DNA of 64,000 nucleotides from Curtobacterium sp. VKM Ac-2922 (GTDB lineage Bacteria; Actinomycetota; Actinomycetes; Actinomycetales; Microbacteriaceae): positions 62,001-126,000 of the forward strand of contig NZ_JALGRO010000001.1 in NCBI RefSeq assembly GCF_022815645.1. The letters are read 5' to 3'. The notes under the pieces were generated by a model. The model was given only the letters and a program-made list of their open reading frames with translations, was not told the DNA's origin and searched no databases. Shown here one piece after another: positions 1 to 64,000 of the stretch. Made by a program: the position numbers and the translations under genes. The number at the start of each line of letters is the position of its first letter. Within the stretch, counting starts at the first letter, position 1.

Positions 1-338
1 AGCAGCAGCAACTCGTCGGTGGTCGAGTGCCCGGCGGTCTTCGCCTGCGCCTCGGCGACCTGCGGGCAGAGCACGATGTCCCCGAGCAGTCCGGCGGGGG
101 TGGGGTCGTCCTCGGTGCCCGGTCGGAGCTCGTCCATCGGGAAGCTCAGGACGTCGGTGGGCCCGGGTTCGTCCATCCACCGCACGTGCAGCTGCTCCAT
201 GGCGCCTTCGTCGACCAGCACGATCGCGAGTTCGGCGTCGGCGTGGACGTGCATCGCGTCGAGCGCGAAGGCGGCGAGCCGCTGGACGGCGTCGTCGTCG
301 ATCTCCACGCCGGACTCGTTGTTGAGCTCGATGCTCAC
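1..338 (-). CDS. ybeY: YbeY endoribonuclease / rRNA maturation factor (3' part missing)
   Basis: Reads from a GTG at 338 as an N-terminal YbeY fragment: it starts [13 protein letters not shown] and contains [15 protein letters not shown], the conserved TDVLSFP segment of the family. The metal-binding H-x3-H-x5-H motif would lie beyond the window edge. YbeY is a metal-dependent endoribonuclease acting in 16S rRNA 3'-end maturation and 70S quality control. The start overlaps the phoH stop as GTGA, so the two are translationally coupled at the end of the hrcA operon. The product call is secure; the full length is unseen. Confidence 0.93.
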
Positions 339-1465
339 CGGGGGCCTCCTCGGTTGTCGTCCGTCGGCCAGGGGCTGCCCTGGCGGTCCTGCGGCGGGCG
401 TCCGCGACGTTCCGCGCGGTTCACACCGGCCGGGTTCGGCGTCGGTGGGGTGCCGCGTCCGCCCGGTCGGTGTCCGGCCTGTTCGGCGAGTCGCTGCTCG
501 TCGTAGACGGTGTAGGCGTCGACGATGCGCCCGACCAGGGTGTGTCGCACCACGTCTTCGCTGCCGAGCCGGGCGAAGTGGATGTCGTCCACCTCGGACA
601 GGATCTGCGTGACGATCCGCAGACCGGAGACGTTGCCGGGCAGGTCGACCTGGGTGATGTCACCCGTGACCACCATCTTCGAGCCGAAGCCCAGGCGGGT
701 CAGGAACATCTTCATCTGCTCGGGCGTCGTGTTCTGCGCTTCGTCGAGCACGACGAACGAGTCGTTGAGCGTCCGCCCACGCATGTAGGCGAGCGGCGCG
801 ACCTCGACCGTGCCGGCCGCCAGCAGCTTCGGCACGAGCTCGGGGTCCATCATCTCGTTGAGCGCGTCGTACAGCGGCCGCAGGTACGGGTCGATCTTGT
901 CCGTCAGGGTGCCGGGCAGGAACCCGAGCCGTTCACCGGCCTCGACCGCCGGCCGGGTCAGGATGATGCGGGTGACCTCGCGCCGCTGCAGGGCCTGGAC
1001 GGCCTTCGCCATCGCCAGGTAGGTCTTGCCGGTCCCCGCGGGTCCGATGCCGAACGTGATGGTGTTCTCGTCGATGGCGTCGACGTAGCGTCGCTGCCCG
1101 TCCGTCTTCGGGCGGACCGACTTGTTGCGGCTCGACACGATCGGCGCACCGAACACGTCGGCGGGGCTGCGCGCTTCGTCGATGATGCGCGCCGAGGTCG
1201 GGATGTCGCCCTGGCCGATGTCCTGGCCACGCTTGACCATGCCGACGAGCTCGTCGACGAGCGCGCGGGCACGGGCCACGTCGCGCTCCGGGCCGGTGAG
1301 GGAGACCTCGTTGCCACGGACCAGGACCCGGACACCCGGGTACTGGCGTTCGACGGTCTTGAGCAACCGGTCCTGCGGACCGAGGAGCTGGACCATCGCG
1401 ATCCCGTCGACGCTGAGTTCCGAGACCGCTTCGGTCTCGGTGGGTGCGGATTCGTCAGCTGGCAA
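335..1465 (-). CDS. phoH: PhoH family ATPase
   Basis: 376 residues, a usual length for PhoH-like proteins. Walker A is [10 protein letters not shown] near residues 141-150 and Walker B is the VVLDEAQN block near 240. The N-terminal 90 residues look like the KH-like region seen in bacterial PhoH-like proteins. The family is a cytoplasmic ATPase associated with RNA metabolism, and pairing with ybeY is common in bacteria. The C-terminal 45 residues are rich in Gly, Pro and Arg and look disordered. The start overlaps the end of the HIT gene by 11 bases. Confidence 0.95.
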
Positions 1466-1796
1466 GGGTGCCTTCCTGCAGGTCGCCTGCGAGTACGTGC
1501 GCGTGCACGTGGAACACGGTCTGTCCGGCGGCTTCGCCGGTGTTGAAGACGAGACGGTACTGTCCGCCAGCGCGCTCGTCGGCGATGCGCTGTGCGGTGG
1601 CCACGATGTGGGCGAGGAGTCCGGGATCCCCGGCGGCGAGCTCGGTCACGTTGGCGTAGTCCTCGGTCTTGGGGACGACGAGCACGTGCACGGGCGCCTT
1701 CGGGGCGACGTCCTCGAACGCGATGACCCGGTCGTCCTCGGCGACGACGGTCGCCGGGATCTCACGCGCGATGATCTTCGAGAAGACGCTGCTCAT
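1455..1796 (-). CDS. HIT family (HINT-like) nucleotide hydrolase
   Basis: 113 residues, typical for single-domain HIT proteins. The histidine triad is HVHAH at 96-100, followed by VLAG. The N-terminus FSKIIAREIPATVVAEDD is the classic HINT start. HIT proteins hydrolyse purine nucleoside phosphoramidates or related nucleotide conjugates. The ATG at 1796 is chosen because family homology begins there; a longer open frame upstream has no homology. It lies between rsmE and phoH in the hrcA operon. Its cellular substrate cannot be told from sequence. Confidence 0.95.
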   Translation of the reverse strand: MSSVFSKIIAREIPATVVAEDDRVIAFEDVAPKAPVHVLVVPKTEDYANVTELAAGDPGLLAHIVATAQRIADERAGGQYRLVFNTGEAAGQTVFHVHAHVLAGDLQEGTLAS

Positions 1797-1837
1797 GGTC
1801 CCATCGTAGGACGCGCCACCGACCGGCACACCGGGCG

Positions 1838-2677
1838 TCACCAGCGTCCGAGCCGGGCCTGCAGCACCGCGAGGGCGGCCGGACCGGCGGTGGAGGTCCG
1901 CAGCACCGTGTCGCCGAGCCGGACCCGGACGGCACCAGCGGCTTCGAGCCGGTCGAGCTCCGAGCCGTCGATGCCCCCTTCGGGCCCGACGACCAGGACG
2001 ATCTCGGTCGCGTCGGACGGCGGTTCCCAGGTCGCGAGCCGCACCGTGGCGGTCGGGTCGAGCACGACCGTGACGACCCGGGCCTCCAGACCGGACGCAC
2101 CGGACGCACCGGACGCACCGGACGGACCCGATGGACCGGGCGCACCGGACGGACCGGACGCACCCGACGCACCAGGACCACCGGCGGCCACCGACCCCGC
2201 CAGCGCTGCCGTCGTCACGGGCGCCGACACCGACGGCACCCGCGAGCGGATCGCCTGCTTCGCCGCCTCGTGCGCGATCGCCGCCCACCGGGCCTGCCCC
2301 TTGGCGACCTTCGGGCCCTCCCACCGTGCGACGCTGCGCGCGGCCGACCACGGCACCACCCGGTCGACCCCGATCTCGGTCGCAGCCTGCACTGCCATCT
2401 CGTCGCGGCCGCCCTTGGCCAGTGCCTGCACGAGCGTCAGCAACGGGACCGGCACCGGCGAGGTGTCGAGCGACGCGACGGTCAGCACGAGCGTGTCCCG
2501 GTCCACGGACGCCACCGGTCCCACCACGACGGTGCCCTGACCGTCCGAGATGCGCAGGGTCTCCCCGACGCGGACCCGGGACACGGTGACCGCGTGCCGG
2601 CCCTCGGCGCCGTCGAGCGTCACCGCGCCGCCGACGGTCGCGCCGTCGAGCGAGTCGACCAGGTAGAGCGATGCCAT
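1838..2677 (-). CDS. rsmE: 16S rRNA (uracil-1498-N3)-methyltransferase RsmE
   Basis: 279 residues with the RsmE SPOUT signature VGPEGGIDGSELD from about 230 and the end motif LGDTVLRTSTAGPAAL that closes the trefoil knot. The enzyme methylates U1498 of 16S rRNA with SAM. Residues about 166-196 are an odd insertion of Gly-Ala/Pro-Ser triplets (collagen-like), encoded by near-identical 9-base repeats. The ATG shares one base with the dnaJ stop (TGATG), so it is coupled to dnaJ. Confidence 0.95.
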   Translation of the reverse strand: MASLYLVDSLDGATVGGAVTLDGAEGRHAVTVSRVRVGETLRISDGQGTVVVGPVASVDRDTLVLTVASLDTSPVPVPLLTLVQALAKGGRDEMAVQAATEIGVDRVVPWSAARSVARWEGPKVAKGQARWAAIAHEAAKQAIRSRVPSVSAPVTTAALAGSVAAGGPGASGASGPSGAPGPSGPSGASGASGASGLEARVVTVVLDPTATVRLATWEPPSDATEIVLVVGPEGGIDGSELDRLEAAGAVRVRLGDTVLRTSTAGPAALAVLQARLGRW

Positions 2678-3792
2678 CAGAAGTTGAAGAAGCGGTCGCG
2701 CAGCTTGCCGAACATGCCCTGCTGGAAGCGGGCGAGCTGCGGCGGCGCGGCCTTGTGCGACTTCGCCAGCTGCTCCACCAGACCGCGCTCCTTGTGCGAG
2801 AGCTTGGTCGGCGTGACGACCTGCACGCCGACGCGCAGGTCGCCGCGGCCGTTCCCGCGCAGCTTCGTGACGCCGCGGTCCTTGAGCACGAGCACGTCGG
2901 CGCTCTGCACACCCGGACGGATCTCGAGCTCGACCGGTCCGTCCAGGCCGTCGATCGTCGTGGTCGTGCCGAGCACGGCGTCGGTCATCGCGACCTCGAG
3001 GGTGGCGAGCAGGTCGTCGCCGTCGCGGCTGAAGACGTCGTGGTGCCGCACGCGGATCTCGAGGAACAGGTCACCCGAGGGTCCGCCGGCGGGACCGACC
3101 TCGCCCTGCCCGGACATCTGCAGGCGCAGGCCGGAGTCGACGCCGGCGGGCACGTCGACCGGGATGGTCCGACGCGCGCGGACGCGCCCCTGGCCCTGGC
3201 AGGTCGGGCACGGGTTCGGGATGACCGTGCCGTAGCCACGGCAGGTGCCGCACGGTGCGCTGGTGACCACGTTGCCGAGCAGCGAGCGGACCTGACGCTG
3301 GATCGAGCCCGACCCGCCGCAGATGTCGCAGGTGCGCGGACCGGTGCCGGGCGCGCAGCACGAGCCGTTGCACGTCTCGCAGAGCACCGCGGTGTCGACC
3401 TCGACGTCCTTGTGCGTGCCGAAGACCACCTCGTCCAGGTCGACCTCGATGCGCAGCAGGGCGTCCTGCCCCCGCTCGGCGCGGCTGCGGGGGCCGCTGC
3501 CGCGTCCGCCGCCGGCACCGCCACCGAAGAAGGCGTCGAAGATGTCGCTGAACCCGCCGGCACCGCCACCACCGAAGGGGCTGTCGGCCGAGGGGCCGGC
3601 GTCGTAGCGCCGGCGCTGCTCGGGGTCGCTCAGCACGTCGTACGCGTGCGTCACGTCCTTGAAGCGCTCGGCCGCGTCGGGGCTCGGGTTCACGTCGGGG
3701 TGGAGTTCGCGCGCGAGGCGTCGGTACGCCTTCTTGATGTCGGCGTCGGCCGCGTCACGCGGGACACCGAGGACGTCGTAGTGGTCTGCCAC
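2677..3792 (-). CDS. dnaJ: Molecular chaperone DnaJ (DnaJ2 type)
   Basis: 371 residues. The J domain carries HPD at 31-33; a Gly/Phe-rich stretch follows at about 70-105, then four zinc-finger repeats (CETCNGSC, CDICGGSG, CGTCRGYG, CPTCQGQG) and the C-terminal substrate-binding domains. It is the J-protein co-chaperone of DnaK. The last Gly of the first zinc repeat is Cys here. It follows hrcA, the arrangement of the second actinobacterial dnaJ, so it should be under HrcA/CIRCE control. Confidence 0.97.
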   Translation of the reverse strand: MADHYDVLGVPRDAADADIKKAYRRLARELHPDVNPSPDAAERFKDVTHAYDVLSDPEQRRRYDAGPSADSPFGGGGAGGFSDIFDAFFGGGAGGGRGSGPRSRAERGQDALLRIEVDLDEVVFGTHKDVEVDTAVLCETCNGSCCAPGTGPRTCDICGGSGSIQRQVRSLLGNVVTSAPCGTCRGYGTVIPNPCPTCQGQGRVRARRTIPVDVPAGVDSGLRLQMSGQGEVGPAGGPSGDLFLEIRVRHHDVFSRDGDDLLATLEVAMTDAVLGTTTTIDGLDGPVELEIRPGVQSADVLVLKDRGVTKLRGNGRGDLRVGVQVVTPTKLSHKERGLVEQLAKSHKAAPPQLARFQQGMFGKLRDRFFNF

Positions 3793-3885
3793 GTGTTCCT
3801 CAGGAGGTTTCGTCGGTCGTGTGGATGGATCGGTCTGGAGGCCCGGGGCGCGTCCGCCTGGTCGCGCCCGTCCCCGGGATGGTCG

Positions 3886-4908
3886 TCAATTCTCTCCGAG
3901 CAGCCTGGACAGGTACCGCGCGACCGCGCGGACCGCGGCCATGTTCGACCCGTAGTCCATGCGGGTCGGCCCGAGGACGCCCAGCCGGGCGACCTCGCCG
4001 CCGGCCGCGACGTACCCGCCGGCGACGATGCTGGTGGCATCGAGCCCGTACTCGGCGTTCTCGACGCCGATCCGTGCCGTGACGGCGGCGTCGTCGAGCT
4101 GCATCTCCCCGAACAACCGGAGCAGGGTCACCTGTTCCTCGATCGCTTCGAGCACGGGGAACAGCCCGCCGGAGAAGTCCGACTCGCTCTTGGCCAGGTT
4201 GGCAGCGCCCGCCATCAGCAGGCGGTCCTGCCGGTTGGCCGCGACCTGCTCGATGAGCGTCGCCACGACGACCCCGGCCAGGGTCTGCGACTCGGGGCGG
4301 ATCTGCGCGGGGACCGCTCGGAGTGCCGCGGGGACGTCGTGCAGCAACAGCCCGACGGACGCACCGTTGAGCACGGCGCGCAGTTCGCCCAGGGCCGGTT
4401 CGTCGAGGCCGACGTCGGTCTCGAGCACGCGCTGCTCGACGCGGGCGGTGTCGGTGATCAGGACGACCATGAGCCGGGTGTCGCCGAGCCGGACGAGTTC
4501 GACGTGCTGGACCCGTGCGCGCACCATCGACGGGTACTGCACCAGGGCGACCTGGTTGGTCAGCTGGCTGAGCAGCCGCACCGTGCGGCTCAGGACGTCG
4601 TCGAGGTCGTTCGACGCGCCCAGGAAGGTCTCGATGGCCTGACGCTGCGCGCTCGACAGGGGCCGGGCAGCGGCCAGGTGGTCGACGAACAGCCGGTAGC
4701 CCTTGTCCGTGGGGACCCGCCCGGACGACGTGTGCGGCGCGATGATGAGCTGTTCGTCCTCGAGCAGGGCCATGTCGTTGCGGATCGTCGCCGCGCTGAC
4801 CCCGAACGCGTGACGCTCGACGATGGTCTTCGAGCCGACGGGCTCGCGCGAGGCGACGTAGTCACGCACGATGGCCTTGAGGACCTCGAGGGAACGTTCG
4901 CTGACCAT
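3886..4908 (-). CDS. hrcA: Heat-inducible transcriptional repressor HrcA
   Basis: 340 residues from ATG 4908, with a GGAAGG ribosome binding site just upstream. The frame is open further upstream, but the family start VSERSLEVLKAIVRDYV sits here. The N-terminal winged helix includes GVSAATIRNDMALLE and SSGRVPTDKGYR, both hallmarks of HrcA. HrcA represses chaperone genes by binding CIRCE, and a CIRCE element lies 37 bases upstream of this start, implying autoregulation of the whole hrcA-dnaJ operon. Confidence 0.96.
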   Translation of the reverse strand: MVSERSLEVLKAIVRDYVASREPVGSKTIVERHAFGVSAATIRNDMALLEDEQLIIAPHTSSGRVPTDKGYRLFVDHLAAARPLSSAQRQAIETFLGASNDLDDVLSRTVRLLSQLTNQVALVQYPSMVRARVQHVELVRLGDTRLMVVLITDTARVEQRVLETDVGLDEPALGELRAVLNGASVGLLLHDVPAALRAVPAQIRPESQTLAGVVVATLIEQVAANRQDRLLMAGAANLAKSESDFSGGLFPVLEAIEEQVTLLRLFGEMQLDDAAVTARIGVENAEYGLDATSIVAGGYVAAGGEVARLGVLGPTRMDYGSNMAAVRAVARYLSRLLGEN

Positions 4909-4944
4909 CGGGATCCTTCCTGTCGGACTGGCGGTGCACGGGCT

Positions 4945-4971
4945 CTGGCACTCGGACGTGTCGAGTGCTGA
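4945..4971 (-). promoter_or_regulatory. CIRCE operator (HrcA binding site)
   Basis: Inverted repeat CTGGCACTC-N9-GAGTGCTGA. It matches the CIRCE consensus TTAGCACTC-N9-GAGTGCTAA at 7 of 9 bases in the left arm and 8 of 9 in the right, with the exact 9-base spacer. It lies 37 bases upstream of the hrcA start, the normal place for autoregulation. Confidence 0.9.
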
Positions 4972-5020
4972 TCCTACGCCCGGGCACCGACGTCCCCACA
5001 CTCCAGCGCACCGGTGTCGA

Positions 5021-5026
5021 TACGCT
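5021..5026 (+). promoter_or_regulatory. Candidate -10 of a leaderless promoter for the DUF4870 gene
   Basis: TACGCT ends exactly 7 bases before the ATG at 5034, so transcription would start at or next to the start codon. No Shine-Dalgarno sequence precedes the ATG. The same TACGCT-N7-ATG spacing occurs before the Xer recombinase gene at 58081. No convincing -35 hexamer is visible. Confidence 0.4.
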
Positions 5027-5033
5027 GTCGGCC

Positions 5034-5441
5034 ATGAGCTACGGACAGCCGCCGAACGGACCCCAGGGCTACGGACAGCAGCCCGGCGGGGGGCAGTACC
5101 AGCCGCCGCAACCGATGACCCCGGAAGACCAGCGCCTCTGGGCGACGCTGACGCACATCGGCGGCATCTTCTTCAGCTTCGTCGCGCCGCTCGTGGCGTA
5201 CTTCGTGCTGCGTGACCGGGGACAGTTCGTCCGCGAGCACACGCGCGTCGCGCTGAACTTCTACATCACGATGGCGATCGCCGACGCGATCGGTGCGATC
5301 ACCAGCTGGCTGGGGATCGGCGTGCTGATCATCCTGGCCGTGCGCGTGGTCACGATCGTGTTCGGGATCATCGCCGCGGTCGCCGCCAACCAGGGCCGGC
5401 ACTACCGCTACCCGCTGGCGATCGAGTTCGTCAAGCAGTGA
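5034..5441 (+). CDS. DUF4870 domain membrane protein
   Basis: 135 residues. The N-terminal 28 residues are rich in Gln, Pro, Gly and Tyr, followed by a DUF4870-like core (EDQRLWATLTHIGGIFFSFV, then a hydrophobic hairpin and ending HYRYPLAIEFVKQ). About three hydrophobic segments predict an inner-membrane protein. Function is unknown for the family. It stands alone between the hrcA operon (divergent) and hemW (convergent), and probably has a leaderless transcript. Confidence 0.85.
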   Translation: MSYGQPPNGPQGYGQQPGGGQYQPPQPMTPEDQRLWATLTHIGGIFFSFVAPLVAYFVLRDRGQFVREHTRVALNFYITMAIADAIGAITSWLGIGVLIILAVRVVTIVFGIIAAVAANQGRHYRYPLAIEFVKQ

Positions 5442-5454
5442 GCCCGGCCCGCCG

Positions 5455-6687
5455 CTAGTCGAGCAGCTCGCGCACCACCGCGTCGGCGAGCAGCCGGCCC
5501 CGCAGGGTGAGTTCGAGCCGGCCGGGGGCACCCGGCCGGCCGAGCGCGCTGCGGCCGTCCACGAGTCCCCGTGCGATGAGGCCCGCGACCCGGCCACGCG
5601 CCTGCGGGCGGAGGTCGTCGGTCGTCAGCTCACCGCGGACCCGCGCGGCGAGGAGCACGCGCTCGACGTAGCGTGTCTCGTCGTCGATGCTCTCGCGTCC
5701 CGCCGCCGGTGACGCGTCGGCGAGCACCCGGGCGGCGTACGCGGCCGGGTGCTTGACGTTCCACCAGCGGGTGCCCGCCACGCTGGAGTGGGCGCCGGGG
5801 CCGATGCCCCACCAGTCGTGGCCCTTCCAGTAGGACAGGTTGTGCCGGCTGGCGTGCGCGTCGCCGCGCGCCCAGTTGGAGACCTCGTACCAGCCGTAGC
5901 CGGCGTCACCCAGGACCTGGTCGGCCAACTCGTACATGTCGGCGGCCAGGTCGTCGTCCGGTGCCGGCAGGTCACCGCGCGCGACGGCACGCCCCATCGC
6001 GGTGCCGTCCTCGACGATGAGCGAGTACGCCGACACGTGATCAGGGGCGCAGGCGATCGCCGCGTCGAGCGAGGTGCGCCAGTCGTCCAGGGACTCCCCC
6101 GGCGTCGAGTAGATCAGGTCGAGCGAGACGTCGAGCCCCAGCTGCTTCGCGAGGTCGACGACGATCGGCACGCGCTCCGGGTCGTGGGTGCGGTCGAGGG
6201 TGGCGAGCACGTGCGGCACCGCCGACTGCATGCCGAAGCTCATCCGGTTGAACCCGCCGGCACGCAGGGTCTCGAGTGCTGACGCGTCGACCGAGTCGGG
6301 GTTCGCCTCGGTCGTGACCTCTGCCCCCGGCAGGATCCCCCACGTGTCGTCGATCGCCCGGAGGATCATCGCCAGGTCGCTCGCCGGCAGCATCGTCGGG
6401 GTGCCGCCCCCAAAGAAGACGGTCGACACCGGCCGCCGGGGCACACCGGATCGGTCGAGCACCGACGCCGCCCACGCGATCTCGCGCACGGCGTGCCCGG
6501 CGTAGTCGTCACGGCGCACCCCGCGCAGCTCGGAGGCCGTGTAGGTGTTGAAGTCGCAGTACCCGCAGCGCACCCGGCAGAAGGGCACGTGCACGTAGAC
6601 GCCGAACGGCACGTCCCCCGCTTCGGGCCGCGGCACCAGGAGTCCGTCCGCGGGTGCCGGATCAGCGATCGGGAGAGCACTCGGCAT
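5455..6687 (-). CDS. hemW: Radical SAM heme chaperone HemW-like protein
   Basis: 410 residues from ATG 6687; a second ATG lies nine bases upstream. The radical SAM cluster motif is CRVRCGYCDF (C-x3-C-x2-C), preceded by GVYVHVPF as in HemW. Later family segments are TVFFGGGTPT, SFGMQSA and YSLIVEDGTAMGR. HemW binds heme and a 4Fe-4S cluster and serves as a heme-trafficking chaperone; it is often misannotated as HemN because of homology to coproporphyrinogen III dehydrogenase. The next gene is divergent, with starts about 30 bases apart. Confidence 0.93.
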   Translation of the reverse strand: MPSALPIADPAPADGLLVPRPEAGDVPFGVYVHVPFCRVRCGYCDFNTYTASELRGVRRDDYAGHAVREIAWAASVLDRSGVPRRPVSTVFFGGGTPTMLPASDLAMILRAIDDTWGILPGAEVTTEANPDSVDASALETLRAGGFNRMSFGMQSAVPHVLATLDRTHDPERVPIVVDLAKQLGLDVSLDLIYSTPGESLDDWRTSLDAAIACAPDHVSAYSLIVEDGTAMGRAVARGDLPAPDDDLAADMYELADQVLGDAGYGWYEVSNWARGDAHASRHNLSYWKGHDWWGIGPGAHSSVAGTRWWNVKHPAAYAARVLADASPAAGRESIDDETRYVERVLLAARVRGELTTDDLRPQARGRVAGLIARGLVDGRSALGRPGAPGRLELTLRGRLLADAVVRELLD

Positions 6688-6715
6688 GGAGACCATTCTC
6701 CGCCATGATGGAGCC

Positions 6716-7408
6716 ATGGAGCACCACCCCGTCCCGACCACGGTGCTGTGGGACATCGACGGCACCCTCGTCCGCAACGCGACGTCGCCGGGCAACCTCT
6801 ACCACCAGGCGCTCGAGCGTGCGACCGGCGCCGACCTCCCCCAGCTCGTCGGCCACCAGCACGGCCGCACCGACGCCGGCATCATCGCCGAGCACGTCCG
6901 CGCGCACGACCTGGGCGACGACGTGATCCCGCTGGTCAGCCGGCACCTGCGCGACCTGTCCGAGGAACGGCACCGCTCGGGTGAGCACCGCGTGGCTGCT
7001 CCCGGTGCCGCCGCACTCGTCGCACGCTTCGCCACCCTGGGTTGGCGCAACGGCCTGCTGACGGGCAACTCGGCCTACCGCGCGCGCGTGAAGCTCTCCG
7101 GCGCCGGGTTCGACGTCGACGCCTTCGACTGGGAGCACTCGTACTTCGGTGACGAAGAAGTGGAGCGTGCGGGCGTCACCGCGCTGGCCGCCGCGGACCT
7201 GGTGGGCACCCGTGCCGTGATCGTCGGCGACACCCCGCGGGACGGCGACGCCGCCGATGCCGCGGGGATCCCGTTCCTGGCCGTCGCGACCGGGGTCTAC
7301 GACGTCGATGCCCTGCGGCACACGAACGCCGTCGCGATCGCGCGCGACTGCGTCGCCGACGCCGCACTGATCGAGGACGCGATCGCGGCGCTGCCGCCGC
7401 TGCGCTGA
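6716..7408 (+). CDS. HAD-superfamily hydrolase (phosphoglycolate phosphatase-like)
   Basis: 230 residues from ATG 6716; an in-frame ATG at 6686 would add ten residues but overlap the hemW start. Motif I is LWDIDGTLV, motif II is LLTGNS, and motif III/IV is VIVGDTPRDGDAADAAG. This is a haloacid dehalogenase phosphatase with an alpha-helical cap. The substrate cannot be assigned; phosphoglycolate-type phosphatases are the nearest look. Confidence 0.88.
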   Translation: MEHHPVPTTVLWDIDGTLVRNATSPGNLYHQALERATGADLPQLVGHQHGRTDAGIIAEHVRAHDLGDDVIPLVSRHLRDLSEERHRSGEHRVAAPGAAALVARFATLGWRNGLLTGNSAYRARVKLSGAGFDVDAFDWEHSYFGDEEVERAGVTALAAADLVGTRAVIVGDTPRDGDAADAAGIPFLAVATGVYDVDALRHTNAVAIARDCVADAALIEDAIAALPPLR

Positions 7409-7409
7409 C

Positions 7410-8057
7410 CTAGTCCCCGCGCAGCGCCCCGAGGTACTGCTCGGCCATGACCCGCTGCTGCCGACGCAACAGCGGTGCGACGAACCGCCACTTCGCGCTG
7501 GCCGGCCGCGAGAACTGCCGGATCTGCAGCCACACCGAGCCGTCCGCGGTGCGCTCGACGACGAAGGACTCCTCGCCCGACAGCGGGTGGCCCTCGAGCG
7601 TGCCGTAGGCGAAGCCCTTGCGGTCGGCCTCGTCGATGATCGACACGACCCGGACCGGCGCATGGACCGTCTGGCCGAACGCGTGCATCGTCAGCACCGC
7701 GCTGGTCCCCGCGGTGACGAGCGGGGTGCCGTCCGCGGCGAACTGCTCGACCCGGGGTGCGCCGATCGAGGCCGGCTTGATCGGCACGCCCTGCTCGTCG
7801 AACGTGACCGGGTTGTAGCGGACCTCGTCGTCGTCCGGGGCCTGGTCGACCCGGACGCCGATGCCGCTGCGCTCCTGGATCTGCCACGTGAGCGTCTGCG
7901 TGACGGCGGTCTCGAACCGCTGGTCGCCGTGGCCGATCCGCGCGCGCGACTCGGCCGGCGTGAAGCCCTCGGGCGGGTAGGTCATCAGGTCGGGTGCCTG
8001 GGTCGCACCGACGGCGCCGTACGTCAGTGCGGTCAGGTAGCCGCCGCGGTTGCTCAC
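7410..8057 (-). CDS. DUF1990 family protein
   Basis: 215 residues with the DUF1990 pattern: an early LTYGAVGAT, a middle [11 protein letters not shown], and a later [19 protein letters not shown]. The family has no established function; its fold is thought to be of the START-like/SRPBCC kind. The GTG start overlaps the lepA stop as GTGA, so it is a coupled downstream member of the lepA transcript. Confidence 0.85.
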
Positions 8058-9901
8058 TTCTTCTTCTCCTCGACGTCGCCCGACAGTGCCGCGATGAAGG
8101 CCTCTTGCGGGACCTCGACCCGGCCGATCGTCTTCATGCGCTTCTTGCCCTCCTTCTGCTTCTCGAGGAGCTTGCGCTTGCGGGTGATGTCACCGCCGTA
8201 GCACTTCGCCAGGACGTCCTTGCGCATCGCCCGGATGCTCTCGCGGGCGATGATCCGGGCACCGATCGCGGCCTGGATCGGCACCTCGAACTGCTGCCGC
8301 GGGATGAGCTTGCGCAGTCGCTCGGTCATCAGCGTGCCGTAGGCGTACGCCTTGTCGCGGTGCACGATCGCGCTGAACGCGTCGACCTGGTCGCCCTGCA
8401 GCAGGATGTCGACCTTGACCAGGTCGGCCGCCTGGTCGCCGACGGGTTCGTAGTCCAGGCTGGCGTAGCCCTGCGTCTTGCTCTTGAGCTGGTCGAAGAA
8501 GTCGAACACGATCTCGCCGAGCGGCATCTGGTAGCGGATCTCGACGCGGTCCTCGCCCAGGTACTCCATCCCGAGCAGGGACCCACGCCGCTGCTGGCAC
8601 AGCTCCATGATCGCGCCGACGTAGTCCTTCGGCGCCAGGACGGCGGCGCGGACCATGGGCTCGCGGACCTCGATGATGCGGCCGGTCGGGAACTCGGACG
8701 GGTTCGTGACCTCGGTGACGGTGTTGTCCTCGTTCGTGACCTCGTAGACCACGCTGGGCGCCGTCGTGATGAGGTCGAGGCCGAACTCGCGGGACAGGCG
8801 TTCGGTGATGATCTCGAGGTGCAGCAGGCCGAGGAAGCCGCAGCGGAACCCGAACCCGAGCGCGACGCTGGTCTCCGGTTCGTAGACGAGCGCGGCGTCG
8901 GACAGCTTGAGCTTGTCGAGGGCTTCGCGCAGGTCCGGGTAGTCGGAGCCGTCGATCGGGTACAGGCCCGAGAACACCATCGGCTTCGGGTCCGTGTAGC
9001 CGGGCAGGGCCTGTGTCGCGGGTCGCTGGGCACTCGTGACGGTGTCGCCGACCTTGGACTGCCGGACGTCCTTCACACCGGTGATCAGGTACCCGACCTC
9101 GCCGACGGACAGGCCCCTCGTGGACTTCGGCTCGGGGCTCGACACCCCGATCTCGAGGATCTCGTGCGTCGACTTGGTGGACATCATCTGGACCTTCTCG
9201 CGCGGGGCGATCGAGCCGTCGATCATGCGGACGTAGGTCACGACGCCGCGGTAGCTGTCGTAGACGGAGTCGAAGATCATCGCGCGCGGGGCCGCGGCAG
9301 CGTCGCCGACGGGGGCCGGCACGGTGCGCACCACACGGTCGAGCAGCTCGGGCACGCCGACACCGGTCTTGCCCGACACCCGCAGGACGTCCTCGGGCTT
9401 GCCCCCGATCAGCTGCGCGAGCTCGGCCGCGTACTTGTCCGGCTCGGCGGCCGGCAGGTCGATCTTGTTCAGGACCGGGATGATCTCGAGGTCGTTCTCG
9501 AGCGCCAGGTACAGGTTGGCGAGCGTCTGGGCCTCGATGCCCTGTGCGGCGTCGACGAGCAGGATCGCGCCCTCGCACGCAGCGAGCGACCGCGACACCT
9601 CGTACGAGAAGTCCACGTGCCCCGGCGTGTCGATCATGTTCAGCGCGAAGGTCTCGCCGTCGAGCTCCCACGGCATACGGACGGCCTGCGACTTGATCGT
9701 GATGCCGCGCTCGCGCTCGATGTCCATCCGGTCGAGGTACTGCGCGCGCATCGCCCGGTCCTCGACGATGCCGGTGATCGACAGCATGCGGTCGGCCAGC
9801 GTCGACTTGCCGTGGTCGATGTGCGCGATGATGCAGAAGTTGCGGATCGCCGCGGCCGGAGTCGCGGCGGGCTCGAGCGGGGTGGCTGCTTGTGGGCTCA
9901 C
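8054..9901 (-). CDS. lepA: Elongation factor 4 (LepA), ribosome back-translocase GTPase
   Basis: 615 residues from the GTG at 9901. This start is preferred to the ATG at 9970 because GAGGAA lies just upstream and family homology begins at [26 protein letters not shown]. GTPase motifs include AHIDHGKST (G1), DTPGHVDF (G3) and NKIDLP (G4). The LepA-specific C-terminal domain ends [16 protein letters not shown]. LepA binds ribosomes and assists stalled or mistranslocated complexes. Confidence 0.97.
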
Positions 9902-9985
9902 GGTTCCTCGTCGGTGGGTGCTGCTGGGTGGCGCGCCCGTGGGCAGGACGGCTGACGTCGATTGTCCCATGCCCCGGACCAGGAC

Positions 9986-10029
9986 CGGACGGGAGGCGCG
10001 GTGCGGCCTGGCACCGCGCCTCCCGTCCG
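9986..10029 (-). terminator. Long hairpin terminator, GGAGGC-CGGTGC family
   Basis: Perfect 19-base stem with a 6-base loop; the left arm contains GGGAGGCGCGGTGC. It lies between the end of the secreted-protein array (stop at 10122) and lepA. It has no strong T run, typical for this genome's terminators. It belongs to a family of related hairpins at 36437, 45716, 50997 and 61321. Confidence 0.7.
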
Positions 10030-10121
10030 TCCGGCCCGTCGCCCTCCTGCACCGCTCACGGTCGCGCGTCCGCGCGCCGGGTTCGGACGGCGCGCCGGTG
10101 CCGGCGGCGTGCCGCAGCGGA

Positions 10122-11186
10122 TCACGTGGTCGAGCCGGAGAACTGGAACTCCACGTCGAAGGTGCCCGGTGTGGCGCTGTTCCGGACGGCCAGCGGCGCC
10201 GTCCACCGCAGCTGTCCTCCGGCCGGCAGGTGCACGCTCGTGCCCGTGCCCAGGACGGTCCCGCGCAACGACGTCCCTCCGGGCCCGAGGACGACCGTGG
10301 CGGAGATCGCCGGTACGGCGGTCCACGGGTCGTCCGGACTCGCCCGGTACGCGCCGACGAGCTTGCGCGTCCCCACGACGAAGTTGGTCCCCTGGGGTGC
10401 GGTCGCCTGGAAGACGGTCTGCCGCAGCGCGTCGATCGGCGCGGTGGTCGTCATCCCGAACGACACGTCGACGGTGTCGCCGACCCGGACGGTCGCCGGG
10501 GTGCCGTCACCGACGGGGGCGATCCCGCCGTTGACGGGCGGCGTCACCGTGCCGTCGCCGGTCAGGAACGACGTGTCGACCGTGCCGATCGGGTACCCAC
10601 TGCCGTCGTCGCCCTCGAGCACGTCGTCGTTGCCGCCGCGGTTCCCCGTCCCGATGTGGAACCCGGTCAGCACGTTCTGCAGCGCCAGGCCGCCGTCGTG
10701 GGCAACCCACCGCCAGTCCTGCACTGCCGAGCCGTTGCACGGCGCGACGGAGAAGACCAGCCCGTACCCGGTCAGACACGCCGTCGGTGCGCTCGCGACG
10801 GAGAGCGGTCCGACGCTGTCCAGGACCGGTGTGGTCCACGCCGGCCCCCGGGCAGCGGCGGCAGCCGCCGACGTGCCGGCGAGGGCGCGACCGGCGTACC
10901 CGTTCTCGACCGCGGCGGCGAACCACTGCAGCTGCCCGGTGGAGTTCGAGGGCACCGTCGAGAACACGAGCGGTCCGGTCAGGCGCGCTGCCGTCGGCGG
11001 TGCGTCCGTCGGGGCGACGTTCGACGGGGCGGTGTCCGACGGGGCGGTGTCCGACGGGGCGGTGTCCGACGGAGTCGCGAGCGCGGGCTCCGCGCTCGGC
11101 GTGAGGGCGACAGCAGCGGCGATGGCGGCGGGGAGGACCACGGCGGTCGTCGCCGCGACGGAGACCGCGCGGAGCAAGCGGCGCAC
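10122..11186 (-). CDS. Secreted protein of a five-member paralogous array, copy A (unrecognised family)
   Basis: 354 residues from the GTG at 11186, chosen for AGGA eight bases upstream; a GTG at 11210 is possible. A signal peptide ([20 protein letters not shown]) is followed by a low-complexity SDTAP repeat linker. The next domain has WFAAAVENG, then CLTGYG...C-N-G-S...QDWRW...ALQN, which resembles one ricin-type beta-trefoil repeat, then a Ser/Thr-rich beta-type C-terminal domain ending [12 protein letters not shown]. It is the last gene of the array. No function can be named. Confidence 0.75.
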
Positions 11187-11215
11187 GGAGATGTTCCTGT
11201 CGTTCGGCACCGTGG

Positions 11216-12301
11216 TCAGTCCGTCTGCCCGGAGATCGTGAAGGCCAGGTCGTACGTGCCCGGTGTCGCGCTGTTCCGGACGGTCAGCGGAACGGTCCAC
11301 CGGATCTGGCCGCCGGCGGGCAGGTGCACGCTGCTCGTGGCCGGGACGGTCCCGACGAGCGAGGTCCCCCCGGCCGCCAGGCGCACGGTGGCGGACAGCG
11401 CCCCGGACGTCACCCACGGGGCGTCCGGGGCGGTGCGCCACGCACCGACGATCGTGCGGGTCCCCACCACGAACCCGGCACCGGCGGGTGGCTTCGCGGT
11501 GATCCCGATGTCCTGCAGCGCGTCGATCGGTGCCGTGGCCGTCATCCCGAACGACACGTCCACGGTGTCGCCGATCCGGACGGTCGCCGGGGTGCCGTCG
11601 CCGACCGGCGCGATCCCGCCGTTGACGGGCGCCGTCACCGTGCCGTCGCCGGTCAGGAACGACGTGTCGACCGTGCCGATCGGGTAATGCGTGCCGTCGT
11701 CGCCCTCCAGGACGTCGTCGTTGCCGCCGCGGTTGCCTGTCCCGAGGTGGTTGCCGGTCTGCACGTTCTGCAACGCCAGGCCCGAGTCGTGGCCCACCCA
11801 CCGCCAGTCCTGCATCGCCGAGCCGTCACACGACTGGACCGCGAAGTATCCGGTCAGGCACGACGTCGGCGCACTCACCACCGAGAGCGGCCCGACGCCG
11901 TCGAGCGACGGGGTCGTCCACGCCGGGCCTCGGGCTGCGGCGGCAGCGGCACTCGTGGCGGCGAGCGCACTGCCGTGGTACCCGTTCTCGACCGCGGCGG
12001 CGAACCACTGCAGCTGGCCGGTGGTGTTCGACGGCACGGTCGAGAACACGAGCGGCCCGGTCAGGCGCGCCGCTGTCGGATCGGCCCTCGACGGATCGGT
12101 GTTCGTCGGGGCGGTCGTCGTCGGTGCGTTCTTCGTCGGGACGGCCTTCGTCAGGACGGCGTCGGACGGGGCCGCAGGGGCGGGCACCGCGTTCGGAGTG
12201 AGGGCGACAGCAGCGGCGACCGCGGCAGGGACGACCACGACGGCGGTCGCTGCGATCGAGACCGCGCGCAGCAGCCTGCGCGGGGATGGGAGGTGGAGCA
12301 C
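11216..12301 (-). CDS. Secreted protein of the paralogous array, copy B
   Basis: 361 residues, GTG start with AGGA seven bases upstream. It is the copy closest to A: both share [23 protein letters not shown] and [13 protein letters not shown], and the C-terminal Ig-like or DUF11-like region starting [18 protein letters not shown] signal peptide ([20 protein letters not shown]) and a Thr/Pro/Ala linker precede the folded part. The two cysteines around the QDWRW block are conserved and could form a disulphide. Transcription probably runs E to A through this gene. Function unknown. Confidence 0.75.
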   Translation of the reverse strand: MLHLPSPRRLLRAVSIAATAVVVVPAAVAAAVALTPNAVPAPAAPSDAVLTKAVPTKNAPTTTAPTNTDPSRADPTAARLTGPLVFSTVPSNTTGQLQWFAAAVENGYHGSALAATSAAAAAARGPAWTTPSLDGVGPLSVVSAPTSCLTGYFAVQSCDGSAMQDWRWVGHDSGLALQNVQTGNHLGTGNRGGNDDVLEGDDGTHYPIGTVDTSFLTGDGTVTAPVNGGIAPVGDGTPATVRIGDTVDVSFGMTATAPIDALQDIGITAKPPAGAGFVVGTRTIVGAWRTAPDAPWVTSGALSATVRLAAGGTSLVGTVPATSSVHLPAGGQIRWTVPLTVRNSATPGTYDLAFTISGQTD

Positions 12302-12328
12302 GTGATGGTCCTGTCGTTCGGTGGGGCC

Positions 12329-12400
12329 GGGTCAGTTCGTGGTGCCGGGTCAGTTCGTGGTGCCGGGTCAGTTCGTGGTGCCGGGTCAGTTCGTGGTGCC
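12329..12400. repeat. 18-bp unit tandemly repeated four times across the 3' end of copy C
   Basis: Four head-to-tail copies of GGGTCAGTTCGTGGTGCC (plus strand). On the minus strand each unit encodes Gly-Thr-Thr-Asn-stop, the last codons of copy C. The innermost unit holds the real stop and the other three lie after it, so this looks like replication-slippage expansion of the gene end. There are no spacers, so it is not a CRISPR. Confidence 0.95.
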
Positions 12401-13411
12401 GGCGATGGTGAAGGTCAGATCGGACGTCCCCGGGGTCGCGGTCGCCGACGCCGTCAGCGGCACCCGCCATCGCAGGTCGGCTCCCTCGGGGAGCTGCACC
12501 GCGGCAGTCGGCTCGGCGATCGTGCCGGTGAACGTCCGCCCGTCCGCCGACACCGACCCGGCCGCCCGGAGTGCGGCCTGCGTGGCCCACGCGTCGGACG
12601 ACGCCGGTCGGAGCGCGCCGTCGAGCGCGGTGAGCGCCGGGTCGAACGTCGTGCCGACGGGCGCCTGCACCGTGATCGTCGTGGCGTGCAACGCCGTGAT
12701 CGCCGACGTCGTGCGCACGCCGACGAAGACGTCGGTGGTGCCGCCCGGGGCGACGGACGCCGGGGTGCCCTGTCCGAGCGCGTCGATGCCGCCGTTCGCG
12801 GGCGGGGTGACGGCACCGCCGCCGTCGGGCGTCAGGCGCGACAGGTCGTACAGGCCGGCGAACCCGACGCGGGGGAACCCCTGCAGGTAGTCGGAGTACG
12901 TGGCGTCCAGCGCCCCGGTCGACAGGTACCTCCCGGTGGCGGGGTTCTGCAGGGTGGTCCCGCCCGGGATCGTCGTCCACGCGAATTGCTGCTCGGGTGA
13001 GCCGTCACAGCGGAGCACGTGGTAGAAGACGCCGTACGTGTCGTCCGTCAGACAGCCGTCGTCGGACGTGCGGATGAGCGGTCCGGTTCCCCCGACCACC
13101 GGCGTGGTCCACTCGTCCCCCTGCGGGAGTGCAGACGCGCTCGTCGCGAACTCCGCGAACGCCGATCCCTGGTCCTCCCCCTTCGCGATGAACCAGCCGG
13201 TGCCGTCGGCGTTCGAGAAGACGAGTTCACCGCGCAGCCTGTCAGCCGCGGGCTGTGCGTCGGTCGCCGGGGCCGCCGGGCTCGCCGGGCTCGCCGGTGC
13301 AGCGGTCGCCGGGTCGGCTGTGCTCGCCTGCGCAGCGAGCACGGCGGACGCGAGGGTGGCCGCGACGACGGTCGCGGTCACGAGTCGGTGTGGGGATGGG
13401 CGGAAGGGCAT
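12386..13411 (-). CDS. Secreted protein of the paralogous array, copy C
   Basis: 341 residues from ATG 13411 with AGGA upstream. A signal peptide (HRLVTATVVAATLASAVLAA) is followed by an Ala/Pro linker. The same domain order as its neighbours follows: RLRGELVFSNADGTGWFIA, then CLTDD...C-D-G-S...Q, then LQNPATGRYLSTG, then a C-terminal beta-type domain ending SDLTFTIAGTTN. It is more diverged than copies A and B. The stop codon lies in an 18-bp tandem repeat. Function unknown. Confidence 0.75.
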   Translation of the reverse strand: MPFRPSPHRLVTATVVAATLASAVLAAQASTADPATAAPASPASPAAPATDAQPAADRLRGELVFSNADGTGWFIAKGEDQGSAFAEFATSASALPQGDEWTTPVVGGTGPLIRTSDDGCLTDDTYGVFYHVLRCDGSPEQQFAWTTIPGGTTLQNPATGRYLSTGALDATYSDYLQGFPRVGFAGLYDLSRLTPDGGGAVTPPANGGIDALGQGTPASVAPGGTTDVFVGVRTTSAITALHATTITVQAPVGTTFDPALTALDGALRPASSDAWATQAALRAAGSVSADGRTFTGTIAEPTAAVQLPEGADLRWRVPLTASATATPGTSDLTFTIAGTTN

Positions 13412-13503
13412 GGTCGTCCTGTCGTGCGTCGATGTGGTCGGTGTGTGCTGTGGGTCGGATGCGGGTGCGGGTCGTGGTCGGTGCCTGTCGGGCACTCGCC
13501 CCG

Positions 13504-14484
13504 TCAGTCCGTGGTGCCGCTGATGGTGAAGCGCATGTCGACGGTGCCCGCGGGCGTGGTCGCGCCGGCGACGAGCGGGGCGCTCCACCGCAGCTCGGCG
13601 CCCTTCGGCAGCCGCAGCTGCGTCCCGGTGTCGCTGATCGTGCCCTGGAACGTGGTGCCGTCGGCCGAGAGCGATCCCGACACGGTCAGCGCCGGCTCGA
13701 CCGTCCACGGGGCCGCGGCGTCCGACCGGACGGAACCGGCGAGGCTGGCGGTGCCCGGCCGGAACGACAGTCCCGCGGGTGCCGTGACCGTGACGCTCGA
13801 CCGGTGCAGCACGCCGACGGCCGCGGTGGTGGTCATGCCGAACGCGACGTCCACCGGTTCCCCGGGCGCGACGGTCGCGGGGACGCCGATGCCGACCGGG
13901 TCGATCCCGCCACCCGTGGGCGGTGTGCCGCCGGACAGACGGGCCGTGTCGATCGCGCCGGCGTAGAACGCCCCGATCGAGCCCTGCAGAGAGTCGTCGT
14001 ACCCGTTCGAGGCCGTCCCGAGGAAGGTCCGCGTGTCGGCGTTCCGCAGTCCGCGTCCGTTCGGCACGGTGTCCCACGAGTACCGCTGTGCGTCGCTGCC
14101 GTCGCACGCGACCAGGATCATGGCCGGGTCGTGCATCTGCAGGCAGCGGCCCGGGTCCTCCGCCGGTGAGATCACACCGGTGGCACCCTCGGCGGGGACG
14201 GTCCAGGTGCTGCCGGTGGGCAGACCCGCTTCCGTTGGCGACCAGAGGGCCTCCACGAACCCCTGGCCCTCTCGTGTGTCGCCGGCGATGAACCAACCGC
14301 TGCCGCCGGGGAAGAGCGTCTGGAACGCGAGCTCCCCGGTCAGTCGGTCGTCGGCTCGCGGGGCCGCGGGCGTCCCCTGGGACGGCAGCGCCTGCACGGA
14401 GACGATCGCCGCGGACACGATCGCGACGGCAGCAGCGGTCAGGGCGATCCCGGTGCGGGACCGGCGTGTGCGGTCGCCGCTCAT
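13504..14484 (-). CDS. Secreted protein of the paralogous array, copy D
   Basis: 326 residues; the ATG overlaps the copy E stop as ATGA, so the two are translationally coupled. The N-terminus has RTRRSRTG followed by a hydrophobic segment (ALTAAAVAIVSAAIVSVQAL), a signal peptide or membrane anchor. The family core is present: DRLTGELAFQTLF, GSGWFIAGD, CLQMHDP...C-D-G-S, FLGTASNGYDDSLQG and a C-terminus MRFTISGTTD. The Q-x-W block of the other copies is QRYSW here. Function unknown. Confidence 0.75.
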   Translation of the reverse strand: MSGDRTRRSRTGIALTAAAVAIVSAAIVSVQALPSQGTPAAPRADDRLTGELAFQTLFPGGSGWFIAGDTREGQGFVEALWSPTEAGLPTGSTWTVPAEGATGVISPAEDPGRCLQMHDPAMILVACDGSDAQRYSWDTVPNGRGLRNADTRTFLGTASNGYDDSLQGSIGAFYAGAIDTARLSGGTPPTGGGIDPVGIGVPATVAPGEPVDVAFGMTTTAAVGVLHRSSVTVTAPAGLSFRPGTASLAGSVRSDAAAPWTVEPALTVSGSLSADGTTFQGTISDTGTQLRLPKGAELRWSAPLVAGATTPAGTVDMRFTISGTTD

Positions 14485-15491
14485 CGGTTCGCCCCTGCGA
14501 GCGTGAACTCCAGGTCGTCGGTACCGGCGGCCGCCCCGGCGTCGGCCGTGACGTCGATCGTCCAGCGCAGCTCGGCGCCCGCGGGCAGCCGGACCGGGCT
14601 GCCCGTGTCGGCGATCGTCCCGGTGAACGTCCGCCCGTCCGCGGCGACGGAGCCGCCGACCTGCAGCCCGGGGTCGAACGTCCAGCCGTCCGTCGCGGCG
14701 GCTCGTGTCACGCCGTCGATGCTCGTCAGGTCCTTCGCGAACGTGGTGCCCGTCGGCGCGTGCACGGTCACCGTCGTCGCGGGCAGGGCGGCCACGGGCG
14801 CGGTCGTCCGGGCGCCGAAGTGCACCGCTGCCGAGTCCCCCGCGGCCACCGTGGCCGGTGCGCCCTGTCCTGCCGGGTCGAATCCACCGTTCGCCGGCGG
14901 CGTCGTCGCGCCCGCCGACCGCAGGAACGACGTGTCGACCACTCCGACGGGGATCGTCGAGCCGTCGTCGCCCTCGAGCAGGCCGTCGCCCGAGGTGCTG
15001 CTCGTCCCGACGTGGAAGCCCGTGTCGACGTTCTGCAGCGCGGTCCCGCCGGGCACGTCCACCCACGTCCACTGTTGCGGCGGCGTGGTGTCGCACGGGT
15101 GCACGGTGAGGACCTGGCCGTGCCCCGACAGGCACGACCCGGGGTCGTCGACGGGCGTGAGCGTCCCCGTCCCACCGAGAGCGGGCGTCGTCCACTCCGC
15201 TCCACTGCCAGCGGCGTCGATGGCGCTCGAGCCGGCGTTCGCCAGGCCGAGGCCCTGGTCGACCGCCGCCGCGAACCACAGCGTCCGGCCGGCCGGCGCG
15301 GTCGAGAAGACGATCGGGCCCACCAGCCGGTCGTCAGCGCGAGCCGACGCCGCGGCCGACCGGGCGTCGGGTGTCGCGTCGGCGACGGCCGGTCCGGCGA
15401 CGGCCGACGCGGCGATCGCGCTCGACAGCAGCAGTGCGGCGACGACGGTCGCGGCCGTCGTGGGGCGAGGCGGGCGGAGGAAGGGGGTCAT
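14481..15491 (-). CDS. Secreted protein of the paralogous array, copy E (first in the transcript)
   Basis: 336 residues from ATG 15491. A signal peptide (ATVVAALLLSSAIAASAVAG) precedes DDRLVGPIVFSTAPAG, TLWFAAAVDQG, CLSGHG...C...QQWTW, ALQNVDTGFHVGTS and the C-terminal domain ending LEFTLAGANR. It is the first gene of the five-copy minus-strand array. The AT-rich bases at 15556-15577 contain a TAGAAT hexamer on the minus strand that may serve as its -10. The beta-trefoil-like repeat suggests, but does not prove, carbohydrate binding. Confidence 0.75.
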   Translation of the reverse strand: MTPFLRPPRPTTAATVVAALLLSSAIAASAVAGPAVADATPDARSAAASARADDRLVGPIVFSTAPAGRTLWFAAAVDQGLGLANAGSSAIDAAGSGAEWTTPALGGTGTLTPVDDPGSCLSGHGQVLTVHPCDTTPPQQWTWVDVPGGTALQNVDTGFHVGTSSTSGDGLLEGDDGSTIPVGVVDTSFLRSAGATTPPANGGFDPAGQGAPATVAAGDSAAVHFGARTTAPVAALPATTVTVHAPTGTTFAKDLTSIDGVTRAAATDGWTFDPGLQVGGSVAADGRTFTGTIADTGSPVRLPAGAELRWTIDVTADAGAAAGTDDLEFTLAGANR

Positions 15492-15615
15492 GCGGCAGGT
15501 CCAGTCGTGCGGGGGCAACGGAGCCGTCCCGACGCGTGACCACATCCGGACGAACACTTCGTATTCTACATATTGCTTGTCCGACCCGTGACACCGACGA
15601 CACGACCCGTGCGCG

Positions 15616-15644
15616 TTGTCCCGCTCCCGCCATCCTGGTAGTGT
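15616..15644 (+). promoter_or_regulatory. Candidate rpsT promoter
   Basis: TTGTCC-N17-TAGTGT, a good sigma-70-type pair with ideal spacing, about 110 bases upstream of rpsT. A start near 15651 would give a leader of roughly 100 bases. Confidence 0.6.
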
Positions 15645-15752
15645 TGCTTGCTGGCTTGCGCGTTCCCCGCCCACGGGTGGAACGCGAGACGACCAAGGGC
15701 CCCTCTACCCAGCGGTCGCATTCACCCGTACGAGACGAAGCAGGAGCACCAC

Positions 15753-16013
15753 ATGGCGAACATCAAGTCGCAGATGAAGCGCATCAAGACCAACCTGAAG
15801 GCCCAGGAGCGCAACAAGGCCTACAAGTCCGAGCTCAAGACGCTCATCCGTCACACCAACGAAGCCGTCACCGCTGGCGACAAGGAGAAGGCTGCTGCCG
15901 CTCTGGTCACCGCGACGAAGAAGCTCGACAAGGCCGTCAGCAAGGGCGTCCTCCACAAGAACCAGGCAGCGAACCGCAAGTCGGCCATCGCGAAGAAGGT
16001 CGCGTCGCTCTGA
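15753..16013 (+). CDS. rpsT: 30S ribosomal protein S20
   Basis: 86 residues, full family length, starting [14 protein letters not shown] and ending [11 protein letters not shown], very Lys- and Ala-rich as in S20. AGGAG precedes the ATG. S20 is a primary 16S rRNA binding protein. It is a monocistronic unit convergent with holA, with its own promoter and a strong terminator. Confidence 0.98.
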
Positions 16014-16028
16014 CGCACCGATCCCCTC

Positions 16029-16060
16029 GGAAGCCCCGCACCCTTCGGTGCGGGGCTTCC
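16029..16060 (+). terminator. rpsT terminator
   Basis: Perfect 14-base stem (GGAAGCCCCGCACC) with a CTTC tetraloop, 16 bases after the rpsT stop. It is followed by a modest GTCGTTT tract and could act in both directions between convergent rpsT and holA. Confidence 0.85.
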
Positions 16061-16115
16061 GTCGTTTCCGGGGCCCGTCTGGTTCCGCCGCTTCCGGACG
16101 GAGGCGCGACCCGCC

Positions 16116-17135
16116 TCAGCGCGCCTCGCCGCGTCGGGCGATGGTCCGGACCATGACCTCGAGTGCGTAGTGGGCGTCGCGCGACCCGCCCTTCACCGCG
16201 GTGTCGGCCTCGGCGATGCTGATGATCGCGTTCGCCAGCCCGGATTCACTCCACCCGGCGACGTCGCGCTGTGCACGCTGCACCTGCCACGGCGCCATCC
16301 CAAGGGCGGCGGCGGCCTGCCCGCTGGACCCGCGGAACGCACTGACCTTGGCCATCGTGCGGATCTTGCTGGCGAACGCGGCCACGATCGGTACCGGGGC
16401 CTCTCCGGTCGCGAGCGCATGCCGCAGTTCCACGATCGCGGGCGCGGACCGCCCAGCGAGGGCGATGTCGGCGACCTTGAACGCGTTCGTCTCGACCCGG
16501 CCGCCGTAGTACTTGTCGACGACCTTGTCGGTGATCTCCTGCGCTTCGTCCGCCAGGAGCTGCCGGCAGGCCGCGGCCAGTTCGGCGAGGTCGTCGGCGA
16601 AGGCGGCCACCAGGGTCCGGACCGCCGACGGCGCGATCGCACGACGGGCAGCACGGAACTCGGCGTTGACGAAGTCGATGCGGTCGGTCTCGCGCTTGAG
16701 CTCGTCGCACTGCACCTCGATGCCGCCCCCGACACCGCCGCGGATCGTGTCCAGCAGCTTCTTGCCGCGGACGCCGCCACCGTGCCGGAGCACGAGGGTG
16801 ACGTCGTCTGCGGGGGCGCCGAGGTACGAGATCGTCTCGGTGATGAACGCGTCGGTGCACTTCTCGACGTTGGTGACCCGCACCATCCGCGGTTCGCCGA
16901 ACAACGACGGGCTGGCAAGGGTCGCCAGCAGGCCGGGCGCGTACTGGTCGGCTTCGAGGTCGTGGACCTCGAGCGCGGGGTCTTCGCCGACGAGCAGGTC
17001 GCGCAGCATGCCGGTGGCGCGCTCGGCCAGGAAGGTCTCGGGGCCGGTGACCAGCACGACGGGCGCGGGACGGATGCCCGACCACGGGACCTGATCGATC
17101 TTCGCGGCGGCGCGCGCGGGCTTCTTGGCGGGCAT
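16116..17135 (-). CDS. holA: DNA polymerase III subunit delta
   Basis: 339 residues from ATG 17135 with AAGGA upstream. Delta-subunit features include VLVTGPETFLAERA near the start, the ADQYAPGLLATLASPSLFGEPRMVRV block and C-terminal AxxLGMAPWQVQRAQRDV. Delta is the wrench of the clamp loader that opens the beta sliding clamp. A long open frame continuous with comEC runs over most of this gene in another frame (see comEC). Convergent with rpsT. Confidence 0.94.
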   Translation of the reverse strand: MPAKKPARAAAKIDQVPWSGIRPAPVVLVTGPETFLAERATGMLRDLLVGEDPALEVHDLEADQYAPGLLATLASPSLFGEPRMVRVTNVEKCTDAFITETISYLGAPADDVTLVLRHGGGVRGKKLLDTIRGGVGGGIEVQCDELKRETDRIDFVNAEFRAARRAIAPSAVRTLVAAFADDLAELAAACRQLLADEAQEITDKVVDKYYGGRVETNAFKVADIALAGRSAPAIVELRHALATGEAPVPIVAAFASKIRTMAKVSAFRGSSGQAAAALGMAPWQVQRAQRDVAGWSESGLANAIISIAEADTAVKGGSRDAHYALEVMVRTIARRGEAR

Positions 17136-19509
17136 GCGTTCCTTCCGGTGGTGCGGGACCGAGTCTACGGGCCGCCGCCGACGAGGGCTGCCCTGCGGGG
17201 TCGGACGGCCGGTCGTCATGCCGCTCGGTCCAGACCTGGGGTCCGTCGGGGCCGCGGCGAACGACGATCGTGCCCTGCAGGTCGGTGCGGAACGGGGTCG
17301 TCCCCGCGGCCGCCAGCATCGCGAGGGCGCGTGCCGTCGGATGCCCGTAGGTGTTGTCCGCACCGACACCGATCAGGCCGACCGGTGCCGCAAGCTGCCG
17401 GTACAGTGCCGGGTCCTGGTCCGCGGACCCGTGGTGCGACACCTTGACCACGTCGACGCTCCCCGGCTCCGTCGTGCCCAGGAGCCGCCGCTGTGCCCGC
17501 TCGTCCAGGTCGCCGAGCAGCGTCGTGGACAGGCACGCGTCGCACCCGGGGGCACCGGACGTCGTGACGACGATGCTCGCGGCGTTCCCGCTGTCCGTGT
17601 CGCCGGCCGGCGGCCAGACGACCCGCCACGCGAGGGTGCCGAGCATGCCCGCGGTCTGGTCGTCGGCGCGCCGGACGTCCACCCCCGCACGCACCAGGTC
17701 GTCCACGACGGCCTGGTCTGCGGGACGACCGGTCGGGCCGACCAGGGCGACGTCGGACTGCGCGGCGACCTCGGCCACGGCGCCGACGTGGTCGCGGTCG
17801 AAGTGCGTCAGGACCAGCAGGTCGACGTGGTCGATGCCCAGCAGGTCGAGGCAGCTGCGCAGACGGTCCGGGTCGTCGCCCACGTCCACGAGCGCCGTCG
17901 CTGCTCCGTTGCGCAGCAGGGTGGCGTCGCCCTGCCCCACGTCGCACGCCGCCACGCTCCAGTCCGCCGGCAGCGATGCCCGCACGACGATCGTCGGCAC
18001 CACCGTCGACGCGACCCCGACCACCACGACGACCCCCGCCACCAGCAGCACCCGCACGCGCAGCACGGCGCGGACCAGGACGGCGACGACGACCGCCGCG
18101 CTGACCACGACGGCCGCCCCCACCCCCACGATCCCGACCGGCCAGGGGACGGACGCCGCCGGGAGCGCGGCGGCAGCGTGGGCGAGCACTCCGATCGCCG
18201 CGGCCGGGGCCCAGGCGACCGCAGCGATCACCGACGCGCCCGCGGGCCAGACGGGCGCGAGCAGACAGGCGGCGAGTCCGAGCACCGTGACGACCGGCGC
18301 CAGGGGTTCGGCGAGCAGGTTCGCCGGGACCGCGTAGGTCGGCAGGGCCGGGGCCAGCGGGATCGTGAGCGGCCAGCACGCGACCTGCGCGGCGATCGGC
18401 ACCGCCAGGGCAGCGGCGACCGGCGGCCAGCACCACCGACCGATCAGCACGGTCAGCGGTGGCGCCACGACGACGATGCCCGTCGTCGCCAACAGGGAGA
18501 GCCCGAACGCGAACGAGCGCGCGGTCCACGGGTCGACGACGAGCATGCCGAGTGCGGCCAGACAGATGAGCGGCACACCGCGGACCGGGCGACCGACCAG
18601 GTGGACGACGAGCACCACGACCGCCATCACCGTCGCCCGCACGATCGAGGGGTCCGGACGGACCAGGACGACGAACCCGACGAGCAGCACGACGGCGCAT
18701 GCAGCACGCGGGAACCGTCCGAGCCCGGCAGCACGCCCGAGCAGCACGACGAGCGCCACGACGACGGCGCAGTTCGAACCGGAGACCGCCGTCAGGTGTG
18801 TCAGGGCGCTGGCCTCCATCGCGGTCTCGGTGTCCGCGTCGAGGCCACTCCGGTCGCCGATGGCGAGTCCTCGGAGCAGGGCGCCGCCGGGCTGCGGCAG
18901 GCTCGCGGTCACGGTGGCGAAGGCCGCGCGGACACGGTTCGTCGCCCCGACCATGCCCGCGGCGTCCGCCACCGTGGGCGTCCCGCGCAGGAACACCACG
19001 AACGCGGTCGCGGCGCCGGGATCGTCGGGTTCGACCGCGGCCGTCCCCGTCAGCGTCGCGCCCGCGCCGATCGTCCGGTGCCGTTCCGTGCCGAGCGGCG
19101 GGACGACCCGGACCGGCACGTCGAGGGCCGTCGCGTCGGCGACACCATGCAACGTCGCGAGGACCGAACGGTCGGGGGCGGCCAGGTCGCGGTCGAGGAC
19201 GACCCGCACCGGGACGACGCCGGTGCCGCCGTGCACGAGGACGGCCGGGCTGCGCCGCACGTCCCCGACGGCCACCGCGACCCCGACCAGGGCGACGAGC
19301 AGCCCCGTCGCCCCCATCATCGCCCCGAGTGCCCGCAGGCGACCCGTCGTGGACCGTCCGGACGCCAGCAGCACCGCGCCGAGCAACGCGCTCGTCAGGG
19401 CGACCCACCACGCGGCCTGCGGGACGGCGACCAGCACCGCAGCCGCGACCCAGGCGGTGGCGACCGGCCCGGCGATCCGCAGGTCGGTCCGGCCCGGCGC
19501 GACGATCAC
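16246..19509 (-). CDS. comEC: ComEC/Rec2 DNA-uptake channel (frame runs on into holA)
   Basis: The GTG start overlaps the comEA stop as GTGA. The first roughly 765 residues are a complete ComEC: N-terminal hydrophobic helices, the competence domain with LTAVSGSNCAVVVALV, many membrane segments, and a metallo-beta-lactamase-like domain with LTHFDRDHVG and VVKVSHHGSADQD. ComEC forms the inner-membrane pore for transforming DNA. Homology ends near 17200, but no stop follows in frame, so the open frame continues about 890 bases over holA to 16246. The real end is uncertain: a lost stop, a frameshift or a genuine overlap are all possible. Confidence 0.8.
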   Translation of the reverse strand: MIVAPGRTDLRIAGPVATAWVAAAVLVAVPQAAWWVALTSALLGAVLLASGRSTTGRLRALGAMMGATGLLVALVGVAVAVGDVRRSPAVLVHGGTGVVPVRVVLDRDLAAPDRSVLATLHGVADATALDVPVRVVPPLGTERHRTIGAGATLTGTAAVEPDDPGAATAFVVFLRGTPTVADAAGMVGATNRVRAAFATVTASLPQPGGALLRGLAIGDRSGLDADTETAMEASALTHLTAVSGSNCAVVVALVVLLGRAAGLGRFPRAACAVVLLVGFVVLVRPDPSIVRATVMAVVVLVVHLVGRPVRGVPLICLAALGMLVVDPWTARSFAFGLSLLATTGIVVVAPPLTVLIGRWCWPPVAAALAVPIAAQVACWPLTIPLAPALPTYAVPANLLAEPLAPVVTVLGLAACLLAPVWPAGASVIAAVAWAPAAAIGVLAHAAAALPAASVPWPVGIVGVGAAVVVSAAVVVAVLVRAVLRVRVLLVAGVVVVVGVASTVVPTIVVRASLPADWSVAACDVGQGDATLLRNGAATALVDVGDDPDRLRSCLDLLGIDHVDLLVLTHFDRDHVGAVAEVAAQSDVALVGPTGRPADQAVVDDLVRAGVDVRRADDQTAGMLGTLAWRVVWPPAGDTDSGNAASIVVTTSGAPGCDACLSTTLLGDLDERAQRRLLGTTEPGSVDVVKVSHHGSADQDPALYRQLAAPVGLIGVGADNTYGHPTARALAMLAAAGTTPFRTDLQGTIVVRRGPDGPQVWTERHDDRPSDPAGQPSSAAARRLGPAPPEGTHARQEARARRREDRSGPVVGHPSRARRAGHRPRDLPGRARHRHAARPARRRRPRARGPRPRSRPVRARPAGDPCQPVVVRRTADGAGHQRREVHRRVHHRDDLVPRRPRRRRHPRAPARWRRPRQEAAGHDPRRCRGRHRGAVRRAQARDRPHRLRQRRVPCCPSCDRAVGGPDPGGRLRRRPRRTGRGLPAAPGGRSAGDHRQGRRQVLRRPGRDERVQGRRHRPRWAVRARDRGTAACARDRRGPGTDRGRVRQQDPHDGQGQCVPRVQRAGRRRPWDGAVAGAACTARRRRVE

Positions 19510-20228
19510 ACGCGCACCAGCGGCTGCAGCTCGGCGAAGCGGACGTCGCCGATGCCGCTCACCTCGAGCAGGTCCCGCGGCGACGAGAACCCGCCGTGTG
19601 CGTCGCGCCACGCCAGGATCCGCTGCGCCAGTGCCGGGCCGATGCCGGGCAGGGTCTCGAGCGCTGCCTGGTCCGCGGTGTTCAGGTCGACGACCGTGGT
19701 CGCGGCGTCGCCGCCCCCACCACCCGGCGAGGGAGCACCGCCACCCCCGTCACCGTCGAGCGCGGCCGGGATCTCGGTCTCCCCGACACGCGGGACGTAC
19801 AGGCGCTCACCGTCCACGAGCGCCCGCGCCAGGTTCAGCCGGGCCAGGTCGGCGTCCGGCTCGGCTCCGCCGGCGGCGTCGAGCGCGTCGGCGACCCGGC
19901 TGCCGCTCGGCAGGGACACGAGTCCGGATCGAGCGACGGCACCGAGCACGTGCACGACGACCGGCGTGGCCGAGGCGGACGCCGCGCCCGACGGCGGGCC
20001 GGACGTGCCGCCGACGCCGCCGCCGCTGCCGCTGCCGCCACCGGACGGCGAGTCCCCCGCATGTGAGGAACCGGATGGACCGGGCGACACCGGGGCGGCG
20101 CCCGAGACCGACACCGTGCCCCCGGCGTCGCTCCCCCGTGCGCCGAGCACGATCACCAGCAGGGCGACCACGACGACGACCGCCGACAGGACGATCGCGG
20201 CGCGCGGGCTGAGCGTGAACCGGGACAT
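19506..20228 (-). CDS. comEA: ComEA-type DNA-binding competence protein
   Basis: 240 residues. One N-terminal membrane helix (AIVLSAVVVVVALLVIVLG), a long Gly/Ser linker, an SLBB domain (VVVHVLGAVARSGLVSL...ADALDAAGG) and a C-terminal helix-hairpin-helix pair (LNTADQAALETLPGIGPALAQRI and LLEVSGIG). ComEA binds incoming double-stranded DNA at the membrane and hands it to ComEC, which follows directly. A second Gly-rich run (GDGGGGAPSPGGGGG) separates the SLBB and HhH parts. Confidence 0.93.
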   Translation of the reverse strand: MSRFTLSPRAAIVLSAVVVVVALLVIVLGARGSDAGGTVSVSGAAPVSPGPSGSSHAGDSPSGGGSGSGGGVGGTSGPPSGAASASATPVVVHVLGAVARSGLVSLPSGSRVADALDAAGGAEPDADLARLNLARALVDGERLYVPRVGETEIPAALDGDGGGGAPSPGGGGGDAATTVVDLNTADQAALETLPGIGPALAQRILAWRDAHGGFSSPRDLLEVSGIGDVRFAELQPLVRV

Positions 20229-20239
20229 GCCGGAACGCT

Positions 20240-20269
20240 ACGGAGCCCGGCCGTCCGACCGGGCTCCGT
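20240..20269 (-). terminator. Hairpin between leuS and comEA
   Basis: Perfect 11-base stem ACGGAGCCCGG with an 8-base loop, between the leuS stop and the comEA start on the minus strand. Probably the leuS terminator; no T run follows. Confidence 0.65.
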
Positions 20270-20320
20270 GGCATGCGGCTGTGGAGCGGCGTCGACCGCC
20301 CCGGGGATGTGGAGGAGGCG

Positions 20321-22882
20321 CTACCCCTTGATGGCGATGTTCACGAGCTTCGGCGCCCGGACGATCACCTTCACGACCTCGCGGTCACCGATGTACCGCT
20401 GCACGTTGGCCGAGGCCCGCGCGAGCTGCTCGAGCTCGTCGGCCTCGATCGACTTGGACACCTCGAACGAGTCGCGCACCTTGCCGTTGACCTGCACGAC
20501 CGCGGTCAGGGTCTCCTGCACGAGCAGCGTCGGGTCGGCCTTGCGCCACCCGTACGTCGCGACGGTGGTGTCGTACCCGAGCTGCTCCCACATCTCCTCG
20601 CCCGTGTACGGCGCGAAGACGCTCAGGCCGAGCGCGATGGTCTCGGTCGCCTCGCGCACCGCGGGGTCACCGGCGCCGGGGCCGCTGTCGATCGCCTTGC
20701 GGGTCACGTTCACCAGGTCCATCAGCCGCGCGATCACGACGTTGAACTTGAACGACTCCATCATCCCGGGGGCGTCGGCCAGGAACCGGTGGGTGACCTG
20801 GCGCAGGCCACGGTCGCCGTCCGCCCAGACGGCGTCGGGTGTCGAGGTGACGTCGGTCGCCAGGCGGTAGGCCCGGGCGAGGAAGCGCGCCGACGCGGCC
20901 GGTGAGACGTCCTCCCAGTTGATGTCGTCCTCGGGCGGGCCGGCGAAGCCCATCACCAGACGGATCGCGTCGACACCGTGCGCGTCGAGCTCGTCACCGA
21001 GCGAGACACCACCCTTGGACTTCGACATCTTCGAGCCGCCCGACAGCACCATGCCCTGGTTGAGCAGGGCCGAGAACGGCTCGGTGAAGTCGAGGTAGCC
21101 CAGGTCGAACAGCACCTTCGTGACGAACCGCGCGTACAGCAGGTGCAGGATCGCGTGCTCGACCCCGCCGATGTACTGGTCGACGGGTGCCCACTTGTTC
21201 ACCAGCGCCGGGTCGAAGGCCCGGGTGTCGTCGTTCGCGGACAGGAAGCGCAGGAAGTACCACGACGAGTCCACGAAGGTGTCCATCGTGTCGGCGTCGC
21301 GCTTGGCTGGCGTGCCGTCGACCGGGTTCGGGACGTTCACCCAGTCCGTGGCGCCACCGAGCGGCGACGTGCCCTTCGGCTTCAGGTCGAGCCCCTCGGT
21401 GGAGGGCAGCACGACGGGCAGCTGGTCCTCGGGCACCGGGTACTCGGTGCCGTCCTCGCCGTGGATGATCGGGATCGGGGTGCCCCAGAAGCGCTGGCGC
21501 GAGATGAGCCAGTCGCGCAGGCGGTACGTCTTGGCGGCGCGACCGGTGCCGCGCTCGTCGAGCAGGGCGATCGCTGCGGTGATGGCGTGCTGCTTCGACA
21601 TGCCGTCGAGCGGCCCGGAGTTGATCATCCGGCCCTGGCCGGTCAGCGCCTGGCCGGTCGACGCGGGATCGAGCGTCGGCAGGTCGAAGTCGTCGAGCGT
21701 CGCGCCCTCGGGGATCACCGGGATCGCACCGGTCACCGGCTGGTTGGTGTCGACCACGACCCGCACGGGCAGGTCGAACGCCCGGGCGAAGTCCAGGTCG
21801 CGCTGGTCGTGCGCGGGCACGGCCATCACCGCTCCGTGGCCGTAGTCGGCCAGCACGTAGTCGGCGGCCCAGATCGGCAGCCGTTCGCCGGTGAGCGGGT
21901 GGATCGCGAAGCGACCGGTCGGCACACCGGTCTTCGGGCGGTCGGCGTTCTGCCGGTCGATCTCGGAGGTCTTCTGCGTCGCCACCAGGTACGACTCGAA
22001 TCCCGCGCGGGTCTCCTCGGAGACCGACGGGTCGGCGATCAGTTCGGCGGCCAGGTCAGAGTCCGGCGCGACGACCAGGAACGTCACGCCGTGGATGGTG
22101 TCCGGCCGCGTCGTGAACACCGTGACCGGCTCGTCGCGGCCCTCGATGACGAAGTCGACGTCGGCCCCGACGGACCGGCCGATCCAGTTGCGCTGCATCG
22201 CGATGACCTTGGACGGCCACCGCCCCTCGAGCTGGTTGAGGTCGTCGAGCAGGCGGTCGGCGTACTGCGTGATGCCGAAGTACCACTGCGTCAGCTTCTT
22301 CTTGACGACGACGGCGCCGGAGCGGTCCGAGGTGCCGTCGGGCAGCACCTGCTCGTTCGCCAGCACGGTCTGGTCCACCGGGTCCCAGTTCACCCAGCTG
22401 TCCTTGCGGTAGGCCAGGCCCTTCTCGTACATCTTCAGGAACAGCCACTGGTTCCACTTGTAGTACTCGGGGTCCGAGGTGTGGATCTCGGTCGACCAGT
22501 CGAACGACGGCGCGTACCGCTTGAACGAGGCCTTCTGCTGCTCGATGTTGGCGTACGTCCACGCCTTGGGGTCGACGCCGCGCTTGATCGCCGCGTTCTC
22601 GGCGGGCAGCCCGAACGAGTCCCAGCCGATCGGGTGCAGCACGTTGAAGCCCTGCTGCCGCCAGTAGCGCGCCACGAAGTCACCGAGCGCCCAGTTCTCG
22701 GCGTGGCCCATGTGCAGGTCGCCGGACGGGTACGGGAACATCTCGAGGATGTACTTCCGGGGTCGGCGGTCGTCGTGGTCGGTGGTGAAGAGGCCGAGCT
22801 CTTCCCAGCGGCCCTGCCACTTGTCCTGGATACGACGGAAGTCGTAGGCGGTCGGGTCCTCGACGTGCTGCTCGATGGTCAC
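20321..22882 (-). CDS. leuS: Leucyl-tRNA synthetase
   Basis: 853 residues from GTG 22882; another GTG at 22915 is open, but GAGAG precedes the one chosen. Class I signatures are [11 protein letters not shown] (HIGH box) and SKMSKSKGG (KMSKS loop). The CP1 editing domain lies between them with [18 protein letters not shown]. The C-terminal part ends [15 protein letters not shown]. It charges tRNA-Leu. No T-box leader is evident in the short upstream gap. Confidence 0.98.
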
Positions 22883-22982
22883 GGAACTCTCAATCGGTCT
22901 GGAGGCGCGGTGCACGCCGTCGGGGACGGGCGCCGGTCACCCAGATTACAAGGCACGAGCGACGGTCGCGGACGCGCCCGGC

Positions 22983-24674
22983 TCACGTGACGAGGCGGCC
23001 GTCCCGCATCCGGAGCGTCCGGGTCACCAGGTCCGCCGGGACGGGCACGTGTGAGACGACGAGGACGCTCCGACCGGCGCCCCGAGCGGTGGTCACCAGG
23101 TCGCGCAGCACACGGTCGCCGAGGTCGGGATCGACGTCGGCCGTCGGTTCGTCGAGCACCAGCACCGGGAACGCGTGCAGCAGCGCCCGCGCCAGGGCGA
23201 GCCGGTGCGCCTGTCCGCCGGACACCAGCCCACCGCGCTCCCCCACGCTCGCGTCCAGGCCGCCCCGAGCCCGGACCCAGGCGGCGAGGCCCACCCGGTC
23301 CAGCACCGCGAGCAGGTCGTCGTCCGTGGCGGTGTCCCGCGCGAACAGCAGGTTCTGCCGGATCGACTGGTCGAACACGAACGGGTCCTGCTCGATCAGC
23401 CCGATCCGCGCGCGGACGGCGTCGGGGTGCATCGCACGCGCCTCGACACCGTCGAGCGTGCAGCTGCCCCGGTGGTCGACGAACCGGACCAGGGCGTCGA
23501 CCAGGGTGGACTTGCCGGCACCGCTCGGCCCTTCGAGCACGACGACCTCGCCCGGGTGCAGGTCGAACGACACGTCCTGCACGGCTGCTCGTTCCGCACC
23601 GGGCCAGCGCACCGTCATCCCCCGCACCGACAGGGTCACCGGCCCGTCGACCACCAGGTCGGCCGGGTCCGCGGGCTCGGCGGGCTCCTCGACCAGTCCG
23701 TCCGGCAGCGCGGACGGCACGACCTGGTCGACCCGTTCCGCTGCAGCCCGGACCCGTCGGAGCGTCAGCACCGCGAGCGGCACCGTGCCGACGACCTCGA
23801 ACAACGCGAGCGGGACGAACACCGCCAGCGCCCAGAGCGGCCCGTCCAGGGCACCCGAGGCCACGTTCGGTGCCCCGACGGCCAGGATCCCGATCACGGC
23901 GCCGCCACCGACGAGCCCGACGAGCGCGCCCACGAGCGACTCCACCGTCGCGCGACGACGCACCGCGTGGGTGACGCGCCGGTCGAGCTCCTCGACGTGC
24001 CGCAGCCGTTCGTCGAGCGAGCCGTAGGCCGCGAACACGTCGAGCGTCCGCACGGTGTCGAGCACGAGGTCGGCGACGTGTCCCCGGTCGGCGGCCGTCG
24101 CGCGGTCGCTCGACCGGGCGATCGACGCCGTCACGACCGAGCCCACCAGCGCCGCGACCAGCAGGGCGACGAGCAGCACGAGCGCTGCGGGCAGCGACAC
24201 GAAGGCCACGGCGACGACGGACAGCACGGCGGTCGTGCCGGCCGACACCAGCGGCCCGACGACCCGGATCGGCAGGTCCTGCAGCCGGTCGGTGTCGGTG
24301 ACCAGCCGGGTGACCAGGTCACCGCGGCCGGTCGTGCCGAGCCCGGCCGGCGCGACGGAGACCAGCCGTCGGTACATCTCGGTGCGGACCACGGCGAGCT
24401 GACGGAAGGACGCGTCGTGCCCGGCGAGCCGGTCGACGTACCGCAGGGCGGCCCGTCCGAGTGCGAACGCGCGGACCCCGACCATCACGAGCGTCAGGTA
24501 CAGGATCGGCGGATGCTCCGCGGCGCGCGTGATGAGGTAGCCGCTGGCAGCCAGCAGCGCCACCGCGCACAGCGCACTGAGCACGCCGGCGGCGACCGCC
24601 TTCGCCCAACCGGACCCCGTCGGCATCGCGAGCCGCAGGACCGAGCCGGGCCGAGCCTCCTGTCCGGTGCTCAT
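22983..24674 (-). CDS. cydC: Cytochrome bd assembly ABC transporter, subunit CydC
   Basis: 563 residues. An N-terminal six-helix ABC transmembrane region is followed by an ATPase with Walker A GPSGAGKST, signature LVSGGQAHRLALARAL and Walker B VLVLDEPTADVD. CydDC exports reduced thiols such as glutathione or cysteine and is needed for assembly of the bd oxidase. The ATG overlaps the cydD stop as ATGA. It is the last gene of cydABDC. Confidence 0.93.
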   Translation of the reverse strand: MSTGQEARPGSVLRLAMPTGSGWAKAVAAGVLSALCAVALLAASGYLITRAAEHPPILYLTLVMVGVRAFALGRAALRYVDRLAGHDASFRQLAVVRTEMYRRLVSVAPAGLGTTGRGDLVTRLVTDTDRLQDLPIRVVGPLVSAGTTAVLSVVAVAFVSLPAALVLLVALLVAALVGSVVTASIARSSDRATAADRGHVADLVLDTVRTLDVFAAYGSLDERLRHVEELDRRVTHAVRRRATVESLVGALVGLVGGGAVIGILAVGAPNVASGALDGPLWALAVFVPLALFEVVGTVPLAVLTLRRVRAAAERVDQVVPSALPDGLVEEPAEPADPADLVVDGPVTLSVRGMTVRWPGAERAAVQDVSFDLHPGEVVVLEGPSGAGKSTLVDALVRFVDHRGSCTLDGVEARAMHPDAVRARIGLIEQDPFVFDQSIRQNLLFARDTATDDDLLAVLDRVGLAAWVRARGGLDASVGERGGLVSGGQAHRLALARALLHAFPVLVLDEPTADVDPDLGDRVLRDLVTTARGAGRSVLVVSHVPVPADLVTRTLRMRDGRLVT

Positions 24675-26347
24675 GCGCGCACCCGGAGCGACGACGTGGC
24701 GACCGAGCCGGACGCGTCGACGGTGACGTGGACGTCCGCTGCGGCGACGACCGCCGGTCGGTGGCTGGCGACCACGACGACCGCACCCTGGTCGGCGAGT
24801 CGGCGGATCGAGCGGACGACCTCGGCCTCGGCGTCGGCATCGAGGGCCGACGTCGGCTCGTCGAGCAGCACGAGTCCGGTGCCGACGCGCTGGTGCCGGT
24901 ACAGCGCTCGCGCCACGGCGACCCGCTGCGCCTGGCCGCCGGACAGGCCGGCACCGCCGGATCCGACCGGGAGGTCCGGGTCGAGTCCCAGCCCCAGCGC
25001 ACCGAGTGCGGTCCGCACTTCCTGGAGCACGGGGGTCGCGCTGAGCGCGACGTTCTCGGCGACGGTGCCGCGCACCAGACGCGGGCGCTGGTCGGCCCAC
25101 GCGATCCGGTCCGCGCGGGTCGTGCCGGCCGACCCCGGCACCGTGACGACGCCGTCGTGCGGCAGGACCCCGCGGATCGCGGCGATCAGGCTCGACTTGC
25201 CCGAACCGCTCGGGCCGGTCAGCGCGACGACCGTGCCGCGGGGTGCCTCGAGGTCGACGGGGCCGATCAGGGTGTCGTCGCGGCGCACGGTGACCCCGCG
25301 CAGGACGAGGACGTCCGTCGCGGGTTCGTGCTCGGGCTGGAGCTCGGCAACCGGGGCGTCGGTGTCAGCGTCCGCGTCCGCAGCGTCGTCGAGGACGTCG
25401 AGCACGGCCCCCGCAGCCGCGACGCCGTCCTGCGCCGCGTGGAAGTCGGCGCCGACCTGCCGGATCGGGGCGAACGCCTCGGGCGCGAGCACCAGCACGA
25501 ACATCGCCGCACCGAGCCCCATCGACCCGTCGACCAGCCGGATGCCGATCGTCACCGCGACCAGCGCGACCGACAGGCTGGCGGCGAGTTCGAGGGCGAA
25601 ACCGCTGACGAACGACAGCCGCAGCAGGCCGATCGTGCCGCGGCGGTACTCGTCGGTGATGATGCCGATGCGGCCGACCTGTCGCCGGGCGCGGCCGAAC
25701 ACCTTGAGCGTCGCGAGCCCCTCGACCGCCTCGGTGAAGGCGCCGCCCAGTCGAGCGAGCGCGTCGGCCTGGCGTTGCTGCATCGACTGGGTGGCCATCC
25801 CGATCAGGGCCATGAACACCGGGATCACCGGCAGGGCACACAGCACGATGAGGCCGCTCGTCAGGTCCCCCACGCCGATCGCCACCAGCAGCACGGGCGT
25901 GGCGACCGCGGTGAGCGCGAGTTGCGGCAGGTACCGGCCGAAGTAGGCGTCGAGCGCGTCGAGTCCCGGGCCGAGCGTCGTGGCGAACCCCGCGCTCGAG
26001 CGCTCCGCCAGCCACGCGGGCCCGCGCGCCGCCGCGCGGGCCAGCACCCGCGTGCGCAGTTCGCTCTTGACGGTGGCCGCAGCACGGGCCGCCAGGTCAT
26101 CGGTCGCCCACGCCGCGACCGCACGGACCACGAACGCGGCGCCGAGCAGCGCGACCGTCGGGACGAACGCGGCCGGCACCACCCCGCCGTGCCGGACCAC
26201 GTCGACCACCTCGGTCACCGCCGCAGCGATGCCCCAGGCGATCCCGACGGTCGCCACGGTGCGGAGCAGCCCCGTGGCAGCGGCGGCCAGGACGAAGCCC
26301 CGAGCGGACCGCGACAGACGCAGCAGACGCGGATCGAGCGGCTTCAT
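24671..26347 (-). CDS. cydD: Cytochrome bd assembly ABC transporter, subunit CydD
   Basis: 558 residues. The transmembrane region includes LAERSSAGFATTLGPGLDALDAYF-type CydD sequence, followed by an ATPase domain: Walker A GPSGSGKSS, signature GLSGGQAQRVAVARAL, Walker B LVLLDEPTSALD. It forms a heterodimer with CydC. It starts 22 bases after cydB and overlaps cydC by four bases. Confidence 0.93.
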   Translation of the reverse strand: MKPLDPRLLRLSRSARGFVLAAAATGLLRTVATVGIAWGIAAAVTEVVDVVRHGGVVPAAFVPTVALLGAAFVVRAVAAWATDDLAARAAATVKSELRTRVLARAAARGPAWLAERSSAGFATTLGPGLDALDAYFGRYLPQLALTAVATPVLLVAIGVGDLTSGLIVLCALPVIPVFMALIGMATQSMQQRQADALARLGGAFTEAVEGLATLKVFGRARRQVGRIGIITDEYRRGTIGLLRLSFVSGFALELAASLSVALVAVTIGIRLVDGSMGLGAAMFVLVLAPEAFAPIRQVGADFHAAQDGVAAAGAVLDVLDDAADADADTDAPVAELQPEHEPATDVLVLRGVTVRRDDTLIGPVDLEAPRGTVVALTGPSGSGKSSLIAAIRGVLPHDGVVTVPGSAGTTRADRIAWADQRPRLVRGTVAENVALSATPVLQEVRTALGALGLGLDPDLPVGSGGAGLSGGQAQRVAVARALYRHQRVGTGLVLLDEPTSALDADAEAEVVRSIRRLADQGAVVVVASHRPAVVAAADVHVTVDASGSVATSSLRVRA

Positions 26348-26369
26348 CGTGTGGCCTCTTCCCGGTGGG

Positions 26370-27374
26370 TCAGTGTGCGGCGGCGGTGACGTGGGCGCGG
26401 GTGACGCGCTTGCGGAAGATCCAGTAGGTCCACGCCTGGTAGGCCAGGACGAGCGGCACGAAGACCAGCGCCACCCAGCTCATCACCGTGAGCGTGTAGG
26501 TCCCACTGCTGGCGTTGACGACCGTCAAGCTGTTCGCCGGGTCGTTCGACGCGGGCATGACGTCCGGGAACACCGCCGTGAACATCGCGAGCACCACCGC
26601 GGCGATCGTGACGGCCATCAGCGCGAACGCCCGGCCCTCGCGACCCCAGGCGGTGCAGAGCACCGCGAGCACCAGGGCCAGGGCGGCGACCACGGAGAGC
26701 ACCAGGCTCGCCGGGGTGGCACGGACGACCGCCAAGCTGACCAGGAACGCCGCTGCCACGACGATGGTCACGATGCCGGCGCGGGTGGCCAGGCGCTTCG
26801 CCCGGGCACGGATGTCGCCCTCGGTCTTCAGGGCGATGAACACGACGCCGTGCGTGAAGAACACCAGCAGCGTCGCCAGCCCGGTCAGCACCGCGAACGG
26901 GTTGAGCAGGTCGAACACGGTGCCGGTGTAGTTGTGCCCGGCGTCCATCGGGATCCCCCGCACGACGTTGCCGAACGCGACGCCCCACAGGAACGACGGC
27001 AGGGCGCTGCCCACGATGATCATCAGGTCGAACCGGCGCTTCCACGCGAGTTGCTTGTCCTGGTGCCGGTACTCGAAGGACACCCCGCGGACGATGAGTG
27101 CCGCCAGGATCAGCAGGAGCAGCAGGTAGAAGCCGGAGAACATCGTGGCGTACCACTCCGGGAACGCCGCGAACAGGCAGGCGCCGGCGACGATCACCCA
27201 GGTCTCGTTGAGGTCCCAGACCGGGCCGATCGTGTTGATCATGACGCGGCGGTCGGTGTCGTCGCGGCCCAGGAACGGCAGCGCCATCCCGACACCGAAG
27301 TCGAAGCCGTCCAGCACGAAGTACCCGACGAAGAACAGTCCGACGATCGCGAACCACAGAACGGGCAGGTCCAT
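26370..27374 (-). CDS. cydB: Cytochrome d ubiquinol oxidase subunit II
   Basis: 334 residues, nine or so hydrophobic segments. The start MDLPVLWFAIVGLFFVGYFVLDGFDFGVG is the standard CydB N-terminus. With CydA it forms the high-affinity bd-type terminal oxidase used under low oxygen. It begins one base after the cydA stop, so it is tightly coupled. Confidence 0.96.
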   Translation of the reverse strand: MDLPVLWFAIVGLFFVGYFVLDGFDFGVGMALPFLGRDDTDRRVMINTIGPVWDLNETWVIVAGACLFAAFPEWYATMFSGFYLLLLLILAALIVRGVSFEYRHQDKQLAWKRRFDLMIIVGSALPSFLWGVAFGNVVRGIPMDAGHNYTGTVFDLLNPFAVLTGLATLLVFFTHGVVFIALKTEGDIRARAKRLATRAGIVTIVVAAAFLVSLAVVRATPASLVLSVVAALALVLAVLCTAWGREGRAFALMAVTIAAVVLAMFTAVFPDVMPASNDPANSLTVVNASSGTYTLTVMSWVALVFVPLVLAYQAWTYWIFRKRVTRAHVTAAAH

Positions 27375-27375
27375 C

Positions 27376-28788
27376 TCAGTACACCGTCACTTCGTGCTTG
27401 ACCTCGCCGGTGGTCTCGTCGACCTCGGCCGGCGCGGCGGGACCCTCTTGTGCGACCTTCTTGATGAGCCGGAACTCGACGACCGCCAGGCTGCCGTAGA
27501 TGAGCGTGAACACGACGAGCGAGATCAGGACCTCGAGCCCCGTGACGTTCGGCGACACCCCGTCTGCGGTCTTCAGCAGCCCGAACACCAGCCACGGCTG
27601 CCGGCCCATCTCGGTGAAGATCCAGCCGACGATCATCGCGGCCATCGGCAGCGGCACCGCCCACGTCGCGATCCGCCACACCCAGCGCTGCGTCGGGAAC
27701 CGGCCCTTGCGGGTCAGCCACAGGCCGGCGAGGGACACCATCACGGCGCCGACGCCCAGCGCGATCATCCAGCGGAACGACCAGTAGGTGACCCAGATGA
27801 CCGGCTTGTAGTCGCCGGGGCCGTAGACCTGGCTGTACTCGGCCTGCAGGTTGTTGATCCCCTCGACCGTGCCCGTGAACGTGTGCGTCGACAGGAACGA
27901 CAGCAGGTAGGGCACCCGGATCGAGAACAGCTCGTGCACGCCGTCGGGTGTGCCGAGCGTGAAGATCGAGAACGAGGCGTCCTTGCCGGTCGCCGTGTTG
28001 TACAGCGCCTCGGCCGAGGCCATCTTCATCGGCTGCGTGTCGACCATCGTGAGGCCGAGCTGGTCCCCGGTCAGCACCGTGAGCGCACCGGCCGCGACCA
28101 TCGTCCACAGGCCGAACTTCAGCGCCGGCAACATCGTCTCCAGGTGCTGGTTGCGCGCCAGGTGGTACGCCGCGACCGCGATGATCACGCCGGCCGCGAC
28201 CATGAAGCAGGCGAACAGGGTGTGCGGGAAGGCTGCCAGTGCGACCTTGTTCGTCAGGACGGCCCAGATGTCGGTCAGCTCGGCGCGGCCCTTCGCCTGG
28301 TTGATGACGTACCCGACCGGGTGCTGCATGAAGGCGTTGGCGGCGATGATGAAGTACGCCGACATGATCGTCCCCGCGCTGACGCACCACATGCTCGCCA
28401 GGTGCAGGCCCTTCGGCAGGCGGTCCCAGCCGAAGATCCAGATGCCGATGAACGCGGCCTCGAAGAAGAACGCCAGGATGCCCTCGAGCGCCAGCGGAGC
28501 GCCGAAGACGTCCCCGACGAAGCGGGAGTAGTTCGACCAGTTCATGCCGAACTGGAACTCCTGCACGATGCCCGTGACGGTGCCCATCGCGAAGTTGATG
28601 AGGAAGATCCGGCCGAAGAACCGGGTGAGCTGCAGGTAGTGCGCCCGGCCCGTGCGGTACCAGGCGGTCTGGAACACGGCGACGACCACCGCCATCCCGA
28701 TGGTGAGCGGGACGAACAGGAAGTGGTAGATCGTCGTCAGGCCGAACTGCCAGCGCGACAGGATCAGGGGATCGAGGATGTCGTTCAT
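27376..28788 (-). CDS. cydA: Cytochrome d ubiquinol oxidase subunit I
   Basis: 470 residues from ATG 28788, where family homology begins (DPLILSRWQFGLTTIYHFLFVP). The heme-ligand His of the first helix, the GRQPW segment near residue 385 and LLSFLSTHTF-type helices are present. The Q-loop is the short form usual in actinobacteria. It carries hemes b558, b595 and d and oxidises quinol. The upstream region has a candidate promoter at 28886-28915 and two palindromic sites. Confidence 0.96.
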   Translation of the reverse strand: MNDILDPLILSRWQFGLTTIYHFLFVPLTIGMAVVVAVFQTAWYRTGRAHYLQLTRFFGRIFLINFAMGTVTGIVQEFQFGMNWSNYSRFVGDVFGAPLALEGILAFFFEAAFIGIWIFGWDRLPKGLHLASMWCVSAGTIMSAYFIIAANAFMQHPVGYVINQAKGRAELTDIWAVLTNKVALAAFPHTLFACFMVAAGVIIAVAAYHLARNQHLETMLPALKFGLWTMVAAGALTVLTGDQLGLTMVDTQPMKMASAEALYNTATGKDASFSIFTLGTPDGVHELFSIRVPYLLSFLSTHTFTGTVEGINNLQAEYSQVYGPGDYKPVIWVTYWSFRWMIALGVGAVMVSLAGLWLTRKGRFPTQRWVWRIATWAVPLPMAAMIVGWIFTEMGRQPWLVFGLLKTADGVSPNVTGLEVLISLVVFTLIYGSLAVVEFRLIKKVAQEGPAAPAEVDETTGEVKHEVTVY

Positions 28789-28885
28789 GCGGCTGGACCG
28801 GTCGGGCACGCCGCGCGCAGGTGCTGCACGTCAGTTGCTTCCTGTAGGAGGGCACTTGTTGCCGTCACACCGTCGGGACACCTCC

Positions 28886-28915
28886 ACGCTACCCATCGGA
28901 CACCATGTTCGACAA
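28886..28915 (-). promoter_or_regulatory. Candidate cydABDC promoter
   Basis: Minus strand TTGTCG-N18-TAGCGT. A start near 28879 would leave a leader of about 90 bases before cydA. The palindromes at 28933-28971 lie just upstream of the -35. Confidence 0.55.
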
Positions 28916-28932
28916 GTTGTAGAACCGGCGGC

Positions 28933-28971
28933 TGCACGAACGTGCACAGGCGGTGCACGGCACAACCGTGC
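28933..28971. promoter_or_regulatory. Two GCAC-N4-GTGC palindromes upstream of cydA
   Basis: Perfect palindrome TGCACGAACGTGCA at 28933-28946 and GCACAACCGTGC at 28960-28971, centres 26 bases apart, with a further TGCACG half-site between them. The position upstream of the cyd -35 suggests an operator or activator site for an oxygen- or redox-responsive regulator. The regulator is not identified. Confidence 0.5.
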
Positions 28972-29014
28972 GGAACTGATGTGCCTGTGATGCGCTCCTG
29001 ATGTACCTGGGCGA

Positions 29015-29056
29015 ACGACGACAGGTGCCGGGCTACTGCCCGACACCTGTCGTCGT
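29015..29056 (-). terminator. Terminator of the osmoprotectant transporter operon
   Basis: 19-base stem with one mismatch and a TACT loop; the left arm includes ACGACGACAGGTG. It begins 19 bases after the substrate-binding protein stop on the minus strand. Confidence 0.75.
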
Positions 29057-29074
29057 ACTACCGGATCGTGCTGA

Positions 29075-29998
29075 CTACAGCAGACCCTTCTCGGTCAGGA
29101 AGTCCTTGGCGATCGTGGACGCCTTCTCCTTGTCCGAGGTGCTCTTCGTGTTGAGCTCGATGAGCGCATCGGTCGTCAGGACCTTGCTCACCTTGTCGAT
29201 GTCGGCAGCGGCCTTGTCACTGACCTTGCTCGAGACGACCGGCGTGACGTTCTGCGGCAGGATCAGGTTCTTCGGGTCCTTGAGGGACACGAAGTCGTTC
29301 GCCTTGATGCTCGGGTCGGCGCTGTAGATGTCGGCGAGCTGCACCGTGCCGTCCTTGAGCGCCTTGACCGTCAGCGCCCCGCCCGAGTCTTCGATCGCCT
29401 TGAAGTCGACGTCGACGCCGTACTCGGACTGCAGCCCCTTCGGGCCGTACGGCCGGGTCTGGAACTCGGAGTTCGCGCCGACGGTGAGCTTGTCGCTGAC
29501 CTTCGACAGGTCGGACAGGCTGGTGACGCCGTTCTTCTCGGAGAAGTCCTTGGTCACGGTGTAGCTGTCCTGGTCGGTCGCATCGGCGGCGTCGAGGGCA
29601 CGCAGGCCCTTCGGCAGCGCCTTCTCGAGGCCGGCCGAGATCTCCGACGCGGTCTTCGCGGTCGAGTTCTTGTCGTAGTACTGCAGCAGGTTGCCGCTGT
29701 ACTCCGGCATGACGTCGATCGCGCCCTTCTGCAGCTGCGGGAGGTAGACCTCGCGCTGGCCGATGTTGAAGTTGCGCTTGACGCTGAAGCCGTCCTTCTC
29801 GAGGACCTGGGAGTACAGCTCGGCGATGATCTCGTTCGAGTAGTACTGCTGCGAACCGACGACGATGGTCTTCGAGTCGGACGAGGCGCTGGAGCCGCTG
29901 TCGAGCGGGCTGCTGGACGAGCAGCCGGCAAGCGCGGCTGCGACGCCCACGGCCAGCGCTGCGGCGATGCCGGCGCGGATCTTGGGTGCTGTGATCAC
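29075..29998 (-). CDS. Osmoprotectant ABC transporter substrate-binding lipoprotein
   Basis: 307 residues from GTG 29998 with GGAAGG upstream. It has a lipoprotein signal peptide with LAGC (Cys 26), then an OpuAC/ProX-type domain starting TIVVGSQQYYSNEIIAELYSQ. The family binds glycine betaine, choline or carnitine. It is the last gene of a four-gene GTGA-coupled operon (ATPase, permease, permease, binding protein), the layout of OpuC/OsmU systems. The ligand cannot be told from sequence. Confidence 0.92.
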   Translation of the reverse strand: MITAPKIRAGIAAALAVGVAAALAGCSSSSPLDSGSSASSDSKTIVVGSQQYYSNEIIAELYSQVLEKDGFSVKRNFNIGQREVYLPQLQKGAIDVMPEYSGNLLQYYDKNSTAKTASEISAGLEKALPKGLRALDAADATDQDSYTVTKDFSEKNGVTSLSDLSKVSDKLTVGANSEFQTRPYGPKGLQSEYGVDVDFKAIEDSGGALTVKALKDGTVQLADIYSADPSIKANDFVSLKDPKNLILPQNVTPVVSSKVSDKAAADIDKVSKVLTTDALIELNTKSTSDKEKASTIAKDFLTEKGLL

Positions 29999-30723
29999 GA
30001 GGGGGTTCCTTCCGGGATGGGATTGCGGGCTCGCTCGCGCGATCCCTTGCGTCCCCCCGCGGTCCGGCCGGAGACGCCCGCGGGCACCACCGCCCGCTGC
30101 AACAGGGAGAAGACGATCTCGAACGCGATCGCGAGCGCGATCACGAGGATGGAGGCGCCGAGCATCTCGGCGTAGTCCTGGGTCTTGAGCCCGAGGAACA
30201 CGTAGCCGCCCAGGCCACCGGCGCCGACGTACGCGGCGAGCGTGGCCGTTGCGACGACCTGCAGCACGGCGGCGCGGATGCCGCCGATCAGCAGCGGCAG
30301 CCCGAGTGGGACCTCGACCTTGGTCAGGATCTGCCACCCGGTCATGCCCTGGGCACGGGCGGCGTCGACGGTGACCGGCTCGACGGACTCGATGCCGGAG
30401 TAGGCCCCCGCGAGCACCGACGGGATCGCCAGGATCACCAGCGCCAGCAGCGGTGCCTGCAGGCTGACGCCGAGCACGAGGCCGAACAGGGTCAGCACGC
30501 CCAGCGTCGGCAGGGCGCGGATGCCGCCGGACAGGGCGATGGCCACGCCACGGGCACGACCGGTGTGCCCGATGAGCCAGCCGAGCGGCACGGCGATGAC
30601 CGACGCGATGAGGACGGCGAGCAGCGAGATCCAGATGTGCTCCCCGAGCCGGGTCGGGATCGCGTTGTAGCCGGAGTAGTTGGTCGGGTCGAACACCCAG
30701 GCGAAGGCCTGTCCGATGATCAC
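29995..30723 (-). CDS. Osmoprotectant ABC transporter permease (second)
   Basis: 242 residues from a GTG that overlaps the previous gene's stop. It has about six membrane helices and the permease EAA-like loop ARAQGMTGWQILTKVEVPLGLPLLIGGIR. It ends in a basic Arg/Gly-rich tail. OpuCD/ProW-like. The open frame extends 23 codons upstream inside the neighbouring gene, but the coupling start is preferred. Confidence 0.92.
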   Translation of the reverse strand: MIIGQAFAWVFDPTNYSGYNAIPTRLGEHIWISLLAVLIASVIAVPLGWLIGHTGRARGVAIALSGGIRALPTLGVLTLFGLVLGVSLQAPLLALVILAIPSVLAGAYSGIESVEPVTVDAARAQGMTGWQILTKVEVPLGLPLLIGGIRAAVLQVVATATLAAYVGAGGLGGYVFLGLKTQDYAEMLGASILVIALAIAFEIVFSLLQRAVVPAGVSGRTAGGRKGSRERARNPIPEGTPS

Positions 30724-31436
30724 GAGGTCACCTCGGCCGCCTGCAGCACACGACGCGCCTGCCGCTTGGAGACGGTGGTCTTCCGGGTCCACGGCATCAC
30801 GAGCCGGCCGAGCAGCACGAGCAGCCCGTCGATCGCGAACGCCAGCACCAGGACCATCACGATGCCGGACACGATCTCCTCGGTGATGCCGCGACCGATG
30901 CCGTCCGTGAACAGGGACCCGAGGCTCTGGATGCCGAGCACCGCGCCGACCGTGGTCAGCGAGATCGTCGACACCGCCACGACGCGCAGGCCGGCGAGCA
31001 GCACCGGGCCGGCGAGCGGCAGGTCGACGCGGAAGAACCGCTGCGCTCCGGAGTAGCCCATCGCCGTCGCCGCGGACACCGTGGGCGCGTCGACGGACTC
31101 AAGCCCGTCGACCGTGGACCGGACCATCAGCGCGAGGCCGTAGAGCGTCAGACCGATGACCACGTTGACCGGGTCCTGCAGACCGGTTCCGAGGATGCTC
31201 GGCAACGCGATGAACAGCGGCAGCGACGGGATCGCGTAGAGCAGCCCGGCGACGGTGACGATGCCACCGCCGACGCTGCGCGTCACCGGACGGCCACCTG
31301 CCCGGCGCAGCCGGACGACCAACCAGCCGATCGGGATCGACAGCAGGAAGCTGATGATGATCGGCGGGATCGCGATCGTCAGGTGTGCGACGACGTCGTC
31401 CCAGATCGTGTCGGTGTTGGCGAGCACCCAGTTCAC
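30720..31436 (-). CDS. Osmoprotectant ABC transporter permease (first)
   Basis: 238 residues, GTG start overlapping the ATPase stop as GTGA. It has six predicted helices with IAIPPIIISFLLSIPIGWLVV at the start and the EAA-like segment AATAMGYSGAQRFFRVDLPLAGPVLLAGLR. OpuCB/ProW-like. It pairs with the following permease to form the channel. Confidence 0.92.
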   Translation of the reverse strand: MNWVLANTDTIWDDVVAHLTIAIPPIIISFLLSIPIGWLVVRLRRAGGRPVTRSVGGGIVTVAGLLYAIPSLPLFIALPSILGTGLQDPVNVVIGLTLYGLALMVRSTVDGLESVDAPTVSAATAMGYSGAQRFFRVDLPLAGPVLLAGLRVVAVSTISLTTVGAVLGIQSLGSLFTDGIGRGITEEIVSGIVMVLVLAFAIDGLLVLLGRLVMPWTRKTTVSKRQARRVLQAAEVTS

Positions 31437-32359
31437 CGGGCGCTCCCACCCTGCGCCGGAGCACCCGTTGCGTCGGAGGACGCAGCGGCCTTGTTCGTGG
31501 CGGACGGTTCACCCTGCACGGCGGCAGCAGCGTCGACCACCGGAGCGGGGCCGGTGAGGACGCCGGCCGCGCGACCGTCGCCGTCGACGACGATCGGACC
31601 GGTGGGGGTCTGCTCGATGCGCAGCGCACGGCGACCGCGACCGGCACCGATGAAGTTGGCGACGAAGTCGTCGGCGGGCTCGGAGAGGATCTGTGCCGGG
31701 GTGCCGAGCTGGGCGATCTCGCCGCCCTTCTTCAGGATGACGACCTGGTCGCCGAGCTTGAAGGCCTCGTCGATGTCGTGCGTGACGAACACCACGGTCT
31801 TGCCGAGCTCACGCTGCAGCCGGATCAGCTCGTCCTGCAGGTCGTTGCGGACCAGCGGGTCGACTGCACCGAACGGCTCGTCCATCAGCAGGATGTTCGG
31901 GTCGACCGCCAGCCCGCGGGCGACCCCGACGCGCTGCTGCTGTCCGCCCGACAGCTGCGACGGGTACCGGTCCGCGAACGCCCGGTCGAGTCCGACCGTG
32001 TCCATCAGCTCGAGTGCGCGCGACCGTGCCTCGGCCTTGGCGACGCCGGTCAGCAGCGGCACGGTGGCGATGTTGTCGACGACCTTGCGGTGCGGCAGCA
32101 GGCCGGAGCTCTGCATGACGTAGCCGATGCTGCGGCGGAGCTTGACGGGGTCGACGTCGGCGACGTCCTTGCCGTCGATGGACACGGAACCCGACGAGGG
32201 GTCGACCATCCGGTTGATCATGCGGAGCAACGTCGTCTTGCCACAGCCGCTGGACCCGACGAAGACCGTCGTGGTTCGGGAGGGGATGACGAGGTCGAAC
32301 CGCTCGACGGCGTTGGTGCCGTCCGGGTACGTCTTGCGCACGGAGCGGAATTCGATCAT
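31433..32359 (-). CDS. Osmoprotectant ABC transporter ATP-binding protein
   Basis: 308 residues from ATG 32359. Walker A GSSGCGKTT, signature LSGGQQQRVGVARGL, Walker B ILLMDEPFGAVD and the H-loop FVTHDIDEA. It is OpuCA/ProV-like, but the C-terminal part has room for at most a partial CBS region and ends in an Ala/Gly/Ser-rich tail, so ionic-strength sensing by CBS pairs may be missing. It is the first gene of the operon; the TetR gene lies 127 bases upstream on the same strand. Confidence 0.93.
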   Translation of the reverse strand: MIEFRSVRKTYPDGTNAVERFDLVIPSRTTTVFVGSSGCGKTTLLRMINRMVDPSSGSVSIDGKDVADVDPVKLRRSIGYVMQSSGLLPHRKVVDNIATVPLLTGVAKAEARSRALELMDTVGLDRAFADRYPSQLSGGQQQRVGVARGLAVDPNILLMDEPFGAVDPLVRNDLQDELIRLQRELGKTVVFVTHDIDEAFKLGDQVVILKKGGEIAQLGTPAQILSEPADDFVANFIGAGRGRRALRIEQTPTGPIVVDGDGRAAGVLTGPAPVVDAAAAVQGEPSATNKAAASSDATGAPAQGGSAR

Positions 32360-32486
32360 GGGGTGGGTGCCCTTCTGGTGGGAGGTAGCCCGACTCCGAG
32401 TGAGAGTACCCGTCAGGACCGACACCGGTTGCACCGCGTGTCGAATCGTGACGTGTCGCGGACAGCCCGGCTCCGCCGGAGGACGC

Positions 32487-33134
32487 TCAGGAGGCTGCGA
32501 CGACCTTCTCGAGGTAGCCGCGGCTCATGACGCGGTACGCCTCGATCAGCGCGGTGTCCGGGTGCTCACGGTCGCGGTGCGCACGAGCGAGCAACGCGTG
32601 CGAGGACTCGGCCAGGACCACCCAGGCGCGGGTGACGTCCTCGTTGTCCGGCATGCCGAAGCGTTCGTGCAGGATCCCGCCCACGGCGGCACCGAGCGCC
32701 GCCATCCGGTCGTCGTCGGCGCCGACACCGGCGTCCGCCGGGTCGCCGAACCGGATCGCCCGGAAGCCGGGCTCGGTCCGGTACATCTCGCTCGTCATGT
32801 CGATGAGCGCGTCGCAGGCTTCCTGCCAGGTCGTGGCCGCGCTGGACTCGAGGGCCTGCACGAACCGGGCAGCCAGACGCTGCGTGGAGCGGATCGCCAG
32901 GGCTTCGACCACGGCGATGCGGTCCGGGAAGTACCGGTAGACCGTGCCGATGGACGCCCCCGCCCGCTCGGCGACCATGGCCGTGGTGAGCCGTTCGAAC
33001 CCGATCTCGTCGATCACCGCAGCAGCGGCGTCGAGGAGTCCGGCGAGGCGCGCCGAACTGCGGGCCTGGACCGGCTCGTTCCTGAGCAGTGATGATCCCC
33101 CCGGCAGTGCGTTCGAAACCTCGGTGACGAGCAC
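32487..33134 (-). CDS. TetR family transcriptional regulator
   Basis: 215 residues from GTG 33134, with GAAGGAG six bases upstream. The N-terminal helix-turn-helix is typical: GFERLTTAMVAERAGASIGTVYRYFPDR. The rest is an all-helical ligand domain with no assignable ligand. Repeated GGATCG/CGTGGA half-sites lie between this gene and the divergent APP1-like gene and may be its operators. It could control itself, the APP1-like gene or the downstream transporter. Confidence 0.88.
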   Translation of the reverse strand: MLVTEVSNALPGGSSLLRNEPVQARSSARLAGLLDAAAAVIDEIGFERLTTAMVAERAGASIGTVYRYFPDRIAVVEALAIRSTQRLAARFVQALESSAATTWQEACDALIDMTSEMYRTEPGFRAIRFGDPADAGVGADDDRMAALGAAVGGILHERFGMPDNEDVTRAWVVLAESSHALLARAHRDREHPDTALIEAYRVMSRGYLEKVVAAS

Positions 33135-33234
33135 GTGAACTCCTTCTCGCGGCGACCGCGGGCTGATTGTGTGACGGGGCAACTCTCGCAGAGCCCGCCT
33201 GGAACATCGCTGCGATTCACAGGGTGTCGGAACC

Positions 33235-33306
33235 GGATCGTGGACCGATCCACGCTGGTCGGGACCGGATCGCCCGACGATCCACGGGTGTCGGGGCGGA
33301 TCGTGG
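33235..33306. promoter_or_regulatory. Cluster of GGATCG / CGTGGA inverted repeats between divergent genes
   Basis: GGATCGTGG occurs at 33235-33243 and 33298-33306, and CGATCCACG at 33246-33254 and 33278-33286. They form CGTGGA-CCGA-TCCACG (33239-33254) and GGATCG-N5-CGATCC (33267-33283). The spacing between TetR and APP1-like starts fits an operator array. Confidence 0.5.
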
Positions 33307-33340
33307 ACATCCGGACGCCCCCGCATGGGATGATGGGCCG

Positions 33341-34405
33341 ATGCCCGACCCGACGTCCCACGAACCGTCGTTGGCCGAGCCCATCCTGCACCGAGCCGCC
33401 CGGATCGAGGACGCCGTGCAGGAGTTCCGCGAACAACGTGCTCGGCGTCGCGGCCAGGTACCGACGGTGATCCCCTACACGGGCTATGGCGCACCGGGGT
33501 GGATCCGCGTGCTGTGCCGCGTCCTGCTCACCCGTCGCGGGCTGGCGTCCGACGTGTCGTACGAGGGTGTCCGCGGGTGGAAGTCCTTCACGAGCGTGGC
33601 CGTCGACCACGCCGAGGTGACCATCACCGCCGGCGGGTCGTCGCACACCGTGCAGTCCGACCGGGGCGGGGTCGTCGACGCCATCGTGCCGATCGACCTC
33701 GAGCCGGGGCGGCACACCATCCGCCTGACCGCCGGTGGCCAGCGCGACGTCGAAGCGGACGTGTTCGTCGTCCACCCCGACACCCGCTTCGGCCTGCTGT
33801 CCGACATCGACGACACGGTGATGGTCACGGCGCTCCCCCGCCCGTTGCTGGCCGCGTGGAACTCCTTCGTCGTCACCGAGCACGCGCGCCGACCGGTGCC
33901 GGGGATGTCCGTGCTGTACGAGCGGGTCCTCGCGCAACACCCCGGCGCACCGACGGTCTACCTGTCGACCGGGGCCTGGAACGTCGCACCGACGCTGCAG
34001 CGCTTCCTGACGCGCAACATGTACCCGTCCGGCACGCTGCTGCTCACCGACTGGGGGCCCACGCACGACCGGTTCTTCCGGAGCGGGCAGATGCACAAGC
34101 GCGAGAACCTGCGACGTCTGGCGCGGGACTTCCCCGACGTCCAGTGGCTGCTCGTCGGCGACGACGGGCAGCACGACGAGTCGCTGTACGGCGAGTTCGC
34201 CCGTGAGCACCCCGACAACGTCGCCGGGGTCGCGATCCGTCAGCTCTCCACGAGCGAGGCCGTCCTGGCCGGTGGCCGGTCCCGCGCGCAGGAGCGTTCC
34301 CGCGACTCGAGCGCCCCGTGGGTCTTCGCCCCGGACGGTGCCGGCCTGTGGAAGGAACTCGGACGCATCGGGCTCGCCGACCTCGGCGACCAGCCAGAAG
34401 TCTGA
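33341..34405 (+). CDS. App1-like phosphatidate phosphatase domain protein (DUF2183)
   Basis: 354 residues from ATG 33341. The C-terminal half carries the DUF2183/App1 catalytic motif SDIDDTVMVT (DxDxT-type, HAD-like) with later YLSTGAWNVAPTLQRFL, TDWGPTHDRFFRSG and LLVGDDGQHD. App1 of yeast is a phosphatidate phosphatase; bacterial members are uncharacterised. Divergent from the TetR gene. Confidence 0.87.
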   Translation: MPDPTSHEPSLAEPILHRAARIEDAVQEFREQRARRRGQVPTVIPYTGYGAPGWIRVLCRVLLTRRGLASDVSYEGVRGWKSFTSVAVDHAEVTITAGGSSHTVQSDRGGVVDAIVPIDLEPGRHTIRLTAGGQRDVEADVFVVHPDTRFGLLSDIDDTVMVTALPRPLLAAWNSFVVTEHARRPVPGMSVLYERVLAQHPGAPTVYLSTGAWNVAPTLQRFLTRNMYPSGTLLLTDWGPTHDRFFRSGQMHKRENLRRLARDFPDVQWLLVGDDGQHDESLYGEFAREHPDNVAGVAIRQLSTSEAVLAGGRSRAQERSRDSSAPWVFAPDGAGLWKELGRIGLADLGDQPEV

Positions 34406-34471
34406 GCCCACCCTCAGTCGATCACTCCGGCAACCGGTGGACCATCGGCGGTCGGTGGTTCGATCAGGGGC

Positions 34472-36343
34472 ATGGCCCAGCGAATCGAAGACCACGCGAT
34501 CATCGGCGACTGCTACTCGGCAGCGCTCGTCGACCGCGCCGGCACCATCGACTGGGCGTGCCTGCCCCGCTTCGACAGCCCCTCGACGTTCGCGGCGCTG
34601 CTCGGCGACGAGCACGACGGACACTGGACCCTCCGACCGACCGACCCGGACGCCACCGCCCACCGGCACTACGCGAAGGACTCGCTGGTGCTGCGCACGG
34701 TGTGGACGACCGCCACCGGAGTCGTCGAGGTCACCGAGTTCATGCCGATCGGGGCGCACCGGGCCAGCATCGTGCGCCGGGTCCGTGGGCTGCGCGGCTC
34801 CGTCGACCTGCGCCAGGTCCTGCGCATCCGGTTCGACTACGCGCGGGCGCTGCCGTGGGTCCGCCAGATCGGCGACGACGACGGGCCGGCCCTGCTGGCG
34901 ACCGCAGGACCGGACTCGGTCCTGGTCCGTGGCTGCCGCTTCCACGCCGACGACCACCGGCACGTCGCCGACGCGACCGTGCACGACGGCGACGTCCTGG
35001 ACACGGTGCTCACCTGGTACCCCTCGCACCGCGAACCCCCCGAGCCGCTCGACGTCGACCAGGCGCTCGCCCGGACGACCGACTGGTGGCACACGTGGGC
35101 CGGCAAGACCCAGGTCGACGGCCCCTACGCCGACGCCACCCGGCAGTCGCTGCTGTTCCTCCGGGCGATGACCCACGCCGAGACCGGTGGCGTGGTGGCC
35201 GCCGTGACCACGAGCCTGCCCGAGGACCCGGGCGGCGAGCGGAACTGGGACTACCGGTACGTGTGGCTCCGGGACGCCTCGCTCGCCCTGGCCTCGCTCA
35301 TCGCCCACGGCTACCAGGACGAGGCCAAGCACTGGCGAGGCTGGCTGCTCCGCGCGATCGCCGGCGACCCGGCCGACGTGCAGATCATGTACGGGATCGC
35401 CGGCGAGCGGGAGCTGCCCGAGCGCGAGCTCGACGAACTGTCCGGGTACGCCGGTTCCCGGCCGGTGCGCATCGGCAACGGCGCCTTCACGCAGTACCAG
35501 GGCGACGTGTTCGGCGAGGTCCTGGCGGCGCTGCACGACGCCCGCGAACTCGGGCTCGAGGAGAACGCGGACTCGTGGGCGCTGCAGCGGGCCCTGCTCG
35601 GGTACGTCGAGCAACACTGGAAGGAACCCGACAACGGCATCTGGGAGATGCGCGGACCCCGCCGGAGCTTCACACACTCGCGCGCGATGATCTGGGCCGC
35701 CTTCGACCGCGGCGTCGCTGCGGTCGAGGAGTTCGGGCTCGAGGGACCGGTCGCCCGCTGGCGGCAGCTCCGCGACGCCGTCCGTGCCGAGATCGACGAG
35801 CACGGGTGGAACGCTGACCGCGGGGCCTTCCGGCAGCACTACGACACCGACGAGGTCGACGCCAGCCTGCTCGTGCTCCCCCAGATCGGCTTCTGCAAAC
35901 CGGACGACCCGCGGATGCTCGGCACGGTCGCCGCGATCGAGCAGGACCTGCGCGTCGGCGACGACGGGCTCGTGCTGCGCTACCGCACCTCGTCCGGCTT
36001 CGACGGCCTGAGCGGCAGTGAGCACCCGTTCCTGGCGTGCTCGTTCTGGCTCGTCGAGCAGTACGCGGCGTCGGGACGGGTCGACGACGCCGAACGTCTG
36101 ATGGACGTCCTGGTCGGCTACGCCAACGACGTCGGCATGCTGTCCGAGGAGATCGACGTCGCCACCGGCCACCACATCGGCAACACCCCGCAGGCACTGT
36201 CGCACCTGACGCTGGTGTCGGCGTCCGACGCGATCAACCGTGCACGCGGCACGGCGGCCGGCCACCGCACGCGCGTGTCCCAGCACGACGGCTCGACCCG
36301 GTCCGCAACCGGCGAGGGCGAGCGCGCCGGCACCCCGGCCTGA
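34472..36343 (+). CDS. Glycoside hydrolase family 15 protein (glucoamylase/trehalase-like)
   Basis: 623 residues. N-terminal beta-sandwich begins QRIEDHAIIGDCYSAALVDRAGTIDWACLPRFDSPS, the usual actinobacterial GH15 start. The (alpha/alpha)6 catalytic part has ERNWDYRYVWLRDAS and GIWEMRG with the acid Glu. No signal peptide, so cytoplasmic. In actinobacteria this group includes trehalases and glucoamylases; the substrate is not decided here. It is followed by a strong hairpin. Confidence 0.93.
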   Translation: MAQRIEDHAIIGDCYSAALVDRAGTIDWACLPRFDSPSTFAALLGDEHDGHWTLRPTDPDATAHRHYAKDSLVLRTVWTTATGVVEVTEFMPIGAHRASIVRRVRGLRGSVDLRQVLRIRFDYARALPWVRQIGDDDGPALLATAGPDSVLVRGCRFHADDHRHVADATVHDGDVLDTVLTWYPSHREPPEPLDVDQALARTTDWWHTWAGKTQVDGPYADATRQSLLFLRAMTHAETGGVVAAVTTSLPEDPGGERNWDYRYVWLRDASLALASLIAHGYQDEAKHWRGWLLRAIAGDPADVQIMYGIAGERELPERELDELSGYAGSRPVRIGNGAFTQYQGDVFGEVLAALHDARELGLEENADSWALQRALLGYVEQHWKEPDNGIWEMRGPRRSFTHSRAMIWAAFDRGVAAVEEFGLEGPVARWRQLRDAVRAEIDEHGWNADRGAFRQHYDTDEVDASLLVLPQIGFCKPDDPRMLGTVAAIEQDLRVGDDGLVLRYRTSSGFDGLSGSEHPFLACSFWLVEQYAASGRVDDAERLMDVLVGYANDVGMLSEEIDVATGHHIGNTPQALSHLTLVSASDAINRARGTAAGHRTRVSQHDGSTRSATGEGERAGTPA

Positions 36344-36364
36344 GGCCGGACCGCGCACGACGGG

Positions 36365-36413
36365 TCGAACTGCGCGTTGGTGGTCGGATCTTCTGGCAAC
36401 CAACGCACGTTCA
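36365..36413. repeat. Composite intergenic repeat, copy 1 (imperfect inverted repeat)
   Basis: The sequence from TCGAAC-x-GCGCGTTGGTGGTC to ACCAACGC..GTTC closely matches 50898-50947 downstream of trmD. In both places it is followed within about 100 bases by a GGAGGCCCG hairpin. This copy is the more degenerate palindrome. Confidence 0.7.
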
Positions 36414-36436
36414 GTCTGACCGGGTGAGCGGAGACA

Positions 36437-36476
36437 GACGGGAGGCCCGGTGCCAGCTGGCACCGGGCCTCCCGTC
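36437..36476 (+). terminator. Hairpin terminator after GH15 gene
   Basis: Perfect 18-base stem whose left arm is GACGGGAGGCCCGGTGCC, with loop AGCT. It separates the GH15 gene from the RiPP operon. Same hairpin family as 9986, 45716, 50997 and 61321. Confidence 0.8.
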
Positions 36477-36522
36477 TTCCTTGCAACGACCTCGACAACA
36501 TGCAATATGCAAAACTGTGATG

Positions 36523-36552
36523 TTGCGGATCATGTGTTTCCCCTTGTACGTT
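36523..36552 (+). promoter_or_regulatory. Candidate promoter of the RiPP operon
   Basis: TTGCGG-N18-TACGTT in the most AT-rich stretch of the area (36481-36560), about 29 bases upstream of the precursor start. TTGCAA at 36481 with CAATAT 16 bases on is a weaker alternative. Confidence 0.4.
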
Positions 36553-36580
36553 AGCCACGACGCATCGAGGGGGGTGACAC

Positions 36581-36667
36581 ATGAACGAACAGAACGCGAC
36601 GTCGGAGGACGTCTTCGAGATCGAGGAGATCGCGGGCGGGGCTGACCGGCAGGTCCACCGCTGCTGA
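36581..36667 (+). CDS. Candidate RiPP precursor peptide, 28 residues
   Basis: MNEQNATSED-VFEIEEIAGG-ADRQVHRC. A very strong Shine-Dalgarno (GAGGGGGG) lies six bases before the ATG. The first 20 residues are acidic with an amphipathic FEIEEIAGG, like a RiPP leader. A Gly-Gly divides them from a basic eight-residue core ending in Cys. It is followed by a perfect hairpin and then an E1-like enzyme with a possible N-terminal leader-binding domain. Size and context resemble pantocin and microcin C precursors, but the C-terminal residue is Cys, not Asn. Too short for most gene callers. Function as a precursor is inference. Confidence 0.65.
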   Translation: MNEQNATSEDVFEIEEIAGGADRQVHRC

Positions 36668-36679
36668 CCGAATTCTTTT

Positions 36680-36704
36680 GGGGAGGGCGCACCGCGCCCT
36701 CCCC
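36680..36704 (+). terminator. Hairpin between precursor and modifying genes (attenuator-like)
   Basis: Perfect 11-base stem GGGGAGGGCGC with a 3-base loop, 12 bases after the precursor stop. No T run follows. Such hairpins between RiPP precursor and enzyme genes often lower downstream expression or stabilise the precursor mRNA. Confidence 0.75.
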
Positions 36705-36723
36705 ATCTGCTCGTGAGGTGACC

Positions 36724-37596
36724 ATGATGATGTACAGGCTGCGTCCGGGGTGGTTCCGGCGCCACGAGGGCGACCACTGCGTGGTCTTCTTCGACGAGGA
36801 TCGGGAGATCACGGTGACGGGCGCTGTCGTCGACGCGGTCGATTCGCCCAGACCCGGGCTCTTCACCGCGAGGACCAACGGACAAGCGAGGTTCCTGGCA
36901 GAGCTCCGCCGAAGAGGCGCGCTCGTACCGCACGACCCCTGCGACGCGACGACCGACGCGTCCGCCGCACCGCAAGCGGAGTACTTCGCCGCATTCTGTG
37001 ACGATCCGCAAGCCGCGCAACAGGCCCTCGAACGGTCCCGGTTCATCGTCCTCGGTCTGGGCGGCACGGGTGCGGAGTTCCTCCGACTTGTCGCGGCGGC
37101 CGGCGTCCGTCGGTTCGTTCTGGTCGATGCCGACGTCGTCGAGGAGTCGAACAGCAACCGCCAGACCATCTACCAGAGGTCTGACATCGGACTGCCCAAA
37201 GCCGAGGCTGCCGCGCGGTACCTCGAGGCCCGGTACGCCACCGTCGAGACGATCTCGCTGCACACGAGGGTCCGCGGGGACCAGGCCCTTCGTGACATGC
37301 TCGTCGCACACGCTCCAGATCTCGTCTTCATCGCCGTCGATGAACCGATCGACACGATCGTGTCCGAACTCGCCGCTGAACTCCGGGCGCTGCAGGTGCC
37401 GTTCCTGGTCGCCGGCGTCGGCATCCGGCACGGCCACGTCCACGCAGTGTCAGATGCGCCGGCCGCCGATACGACGCTGCTGCCGACACGGGCGTCCATC
37501 GCCACGACGAACACGATGGTTGCTGCCTGTGCGGCGCACGCCGCCATCGAGCACGTCACTTCGCTCCACCTTCCGTTCGACCTGAAACGGCCTTGA
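36724..37596 (+). CDS. E1-like (ThiF/MccB-type) adenylating enzyme of a RiPP operon
   Basis: 290 residues from the first of three tandem ATGs; a GTG at 36718 is possible, and GTGAGG precedes the ATGs. Residues 1-70 (RLRPGWFRRHEGDHCVVFFD...LRRRGALV) look like a small winged-helix leader-binding (RRE/PqqD-like) or MccB-type peptide clamp. The E1 domain follows: GLGGTG 111-116, LVDADVVEESNSNRQTIY 133-150, DIGLPKA 154-160. No CxxC zinc pair is seen. The family adenylates a carboxylate, in MccB the peptide C-terminus. The likely substrate is the 28-residue peptide just upstream. The exact chemistry is unknown. Confidence 0.8.
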   Translation: MMMYRLRPGWFRRHEGDHCVVFFDEDREITVTGAVVDAVDSPRPGLFTARTNGQARFLAELRRRGALVPHDPCDATTDASAAPQAEYFAAFCDDPQAAQQALERSRFIVLGLGGTGAEFLRLVAAAGVRRFVLVDADVVEESNSNRQTIYQRSDIGLPKAEAAARYLEARYATVETISLHTRVRGDQALRDMLVAHAPDLVFIAVDEPIDTIVSELAAELRALQVPFLVAGVGIRHGHVHAVSDAPAADTTLLPTRASIATTNTMVAACAAHAAIEHVTSLHLPFDLKRP

Positions 37597-37597
37597 C

Positions 37598-38737
37598 GTG
37601 CTTCGGATCGTCCTGGATCGGCGTCCGGATGGAATCGGAGTGCATGCCACCGACTGGGCCGGCATGCAGCTGTCGAGGCTCTGGGCGACACCGCTGGTCG
37701 AACGCGAGGCTTCGTCGGGCCGTCACCGACCGATCGGAGTCACGAGCGTCGAGCGGGTCGCAGACCGCTGCTGGTCGCTCGGAGTCGACGGTGACCGGCT
37801 GCGTTCCGCGAGTGGGCTGCTCGAGGACTGGCGGATGTCGTCTTCGGTCCGCGGGTCCGACGCGTTCGCGTTCATCGAGCGCGTCTGGGTGGAATCTCCA
37901 CGGTTCCTGCGCTTCACCACGCGGTCGTCGCACGATGACGTCCGCCCCTTCCTCGACTGCTACTCCCTGTGGGGAGGTCTCCGCGAGGCCGATCGAGCGG
38001 CAGTACAACGACGGCGACATCGATTCGCTGACATCTACGAGTGGCGTGACGCGGAGGTCGCGGTCGTGACGGACGCCGACGCACGGTCGTCTGGCGACGA
38101 CGGCTGGACAATCGCGGCGGGACTGCCAGCATCGAGTCGCTGGAGCACACACCTGACGGAGACCGAGTTGACCTTCGCGACGGTACCGGCCTCGCCCATG
38201 CACCTCGCGCCCGTGGACCCGGCGGCGGTCCTCGCATCCTTCGGACCACCGGATCCTCGTCGCGGATTCATCCCGTTGGCCAAGCCGGTTCTTCCGATGC
38301 CGCTCCGTCCTGCTCAACCGACGCTCGAGCACACCGAGTTCTTCCCCAACCGTGATGTGGCAGATGCGCTCCGCCGCGCCGTGCATCGACGCCCCGGGCA
38401 GACCCCGCTGCGGCTCGAGGAACGGCGATTCCGCGAGCGGCGGGCCCACACGTTCCGCTCGGGGGTCGCGCTCGTGATCCTCATCCCGCTCAACTCCGCG
38501 CCCAGCGGGTTGCTCCGGGCGCTCGGGCCCCCTGCCGAGACGTCGGACATCGCGGCGTTCCGCCGGCTCTGCGACGCAATCGATCTGCGTCCGCAGTCCC
38601 GGCACGACGACGTTGCACGCGTTTGCGGTGTCGGCTCCGTCGCTCGGTACGTCGCCGGGAGTTCGAGCCCGCCGGAACTCGTCCGTTCGATCTCGTCCCG
38701 GGGCTTCTTGGCCCTCGAGAACCTGGAGGAACCATGA
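37598..38737 (+). CDS. Unrecognised protein of the RiPP operon, 379 residues
   Basis: Starts at a GTG one base after the E1-like stop and ends in an ATGA overlap with the MFS gene, so it is firmly in the operon. No family was recognised. It is Arg-rich and soluble-looking, with one hydrophobic patch (GVALVILIPLNSAP near 300), no Walker, radical SAM, YcaO, PEARL or nitroreductase motif that I can see, and only two Cys (DCYSLW near 120 and ARVCGVG near 345). Position suggests a second modification step, a partner of the E1 enzyme or a protease, but this is only guilt by association. Confidence 0.75.
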   Translation: MLRIVLDRRPDGIGVHATDWAGMQLSRLWATPLVEREASSGRHRPIGVTSVERVADRCWSLGVDGDRLRSASGLLEDWRMSSSVRGSDAFAFIERVWVESPRFLRFTTRSSHDDVRPFLDCYSLWGGLREADRAAVQRRRHRFADIYEWRDAEVAVVTDADARSSGDDGWTIAAGLPASSRWSTHLTETELTFATVPASPMHLAPVDPAAVLASFGPPDPRRGFIPLAKPVLPMPLRPAQPTLEHTEFFPNRDVADALRRAVHRRPGQTPLRLEERRFRERRAHTFRSGVALVILIPLNSAPSGLLRALGPPAETSDIAAFRRLCDAIDLRPQSRHDDVARVCGVGSVARYVAGSSSPPELVRSISSRGFLALENLEEP

Positions 38738-39996
38738 ACCATCGCGCCATCGGGGTCGGTGGGCTCGCAGGGTGCGAGAGTGCGAGCGCCGTCGGCCTGC
38801 AGATCACCTACTTCGCCGTCCCACTCATCGCCATCGAGCGGTTCAACGCAGACGCAGTGTCCATCGGTGCGCTGAACCTCATGGACTCGATCGCTGCGCT
38901 CCTCTTCGGACTCGTCGCCGGAAACCTCATCGACCGAGCGGGTGGCGTGTTCGCAGTCGGCGCCGCCAACGTGCTCCGAGCGAGCGCGCTGTGCCTCCTC
39001 GGCGTCGCACTCGTGAACAGCCCGCAGATGTGGATGTTGTACGTGACGATGCTGCTCGTCGGGATCGCCTCGCTCACCCACGAGGCTGGGCTCTCCACGG
39101 CTGTGCAACAGCTCGGCGTGCGCTCGAGTCGTTCGCTGAACCGGGTCAACGCCCTGCTCCGCGGGAGCTCGGTTGTGGCGGAGCTCGCCGGACCCGGGCT
39201 CGCCGGGGTGGTCGTCGTGCTGGTGGGTTTCGGCGCTGCGCTCATCATCGGCGGAATCGCGTTCGCCGTCGCGGCGGCGGTCTGTGTCGCTTTCTGGTTC
39301 GTGATCGACCGACCCTCCGTGAACCAAGAACACGACTCAGCATCGGGGCCGGAGGGTGAGCGAGGGTCACGCTTCGCCGACGGGCTCCGGTTCATCTTCG
39401 CCGACCGAGTCCTCCGTGACCTCACCCTGTCATCGACACAGTTCAACCTGTTCAGCGCAGCCTTCCAGGCGGTCTTCCTGATCTACTGCGTCCGCGTCCT
39501 CGACCTGGGAACGCCGGGAGTGGCGGTCCTGGGCGTCGCCGCTGGCATCGGTGGGCTTCTCGGGTCGTTCATGGCGGCTTCGGGTGCAGTGGCACGCCGA
39601 CAGAAGACCTGGTACCTCTGCGCTCTGGGTGTCCCGGCCGTCTGCGTTCTCGCGATCGTCGGTGCGAGCAGCTTGTCCCACGGGGTCTCCTTGGTCGTCG
39701 TCGCTGTTGCGGAGGCGGTGTTCTCGTCGTGCATGGTCCTGTGCATCGTGCTCTTCAACACACTCCGGCAGATGCGCAGCCCTGAAGCCCTGGCCGGACG
39801 AATCGCGGCGTCCGAGCGTGTGCTGGCACTCGCGGGGGAGGTTCCCGGCGCGCTGCTCGGCGGATTCCTCGGGGTGGTCGTCGGCGTGCACGCGCCGATG
39901 GTCATCGCGGCCGTGGGGATGTCAGCATCCCTGTTCTGGGTCCTGCGTGTGCCGGACTGGTCCGAGCGCCGACCGCTCGAACCAGTCGGAGGCTGA
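38734..39996 (+). CDS. MFS transporter of the RiPP operon (putative peptide exporter)
   Basis: 420 residues with about 12 hydrophobic segments. N-terminal half has LMDSIAALLFGLVAGNLIDRAG (MFS loop A) and the second half has IYCVRVLDLGTPGVAVLGVAAG. It fits the MFS-exporter (enterobactin exporter/MacA-like) group that also includes microcin C exporter MccC. GGAGGA precedes the ATG, which overlaps the previous stop. It probably exports the operon's product and may give self-immunity. Confidence 0.85.
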   Translation: MNHRAIGVGGLAGCESASAVGLQITYFAVPLIAIERFNADAVSIGALNLMDSIAALLFGLVAGNLIDRAGGVFAVGAANVLRASALCLLGVALVNSPQMWMLYVTMLLVGIASLTHEAGLSTAVQQLGVRSSRSLNRVNALLRGSSVVAELAGPGLAGVVVVLVGFGAALIIGGIAFAVAAAVCVAFWFVIDRPSVNQEHDSASGPEGERGSRFADGLRFIFADRVLRDLTLSSTQFNLFSAAFQAVFLIYCVRVLDLGTPGVAVLGVAAGIGGLLGSFMAASGAVARRQKTWYLCALGVPAVCVLAIVGASSLSHGVSLVVVAVAEAVFSSCMVLCIVLFNTLRQMRSPEALAGRIAASERVLALAGEVPGALLGGFLGVVVGVHAPMVIAAVGMSASLFWVLRVPDWSERRPLEPVGG

Positions 39997-40044
39997 GGAT
40001 CTCGACGACGACGGCCCGGAGGAGCAACGTCCGGTGTCCGCCTG

Positions 40045-41175
40045 CTACAGGGAGTCGGCGAACTCCCGCACCAGGTGGCGGACGACCTCGCGCAGGTCGC
40101 CGTCGTGCTGCTGCGCGACCACGAGCTGCCGCTGGTACGACGCCCCCCGCTCGATCATCGTGTCCAGGTGGTGCAGCTCGTCGACGCACCCGAGCCGCTC
40201 GGCGATCGGGTCGAGCCGGGTCACCAGGTCGTGCACCTCGTCGGTGACCAGTCGTTCGTCGCCGGCCACGTTGGTGATGATCTCGGCGTCCATGCCGTAG
40301 CGGGCCGCACGCCACTTGTTCTCGCGGACGAACCACGGCTGCATGGTCGGCAGGGTCTCGCCCGCGTCGAGCCGGTCGGAGCACGCCGTCACCAGACACT
40401 GCACGAGCGCGGTGACCGCCCCGACCTCGTGCAGGGTGGACAGGCCGTCGGAGACCCGGTTCTCCAGCGTGCCCCACCCCGGTGACGGTCGGATGTCCCA
40501 CCGCAGGTCCTTGACGCCCTCGATCACACCGGTGTGGGTCAGGTCACCCACGACCTCTTCGAAGTTCGCCCACGCACCGAGCTGCGGGGGCAGACCGCCG
40601 GTGGGGAGCTGCTGGAACATGAGCGCCCGGTTCGACGCGTACCCGGTGTCGGTGCCGCCCCAGAACGGACTCGACGCGGTGAACGCCTGCAGGTGCGGCA
40701 CGTAGGCGAGCATCGCGTTCATGATCGGGATGGCCTTGTCGCGGTCGTCGATCCCGACGTGCACGTGGACACCCCAGATGAGCATCTGCCGTCCCCACCA
40801 GCGCGTGCGGTCGATCAGCGTCGTGTAGTGCTCGCTGTCCGGGGTGATCTCCTGCTGGTCCCACACCGCGAACGGATGGGTGCCGGAGCACATCACCTGG
40901 GCGTCGAGGGGTGCGGCGGCGTCGATCACCTCGCCGATCGTGCTCGACAGCTCCGCGGTGGCTCCCGCGACGGTGTCGTGCACCCCGGTGACGACCTCGA
41001 CCGTGTTGGTGAGCAGTTCTTCGGTCACCTTCTCGCGGTCGCCCAGGCGTTCGTGCACGGCGGCGATGACCGCGGGGGCCCGGGGCGCCAGGTCCCCGGT
41101 GTCCCGGTCGACCAGCGGGAGTTCCCACTCGACGCCGATGGTCGACGGGCGGGACTCGGTGAAGCGGATGTCCAT
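40045..41175 (-). CDS. YbdK-type carboxylate-amine ligase (glutamate-cysteine ligase homologue)
   Basis: 376 residues from ATG 41175; an ATG three codons upstream (41184) with AAGGAG nine bases before it is an alternative. Family signatures are STIGVEWELPLVD, CSGTHPFAVW, RMLIWGVHVHVG-type sequence (here RQMLIWGVHVHVGIDD) and PSPGWGTLENRV. YbdK enzymes have weak glutamate-cysteine ligase activity. In actinobacteria that lack glutathione the physiological product is unclear. It is divergent from the cyclohexane cluster. Confidence 0.92.
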   Translation of the reverse strand: MDIRFTESRPSTIGVEWELPLVDRDTGDLAPRAPAVIAAVHERLGDREKVTEELLTNTVEVVTGVHDTVAGATAELSSTIGEVIDAAAPLDAQVMCSGTHPFAVWDQQEITPDSEHYTTLIDRTRWWGRQMLIWGVHVHVGIDDRDKAIPIMNAMLAYVPHLQAFTASSPFWGGTDTGYASNRALMFQQLPTGGLPPQLGAWANFEEVVGDLTHTGVIEGVKDLRWDIRPSPGWGTLENRVSDGLSTLHEVGAVTALVQCLVTACSDRLDAGETLPTMQPWFVRENKWRAARYGMDAEIITNVAGDERLVTDEVHDLVTRLDPIAERLGCVDELHHLDTMIERGASYQRQLVVAQQHDGDLREVVRHLVREFADSL

Positions 41176-41304
41176 GCTGTACATCCTGCCCGGCTCCTTG
41201 TCGGACACGCACAACCAACGCCCGTCCCGATCGTGCGGTTCCGGTTCTCAGCACTTCCCCACCGGGTTTACCGTAGAAGCGCAGCCGAAGGGGAAGAAGG
41301 ACGC

Positions 41305-44300
41305 ATGCAGTTGGTCGTTCGTGGGACGTCCGCACCGCTCATCGGGGAACTCGACGTTCCCGTCTCCAAGTACCACGCGCACCGCGCCCTGGTCCTCGCG
41401 TCACTGGCGCCGGGGACCAGCATCGTCTCCGGGATCAGTTCGACCCGCCAGGTCGAGTGGACCGTGGGGACGCTCCGCGCCCTGGGCGTCGACATCAGAC
41501 GCCGGGGGAACGCCTACCACGTCACCGGTCTCGGGGGTCGGTACCAGGCGACCGACGTCGTCGACCACGGTTCGCGCGGCGCCGACGGCCTGCTCAACAT
41601 GGGATCCTCGGGCACGACGCTGTACTTCATGACCGGGCTCGCGTCGCTGGCCGACAAGCCCATGACGCTGTCGGGGATGAAGTACTTCCAGCGCCGACCG
41701 ATCAAGGCGCTGCTGACCTCGCTCACCCAGATGGGGATCGAGCTCGAGGCCACGCACGACTGCCCGCCGGTCACCGTCCAGCCCCGACGGCCGCGCGGTG
41801 GCGACGTGCAGATCGCCGGCACGTTGTCGCAGTGGATCTCCGGGCTGCTGCTCGTCGCGCCGTTCGCCGACCACGAGACCCGCATCCACGTCACCGGCGG
41901 CCGGCTCAACGAACAGCCCTACGTCGAACTGACCGTCCGCATGATGCGGGAGTTCGGCCTGCGCGTCGAGGTCTCCGACGACTGGCTGGAGTACCGCATC
42001 CCCGCGGGCCAGCAGGCCACGCCGCACGACTACGTCATCCCGCCGGACATCGGCTCGGCCGCGTTCGGCATCGCCGCCGCCGGCATCCGCGAGTCGAACG
42101 TGCTGCTGCGCGGCATGACCTCGTTCCGCACCGCGGACACCGACCACCCGGAGAGCGAGTTCCTCGACCTGGCCACGGCGATGGGCGTCCCGATGCGCAT
42201 CGACGACGAGACCGGGTTCGTGCGCATCGAGCACGACGGCTCCCCGCTCCGACCGCTCGACATCGACTGCCAGCCGATCCCCGACCTGCTGCCGGTGCTG
42301 TCGACGATGGCGACCTTCGCCGAGGGCACCACCCGGCTGTGGAACGTCGCGCACATCCGGCTCAAGGAGTCGGACCGTGTCGCCGCGATGCTGCAGCTGA
42401 ACCGGATGGGCGGTCGCGCCGAACAGGGAGCGGACGAGCTCCGCGTGACCGGGGTCGGCGCCGGCGGACTGCACGGGGCGTCGATGTCCTCGTTCAACGA
42501 CCACCGCGTCCTGATGTCGCTCGCCGTCGCGGCATCCCGGGCCGACGGCGTGTCCGCGCTGACCTACCCCCGCGCCTACCGCATCTCGTACCCCACCTTC
42601 CTCGAGGCGATGAACTCGGTCGGTCTCGACATGGAGGTCGGCGACGCGCTCGCCGCGACGGCCGAAGCCGACGAGCGCGCGGGCCGCATCGAGCGTGCCG
42701 ACGTGCCGGACCAGACGACCGACCTGGGCGACGACCCCACGCGGGCCGCCCGAGACGACGCCCCGTCCGCACGCACCGGCGTGGACGCCCGGTCCGCTCG
42801 CCCCGGCGTGGACGCGCTGTCCGAGCGCACCGGTGTGGACGCCGACCCACTGGTCCTCAGCGAGCGGGTCCGCGCCCTGGCCGACACCGAGCCCGAAGGT
42901 CTGGCCGTGATCGAGGTCGGCGGCCCCGAGCCGGTGGACACCACGTGGCGCGAGCTGCAGGACGAGGCCGACCGGGTCTCGGCGCTGCTGCTCGAACTCG
43001 GCGTCCGCCGCGGTGAGTCCGTCGCGATGCAGCTGCCGAACTGGCGCGAGTTCGTCGCGATCACCCTGGGCGCCATCCAGATCGGCGCGGTGACGACCCC
43101 GATCATGCCGGTGTTCGGTCCGCGCGAGACGACCATGACGCTCGCCCGGTCCCGCGCCCGCGTGGTGTTCCTGCCGAACGTCTTCCGCAAGCGTCGCCCC
43201 GCGCTCGAACTGCTCGACGTCATCGACGAGGCGGCGGCCCAGCAGCGCCGTCTCGCCGTCGAGCACGTCGTCGTGATCCGGTCCGAGGCGCGCGGCCAGG
43301 GCGACACCCCCACGAACCAGCCACCGCTGCCCGCCGACGCGTCCGCGCGCGTCGCCGCAAGCGAGTGGAACTGGCGCTACTACGACACCGCGCTCAGCAG
43401 CGTGCACGTGGACGTCGAGCAGATCACCGCGCACGCCCCGACGCCCGACGACGTCTGCCAGCTGCTCTTCACCTCGGGCACCACGGGCGAGCCGAAGGGC
43501 GTGCAGCACCCGCACCGCACGCTGGGCCTGGCCACGGCCATGCACGTGGCACAGTCCGGGTTGACCAAGGGCGACCGCATCTACATCCCGTCCCCGCTGG
43601 CGCACCAGACCGGGTTCCTGTACGGCATGCTGCTGGCCTTCCGGCTCGGCGCCGCCCAGGTCATCCAGCCCGTGTGGGACGGCCGTGCCGCGCTCGACCA
43701 GGCGTTCGGCGTCGCCGGTGCGACCTTCGTGCAGTGCGCGACCCCGTTCCTGACCGACCTGGTCGACCTGGTCGAGGCCGGTGCGCCGGCTCCGGCGTCC
43801 CTGCGGGTCTTCGTGCCGACGGGCGCGGCCGTGCCCCGTGCGCTCGCCCAGCGCGCATCGACGGTGCTCGGCACCGCGATCCTGGGTGCGTTCGGCACGA
43901 GTGAGACGTGTCTCGGTGCGCTGTCCAGCCCGACGGACGACCCGGCCGACGCGTACGGCCACGACGGTCGTGCGCTGCCCGGCATCCGGCTGCGGATCGT
44001 CGACGACGAGGGCAACGAGCTGCCGGCGGACACCGAGGGCAACTTCGAGCTGCACTCGCCGACGATGTTCGACGGGTACCTCGACCGACCGGACCTGACC
44101 GACGACGTCTTCACCCAGGACGGCTGGTACCGGACCGGGGACCTGGCGAAGGTCGATGCCAAGGGCTTCCTGTCCATCACCGGTCGCATCAAGGACGTCA
44201 TCAACCGCGGCGGCGAGAAGATCCCCGTGGTCGAGATCGAGAACCTGCTGTACCAGCACCCGCTCGTCACCGACGTCGCCATCGTCGCGATGCCCGACGA

Positions 44301-44532
44301 CCGGCTGGGGGAGCGGGCCTGTGCGTACGTCGTGTCCGCCCGTGCCGACGAGCCGCTCGACTTCGGCGCGATGCAGCGGTACCTCGAGCACGCCGGTGTC
44401 AGCAGGTACTACTGGCCCGAGCGGCTGGAGTACCTCGACGAACTGCCCCGCAACGCGGTGGGCAAGGTCCAGAAGAACGTCCTGCGCGAGCATGCGGCGG
44501 CGCTCGTGACGACGAAGGAGAACGAACGATGA
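41305..44532 (+). CDS. EPSP-synthase-like domain fused to an AMP-forming acyl/aryl ligase
   Basis: 1075 residues; AAGGA precedes the ATG. Residues 1-447 follow EPSP synthase: SKYHAHR 21-27, RRPIK 130-134, QWISGLLLVAP, KESDR 354-358, NDHR 398-401. By eye, three phosphoenolpyruvate-site residues differ from AroA (S23 is Tyr, N94-equivalent is Ser, K411-equivalent is Ile). After a linker (450-512, with a thrice-repeated R-T/P-G-V-D-A) comes an ANL ligase: FTSGTTGEPKG 722-732, YRTGDLAK, KDVINRGGEKIP, invariant Lys near 1054. Proposed role is a first elimination on a shikimate-type acid plus CoA or AMP activation, in cyclohexanecarboxyl-CoA synthesis (inference). Not the housekeeping AroA. Confidence 0.85.
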   Translation: MQLVVRGTSAPLIGELDVPVSKYHAHRALVLASLAPGTSIVSGISSTRQVEWTVGTLRALGVDIRRRGNAYHVTGLGGRYQATDVVDHGSRGADGLLNMGSSGTTLYFMTGLASLADKPMTLSGMKYFQRRPIKALLTSLTQMGIELEATHDCPPVTVQPRRPRGGDVQIAGTLSQWISGLLLVAPFADHETRIHVTGGRLNEQPYVELTVRMMREFGLRVEVSDDWLEYRIPAGQQATPHDYVIPPDIGSAAFGIAAAGIRESNVLLRGMTSFRTADTDHPESEFLDLATAMGVPMRIDDETGFVRIEHDGSPLRPLDIDCQPIPDLLPVLSTMATFAEGTTRLWNVAHIRLKESDRVAAMLQLNRMGGRAEQGADELRVTGVGAGGLHGASMSSFNDHRVLMSLAVAASRADGVSALTYPRAYRISYPTFLEAMNSVGLDMEVGDALAATAEADERAGRIERADVPDQTTDLGDDPTRAARDDAPSARTGVDARSARPGVDALSERTGVDADPLVLSERVRALADTEPEGLAVIEVGGPEPVDTTWRELQDEADRVSALLLELGVRRGESVAMQLPNWREFVAITLGAIQIGAVTTPIMPVFGPRETTMTLARSRARVVFLPNVFRKRRPALELLDVIDEAAAQQRRLAVEHVVVIRSEARGQGDTPTNQPPLPADASARVAASEWNWRYYDTALSSVHVDVEQITAHAPTPDDVCQLLFTSGTTGEPKGVQHPHRTLGLATAMHVAQSGLTKGDRIYIPSPLAHQTGFLYGMLLAFRLGAAQVIQPVWDGRAALDQAFGVAGATFVQCATPFLTDLVDLVEAGAPAPASLRVFVPTGAAVPRALAQRASTVLGTAILGAFGTSETCLGALSSPTDDPADAYGHDGRALPGIRLRIVDDEGNELPADTEGNFELHSPTMFDGYLDRPDLTDDVFTQDGWYRTGDLAKVDAKGFLSITGRIKDVINRGGEKIPVVEIENLLYQHPLVTDVAIVAMPDDRLGERACAYVVSARADEPLDFGAMQRYLEHAGVSRYYWPERLEYLDELPRNAVGKVQKNVLREHAAALVTTKENER

Positions 44533-45698
44533 CGATGGTCACGGAACCCGCGGTCGAGCAGGACTTCGCGCAGCTCAAGGCCGAGGTCACCGCGTGGGTG
44601 CGGGGCCGCGGCGAGGAGTGGGCGAACGAGATCGAGCGCACCGGCACGGTCGCGCCCGAGCTGTTCCAGGAACTCAAGGACAAGGGGTGGCTGAGCCTGG
44701 CCGCGCCGCCCGAGCTGGGCGGCCGGGGCATCCCGTTCTCGCGCTACCTCGAGGTGATGGAGATCGTGTCCCGTTCGCACGCCTCGATCCGGATGCTGGT
44801 GCACGTCATCAACGGCACGTGGCGCGCCATGGCCCCCTACGCCACCCCCGAGCAGATCGAGCGGGTCGTCAAGCCCAGCGTGGCCGGCGACAAGCTGGTC
44901 GCCTTCACCCTCACCGAGGCCACGGCCGGCACGGGCGCGGACATCCGCACGACGGTCCGTCGCGAGGGCGACACGTACGTGATGAACGGCGAGAAGCACC
45001 TCATCACGTTCGGCGTCAAGTGCGACTACTGGCTGATCGCCGCACGGCTCGAGGGCACCACGGGCCAGGACGGCACCGTCGCGTTCCTGATGCCGAACTC
45101 CGGGCTGCCCGGGGCCGAGGTGATCGACGACTCCGACACGATGGGCATCCGCGGCACCGACCACGCGATCCTGCGCTTCACCGACACGCCGATCCCCGCG
45201 AGCGCCCGCCTGGGCGACGAGGGCCAGGGGCTCGAGGTCGCCCTCGGTGGCTTCCTGCTGCCCAGCCGTGTGTCGGTCGCGATGAGCGCCGTCGGGCTGG
45301 CAGAGCGCGCGAACGAGCTGGCCGTGGAGTACGCGAACGAACGCGAGACCTTCGGGAAGAAGCTCTCGACCCGCCAGGCGATCCAGTTCTACCTGGCCGA
45401 GAACTACGCCGACATCGCCGCAGCCCGTGCCCTGGTGCTCGAGGCCGCCCGCGCGTACGAGGAGGGCCGCCCCGACGCCGGCACGCTGTCGAGCGCCTCG
45501 AAGATGGTCGCCGTCGACATGCTGGCCCGCGTCACGGACAAGGCCCTGCAGGTGCACGGCGGGCAGGGCTACTGGAAGCGCAACGCCATCGAGCGCGTCT
45601 ACCGTGACGCCCGCGCGCAGCGCTTCGAAGAGGGCACGAACGAGATCCAGAAGCTGGTCGTCGGCCGCGCCGTCGTGACCGGCCAGGCCGGCTTCTAG
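44529..45698 (+). CDS. Acyl-CoA dehydrogenase family protein
   Basis: 389 residues, ATG overlapping the fusion gene stop as ATGA. It has the full acyl-CoA dehydrogenase length with LTEATAGTGADI, NGEKHLITFG, the VHGGQGYWKRNAIERVYRD block and RFEEGTNEIQ with the catalytic-base Glu (about 368). FAD enzyme. In the proposed pathway it would act on a cyclohexene-type CoA ester, in the dehydrogenation or reverse direction; the exact step is unproven. Confidence 0.92.
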   Translation: MTMVTEPAVEQDFAQLKAEVTAWVRGRGEEWANEIERTGTVAPELFQELKDKGWLSLAAPPELGGRGIPFSRYLEVMEIVSRSHASIRMLVHVINGTWRAMAPYATPEQIERVVKPSVAGDKLVAFTLTEATAGTGADIRTTVRREGDTYVMNGEKHLITFGVKCDYWLIAARLEGTTGQDGTVAFLMPNSGLPGAEVIDDSDTMGIRGTDHAILRFTDTPIPASARLGDEGQGLEVALGGFLLPSRVSVAMSAVGLAERANELAVEYANERETFGKKLSTRQAIQFYLAENYADIAAARALVLEAARAYEEGRPDAGTLSSASKMVAVDMLARVTDKALQVHGGQGYWKRNAIERVYRDARAQRFEEGTNEIQKLVVGRAVVTGQAGF

Positions 45699-45715
45699 CC
45701 GCACCCCAGAACGCA

Positions 45716-45753
45716 ACGGGAGGCCCGCGGCGGGCCCGCCACGGGCCTCCCGT
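45716..45753 (+). terminator. Intra-cluster hairpin
   Basis: Perfect 12-base stem ACGGGAGGCCCG with a 14-base GC-rich loop, 18 bases after the acyl-CoA dehydrogenase stop and 28 bases before the reductase start. It could terminate or partially attenuate, splitting the cluster into two units. Confidence 0.65.
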
Positions 45754-45780
45754 CCGCCACCACCCACGTAGAGGACCCCA

Positions 45781-46617
45781 GTGACCGACTCCACCACCGC
45801 ACCCATCGCGCTCATCACCGGAGCCTCCCGCGGCATCGGCCGCCTGCTCGCGCAGAAGCTCGGCCAGCGCGGCGTCACCGTCGTGGTGACGTACAAGGGC
45901 AACGCCGACCTGGCCGAGCAGTCCCTCGCCGATGTCAAGGCCGCCGGCGGCGACGGCATCACGGCGCAGGTCGACATCGAACAGCCCGAGTCGATCGACG
46001 CGCTGTTCGACCTGGTGCGGGACACCTACGGCCGGCTGGACATGTTCGTCGCGAACGCCGCCGCCAGCGCCTTCAAGCCCGTCGCGCAGCTGAAGCTCCA
46101 CCACCTCGACCGCAGCTACGCCACGAACGCCCGCTCGTTCGTCCTCGGCGCGCAGCGTGCCGCCGAGCTGATGGACCGTGGCGGCCGGATCGTCGTCGTG
46201 ACCTCGTACGGGTCGCTCCGTGCGTTCCCGACCTACGCGGCCCTCGGCGCGGCGAAGGCGATGACCGAGGCGTACACGAAGTACATGGCGGTCGAGTACG
46301 GCCCCCGGCAGATCACCGTCAACGCGGTGAACGGCGGGCTCATCGACACCGACTCGCTGGACTACTTCTACAACGCGGTGCCGGGCATGGCGCCGATGGA
46401 GACGGTGATCGAGAAGCTGCCGCTGCAGCGCCCGGGCACCGCGGACGACATGGCCGACGCCGTGGACTTCCTGCTGTCCGACAAGGCGTCGTACATCACG
46501 GGCCAGACCCTGTCGGTGGACGGTGGGCTGACCGTCATCGCACCGCCGTACTGGGCCGACACGACCTCGCCGCTCCGGGACGCGGTGCTCCCCACGGCGC
46601 CCGCTGGGGCAGAGTAG
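45781..46617 (+). CDS. SDR-type enoyl-CoA reductase, ChcA-like
   Basis: 278 residues, GTG start after AGAGGA. Rossmann motif TGASRGIG 13-20, NAA near 92-94. The active site is Tyr152-x6-Lys159 (TYAALGAAKA), the spacing typical of enoyl reductases (FabI/FabL/ChcA) and not the usual Y-x3-K of SDR ketoreductases. ChcA of Streptomyces, about 280 residues, reduces 1-cyclohexenylcarbonyl-CoA to cyclohexanecarboxyl-CoA with NADPH. The neighbours (EPSPS-like/ligase, acyl-CoA dehydrogenase, dienoyl-CoA reductase) support this over FabI. Confidence 0.82.
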   Translation: MTDSTTAPIALITGASRGIGRLLAQKLGQRGVTVVVTYKGNADLAEQSLADVKAAGGDGITAQVDIEQPESIDALFDLVRDTYGRLDMFVANAAASAFKPVAQLKLHHLDRSYATNARSFVLGAQRAAELMDRGGRIVVVTSYGSLRAFPTYAALGAAKAMTEAYTKYMAVEYGPRQITVNAVNGGLIDTDSLDYFYNAVPGMAPMETVIEKLPLQRPGTADDMADAVDFLLSDKASYITGQTLSVDGGLTVIAPPYWADTTSPLRDAVLPTAPAGAE

Positions 46618-46621
46618 GGGC

Positions 46622-48784
46622 ATGAGCACCGTCGCCGTCCCGGACCTCGCCGTCGTCGCCTCGCCCTGGACGCTCGGACCCCTGACGCTGCCGAACCGGG
46701 TCGTCATGGGGTCCATGCACACCGGGCTCGAGGTGCACGACGACGGCGGTGCCGGGCTGGCGGCGTTCTACCGCGAGCGCGCTGCGGGCGGGGCGGCGTG
46801 CATCATCACCGGCGGCATCGCGATCAGCGACGAGGCGCGCGGTGGCCCGGACTTCGCGGTGTTCGGGGTCGACGGCGCGGACGAGCGGTTCCGGGTCGCG
46901 GTGCAGGCCGTGCACGACGAGGGCGGCACGATCCTGGCGCAGCTGTTCCACGCTGGCCGGTACGCCCTGGTCGGCGGCATGGTCGACCGGCACGGGGAAC
47001 CCCAGCGTGCGGTCGCCCCGTCGGCACTGCCGTGGGCAGCGGCACGTGGGGTCATCCCGACCGAGCTGACCCCGGCAGAGGTCGAGCAGACCGTCGAGGA
47101 CTTCGCCGCGGCAGCACGGAGCGCCCGGGACATCGGCTTCGACGGCGTCGAGATCATGGCGTCCGAGGGCTACCTGATCAACCAGTTCTGCTCGCCGCTG
47201 ACGAACCTGCGGACGGACGCGTGGGGCGGCACGGCGGCGAAGCGTCGGCGGTTTGCGGTGGCCGTCGTGCGGGCGGTCCGTGCGGCGGCGCCCGACCTGG
47301 CCGTGACGATCCGCCTGTCGGGCGCCGACCTGATGCCGGGCTCGACGACCGACGACGAGGTCGACGCGCTCGTCCACGACCTGCTGCCCCTGGGGCTCGA
47401 CGGCATCTCGGTCGGCATCGGCTGGCACGAGTCCAGGACGCCGACCGTGCAGGCCGCCGTGCCACACGGTGCCTGGCTGGCCTACGCCTCGCGGATCGCC
47501 CGGGTGGTCCGCGCGTCGGAGCACCCCGACGTGCGGGTGATCGCGTCGAACCGGATGACGGACCTGCGGGACGGCGAGGCCGTGCTGGCCGACGGGCTGG
47601 TCGACGCCGTGGCACTGGCGCGACCGTTCCTGGCCGACCCGGACATCGTCGCGCGGTCGGTCGCGGGTCGGTTCGACCTGGTCAACACGTGCATCGGCTG
47701 CAACCAGGCGTGCCTGGACCGCTCGATCATCGGCGCACCGGTGTCGTGCCTGGTGAACCCCCGCGCCGGCCGCGAGGTCGCGTTCCCGGTCCGGCCGACG
47801 TCCGAGCCCAGGCGGGTCGACGTCGTCGGTGGGGGACCGGCCGGACTGGCCGCCGCCGTGGACGCCGCCCGCCGCGGGCACCGCGTGACGCTCTGGGAGG
47901 CCGCCGACGAGCTCGGCGGCCAGTTCGGCCTGGCCGCACTGATCCCCGGCAAAGAGGACTACGCGGCGACCGTCCGCGCCGCACGCGCCGAGCTCGCCGA
48001 GCGCGGGGCGACCGTCCACCTGGGCCGAGCCGCGACCGCCGCGGACCTGACCGACAGCGACGCCGTCGTGCTGGCGCCGGGCGTCGTCCCGCGCACCGTC
48101 GACGTCCCGGGCGCCGAGCTGCCGCACGTGCAGACGTACGAGCAGGCGCTCCGCGACGGGGTCCCCGCGGGCACCGTCGCGGTCATCGGTGGCGGCGGCA
48201 TCGGCGTGGACACCGCGGCGTTCCTGACCGAGTCGCCGGACGAGTCGCTGCGCGCGCGGGCGTTCGCCGAGCGGTGGGACGTGACCGTGGCCGACGACGT
48301 GCTCGGGCCACTGCCCCAGCGCCAGCCGGCCGCCGTGCGGACGACCCGTCCCGGCGACCAGGTCACCGTGCTCCGGCGCTCGGGCAAGTTCGGCCAGGGG
48401 GTCGGGCTCACCTCGCGGTGGGTCGCCCTCGGACGGCTCCGTGACGCGGGGGTGCACCTGGTCGGCGGCGTGCAGGAGTACCTGCGCATCGAACCGGGTG
48501 CCCTGTGGATCCGCGACGAGGCCGGCGTCGAGCGCTCGGTCCCGGCCGACCGCGTGGTGGTCTGCGCCGGACAGGAGTCCTCGGTCGACGGCGCGGGGGA
48601 CGGTGCCGACGGACAGCCGGACGCGACCGACGGCCCGCTGGACGGGTCTGGCGGACTGGTGTCGGGCCTCCAGGCGGCCGGCGTGCCGTTCGCCGTGGTC
48701 GGTGGCGCCCGCGACGCGCGCAGTGTCGACGCGGTCCGCGCGACGTCCGAGGCCCTCGAAGCGGTCCGTTCCCTCGCCCCGTAG
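46622..48784 (+). CDS. 2,4-dienoyl-CoA reductase-type FMN/4Fe-4S/FAD oxidoreductase
   Basis: 720 residues, four bases after the SDR gene. N-terminal old-yellow-enzyme barrel with [11 protein letters not shown] near 182-192, then the iron-sulfur cysteines C357, C360, C364 and C376 (CIGCNQAC and later SC), then an FAD/NAD part with [14 protein letters not shown] near 395 and [12 protein letters not shown]. FadH/2,4-dienoyl-CoA reductase architecture. In the proposed pathway it would reduce a ring dienoyl-CoA. A short Gly/Asp-rich insertion ([19 protein letters not shown]) lies near the C-terminus. Confidence 0.88.
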
Positions 48785-48960
48785 CGCCGCGCCGTGGTCG
48801 CTGGCTCGCTTCTGGCCCCGACATCTGCAAGAATGAACGGTCGAATCGTGTCCGCTCGACCCTCTATCCAGCGGATGACGATCTCATTCGAGCTTCCACC
48901 GCGCGTGCCCCCACGCCCGCGGTTCCGGTTCAACCACAACAACACGCAACAGGAGCATTT

Positions 48961-49371
48961 GTGGCTGTCAAGATCCGTCTCAAGCGTCTCGGCAAGATCC
49001 GAGCACCGTACTACCGCATCGTCGTGGCCGACTCGCGCACCAAGCGCGACGGTCGCGTGATCGAGGAGATCGGCAAGTACCACCCGACCGAGGAGCCCTC
49101 GTTCATCGAGGTCAAGTCGGACCGGGCGCAGTACTGGCTCGGCGTCGGCGCGCAGCCGACCGAGCAGGTCGCTGCCCTTCTCAAGCTGACCGGCGACTGG
49201 GCCAAGTTCAAGGGCGAGAAGGACACCGAGTCCAAGGTCAAGGTCAAGCAGCCGAAGGAGCCCTTCACCGTCGACTCGTCGAAGAAGGCCGTCCTGAAGC
49301 CCAAGTCGGAGAAGAAGGCCCCGGCCGCTCCGGCCGAGGCCGACGCTGACGCAGCAACGACCGAGGCGTGA
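48961..49371 (+). CDS. rpsP: 30S ribosomal protein S16
   Basis: 136 residues from GTG 48961, with AGGAG upstream. Begins [25 protein letters not shown], the S16 signature, and ends in a Lys/Ala/Glu-rich tail usual for actinobacteria. It heads the rpsP-KH-rimM-trmD operon. The 176-base leader (48785-48960) shows no clear promoter to me. Confidence 0.98.
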
Positions 49372-49375
49372 CTCC

Positions 49376-49612
49376 TTGCTCGCTTCTGCGCTGACGCACC
49401 TCGTCAAGGGGATCGTCGATCACCCTGACGACGTGCGCGTCGCCAGTTCCACCTCCGCGCGGGGCGAGGTCCTCGAGGTGCGCGTGCACCCCGAGGACCT
49501 CGGCCGCGTGATCGGACGCGCCGGTCGGACCGCCAAGGCGCTCCGCACCCTCGTCACGGCTCTGGCCGATGGCAAGCGGGTGCGGGTCGACGTGGTCGAC
49601 ACCGATTCCTGA
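49376..49612 (+). CDS. khpA: KH-domain RNA-binding protein (KhpA/YlqC family)
   Basis: 78 residues from a TTG at 49376, four bases after rpsP; no ATG or GTG fits the family start LASALTHLVKGIVDHPDDV. The KH GxxG loop is VIGRAGRTAKALRTLV. KhpA with KhpB binds RNA and affects cell division in Gram-positive bacteria. The rpsP-khpA-rimM-trmD order is widely conserved. Confidence 0.92.
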   Translation: MLASALTHLVKGIVDHPDDVRVASSTSARGEVLEVRVHPEDLGRVIGRAGRTAKALRTLVTALADGKRVRVDVVDTDS

Positions 49613-50195
49613 CGAGGCGACCCAACTCCGGGTGGGTCGCATCACCAAGGCGCACGGGCTCAAGGGCGGTCTCAAGCTCGAGCTCTACACCGACGACCCG
49701 GATCGTCGGTTCACGCACGGAGCGGTCTTCTCGCTCCAGGTTCCCGACGACTCACCGTGGTCGGGCAAGACCATCGCCATCGACGAACTCCGCTGGTACA
49801 ACGGTCACGCGGTCGCCTTCTTCGAGGGCATCGCCGACCGTGACGCCGCCGAGACGCTCGCGCGGGCGATCCTGTGGGTCGACCAGGACCCCGACGAAGA
49901 GACCGGCGAGGACGACGCCTGGTACGACCACCAGCTGGTCGGCCTCGACGTCGTCCGTGACGGTGTCTCCGTCGGCACCGTCGCACGCGTCGACCACCTG
50001 CCCGCGCAGGACCTGCTCGCCGTGACGACGCCGGACCGCGGCGAGGTGCTCGTGCCGTTCGTGTCGGCCATCGTGCCGAGCGTCGACATCGCCGGGCGCA
50101 CCGTCACGGTGACCCCGCCGACGGGCCTGTTCGAGGACCCCGAGGACATGTCCCGCCCCGAGACGGTGACCCCGGCTCGGGAACCCCGGGACTGA
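49569..50195 (+). CDS. rimM: Ribosome maturation factor RimM
   Basis: 208 residues from ATG 49569, which overlaps the KH gene by 44 bases. Homology begins later at [24 protein letters not shown], so the true start may be a GTG at 49632 or a rare ATT at 49605. The C-terminal PRC-barrel includes [17 protein letters not shown]. RimM assists 30S assembly near S19. Confidence 0.93.
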
Positions 50196-50197
50196 CC

Positions 50198-50893
50198 GTG
50201 CGGATCGACATCGTCACGATCTTCCCGGAGTTCTTCGGCGTGCTCGACGTCTCGTTGCTCGGCCGCGCCCGGCAGGGCGGCCTGCTCGACCTGCACGTGC
50301 ACGACCTGCGTTCGTGGACGACCGACCGGCACCGCACCGTCGACGACACCCCGTACGGCGGTGGCGCCGGCATGGTCATGAAGCCCGAGCCGTGGGCGCA
50401 GGCGCTGTCGTCGATCCTGCGGTCGGACGGCTCGTCGACGCTCGTCGTCCCCACCCCGGCCGGCACGCCCTTCCGGCAGTCGATCGCCCGGTCGCTGGCC
50501 GACCACGAGCACCTGGTGTTCGCCTGCGGGCGGTACGAGGGCATCGATGCTCGGGTGTTCGAGTGGGCCGCTACGCGCAGCACCGTCGTCGAGCTCTCGC
50601 TCGGCGACTACGTGCTGAACGGCGGCGAGGTCGCGGCGATGGCCATGATCGAGGCCGTCGGACGCCTGGTCCCCGGAGTCGTCGGCAACCCCGAGTCCCT
50701 GGTCGAGGAGTCCCACGAGGACGGCCTGCTCGAGTACCCCTCGTACACCAAGCCGGCATCGTGGCGCGAGCTCGACGTCCCCGACGTCCTGCTCAGTGGC
50801 CACCACGGCCGCGTCGCCGCGTGGCGGCACGAGCAGCAGCTGGAGCGGACGCGGCGCGTCCGACCGGACCTGCTGCCCCAGGACGGCGCGTAG
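50198..50893 (+). CDS. trmD: tRNA (guanine-37-N1)-methyltransferase
   Basis: 231 residues, GTG start two bases after rimM. SPOUT signatures: [12 protein letters not shown] start, [28 protein letters not shown] and [12 protein letters not shown], then WRHEQ. It makes m1G37 next to the anticodon to prevent frameshifting. Last gene of the rpsP operon. Confidence 0.97.
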
Positions 50894-50898
50894 GCAGT

Positions 50899-50947
50899 CG
50901 AACCGCGCGTTGGTGGTCCGGATTCCGGACCACCAACGCGAGGTTCG
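50899..50947. repeat. Composite intergenic repeat, copy 2 (near-perfect palindrome)
   Basis: 23-base arms with one mismatch around an ATT loop; the left arm contains GCGCGTTGGTGGTCCGG. It starts six bases after the trmD stop. The same sequence family lies at 36365-36413 after the GH15 gene. It could terminate trmD, but the two-part shared layout suggests a mobile or REP-like element. Confidence 0.8.
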
Positions 50948-50996
50948 GCCTGCTGTGCGGGAGGCCTGCTGTGTGTGCGGCCCCTTCTGGCTGGCT

Positions 50997-51028
50997 GGAG
51001 GCCCGTGGCCAGCTGGCACCGGGCCTCC
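50997..51028 (-). terminator. Hairpin after map (second part of the composite repeat)
   Basis: 14-base stem GGAGGCCCG... with two mismatches and loop AGCT, just after the map stop (minus strand) and convergent with trmD. Same family as 9986, 36437, 45716 and 61321. Confidence 0.65.
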
Positions 51029-51035
51029 TGTCCGG

Positions 51036-51818
51036 CTACTGGTCGCGCTGGGCGCGACGGAGCGTCAGGATCTCCGGACCGTGTTCCGTGACCGCCACCG
51101 TGTGCTCGACGTGCGCGGCGCGCGAGCCGTCGACGCTCTTGAGCGTCCAGCCGTCGTCGTCCTGGTACAGCTCGTCGGTGCCGCGCATCAACCACGGCTC
51201 GATCGCGACGACGAGTCCCGGGCGGAGCTTCAGGCCGCGGCCCGGTCGTCCGTCGTTCGGCACGTGCGGCTCGCCGTGCATGGTGCGGCCGACGCCGTGC
51301 CCGCCGAACTGCAGGTTGACGTCGTAGCCGCCCTGGTGTGCGACCGCGCCGATCGCGTGCGAGACGTCGCCGAGCTTGTTGCCCGGACGCGCCTGGGCGA
51401 TCCCGGCCACGAGCGCGCGCTCCACCGTGTCGATCAGGCGTTGGTCCTCGGCGTCGGGGGTACCGACCTGCACCGTGACGGCGGAGTCGGCGACCCACCC
51501 GTCGACACTCGCGGCGAAGTCCATGCTGACGACGTCGCCGTCCTGCAGGCGGTAGGCGTGCGGCAGCCCGTGCAGGGCGGCGTCGTTGACCGAGGTGCAC
51601 AGGTTCCGGCCGAACGGCGACCGGCCGAACGACGGGTGGTAGTCGACGTAGCAGCTGACAGCACCGCGGTCCGCGATCATCCGGGCCGCCACCTGGTCGA
51701 GGTCGAGCAGGTCCACGCCGACGTCGACCGTGGTGAGCAGCTCGTCGAGCACGTCGGCGACGAACCGGCCCGCGGCTCGGAGTCCGTCGAGTTCGGCGGG
51801 GGTGCGGAGTTCGATCAT
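51036..51818 (-). CDS. map: Methionine aminopeptidase type I
   Basis: 260 residues from ATG 51818. Metal ligands sit in [37 protein letters not shown] and HVEHTVAVT; these are the D, D, H, E, E set of type I enzymes. It removes initiator Met. It starts at [18 protein letters not shown]; a longer open frame upstream runs into the rplS leader and has no homology. Convergent with trmD. Confidence 0.96.
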
Positions 51819-51846
51819 GCGTCCATCCTGGTCGGTGCGGATCCGT

Positions 51847-51875
51847 TTGGCTGCAGCCGGGCGATGTGGCATCAT
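51847..51875 (+). promoter_or_regulatory. Candidate rplS promoter
   Basis: TTGGCT-N17-CATCAT, about 120 bases upstream of rplS in the gap divergent to map. Confidence 0.5.
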
Positions 51876-51996
51876 GGATCGCTGTGCCCTGGCTGGACTC
51901 TGCCACGGGGGAGTCGCCGACACCGGGCACATCACCACTTCGTTTCCGAAACCGATCCGCGGCGACCCGTGTGCGTCCGCAGAGAGTGACCCAACC

Positions 51997-52353
51997 ATGA
52001 GCCAACTCCTCGACAACGTCGACGCAGCATCGCTGCGGACCGACGTCCCCGACTTCCGCGCGGGAGACACCGTCAAGGTCCACGTCAACATCATCGAAGG
52101 CACGCGCTCGCGCGTCCAGGTCTTCCAGGGTGTCGTCATCGGCCGTCAGGGCCACGGGCTCGGCGAGACCTTCAAGGTCCGCAAGGTCAGCTTCCAGGTC
52201 GGCGTCGAGCGCTGGTTCCCGGTGCACTCGCCGATCATCGACCACATCGAGATCGTCACCCGCGGTGACGTCCGTCGCGCGAAGCTGTACTACCTCCGCG
52301 AACTCCGCGGCAAGGCAGCCCGCCGCAAGATCAAGGAGAAGCGCGACAACTGA
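51997..52353 (+). CDS. rplS: 50S ribosomal protein L19
   Basis: 118 residues, starting [20 protein letters not shown]; the conserved [18 protein letters not shown] and the C-terminal [23 protein letters not shown] are present. Located at the 30S-50S interface. In this group rplS is separate from the trmD operon, with lepB downstream. Confidence 0.98.
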
Positions 52354-52470
52354 TCGCCTTCACAGTGAGGTCCGCGAGCCGGACACCGCTGACGGCCCCC
52401 GGTCCATGTACGGTTGTGCATCGGGCTGGGGGCTTCCCTGTTCCCTGCTTCTCCTGACCTCGAGGGTGGA

Positions 52471-53217
52471 ATGACCGACACGATCGAGAACGACGGGCGT
52501 CGGCCGCGTTCCACCAAGCAGCGGAACGGTGTGCTCACCTTCCTGCGCGACCTGCTCATCATCTTCATCGCGGCACTGCTGGTCTCGTTCCTGGTCAAGA
52601 CCTTCCTGATCCGCTCGTTCTACATTCCGTCGGCGTCGATGGAGAACACACTGCAGATCAACGACCGTGTGATCGTCAACGAACTCGTGCCCGATGCGGT
52701 CAAGCTGAAGCACGGTGACGTCGTCGTGTTCAAGGACCCGGGCGGGTGGCTCACCGGTGCCGAGGTGCCGAGCGTCACGCCGACCTCGCAGCCGGCGAAG
52801 GCGATCGACTGGCTGCTGACCCAGGTCGGTCTGGGCACCGGCGACAGCGACGACCACCTCATCAAGCGCGTGATCGGTCTGCCGGGTGACAAGGTCGCCT
52901 GCTGCAACGACCTGGGACAGATGACCGTCAACGGGGTACCGCTCAAGGAGCCGTACCTCAAGCTGCCCGCGGGGGAGACCCGGGCGTCGGGGACGAACTT
53001 CTCGGTCACTGTGCCGAAGGGCACCATCTGGGTGATGGGCGACAACCGCTACGACTCGAAGGACTCCCGGTACAACGGGGACACGCCCTCCAAGGGGTTC
53101 GTGCCGATGTCGGACGTCACCGGGCGCGCCTTCGTGATCTCGTGGCCGACCAGCCGCTGGACCTGGCTCAACGACTACCCCGACGTCTTCGCGGGGGTCG
53201 AGGAGAAGAGCGGGTGA
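52471..53217 (+). CDS. lepB: Signal peptidase I
   Basis: 248 residues from ATG 52471, chosen for GAGGGTGGA upstream. One N-terminal membrane helix (LLIIFIAALLVSFLV), then the catalytic Ser in YIPSASMENTL, the catalytic Lys in HLIKRVIGLPGD, and the box E region VMGDNRYDSKDSRY. It cleaves Sec and Tat signal peptides, presumably including those of the secreted array at 10122-15491. Confidence 0.96.
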   Translation: MTDTIENDGRRPRSTKQRNGVLTFLRDLLIIFIAALLVSFLVKTFLIRSFYIPSASMENTLQINDRVIVNELVPDAVKLKHGDVVVFKDPGGWLTGAEVPSVTPTSQPAKAIDWLLTQVGLGTGDSDDHLIKRVIGLPGDKVACCNDLGQMTVNGVPLKEPYLKLPAGETRASGTNFSVTVPKGTIWVMGDNRYDSKDSRYNGDTPSKGFVPMSDVTGRAFVISWPTSRWTWLNDYPDVFAGVEEKSG

Positions 53218-53933
53218 CGCCCGTCCGTCCCTCGCTCCGGGTCGAGAAGTCGCACTTCGCGGCCGGACGGGTGACGGTCATCGGTGTGGACGAGGTCGGA
53301 CGCGGCGCGATCGCGGGGCCGGTCGCCGTCGGGGTCGCCGCCGTGACACTGGACGTCCGACGGGTGCCGCAGGGGCTCGCGGACTCGAAGCTGCTGTCCG
53401 CCAGTCGCCGGACCGAGCTCGTCCCCGTGGTCACCCGCTGGGCGCGGACCGCGGTCGGGATGGCCCCGGCGTCGTACGTCGACGAGCAGGGGATCGTGCC
53501 GGCGCTCGGCCTGGCCGGTGCCCGCGCGCTGGCGACGCTCGTCGCGTCGGGGGTGTCGCTGGACGGCGCCGTGGTGCTGCTCGACGGGTCGTTCGACTGG
53601 CTCTCACGCGCACTGCCGCCGTCGCTCGTGCCCGCATCCGCGCCGCTCGACGTGGTCGTCCGGGTCAAGGCCGACCGCGACTGCGCCTCGGTGGCTGCGG
53701 CCTCGGTCGTCGCCAAGGTCGAGCGCGACGCCCTGATGGTGGCTGCCCACGACGAGGCACCGCACTACGCGTGGGCGTCGAACAAGGGGTACGGGTCCAC
53801 CGCGCACTACGACGCGATCCGCAGCCGCGGTCCACACGCCCTGCACCGCACGAGCTGGCTGCACGCGGTGTCCGCAGCGCCCGACGCCGTCGAGCTGGCG
53901 GGCTTCGACGCACTCGACCAGGTCGCCGGGTGA
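53214..53933 (+). CDS. rnhB: Ribonuclease HII
   Basis: 239 residues, GTG overlapping the lepB stop as GTGA. Signature VIGVDEVGRGAIAGPVAVG holds the DEGxGR metal site (here DEVGRG), with later Asp in VLLDGSFDWL and VVRVKADRDCASVAAASVVAKVERD. It removes RNA from RNA-DNA hybrids and single ribonucleotides in DNA. Confidence 0.95.
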   Translation: MTPVRPSLRVEKSHFAAGRVTVIGVDEVGRGAIAGPVAVGVAAVTLDVRRVPQGLADSKLLSASRRTELVPVVTRWARTAVGMAPASYVDEQGIVPALGLAGARALATLVASGVSLDGAVVLLDGSFDWLSRALPPSLVPASAPLDVVVRVKADRDCASVAAASVVAKVERDALMVAAHDEAPHYAWASNKGYGSTAHYDAIRSRGPHALHRTSWLHAVSAAPDAVELAGFDALDQVAG

Positions 53934-54008
53934 CGTCCTCCGCGCGGCGCGGCCGACCGTCGTCGTTCCTCGTGTCCGTCCCGTCGCCCGCGGGGTGCTC
54001 GTGCGCCG

Positions 54009-54014
54009 TAGACT
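54009..54014 (+). promoter_or_regulatory. Candidate -10 for the DUF2469 gene
   Basis: TAGACT ends nine bases before ATG 54024, with no ribosome binding site between, so the transcript may be leaderless or nearly so. No clear -35. Confidence 0.35.
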
Positions 54015-54023
54015 GTGGCCGCA

Positions 54024-54347
54024 ATGGATGACGACGAATTCGACGACTACGACCGCGAGGTCGAGCTCGCCCTCTACCGTGAGTACCGCGACGTCGTGGC
54101 GCAGTTCCGCTACGTGGTCGAGACCGAGCGGCGGTTCTACCTGGCGAACGAGGTGGAACTCGCCCGACGCGACACCGAGCACGACTTCTACTTCGAACTG
54201 ACGATGAACGACGTCTGGGTCTGGGACGTCTACCGTTCCGACCGGTTCGTGAAGTCCGTCCGCGTGCTCACGTTCAAGGACGTGAATGTCGAGGAACTCA
54301 CCACGCGGGAACTCGAACTCCCGAAGGAACTCGCACTCGACGAGTGA
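54024..54347 (+). CDS. DUF2469 family protein
   Basis: 107 residues from ATG 54024, very acidic (begins MDDDEFDDYDREVELALYRE). The conserved core is QFRYVVETERRFYLAN and FTLTMNDVWVWD-like sequence (here FELTMNDVWVWDVYRSD). A small actinobacteria-specific family of unknown function, usually next to rnhB as here. Confidence 0.93.
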   Translation: MDDDEFDDYDREVELALYREYRDVVAQFRYVVETERRFYLANEVELARRDTEHDFYFELTMNDVWVWDVYRSDRFVKSVRVLTFKDVNVEELTTRELELPKELALDE

Positions 54348-54443
54348 TCGTCGCTTTCTCTTCCGTGCACGTCCTCCGGTATTTCCGACAAATGCACGGT
54401 ACGCTGGCGGGGATTTCCCGTCCCCACCAGCAAGGAGAACACA

Positions 54444-54794
54444 ATGGCACAGAAGGTCACCGTGCAGCTCGTCGACGACCTCGACGACTCGCCGATCACC
54501 CCGGGTGACGGTCGCACCGTCGAATTCGCATTCGACGGCTCCACCTACGAGATCGACCTGTCGAACGACAATGTCGACAAGTTCCGCGACTCGATCTCCG
54601 ACTACATCGCCGCCGCACGCAAGGTGAGCGGTCGCCGCACCGGTGGAACGGCAGCCCCGAAGTCCGCTCCCAAGCGCGGCAACTCGGAAGAACTCGCAAA
54701 GGTCCGTGAATGGGCCAAGGAGAACGGGTACGACGTCTCGACCCGCGGCCGTATCTCCACCCAGGTGCAGGAAGCGTACGCAGCCGCACACTGA
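54444..54794 (+). CDS. lsr2: Lsr2 nucleoid-associated protein
   Basis: 116 residues. N-terminal dimerisation domain starts MAQKVTVQLVDDLDDSP; the C-terminal DNA-binding domain is REWAKENGYDVSTRGRIST with the AT-hook-like RGRI. Lsr2 is an H-NS-like silencer of AT-rich, often acquired, DNA in actinobacteria. GGAG precedes the ATG. It has its own terminator. Confidence 0.97.
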   Translation: MAQKVTVQLVDDLDDSPITPGDGRTVEFAFDGSTYEIDLSNDNVDKFRDSISDYIAAARKVSGRRTGGTAAPKSAPKRGNSEELAKVREWAKENGYDVSTRGRISTQVQEAYAAAH

Positions 54795-54808
54795 TCTCCC
54801 GCTCCACC

Positions 54809-54843
54809 GGAACCCGATCGGCCTCCGTGGCCGGTCGGGTTCC
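54809..54843 (+). terminator. lsr2 terminator
   Basis: 15-base stem with one mismatch (GGAACCCGATCGGCC with its partner) and a TCCGT loop, 15 bases after the lsr2 stop. Confidence 0.8.
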
Positions 54844-54935
54844 GTCGTTCCTGCACAGGTCGTCGTCAGTGGCATTCCGTCCACAGATTGCGGTGGCTTC
54901 GCTCGTGGCGCATCGGTGATCGCGACGCTGGGCTC

Positions 54936-55289
54936 ATGGGAACAGCGGAAATGGGCGCTCGGGGCGAGGACATCGCGGTCGACTGGCTCGAACAGCACGG
55001 ATTCACGATCGTCGACCGCAACTGGCGCTGCGCTCGCGGCGAAGTCGACATCGTGGCGCGACATCAGGACGGACTCGTCTTCGTCGAGGTGAAGACGCGC
55101 AGCGGTGTCGTGGGCGGTCATCCGCTCGAAGCGATCACCCGGACGAAACTCCGACGGCTCCGGCATCTCGTCCCGGCGTGGTTCGCCGCACACCCGGAGC
55201 ACACCGCCGGCCACATCCGCATCGATGCCGTGGCGGTGCACCTCATCGCCGACCGAGCGATCGTCGAGCACGTCGAGGCCCTCGTATGA
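54936..55289 (+). CDS. yraN: YraN family (UPF0102) endonuclease-fold protein
   Basis: 117 residues from ATG 54936. Core is GARGEDIAVDWLEQHGFTIVDRNWRC-type sequence, then GEVDIVARHQDGLVFVEVKTRS, a restriction-endonuclease-like fold with D and ExK. Function is unproven. It heads the yraN-comM-dprA-xer block and couples to comM by ATGA. Confidence 0.93.
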   Translation: MGTAEMGARGEDIAVDWLEQHGFTIVDRNWRCARGEVDIVARHQDGLVFVEVKTRSGVVGGHPLEAITRTKLRRLRHLVPAWFAAHPEHTAGHIRIDAVAVHLIADRAIVEHVEALV

Positions 55290-56818
55290 GCGACATCGGT
55301 CGGTCGGCGGCGGTGGCGCTGCTCGGGGTGAGCGGGCGACTCGTCGAGGTCGAGGCCCACCTGACCAGCCAGCTGCCGGGCTTCAGCATCATCGGGCTGC
55401 CGGACACCTCGCTCGGCGAAGCCCGCGAACGTGTCCGGTCCGCGGCAGCCAATGCCGGCTGCCCGCTGCCGGCACGTCGCATCACGGTGAACCTCACGCC
55501 CGCGGCGATCCCGAAGCGCGGTTCCGGGTTCGACCTGGCGATCGCGATGGCCGTGCTCGCCGCGGCAGGGACGGCACCACGTGCGTCGGGCCGCGTCGTC
55601 TACGTCGGTGAACTCGGGCTCGACGGACGGGTCCGGCCCGTTCCCGGCGTGATCCCGATGGTGCTCGCTGCTCGCGACGCCGGCGCCGACCGGATCGTCG
55701 TCCCGATCGGCAACCTCGACGAAGCACGTGTCGTCCCCGGGGTCGTCGTGCACGGTGTCGACTCGCTCCGCGGTGCAGCGATCGACGCGGGGGCACTGCT
55801 GCAGCCCGTCCACGTCGACCCGGTCCTGACGACGAGCGTGCCCGAGAGCGTGCGGCCCACCGCCGAACTCGGCGACGTCGTCGGCAACGAGATCGGCGTG
55901 CGGGCGATGCTCACCGCTGCTGCCGGTGGTCACCACGTGCTGCTGCTCGGACCACCCGGCGCCGGCAAGACCATGCTCGCCGAGCGGCTCCCCGGGATCC
56001 TACCCGACCTGCAGTCCGATGCCGCGCTGGAAGTCGCGGCGGTGCGGTCCGTCGCCGGCCTGGGCGCCCGGTCGTGGACGACCCGCCCGCCGTGGGAAGC
56101 GCCGCACCACTCGGCGTCGGCGATCGCGCTCATCGGCGGCGGCTCCGGCACCATCCGTCCCGGTGCGGTGTCCCGCGCGACCCGTGGCGTGCTGTTCCTC
56201 GACGAGGCGCCGGAGTTCCCCCGAGCGGTGCTCGACGCACTGCGGCAACCGCTGGAGTCCGGCCGCATCACGGTGCACCGGGCCGCGGGGTCGGCCGAGT
56301 TCCCGGCGCGGTGCCAGGTCGTCCTGGCGGCGAACCCGTGCCCCTGCGGCCACGCCGGCAGCCGACCCGATCTCGGTGGTCCGGTGTGCGAGTGCACGGC
56401 GACGACGGTGCGGCGGTACCTGGGTCGGATGTCGGGGCCGCTGCTCGACCGCATCGACATCCGGGTGCAGGTCCCTCGGGTCACCACCGCGGTGATGCGT
56501 CGCGGCGACGGGACGACCCCGACCACGGCCGAGGCCCGGCTCACGGTCGAAGCGGCACGGTCTCGGATGACCGATCGACTGGCCGACACGGCGTGGACGC
56601 GCAATGCCGACGTGCCCGGTGCCTGGCTGCGCGGACCGGGGCGTGCCGAGGCGGGGGCGACCGCGGTCCTCGACCGCGGACTCGAACTCGGCACCCTGAC
56701 CATGCGCGGGTGGGACCGCGTGATGCGTCTGGCCTGGACCATCGCGGACCTCGGCGACGTGGAGCGCCCCGGTCGTGCACAGGTGACCGCTGCGCTCGCC
56801 CTGCGGGGTGGACTGTGA
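55286..56818 (+). CDS. comM: YifB/ComM Mg-chelatase-like AAA ATPase
   Basis: 510 residues from ATG 55286. The N-terminal Lon-like domain has VEAHLTSQLPGFSIIGLPD; the AAA core has Walker A GPPGAGKTMLAERLPG, Walker B VLFLDEAPEF and a zinc-type NPCPCGHAGS. ComM is a hexameric helicase aiding branch migration during natural transformation. With dprA downstream and comEA/comEC elsewhere in the window it argues for DNA uptake ability. Confidence 0.94.
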   Translation: MSDIGRSAAVALLGVSGRLVEVEAHLTSQLPGFSIIGLPDTSLGEARERVRSAAANAGCPLPARRITVNLTPAAIPKRGSGFDLAIAMAVLAAAGTAPRASGRVVYVGELGLDGRVRPVPGVIPMVLAARDAGADRIVVPIGNLDEARVVPGVVVHGVDSLRGAAIDAGALLQPVHVDPVLTTSVPESVRPTAELGDVVGNEIGVRAMLTAAAGGHHVLLLGPPGAGKTMLAERLPGILPDLQSDAALEVAAVRSVAGLGARSWTTRPPWEAPHHSASAIALIGGGSGTIRPGAVSRATRGVLFLDEAPEFPRAVLDALRQPLESGRITVHRAAGSAEFPARCQVVLAANPCPCGHAGSRPDLGGPVCECTATTVRRYLGRMSGPLLDRIDIRVQVPRVTTAVMRRGDGTTPTTAEARLTVEAARSRMTDRLADTAWTRNADVPGAWLRGPGRAEAGATAVLDRGLELGTLTMRGWDRVMRLAWTIADLGDVERPGRAQVTAALALRGGL

Positions 56819-58047
56819 CCGGGCAGGTCGGGGCGGTCGATGCCGAGGCCGCCGCTCGCGTGGCATGGAGCACGCTCATCGAGCCCGGCGACGCCGCCGC
56901 TGGCGTCCTCGTGACGACGCTCGGCGCCGAACGGTCTCTGGCGCTCGTGACCGGGAAGGACCCCGTGCGTGCCGTCGTCGCCGCGCTGCAGTCGTCGGGC
57001 GGTGTGGACGTGACGTCGATCGACGACGTCGTGGCCAGCGCGGTGGAACGCTGGCGCCCTCGGTTCCGGCGAGCCGATGCTGCTCGCGTGCTCGATGCGG
57101 CCACGGCGGTCGGTGCATCGCTGGTGGTCCCCGGCGACCCGGATTGGCCCGGCGGGCTCGACGACCTGGGAGTGCACGCGCCGATGGTGCTCTGGCGTCG
57201 CGGCCGGCCGCGTGGTGGCCAGCCGCCGGTGGTGGAACGCCCGTGTCTGTCGGTCGTCGGCGCGCGGTCGAACACGCTAGCGGGCGCCGAGGCCTGCGCC
57301 GAGATCACCTCGGCGGCGGCGGACGCCGGGTGCACGACGGTGAGCGGGGGCGCGTACGGGATCGACGCCGTGGCGCACCGGGTCGCGATCGCCGCGGGGA
57401 CTCCCACCATCGCGGTGCTGGCCGGCGGGATCGACCAGCTCTACCCGGCCGGACACGTCGAGCTGCTCGGCAACGTCGGTCGGCAGGGGATGCTGCTGGC
57501 GGAGTCGCCCCCGGGCACACCGCCCACGCGATGGCGGTTCCTGGCGCGCAACCGGCTGATCGCGGCGCTCGGGCACGCGGTCGTGGTGGTCGAGGCCGGT
57601 GCCCGGTCCGGGGCCCTCAACACCGCGCACCACGGGGCGCAGCTCGGACGTCCGGTGTTCGCCGTCCCCGGGGCGTTCACGTCACCGGCATCCGTCGGGT
57701 GCCACCGGCTCGTGGCCGACGGCGTGGCGCAGCTGGCGGTGCACCCGCAGGACCCCGTTCGTGCTGCCGTGGCGGTCCATCACGGGGGAGACCCCAAGGA
57801 CCTGTCGGCGCCGCTCACGTCGGCGATCGTCGACCCCGAGGTGGTCCGTGTGGTCGATGCGCTCGGCCGTCGTCCCGTGACGGTCGTCGACGTCGCGGAG
57901 CGGTCGGGGCTGTCGGTCGCGGCCGCGACGGATGCGCTCGCCTTGGCGGAGCTGCAGGGGATCGTCGAGCGACGCACCGACGGGTGGGTGCTCGGAGCAG
58001 CGGGTCGGACAGGGACCACCGGTCGTGTCACGGGGCGGCGCGCATGA
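56815..58047 (+). CDS. dprA: DNA-processing protein DprA
   Basis: 410 residues, GTG overlapping the comM stop. Extended Rossmann core has CLSVVGARSNTLAGAE, VSGGAYGIDAVAHRVA, AVLAGGIDQLYPAGH, RFLARNRLIAAL and VVEAGARSGALNTA. The C-terminal winged helix (ALGRRPVTVVDVAERSGLS) is present. DprA loads RecA on incoming single strands. Confidence 0.96.
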   Translation: MTGQVGAVDAEAAARVAWSTLIEPGDAAAGVLVTTLGAERSLALVTGKDPVRAVVAALQSSGGVDVTSIDDVVASAVERWRPRFRRADAARVLDAATAVGASLVVPGDPDWPGGLDDLGVHAPMVLWRRGRPRGGQPPVVERPCLSVVGARSNTLAGAEACAEITSAAADAGCTTVSGGAYGIDAVAHRVAIAAGTPTIAVLAGGIDQLYPAGHVELLGNVGRQGMLLAESPPGTPPTRWRFLARNRLIAALGHAVVVVEAGARSGALNTAHHGAQLGRPVFAVPGAFTSPASVGCHRLVADGVAQLAVHPQDPVRAAVAVHHGGDPKDLSAPLTSAIVDPEVVRVVDALGRRPVTVVDVAERSGLSVAAATDALALAELQGIVERRTDGWVLGAAGRTGTTGRVTGRRA

Positions 58048-58067
58048 GTGGACGCACTGCCGCCGCC

Positions 58068-58073
58068 TACGCT
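58068..58073 (+). promoter_or_regulatory. Candidate -10 of a leaderless promoter for the Xer gene
   Basis: TACGCT followed by seven bases and ATG 58081, the same arrangement as at 5021-5034. No ribosome binding site precedes the ATG. Confidence 0.4.
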
Positions 58074-58080
58074 GAGCCGC

Positions 58081-59007
58081 ATGGGACACGACGGCGGGAG
58101 GCTCGGTGCGGCGGTCGACGCGTTCCTGAACCACGCCGCGCACGGGCGGGGCTTGAGCGACCAGACGGTGCGGGCGTACCGGGGGGACCTCGAGGACCTC
58201 CAGCGGTTCAGTGCTGCGCGGGGCGTCGAGCGGGTCGAAGCGCTGTCGCTCGACGTCCTGCGAGACTGGCTGTGGGCGGGCAACGAGCGCGGACTCGCCC
58301 GGTCGAGCATCGCGCGGCGCTCGTCCTCGGTCCGGGCGTTCACCCGGTGGGCCAGTGAGACCGGGCTCGTGGGGACCGACCCGGGCGTGCGCCTGCGAGC
58401 CCCCAAGGGTGCGGCCCACCTGCCCCGGGTCGTCTCCGAGGACCAGGTCCGCACGCTGCTCGACGGGCTGTCGGCCCGGGCGGCCACCGACGACCCGGGG
58501 GCGCTCCGCGACCTGGCGCTCGTCGAACTGCTGTACGCCGCAGCCATCCGGGTCAGCGAGCTGGTGGGCATCGACGAGCGGGACCTGGACCGCACACGAC
58601 TGACGGTGCGCGTGCTCGGCAAGGGCGGCAAGGAACGGGTGGTGCCGTTCGGTGTTCCCGCGCGCGACGCGATCGAGGCGTGGTCGGATCGCGGACGTCC
58701 GACGTTGCTCGCGCGCGCCGCAGCCCCGACGGACGCCTTGTTCCTGGGGGATCGCGGCGCGCGGCTCGGGGTCCGGAGCGCCTACCGCATCGTCGCGCGG
58801 CTGTTGCAGGACCTGCCCGGCGAGGGGCCGAGCGGACCGCACACCTTCCGGCACACGGCAGCGACGCACCTGCTGGACGGGGGAGCAGACCTGCGTGCGG
58901 TGCAGGAGCTGCTCGGGCACGCCAGCCTCGGCACGACGCAGATCTACACGCACGTGTCGTCGGCCCGGCTGCGCGAGGTGTACCGGACGGCCCACCCCCG
59001 GGCGTGA
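58081..59007 (+). CDS. xerC: Tyrosine recombinase XerC-like
   Basis: 308 residues from ATG 58081; a GTG at 58048 would add 11. N-terminal SAM-like domain starts [16 protein letters not shown]. Catalytic residues lie in [11 protein letters not shown] (Arg), [11 protein letters not shown] (Lys), [12 protein letters not shown] (His, Arg) and [15 protein letters not shown] (His, Tyr). Xer enzymes resolve chromosome dimers at dif. XerC or XerD is not decided by sequence alone; position after dprA favours XerC. Confidence 0.92.
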
Positions 59008-59045
59008 CCGCCGGACCCCGGCTCACGTGACCGCCGGACCAGGGC

Positions 59046-59579
59046 TCACCCCGGCCATGCGGACGCCGGCAGCAGCACGGGCCACTCCGCCGCCGGCAGG
59101 TAGGGCGTCGGGTCGACGTAGCGGTCGTCGAGCCGGGCGCCCAGGTGCAGGCACGGCGCCACAGCCGGGCAGTGCCCCACAGCGACCGCGCCGACGGCGT
59201 CCCCCTGCGACACCGTGTCACCCTTCGTGACCGAGGGCTCGACCGAGTCCAGGGTGCTGACCAGCCCCGACCCGTGGTCGATCGTCACGACACCACGACC
59301 GGCGACCGAGCCCGCGAACGTCACGACCCCGTCGTCCACCGCCACGGCCGGTGTGCCGAGCGCCGCGCCGACGTCGATGCCGCGGTGGCCGGCCCCGTAG
59401 TCGCTGTCGGGGGCTTCCCACGGTCGCTCGACCACACGGCTGTCGGTCGGCCACACCCACGGTGCGACGTCGCGGGCACCCGCACCCAGCGGCGCCGACG
59501 TCGCCGCCGACGGTGCCGTGGTGTGGGCGGCGACGAGCACCGCGACGGCGGTGGCGACGGAGATGGTGAGCCGGTCCAT
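59046..59579 (-). CDS. M23 family metallopeptidase (secreted)
   Basis: 177 residues from ATG 59579. N-terminal signal peptide (LTISVATAVAVLVAAHTT), then a peptidase M23/LytM domain with GHRGIDVGAALGTP (first His and Asp) and CLHLGARLDDRYVDP (second His). Likely cuts peptidoglycan cross-links. It is convergent with the Xer gene, in the usual actinobacterial place upstream of rpsB. Confidence 0.9.
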   Translation of the reverse strand: MDRLTISVATAVAVLVAAHTTAPSAATSAPLGAGARDVAPWVWPTDSRVVERPWEAPDSDYGAGHRGIDVGAALGTPAVAVDDGVVTFAGSVAGRGVVTIDHGSGLVSTLDSVEPSVTKGDTVSQGDAVGAVAVGHCPAVAPCLHLGARLDDRYVDPTPYLPAAEWPVLLPASAWPG

Positions 59580-59731
59580 GGACCCAGCGTCGGGGAAGCG
59601 CCGCACCGTCCTGGCCGGGCGGGCCGATCTGTGGAGGCCGGGCCGAGCCTCCAGGCTGTGCAGGAGCGAGCACGGCGACGCCCCACCCGGCGTGCCGGCA
59701 CGGGCACCGGAGGGCCGATCGCGACCCGGTT

Positions 59732-59760
59732 ATGACCACCGGCCGATCGGAGAGTACAGT
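59732..59760 (+). promoter_or_regulatory. Candidate promoter of the sugar transporter gene
   Basis: ATGACC-N17-TACAGT, about 100 bases before the GTG start. GGCCGATCG is directly repeated at 59713 and 59741, the second copy lying in the spacer, so it could be an operator. Confidence 0.5.
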
Positions 59761-59863
59761 CGGGGCCGCTCCGGACCACGCAACGCCGCTCGGACGGCGA
59801 ACCAGCCGATCCACCGGGGCACCGTGCCCACACAGCAGCACGGCGGCAGAACCCAGGAGCATC

Positions 59864-61309
59864 GTGAGCACCTCAGCGACCGGGCACGGCGAAGACCGTG
59901 CGTTCAAGGGGAAGGTCACCGCGTTCGCCATCGCTGCGGCGGTCGGCGGCTTCCTGTTCGGGTTCGACTCGTCCGTCATCAACGGCGCGGTCGACGCGAT
60001 CAAGGGCGAGTTCTCGCTGTCCGAGGGTGCCAGCGGGTTCGCCGTCGCCTCGGCCCTGATCGGCTGTGCGTTCGGTGCGTTCTTCGCCGGTCGCCTGGCG
60101 GACCGCTGGGGCCGCACACGCGTGATGTTCTGGGCCGCGGTGCTGTTCTTCGTCAGCTCGATCGGTGCCGGGTTCGCGTTCGCGACCTGGGACTTCGTGA
60201 TCTGGCGTCTCGTCGGCGGCCTGGGCATCGGGACCGCGTCGGTCATCGCGCCGGCCTACATCTCCGAGGTCGCACCGAAGCAGATCCGCGGTCGCCTGGC
60301 CTCGTTCCAGCAGCTCGCGATCACGCTCGGTATCTTCGCCGCCCTGCTGTCGGACCAGTTCTTCGCCGTCACCGCTGGCGGCGCGTCCGAGGTCATCGCC
60401 GGTCTGCCCGCGTGGCGCTGGATGTTCCTGGTCGGCGTGATCCCGTCGGTCGTCTACGGCATCCTGGCGATCACCCTGCCGGAGTCCCCGCGCTTCCTGC
60501 TGGCGAACGGCCGCAAGGACGATGCGCGCGACGTCATGACCAAGATCGTCCCGCAGGACACCGTCAACACCAGCCTGGAGGAGATCCAGGACGGCATCGA
60601 CAAGGAAGCGAACGAGAAGAAGGGGACGATCCGGGGCAACCGCTTCGGGCTGATGCCCATCGTCTGGGTCGGCATCATCCTGGCCGTGCTGCAGCAGTTC
60701 GTCGGCATCAACGTGATCTTCTACTACTCGACCACGCTGTGGCAGGCGGTCGGGTTCAAGGAGAGCGACTCGTTCCTCATCTCCACGATCACCTCGGTGG
60801 TCAACGTCGCGGTGACGTTCATCGCGATCTTCCTGGTCGACAAGGTCGGGCGGAAGCCGCTGCTGGTGTCCGGCTCGGCCGGCATGTTCGTCTCGCTGCT
60901 GATGGTCGCGATCGCGTTCTCGCAGGCGACCATCGACAAGGCCGGCGACCCGCACCTGCCCGGCGCCTGGGGCGTCATCGCGCTGGTCTTCGCGAACCTG
61001 TTCGTCGTGTCGTTCGGCGCGACGTGGGGCCCGCTCATGTGGGTGCTGCTCGGTGAGATGTTCCCGAACCGCATCCGTGCGACCGCGCTCGGCGTCGGTT
61101 CCGCGGCGAACTGGGTGGCGAACTTCATCGTCACGATCACGTTCCCGGTGCTGTCCGGCTTCAACCTCGCGGTGACCTACGGCATCTACGCGCTCTTCGC
61201 GCTGCTGTCGTTCTTCTTCGTGCTCGCCAAGATCCCGGAGACCAAGGGCCGTTCGCTCGAGGAGATGGGCATCACGGCCGAAGGCGACACGGTCGACGCC
61301 AAGGCGTAG
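59864..61309 (+). CDS. Sugar porter family MFS transporter
   Basis: 481 residues from GTG 59864 with AGGAG upstream. Twelve helices and sugar-porter motifs GRLADRWGRTR (loop 2-3), PESPRFLLANGRKDDAR, QQFVGINVIFYYS, DKVGRKPLL (loop 8-9) and IPETKGRSLEEM. It probably takes up a sugar such as xylose, glucose or inositol by proton symport. The substrate cannot be settled. Terminated by a strong hairpin. Confidence 0.93.
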   Translation: MSTSATGHGEDRAFKGKVTAFAIAAAVGGFLFGFDSSVINGAVDAIKGEFSLSEGASGFAVASALIGCAFGAFFAGRLADRWGRTRVMFWAAVLFFVSSIGAGFAFATWDFVIWRLVGGLGIGTASVIAPAYISEVAPKQIRGRLASFQQLAITLGIFAALLSDQFFAVTAGGASEVIAGLPAWRWMFLVGVIPSVVYGILAITLPESPRFLLANGRKDDARDVMTKIVPQDTVNTSLEEIQDGIDKEANEKKGTIRGNRFGLMPIVWVGIILAVLQQFVGINVIFYYSTTLWQAVGFKESDSFLISTITSVVNVAVTFIAIFLVDKVGRKPLLVSGSAGMFVSLLMVAIAFSQATIDKAGDPHLPGAWGVIALVFANLFVVSFGATWGPLMWVLLGEMFPNRIRATALGVGSAANWVANFIVTITFPVLSGFNLAVTYGIYALFALLSFFFVLAKIPETKGRSLEEMGITAEGDTVDAKA

Positions 61310-61320
61310 CCCCGGCGCCA

Positions 61321-61365
61321 GACAGGAGGCACGGTGCGGGTCCGAACCGCATCGTGCCTCCTGTC
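61321..61365 (+). terminator. Terminator between the MFS gene and rpsB
   Basis: 19-base stem with one wobble (GACAGGAGGCACGGTGCGG and its partner) and a 7-base loop, 11 bases after the stop. Same hairpin family as at 9986 and 36437. Confidence 0.8.
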
Positions 61366-61371
61366 ATGTCC

Positions 61372-61380
61372 TGCTAGTAT
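61372..61380 (+). promoter_or_regulatory. Candidate rpsB promoter, extended -10
   Basis: TGCTAGTAT, a TG-n-TAnnaT extended -10, directly behind the terminator at 61321-61365 with no good -35. A start near 61387 would give a leader of about 180 bases before rpsB, room for autoregulation by S2. Confidence 0.5.
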
Positions 61381-61567
61381 CTCTGCAGCAGCGCGCTGAG
61401 CGCGCTGACTTCGCGTGTCCACGCAACGCACCCGATCACCGGTCCCGCTCTCGAGCGGGCGGTCGCGTGTCAGGGCACCAGGGATCGCGACCTCCGGTCG
61501 CAGTCGACACAACCGCACCAGGTGCACGGTCATGCCGTGCGCCGAGAACACAGAAGGAGGACGGCAC

Positions 61568-62506
61568 ATGGCCGTCGTCACCATCCGCCAGCTGCTCGAC
61601 AGCGGCGTCCACTTCGGACACCAGACCCGTCGGTGGAACCCGAAGGTGAAGCGATTCATCCTCGCCGAGCGCTCCGGCATCCACATCATCGACCTGCAGC
61701 AGTCGCTGGCCTACATCGACCGCGCGTACGACTTCGTCAAGGAGACGGTCTCGCACGGTGGCACGATCCTGTTCGTGGGCACCAAGAAGCAGGCCCAGGG
61801 CTCCATCGCCGAGCAGGCGATGCGCGTCGGCCAGCCGTACGTCAACCAGCGTTGGCTCGGCGGTCTGCTCACGAACTTCCAGACGGTCTCCAAGCGCCTG
61901 GCGCGCATGAAGGAGCTCGAGGAGATCGACTTCGACGACACGACGAAGGGCTTCACCAAGAAGGAGCTCCTCATCAAGAAGCGCGAGCTGGACAAGCTCC
62001 ACAAGACCCTCGGTGGCATCCGCAACCTCACGCGGACCCCGAGCGCGCTCTGGATCGTCGACACCAAGAAGGAGCACCTCGCCGTCGACGAGGCGCAGAA
62101 GCTCGGGATCCCGGTCATCGGCATCCTCGACACCAACTGCGACCCCGACGAGATCGCCTACCCGATCCCGGGCAACGACGACGCGATCCGCTCCGTCGGC
62201 CTGCTGACCCGCATCATCGCCGACGCCGCTGCCGAGGGTCTCAAGACCCGTCACAACGGTGGCGACGACGACGAGGCCACCGAGCCCCTCGCCGAGTGGG
62301 AGCAGGAGCTCCTGGGCGGCGACACCGCCGCTCCGGTAGCCACGGAGACCCCGGCCGCTGCCGCCTCCGAGACCCCGGTCGAGGAGAACGACGCCGACGC
62401 GCAGGTCGCAGCGAAGGAGATCGGCGAGCCGATCGCCGACGACGCCAAGAACGCGGAGCCGACCGCCGAGGCCGAGGCCGCCGCGGAGACCACCCCCGCC
62501 GAGTGA
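61568..62506 (+). CDS. rpsB: 30S ribosomal protein S2
   Basis: 312 residues from ATG 61568 with GGAGG upstream. Begins [29 protein letters not shown] and holds [14 protein letters not shown] sequence ([11 protein letters not shown]). The last 60 residues are an Ala/Glu/Thr-rich acidic tail common in actinobacteria. First gene of rpsB-tsf. Confidence 0.98.
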
Positions 62507-62594
62507 GTGTCCGAGGGCGCCGGGCCGTCTGGCCCGGCGCCCTCGACGCCGCTCTCCCCTCCACACACGCACAGTCCAGAAAGGACGCCAGTCA

Positions 62595-63422
62595 ATGGCA
62601 AACTTCACCGCACAGGACGTGAAGAAGCTCCGCGAGGACCTCGGGGCCGGCATGATGGACGCGAAGAACGCGCTCGTCGAGGCCGACGGCGACTACGACA
62701 AGGCCGTCGAGCTGCTCCGCATCAAGGGTGCCAAGGCCGTCGCCAAGCGCGATGACCGGGCCACCTCCGAGGGTGTCGTCGTCGCGACGGCCGACAACGG
62801 TGCCGCCACCGTCGTCGAGCTCGCCAGCGAGACCGACTTCGTCGCGAAGAACGAGAAGTTCACCACGCTCGCCGACAAGGTCCTCGGGGCCGTCGCCGCT
62901 GCGGGTGCAACCGACGTCGCGTCGGCCAACCAGGCGCCGCTCGAGGGCAAGACCGTCCTCGAGGTCGTCAACGAGAGCGCCGCGGCGCTCGGCGAGAAGC
63001 TCGAGGTCCGCACGGTCCGCCGTGTCGAGGGCTCGGCCTTCGAGATCTACCTGCACAAGACCAGCCAGGACCTGCCGCCGCAGATCGCCGTCGTCGTCGC
63101 CTACCAGGGTGACAACGCCGCCGAGGCACGTTCCATCGCGCAGCACGTCGCGTTCGCGAACCCGTCGTACCTCACCCGCGACGAGGTCCCGACCGAGGCG
63201 ATCGAGAAGGAGCGCGCGACCGTCGAGGCGATCACGCGTGAAGAGGGCAAGCCCGAGGCCGCCCTCCCGAAGATCGTCGAGGGTCGCGTCAACGCCTTCA
63301 TCAAGGGCATCGCGCTGCTCGACCAGGACTACGCGAAGGACAACAAGATCTCCGTCGCGAAGGCCGCCGAGAACGCCGGCATCACGATCCAGGGCTTCGC
63401 TCGCGTCAAGGTCGGCGCGTAA
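62595..63422 (+). CDS. tsf: Elongation factor Ts
   Basis: 275 residues. Signature MANFTAQDVKKLREDLGAGMMDAKNAL, then ETDFVAKNEKF and YLHKTSQDLPPQIAVVVAY. It is the guanine nucleotide exchange factor of EF-Tu. AAAGGA precedes the start. Terminated by a canonical hairpin. Confidence 0.98.
   Translation: MANFTAQDVKKLREDLGAGMMDAKNALVEADGDYDKAVELLRIKGAKAVAKRDDRATSEGVVVATADNGAATVVELASETDFVAKNEKFTTLADKVLGAVAAAGATDVASANQAPLEGKTVLEVVNESAAALGEKLEVRTVRRVEGSAFEIYLHKTSQDLPPQIAVVVAYQGDNAAEARSIAQHVAFANPSYLTRDEVPTEAIEKERATVEAITREEGKPEAALPKIVEGRVNAFIKGIALLDQDYAKDNKISVAKAAENAGITIQGFARVKVGA

Positions 63423-64000
<578 letters not shown>

Follow-up and report, generated by a model that had tools for sequence, protein, structure and literature searches.

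What does the operon of Curtobacterium sp. VKM Ac-2922 make, in which a 28-codon gene precedes genes for an E1/ThiF-like enzyme, a 379-residue protein and an MFS transporter? The operon was analysed within a stretch of 64,000 nucleotides (the window; Table 1). The tiny gene with its Shine-Dalgarno sequence, the hairpin, the three larger genes and their tight coupling, as given in the preliminary description, were all present. E1 (292 aa) starts with GTG, in-frame ATGs following from 36724 on; the 379-aa gene begins 1 base past the E1 stop, and the MFS ATG at 38737 overlaps the preceding stop (ATGA). No tRNA or tmRNA was detected in the window, and no Rfam model matched 36300-36900 at gathering scores. 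The four genes likely make and export a modified peptide (RiPP) that has not been described before. This reading, of a product related to yet different from microcin C and pantocin, is supported by five loci, conserved precursors and an MccB-like E1; a different product was inferred because the precursors end in Cys or Thr, not Asn, and lack Glu-Glu-Asn, which is absent from the window peptide.

Table 1. Features of the operon in the window (positions are those of the 64,000-nucleotide stretch)
Feature	Positions	Strand	Basis
Shine-Dalgarno-like GAGGGGGG	36567-36574	+	sequence; 5' of precursor gene
Gene of the 28-aa precursor peptide (acidic leader, Arg-Cys end)	36581-36667	+	leader conserved in second genome; ORF 5' of E1 in 5/5 loci
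Hairpin, precursor/E1 spacer	36679-36705	+	z = -3.7 here, -4.2 to -5.4 in 4 relatives
E1/ThiF-like adenylating enzyme, likely N-terminal RRE	36718-37596	+	PF00899; MccB top in profile search and Foldseek
SBP_bac_5-derived protein (apparent), 379 aa, predicted cytoplasmic partner	37598-38737	+	two-step profile links
MFS transporter, likely exporter	38737-39996	+	PF07690 (Pfam), E = 2.7e-23; MFS gene in 4/4 relatives

The same gene order was found in one other Curtobacterium (the Ferrero relative) and in three genomes of another genus from the same order. The three distant loci (G646, G533 and G1517) hold a precursor gene, E1, a homologue of the 379-aa protein, a SagB-type dehydrogenase and the MFS gene, plus a gene for an ATPase that weakly matches GNAT-like proteins; the Ferrero relative has an additional 2OG-Fe(II) oxygenase. 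One or the other two-electron enzyme is thus present in 4/5 loci, and neither in the window operon. The distribution refers to sampled genomes and one pattern scan of genome contigs (112 stretches matched, 1 relative locus), and there are at least five loci, as most searches scored few candidates per genome and G533, apparently sampled, was missed once. A tblastn search of plasmids with the G646 copy gave no match. Five weak matches were dropped: G393 and G330 contained stops, G900 and G922 were pieces of 615- and 2089-aa frames, and the neighbourhood of G1321 held no such operon among ORFs of at least 200 aa.

Next, the small ORFs were compared. The one in the other Curtobacterium (27 aa) shares an identical EDVFEIEEI stretch with the window precursor, with a local score of 60 that none of 20,000 shuffles reached (best 48). 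The alignment score of the G646 and G533 precursors was likewise reached by 0/2,000 shuffles, and 10 of the 12 differences among their 35 codons are silent. Loci lacking the small ORF, or its conserved leader, were looked for; all five loci with a 379-aa homologue beside E1 carry an ORF 5' of E1, conserved within each of two groups. Between the groups no alignment was obtained, and agreement is confined to the two C-terminal residues, which are Arg-Cys or Arg-Thr in 5/5 precursors, with Thr only in the Ferrero relative. Beyond residue 8 of the window peptide, the terminal Cys is the sole Cys, Ser, Thr, Lys or Tyr. The acidic leader and the Cys (not Asn) end described earlier were thus seen, the leader being conserved in the second Curtobacterium. 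The proposed Gly-Gly followed by an eight-residue basic core was not conserved; this border is unsupported because AGG in the window precursor aligns with DNV in its relative, and the conserved part is the C-terminus.

The E1 gene encodes a ThiF/MccB-type adenylating enzyme, as first described. The protein matched PF00899 (Pfam, E = 2.6e-29); a profile search returned MccB (8.3e-24) ahead of PaaA (1.2e-20) and MoeB (1.2e-19), and Foldseek with the E1 model placed MccB at ranks 1-24 and PaaA at rank 25. Twelve of 12 checked positions, which we take to be ATP-site and adenylation residues, were identical in 5/5 E1s. The window E1 is 43% identical to that of the other Curtobacterium. Re-ranking of the Foldseek matches with VIA-align hardly covered the RRE part of E1; its rows included AclA (9egb), which is also a small enzyme of the E1 fold, has its substrate bound, and for which a literature search yielded no description. 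The N-termini of the five E1s, compared with 14 PqqD domains, gave a score of 25.8 (P = 1.5e-4, probability 52%), against at most 10.9 in 40 shuffles, while the Curtobacterium pair alone gave P = 0.012, in a region where the structure model is poor. The N-terminus is likely a leader-binding RRE, as had been suspected, on a weaker footing than the remainder of the enzyme. Activation of a sulfur carrier of the ThiS/MoaD type, with the small ORF arising by chance, was checked as an alternative, as PF00899 and the ThiF and MoeB models do match E1. The match to TIGR02356 (ThiF) reached 74.1 bits against a curated NCBIfam cut-off of 275.25, on which the alternative was rejected, and moeB 56.4 against 376.55; no carrier gene was seen among the ORFs of the operon, no precursor ends in Gly-Gly, the leader is conserved and MccB ranked first. 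We regard this explanation as scarcely credible.

A strong hairpin occupies the spacer between precursor and E1 genes in all five loci. In the window its stem comprises 12 bp and its loop 3 nucleotides, and the minimum free energy of the spacer was -28.2 against a mean of -17.2 over 300 composition-preserving shuffles. It lacks a strong T run and is likely an attenuator or a transcript end; the microcin C operon (MccA/MccB) has a terminator in the same place. The resemblance extends to a tiny precursor gene followed by an E1-like enzyme, here with a likely RRE, with MccB as top match. A peptidyl nucleotide of the microcin C kind, a Trojan-horse toxin whose C-terminus retains the AMP, would agree with the hairpin and with both the fold and the profile match. 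However, the P-N bond made by MccB uses the C-terminal Asn (PMC12150305), and Cys or Thr stands there in 5/5 loci, making such a product very improbable. The operon further differs from mcc in its 28-aa precursor with an acidic leader (mcc precursors typically have 7 aa) and in the partner described below.

The 379-aa protein had been called an orphan. No family matched it directly (none in Pfam at E ≤ 1 or NCBIfam at E ≤ 5), but remote kinship with SBP_bac_5 emerged through the three distant copies, in two profile steps (P = 6.3e-7, then 4.3e-8; controls P ≥ 0.36); its direct profile match to SBP_bac_5 was not significant (P = 0.14). PF00496 was seen in the G646 copy (E = 1.9e-4, 21.1 bits against a cut-off of 32.4) and the G533 copy (14.9 bits), not in the window and Ferrero proteins, nor in the G1517 copy at E ≤ 0.01. 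When the five proteins were used for a profile search of the PDB, no match appeared up to E = 10, an outcome still compatible with an SBP fold, and an AlphaFold model of the 379-aa protein from two sequences had a mean pLDDT of 33.5, too low to be of use. The protein, 35% identical between the two Curtobacterium genomes, seems to derive from binding proteins for peptide uptake, of the OppA/DppA type. It differs from these in length (347-387 aa in the five loci, against 534-672 aa for 10 SBP_bac_5 proteins of the same genome), in the lack of an ABC permease gene in the operon, and in showing neither signal peptide nor lipobox. No hydrophobic N-terminus was found in any of the five, whereas 7/10 SBPs of the same genome show a stretch above 1.6, and a cytoplasmic location is predicted for the protein. 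Sequestration of the finished peptide in the producer cytoplasm would make it an immunity protein with no biosynthetic part. This would suit its kinship with peptide-binding proteins, and the MFS exporter aside the window operon offers no further immunity candidate. The gene, however, lies directly 3' of E1 in all five loci (at 1 base in the window) and ahead of the oxidase genes, and in the three distant loci the ATPase could confer immunity; we consider this role rather doubtful.

Instead, we slightly favour a scheme in which E1 would recognise the 28-residue precursor by binding its acidic leader, and would activate the C-terminal carboxylate of the peptide as an AMP ester. The SBP-like protein would be a dedicated cytoplasmic partner holding the precursor or the activated intermediate, and the activated end would be captured within the molecule, in the simplest case by the terminal Cys/Thr itself or by neighbouring backbone. 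A 2OG-Fe(II) oxygenase or SagB-type dehydrogenase may finish the product in those four loci that encode one, and export would fall to the MFS protein. In known RRE-ThiF enzymes the group that is adenylated is a carboxylate of the peptide (PMC12150305), and the ThiF-like RiPP enzymes described for microcin C, pantocin A, GRC, enterofaecin and indolylamide vary in what captures it (PMC12250964, PMC12150305). All parts lie within ~3.5 kb, so that direct tests are feasible both for the chemistry and for what the SBP-like protein does.

Pantocin A (PaaP/PaaA/PaaB/PaaC) shares a ~30-aa precursor, a ThiF-like enzyme and an exporter, and its PaaB resembles the 2OG-Fe(II) oxygenase of the Ferrero relative. 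In contrast, the operon has an SBP-like partner, no Glu-Glu-Asn core and no oxygenase in the window; its exporter is an MFS protein, and the MFS exporter earlier ascribed to pantocin is described as an EamA protein (PMC12250964). The preliminary description found no known second enzyme, and no radical SAM gene was seen in the operon, its three large genes being ThiF, SBP-like and MFS. GRC thiolactone peptides (GrcA/GrcB) share a ThiF-like enzyme and a C-terminal Cys. By a similar route, E1 might activate an Asp or Glu side chain for attack by the C-terminal Cys: GrcB links Glu35 with the C-terminal Cys39 (PMC12250964), and the precursors of the window (D22-C28) and of the distant loci (E39-C45) have an acid six residues ahead of their final Cys. 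The Ferrero precursor, however, has His at that position and ends in Thr, the two groups of precursors do not align, and GRC involves a radical SAM gene and no SBP-like partner. We hold such a thiolactone to be unlikely.

To the described systems, the operon adds a new C-terminal signature (Arg-Cys/Arg-Thr), finishing oxidases varying by lineage, and a conserved partner of substrate-binding-protein ancestry. In the literature searched, mostly papers open without subscription and in part as excerpts, no SBP was mentioned in a ThiF RiPP cluster; the one paper matched in one of these searches (PMC11161930) concerns staphyloferrin.

Azole (TOMM/LAP) clusters are comparable in combining E1 with a SagB-type dehydrogenase, as in three relatives, and in the terminal Cys/Thr. 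They differ in that no YcaO gene was recognised in our operons (no window operon protein matched YcaO in Pfam/NCBIfam), with the SBP-like gene in its place, and in that E1 keeps its ATP site. Beta-lactone-type terminal ring chemistry underlies a more speculative extension, which we also think unlikely: a peptide-uptake SBP, recruited into the cytoplasm as dedicated E1 partner in the YcaO position, might enable a YcaO-free ring at the C-terminal Cys/Thr, which E1 would activate. The ring would be a beta-thiolactone/beta-lactone or a thiazoline/oxazoline, formed via the residue's own thiol/hydroxyl or neighbouring backbone, and could be oxidised by either SagB or a 2OG oxygenase, swapped for each other from lineage to lineage. 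If true, ribosomal peptides would here acquire a heterocyclic warhead at the C-terminus without YcaO.

The operon is compact, with all genes on one strand of the window. The small ORF, hairpin, ThiF-like adenylating enzyme (E1), 379-residue protein and MFS transporter of the preliminary description were all confirmed, as was the tight coupling of the three large genes: one base separates the E1 and 379-residue protein genes, and the MFS start overlaps the stop of the latter. A glycoside hydrolase 15 gene lies to the left and a GCS2-type ligase gene, on the opposite strand, to the right. G+C content is 0.677 in the operon versus 0.71 around it.

Features of the operon, in window coordinates
Feature	Position	Strand	Remark
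Precursor ORF, 28 aa, strong Shine-Dalgarno	36581-36667	+	sequence
Hairpin	36679-36705	+	between precursor and E1 gene
E1/ThiF enzyme	36718-37596	+	
379-aa protein	37598-38737	+	matches Pfam or NCBIfam nowhere
MFS transporter	38737-39996	+	

Among 66 genomes of the genus, the 379-residue protein gene was found in two, the window's own and one that is apparently Curtobacterium sp. 'Ferrero', the source of the single relative locus from a scan of genome contigs. Ferrero repeats the gene order with an additional 2OG-Fe(II) oxygenase gene (PF13640, E 1.6e-7): a 27-residue ORF (MEQKHVTEDVFEIEEIDNVTHRVVNRT), E1 (43% identity), the 379-residue homologue (35%), the oxygenase and MFS (PF07690, E 6.5e-16). 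Three distant copies, in another genus of the order, were found by a two-row profile among 396 sampled genomes of the order (G646) and by searches of 295 genomes of G646's family (G533) and 150 of its genus (G1517). Common to them are a precursor, E1, the 379-residue homologue, a SagB-type dehydrogenase (TIGR03605, 83.5 bits in G646 and 102.3 in G533, cut-off 78.4; PF00881 in G1517), an ATPase (weakly GNAT-like in scans of G646 and G533) and MFS (PF07690 in G646 and G1517; called by reading only in G533). Samples of the family (398 genomes), class (394) and phylum (168) yielded no further convincing loci. Taken as lower bounds, these counts suggest a rare system of patchy distribution. The ATPase, of ~420 residues with an ABC-type P-loop (L009:3030-4307, L014:2233-3486 and L018:6238-7491 in the three distant loci), is a possible immunity gene.

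As judged from sequence conservation, the small ORF is a real gene, as proposed earlier. A gap-free alignment of the window and Ferrero peptides spans window residues 3-27, with a score reached by none of 20,000 shuffles; both peptides contain EDVFEIEEI, a stretch of nine with two differing codons, both silent. Between the 45-residue precursors of G646 and G533, 12 of the last 35 codons differ, 10 of them silently, which marks a gene that is translated and under constraint; the G533 and G1517 peptides are identical. The Curtobacterium and distant precursors do not align with each other (15,586 of 20,000 shuffles score equally well). The proposed eight-residue core after Gly-Gly was not supported, because Gly-Gly is confined to the window peptide.

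All five precursors end in Cys or Thr (Arg-Cys in the window and distant peptides, Arg-Thr in Ferrero). The window peptide has no Cys, Ser, Thr, Lys or Tyr past residue 8 other than its terminal Cys; Ferrero has Thr20 as well as Thr27 at its end, and several Ser/Thr occur in the distant precursors. These ends favour a putative terminal reaction through the last residue's side chain or the backbone, after which a two-electron enzyme would act in four of the five loci. The sequences also allow a thiolactone between an acid side chain and the terminal Cys, like that of GrcB, the ThiF-like enzyme of GRC peptides; an acid lies six residues ahead of this Cys in the window and distant precursors, although Ferrero has His at that position.

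The hairpin noted after the small gene has strong counterparts in the other loci, so that all five precursor-E1 spacers fold into one (z -3.7 to -5.4, each against 300 composition-preserving shuffles). In E. coli, a terminator occupies the corresponding place of the microcin C operon (PMC6495379), and by analogy the spacer hairpin may serve as one. The window hairpin is without a strong T run.

What is new is the protein directly behind the RiPP enzyme: a relative of peptide-binding proteins (SBPs), predicted to be cytoplasmic. The 379-residue protein had been called an orphan, which holds for Pfam and NCBIfam matches but not for remote kinship, seen through the distant copies. PF00496 (SBP_bac_5) matched the G646 copy at E 1.9e-4 (21.1 bits, cut-off 32.4) and the G533 copy at E 0.014, with zero matches for the window and Ferrero copies (E<=1) or the G1517 copy (E<=0.01). 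A profile of the three distant copies matched that of ten SBP_bac_5 proteins from the window's own genome (P 4.3e-8, 263 columns), and the Curtobacterium pair matched the distant copies (P 6.3e-7, 116 columns); controls (E1, MFS, reversed SBP profile, five column shuffles) gave P >= 0.36. Since the distant copies link to the SBPs and the direct match of the pair was not significant (P 0.14; 0.03-0.04 with combined profiles), with P 0.03 for all five copies together, the protein is, by profile comparison, akin to SBP_bac_5 in two steps, backed by identical gene position. The five proteins (347-387 residues) lack a hydrophobic N-terminal stretch (maximum 0.9) and a lipobox; among the ten true SBPs, N-terminal hydrophobicity exceeds 1.6 in seven and a lipobox occurs in six. 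From position and family, we infer that the SBP-like partner would hold the precursor or activated intermediate; the main alternative is immunity through product binding. In the first part of the G646 protein (L009 about 6468-6600), the reading frame appears to differ from that of G533 and G1517, by a real frame change, another start or a sequencing error.

The GCS2 gene is present in 65 of the 66 genomes, and none of 29 fetched loci (the window's own not counted) carried the operon within 1.5 kb of it. Their homology to the window starts at the GCS2 end (40028-40070). In 21 of them the GCS2 neighbour, within 1.5 kb, matches the Ferrero stretch bearing ffh (SRP54, PF00448, E 2.8e-70); six of the other eight are short, and two are full-length without such a match. 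The Ferrero operon lies between GCS2 and ffh, where the junction holds ~6.4 kb (L005:8890-15330); the window operon sits at the same GCS2 end with a different left flank. This setting and the lower G+C fit an accessory cassette acquired at one chromosomal junction. The GCS2 3' end (40045) looks like a place where genes are gained. Two near-identical copies of a palindromic terminator-like element lie in the window (9986-10035 and 36428-36477), and another adjoins ffh in Ferrero (91-95% identity).
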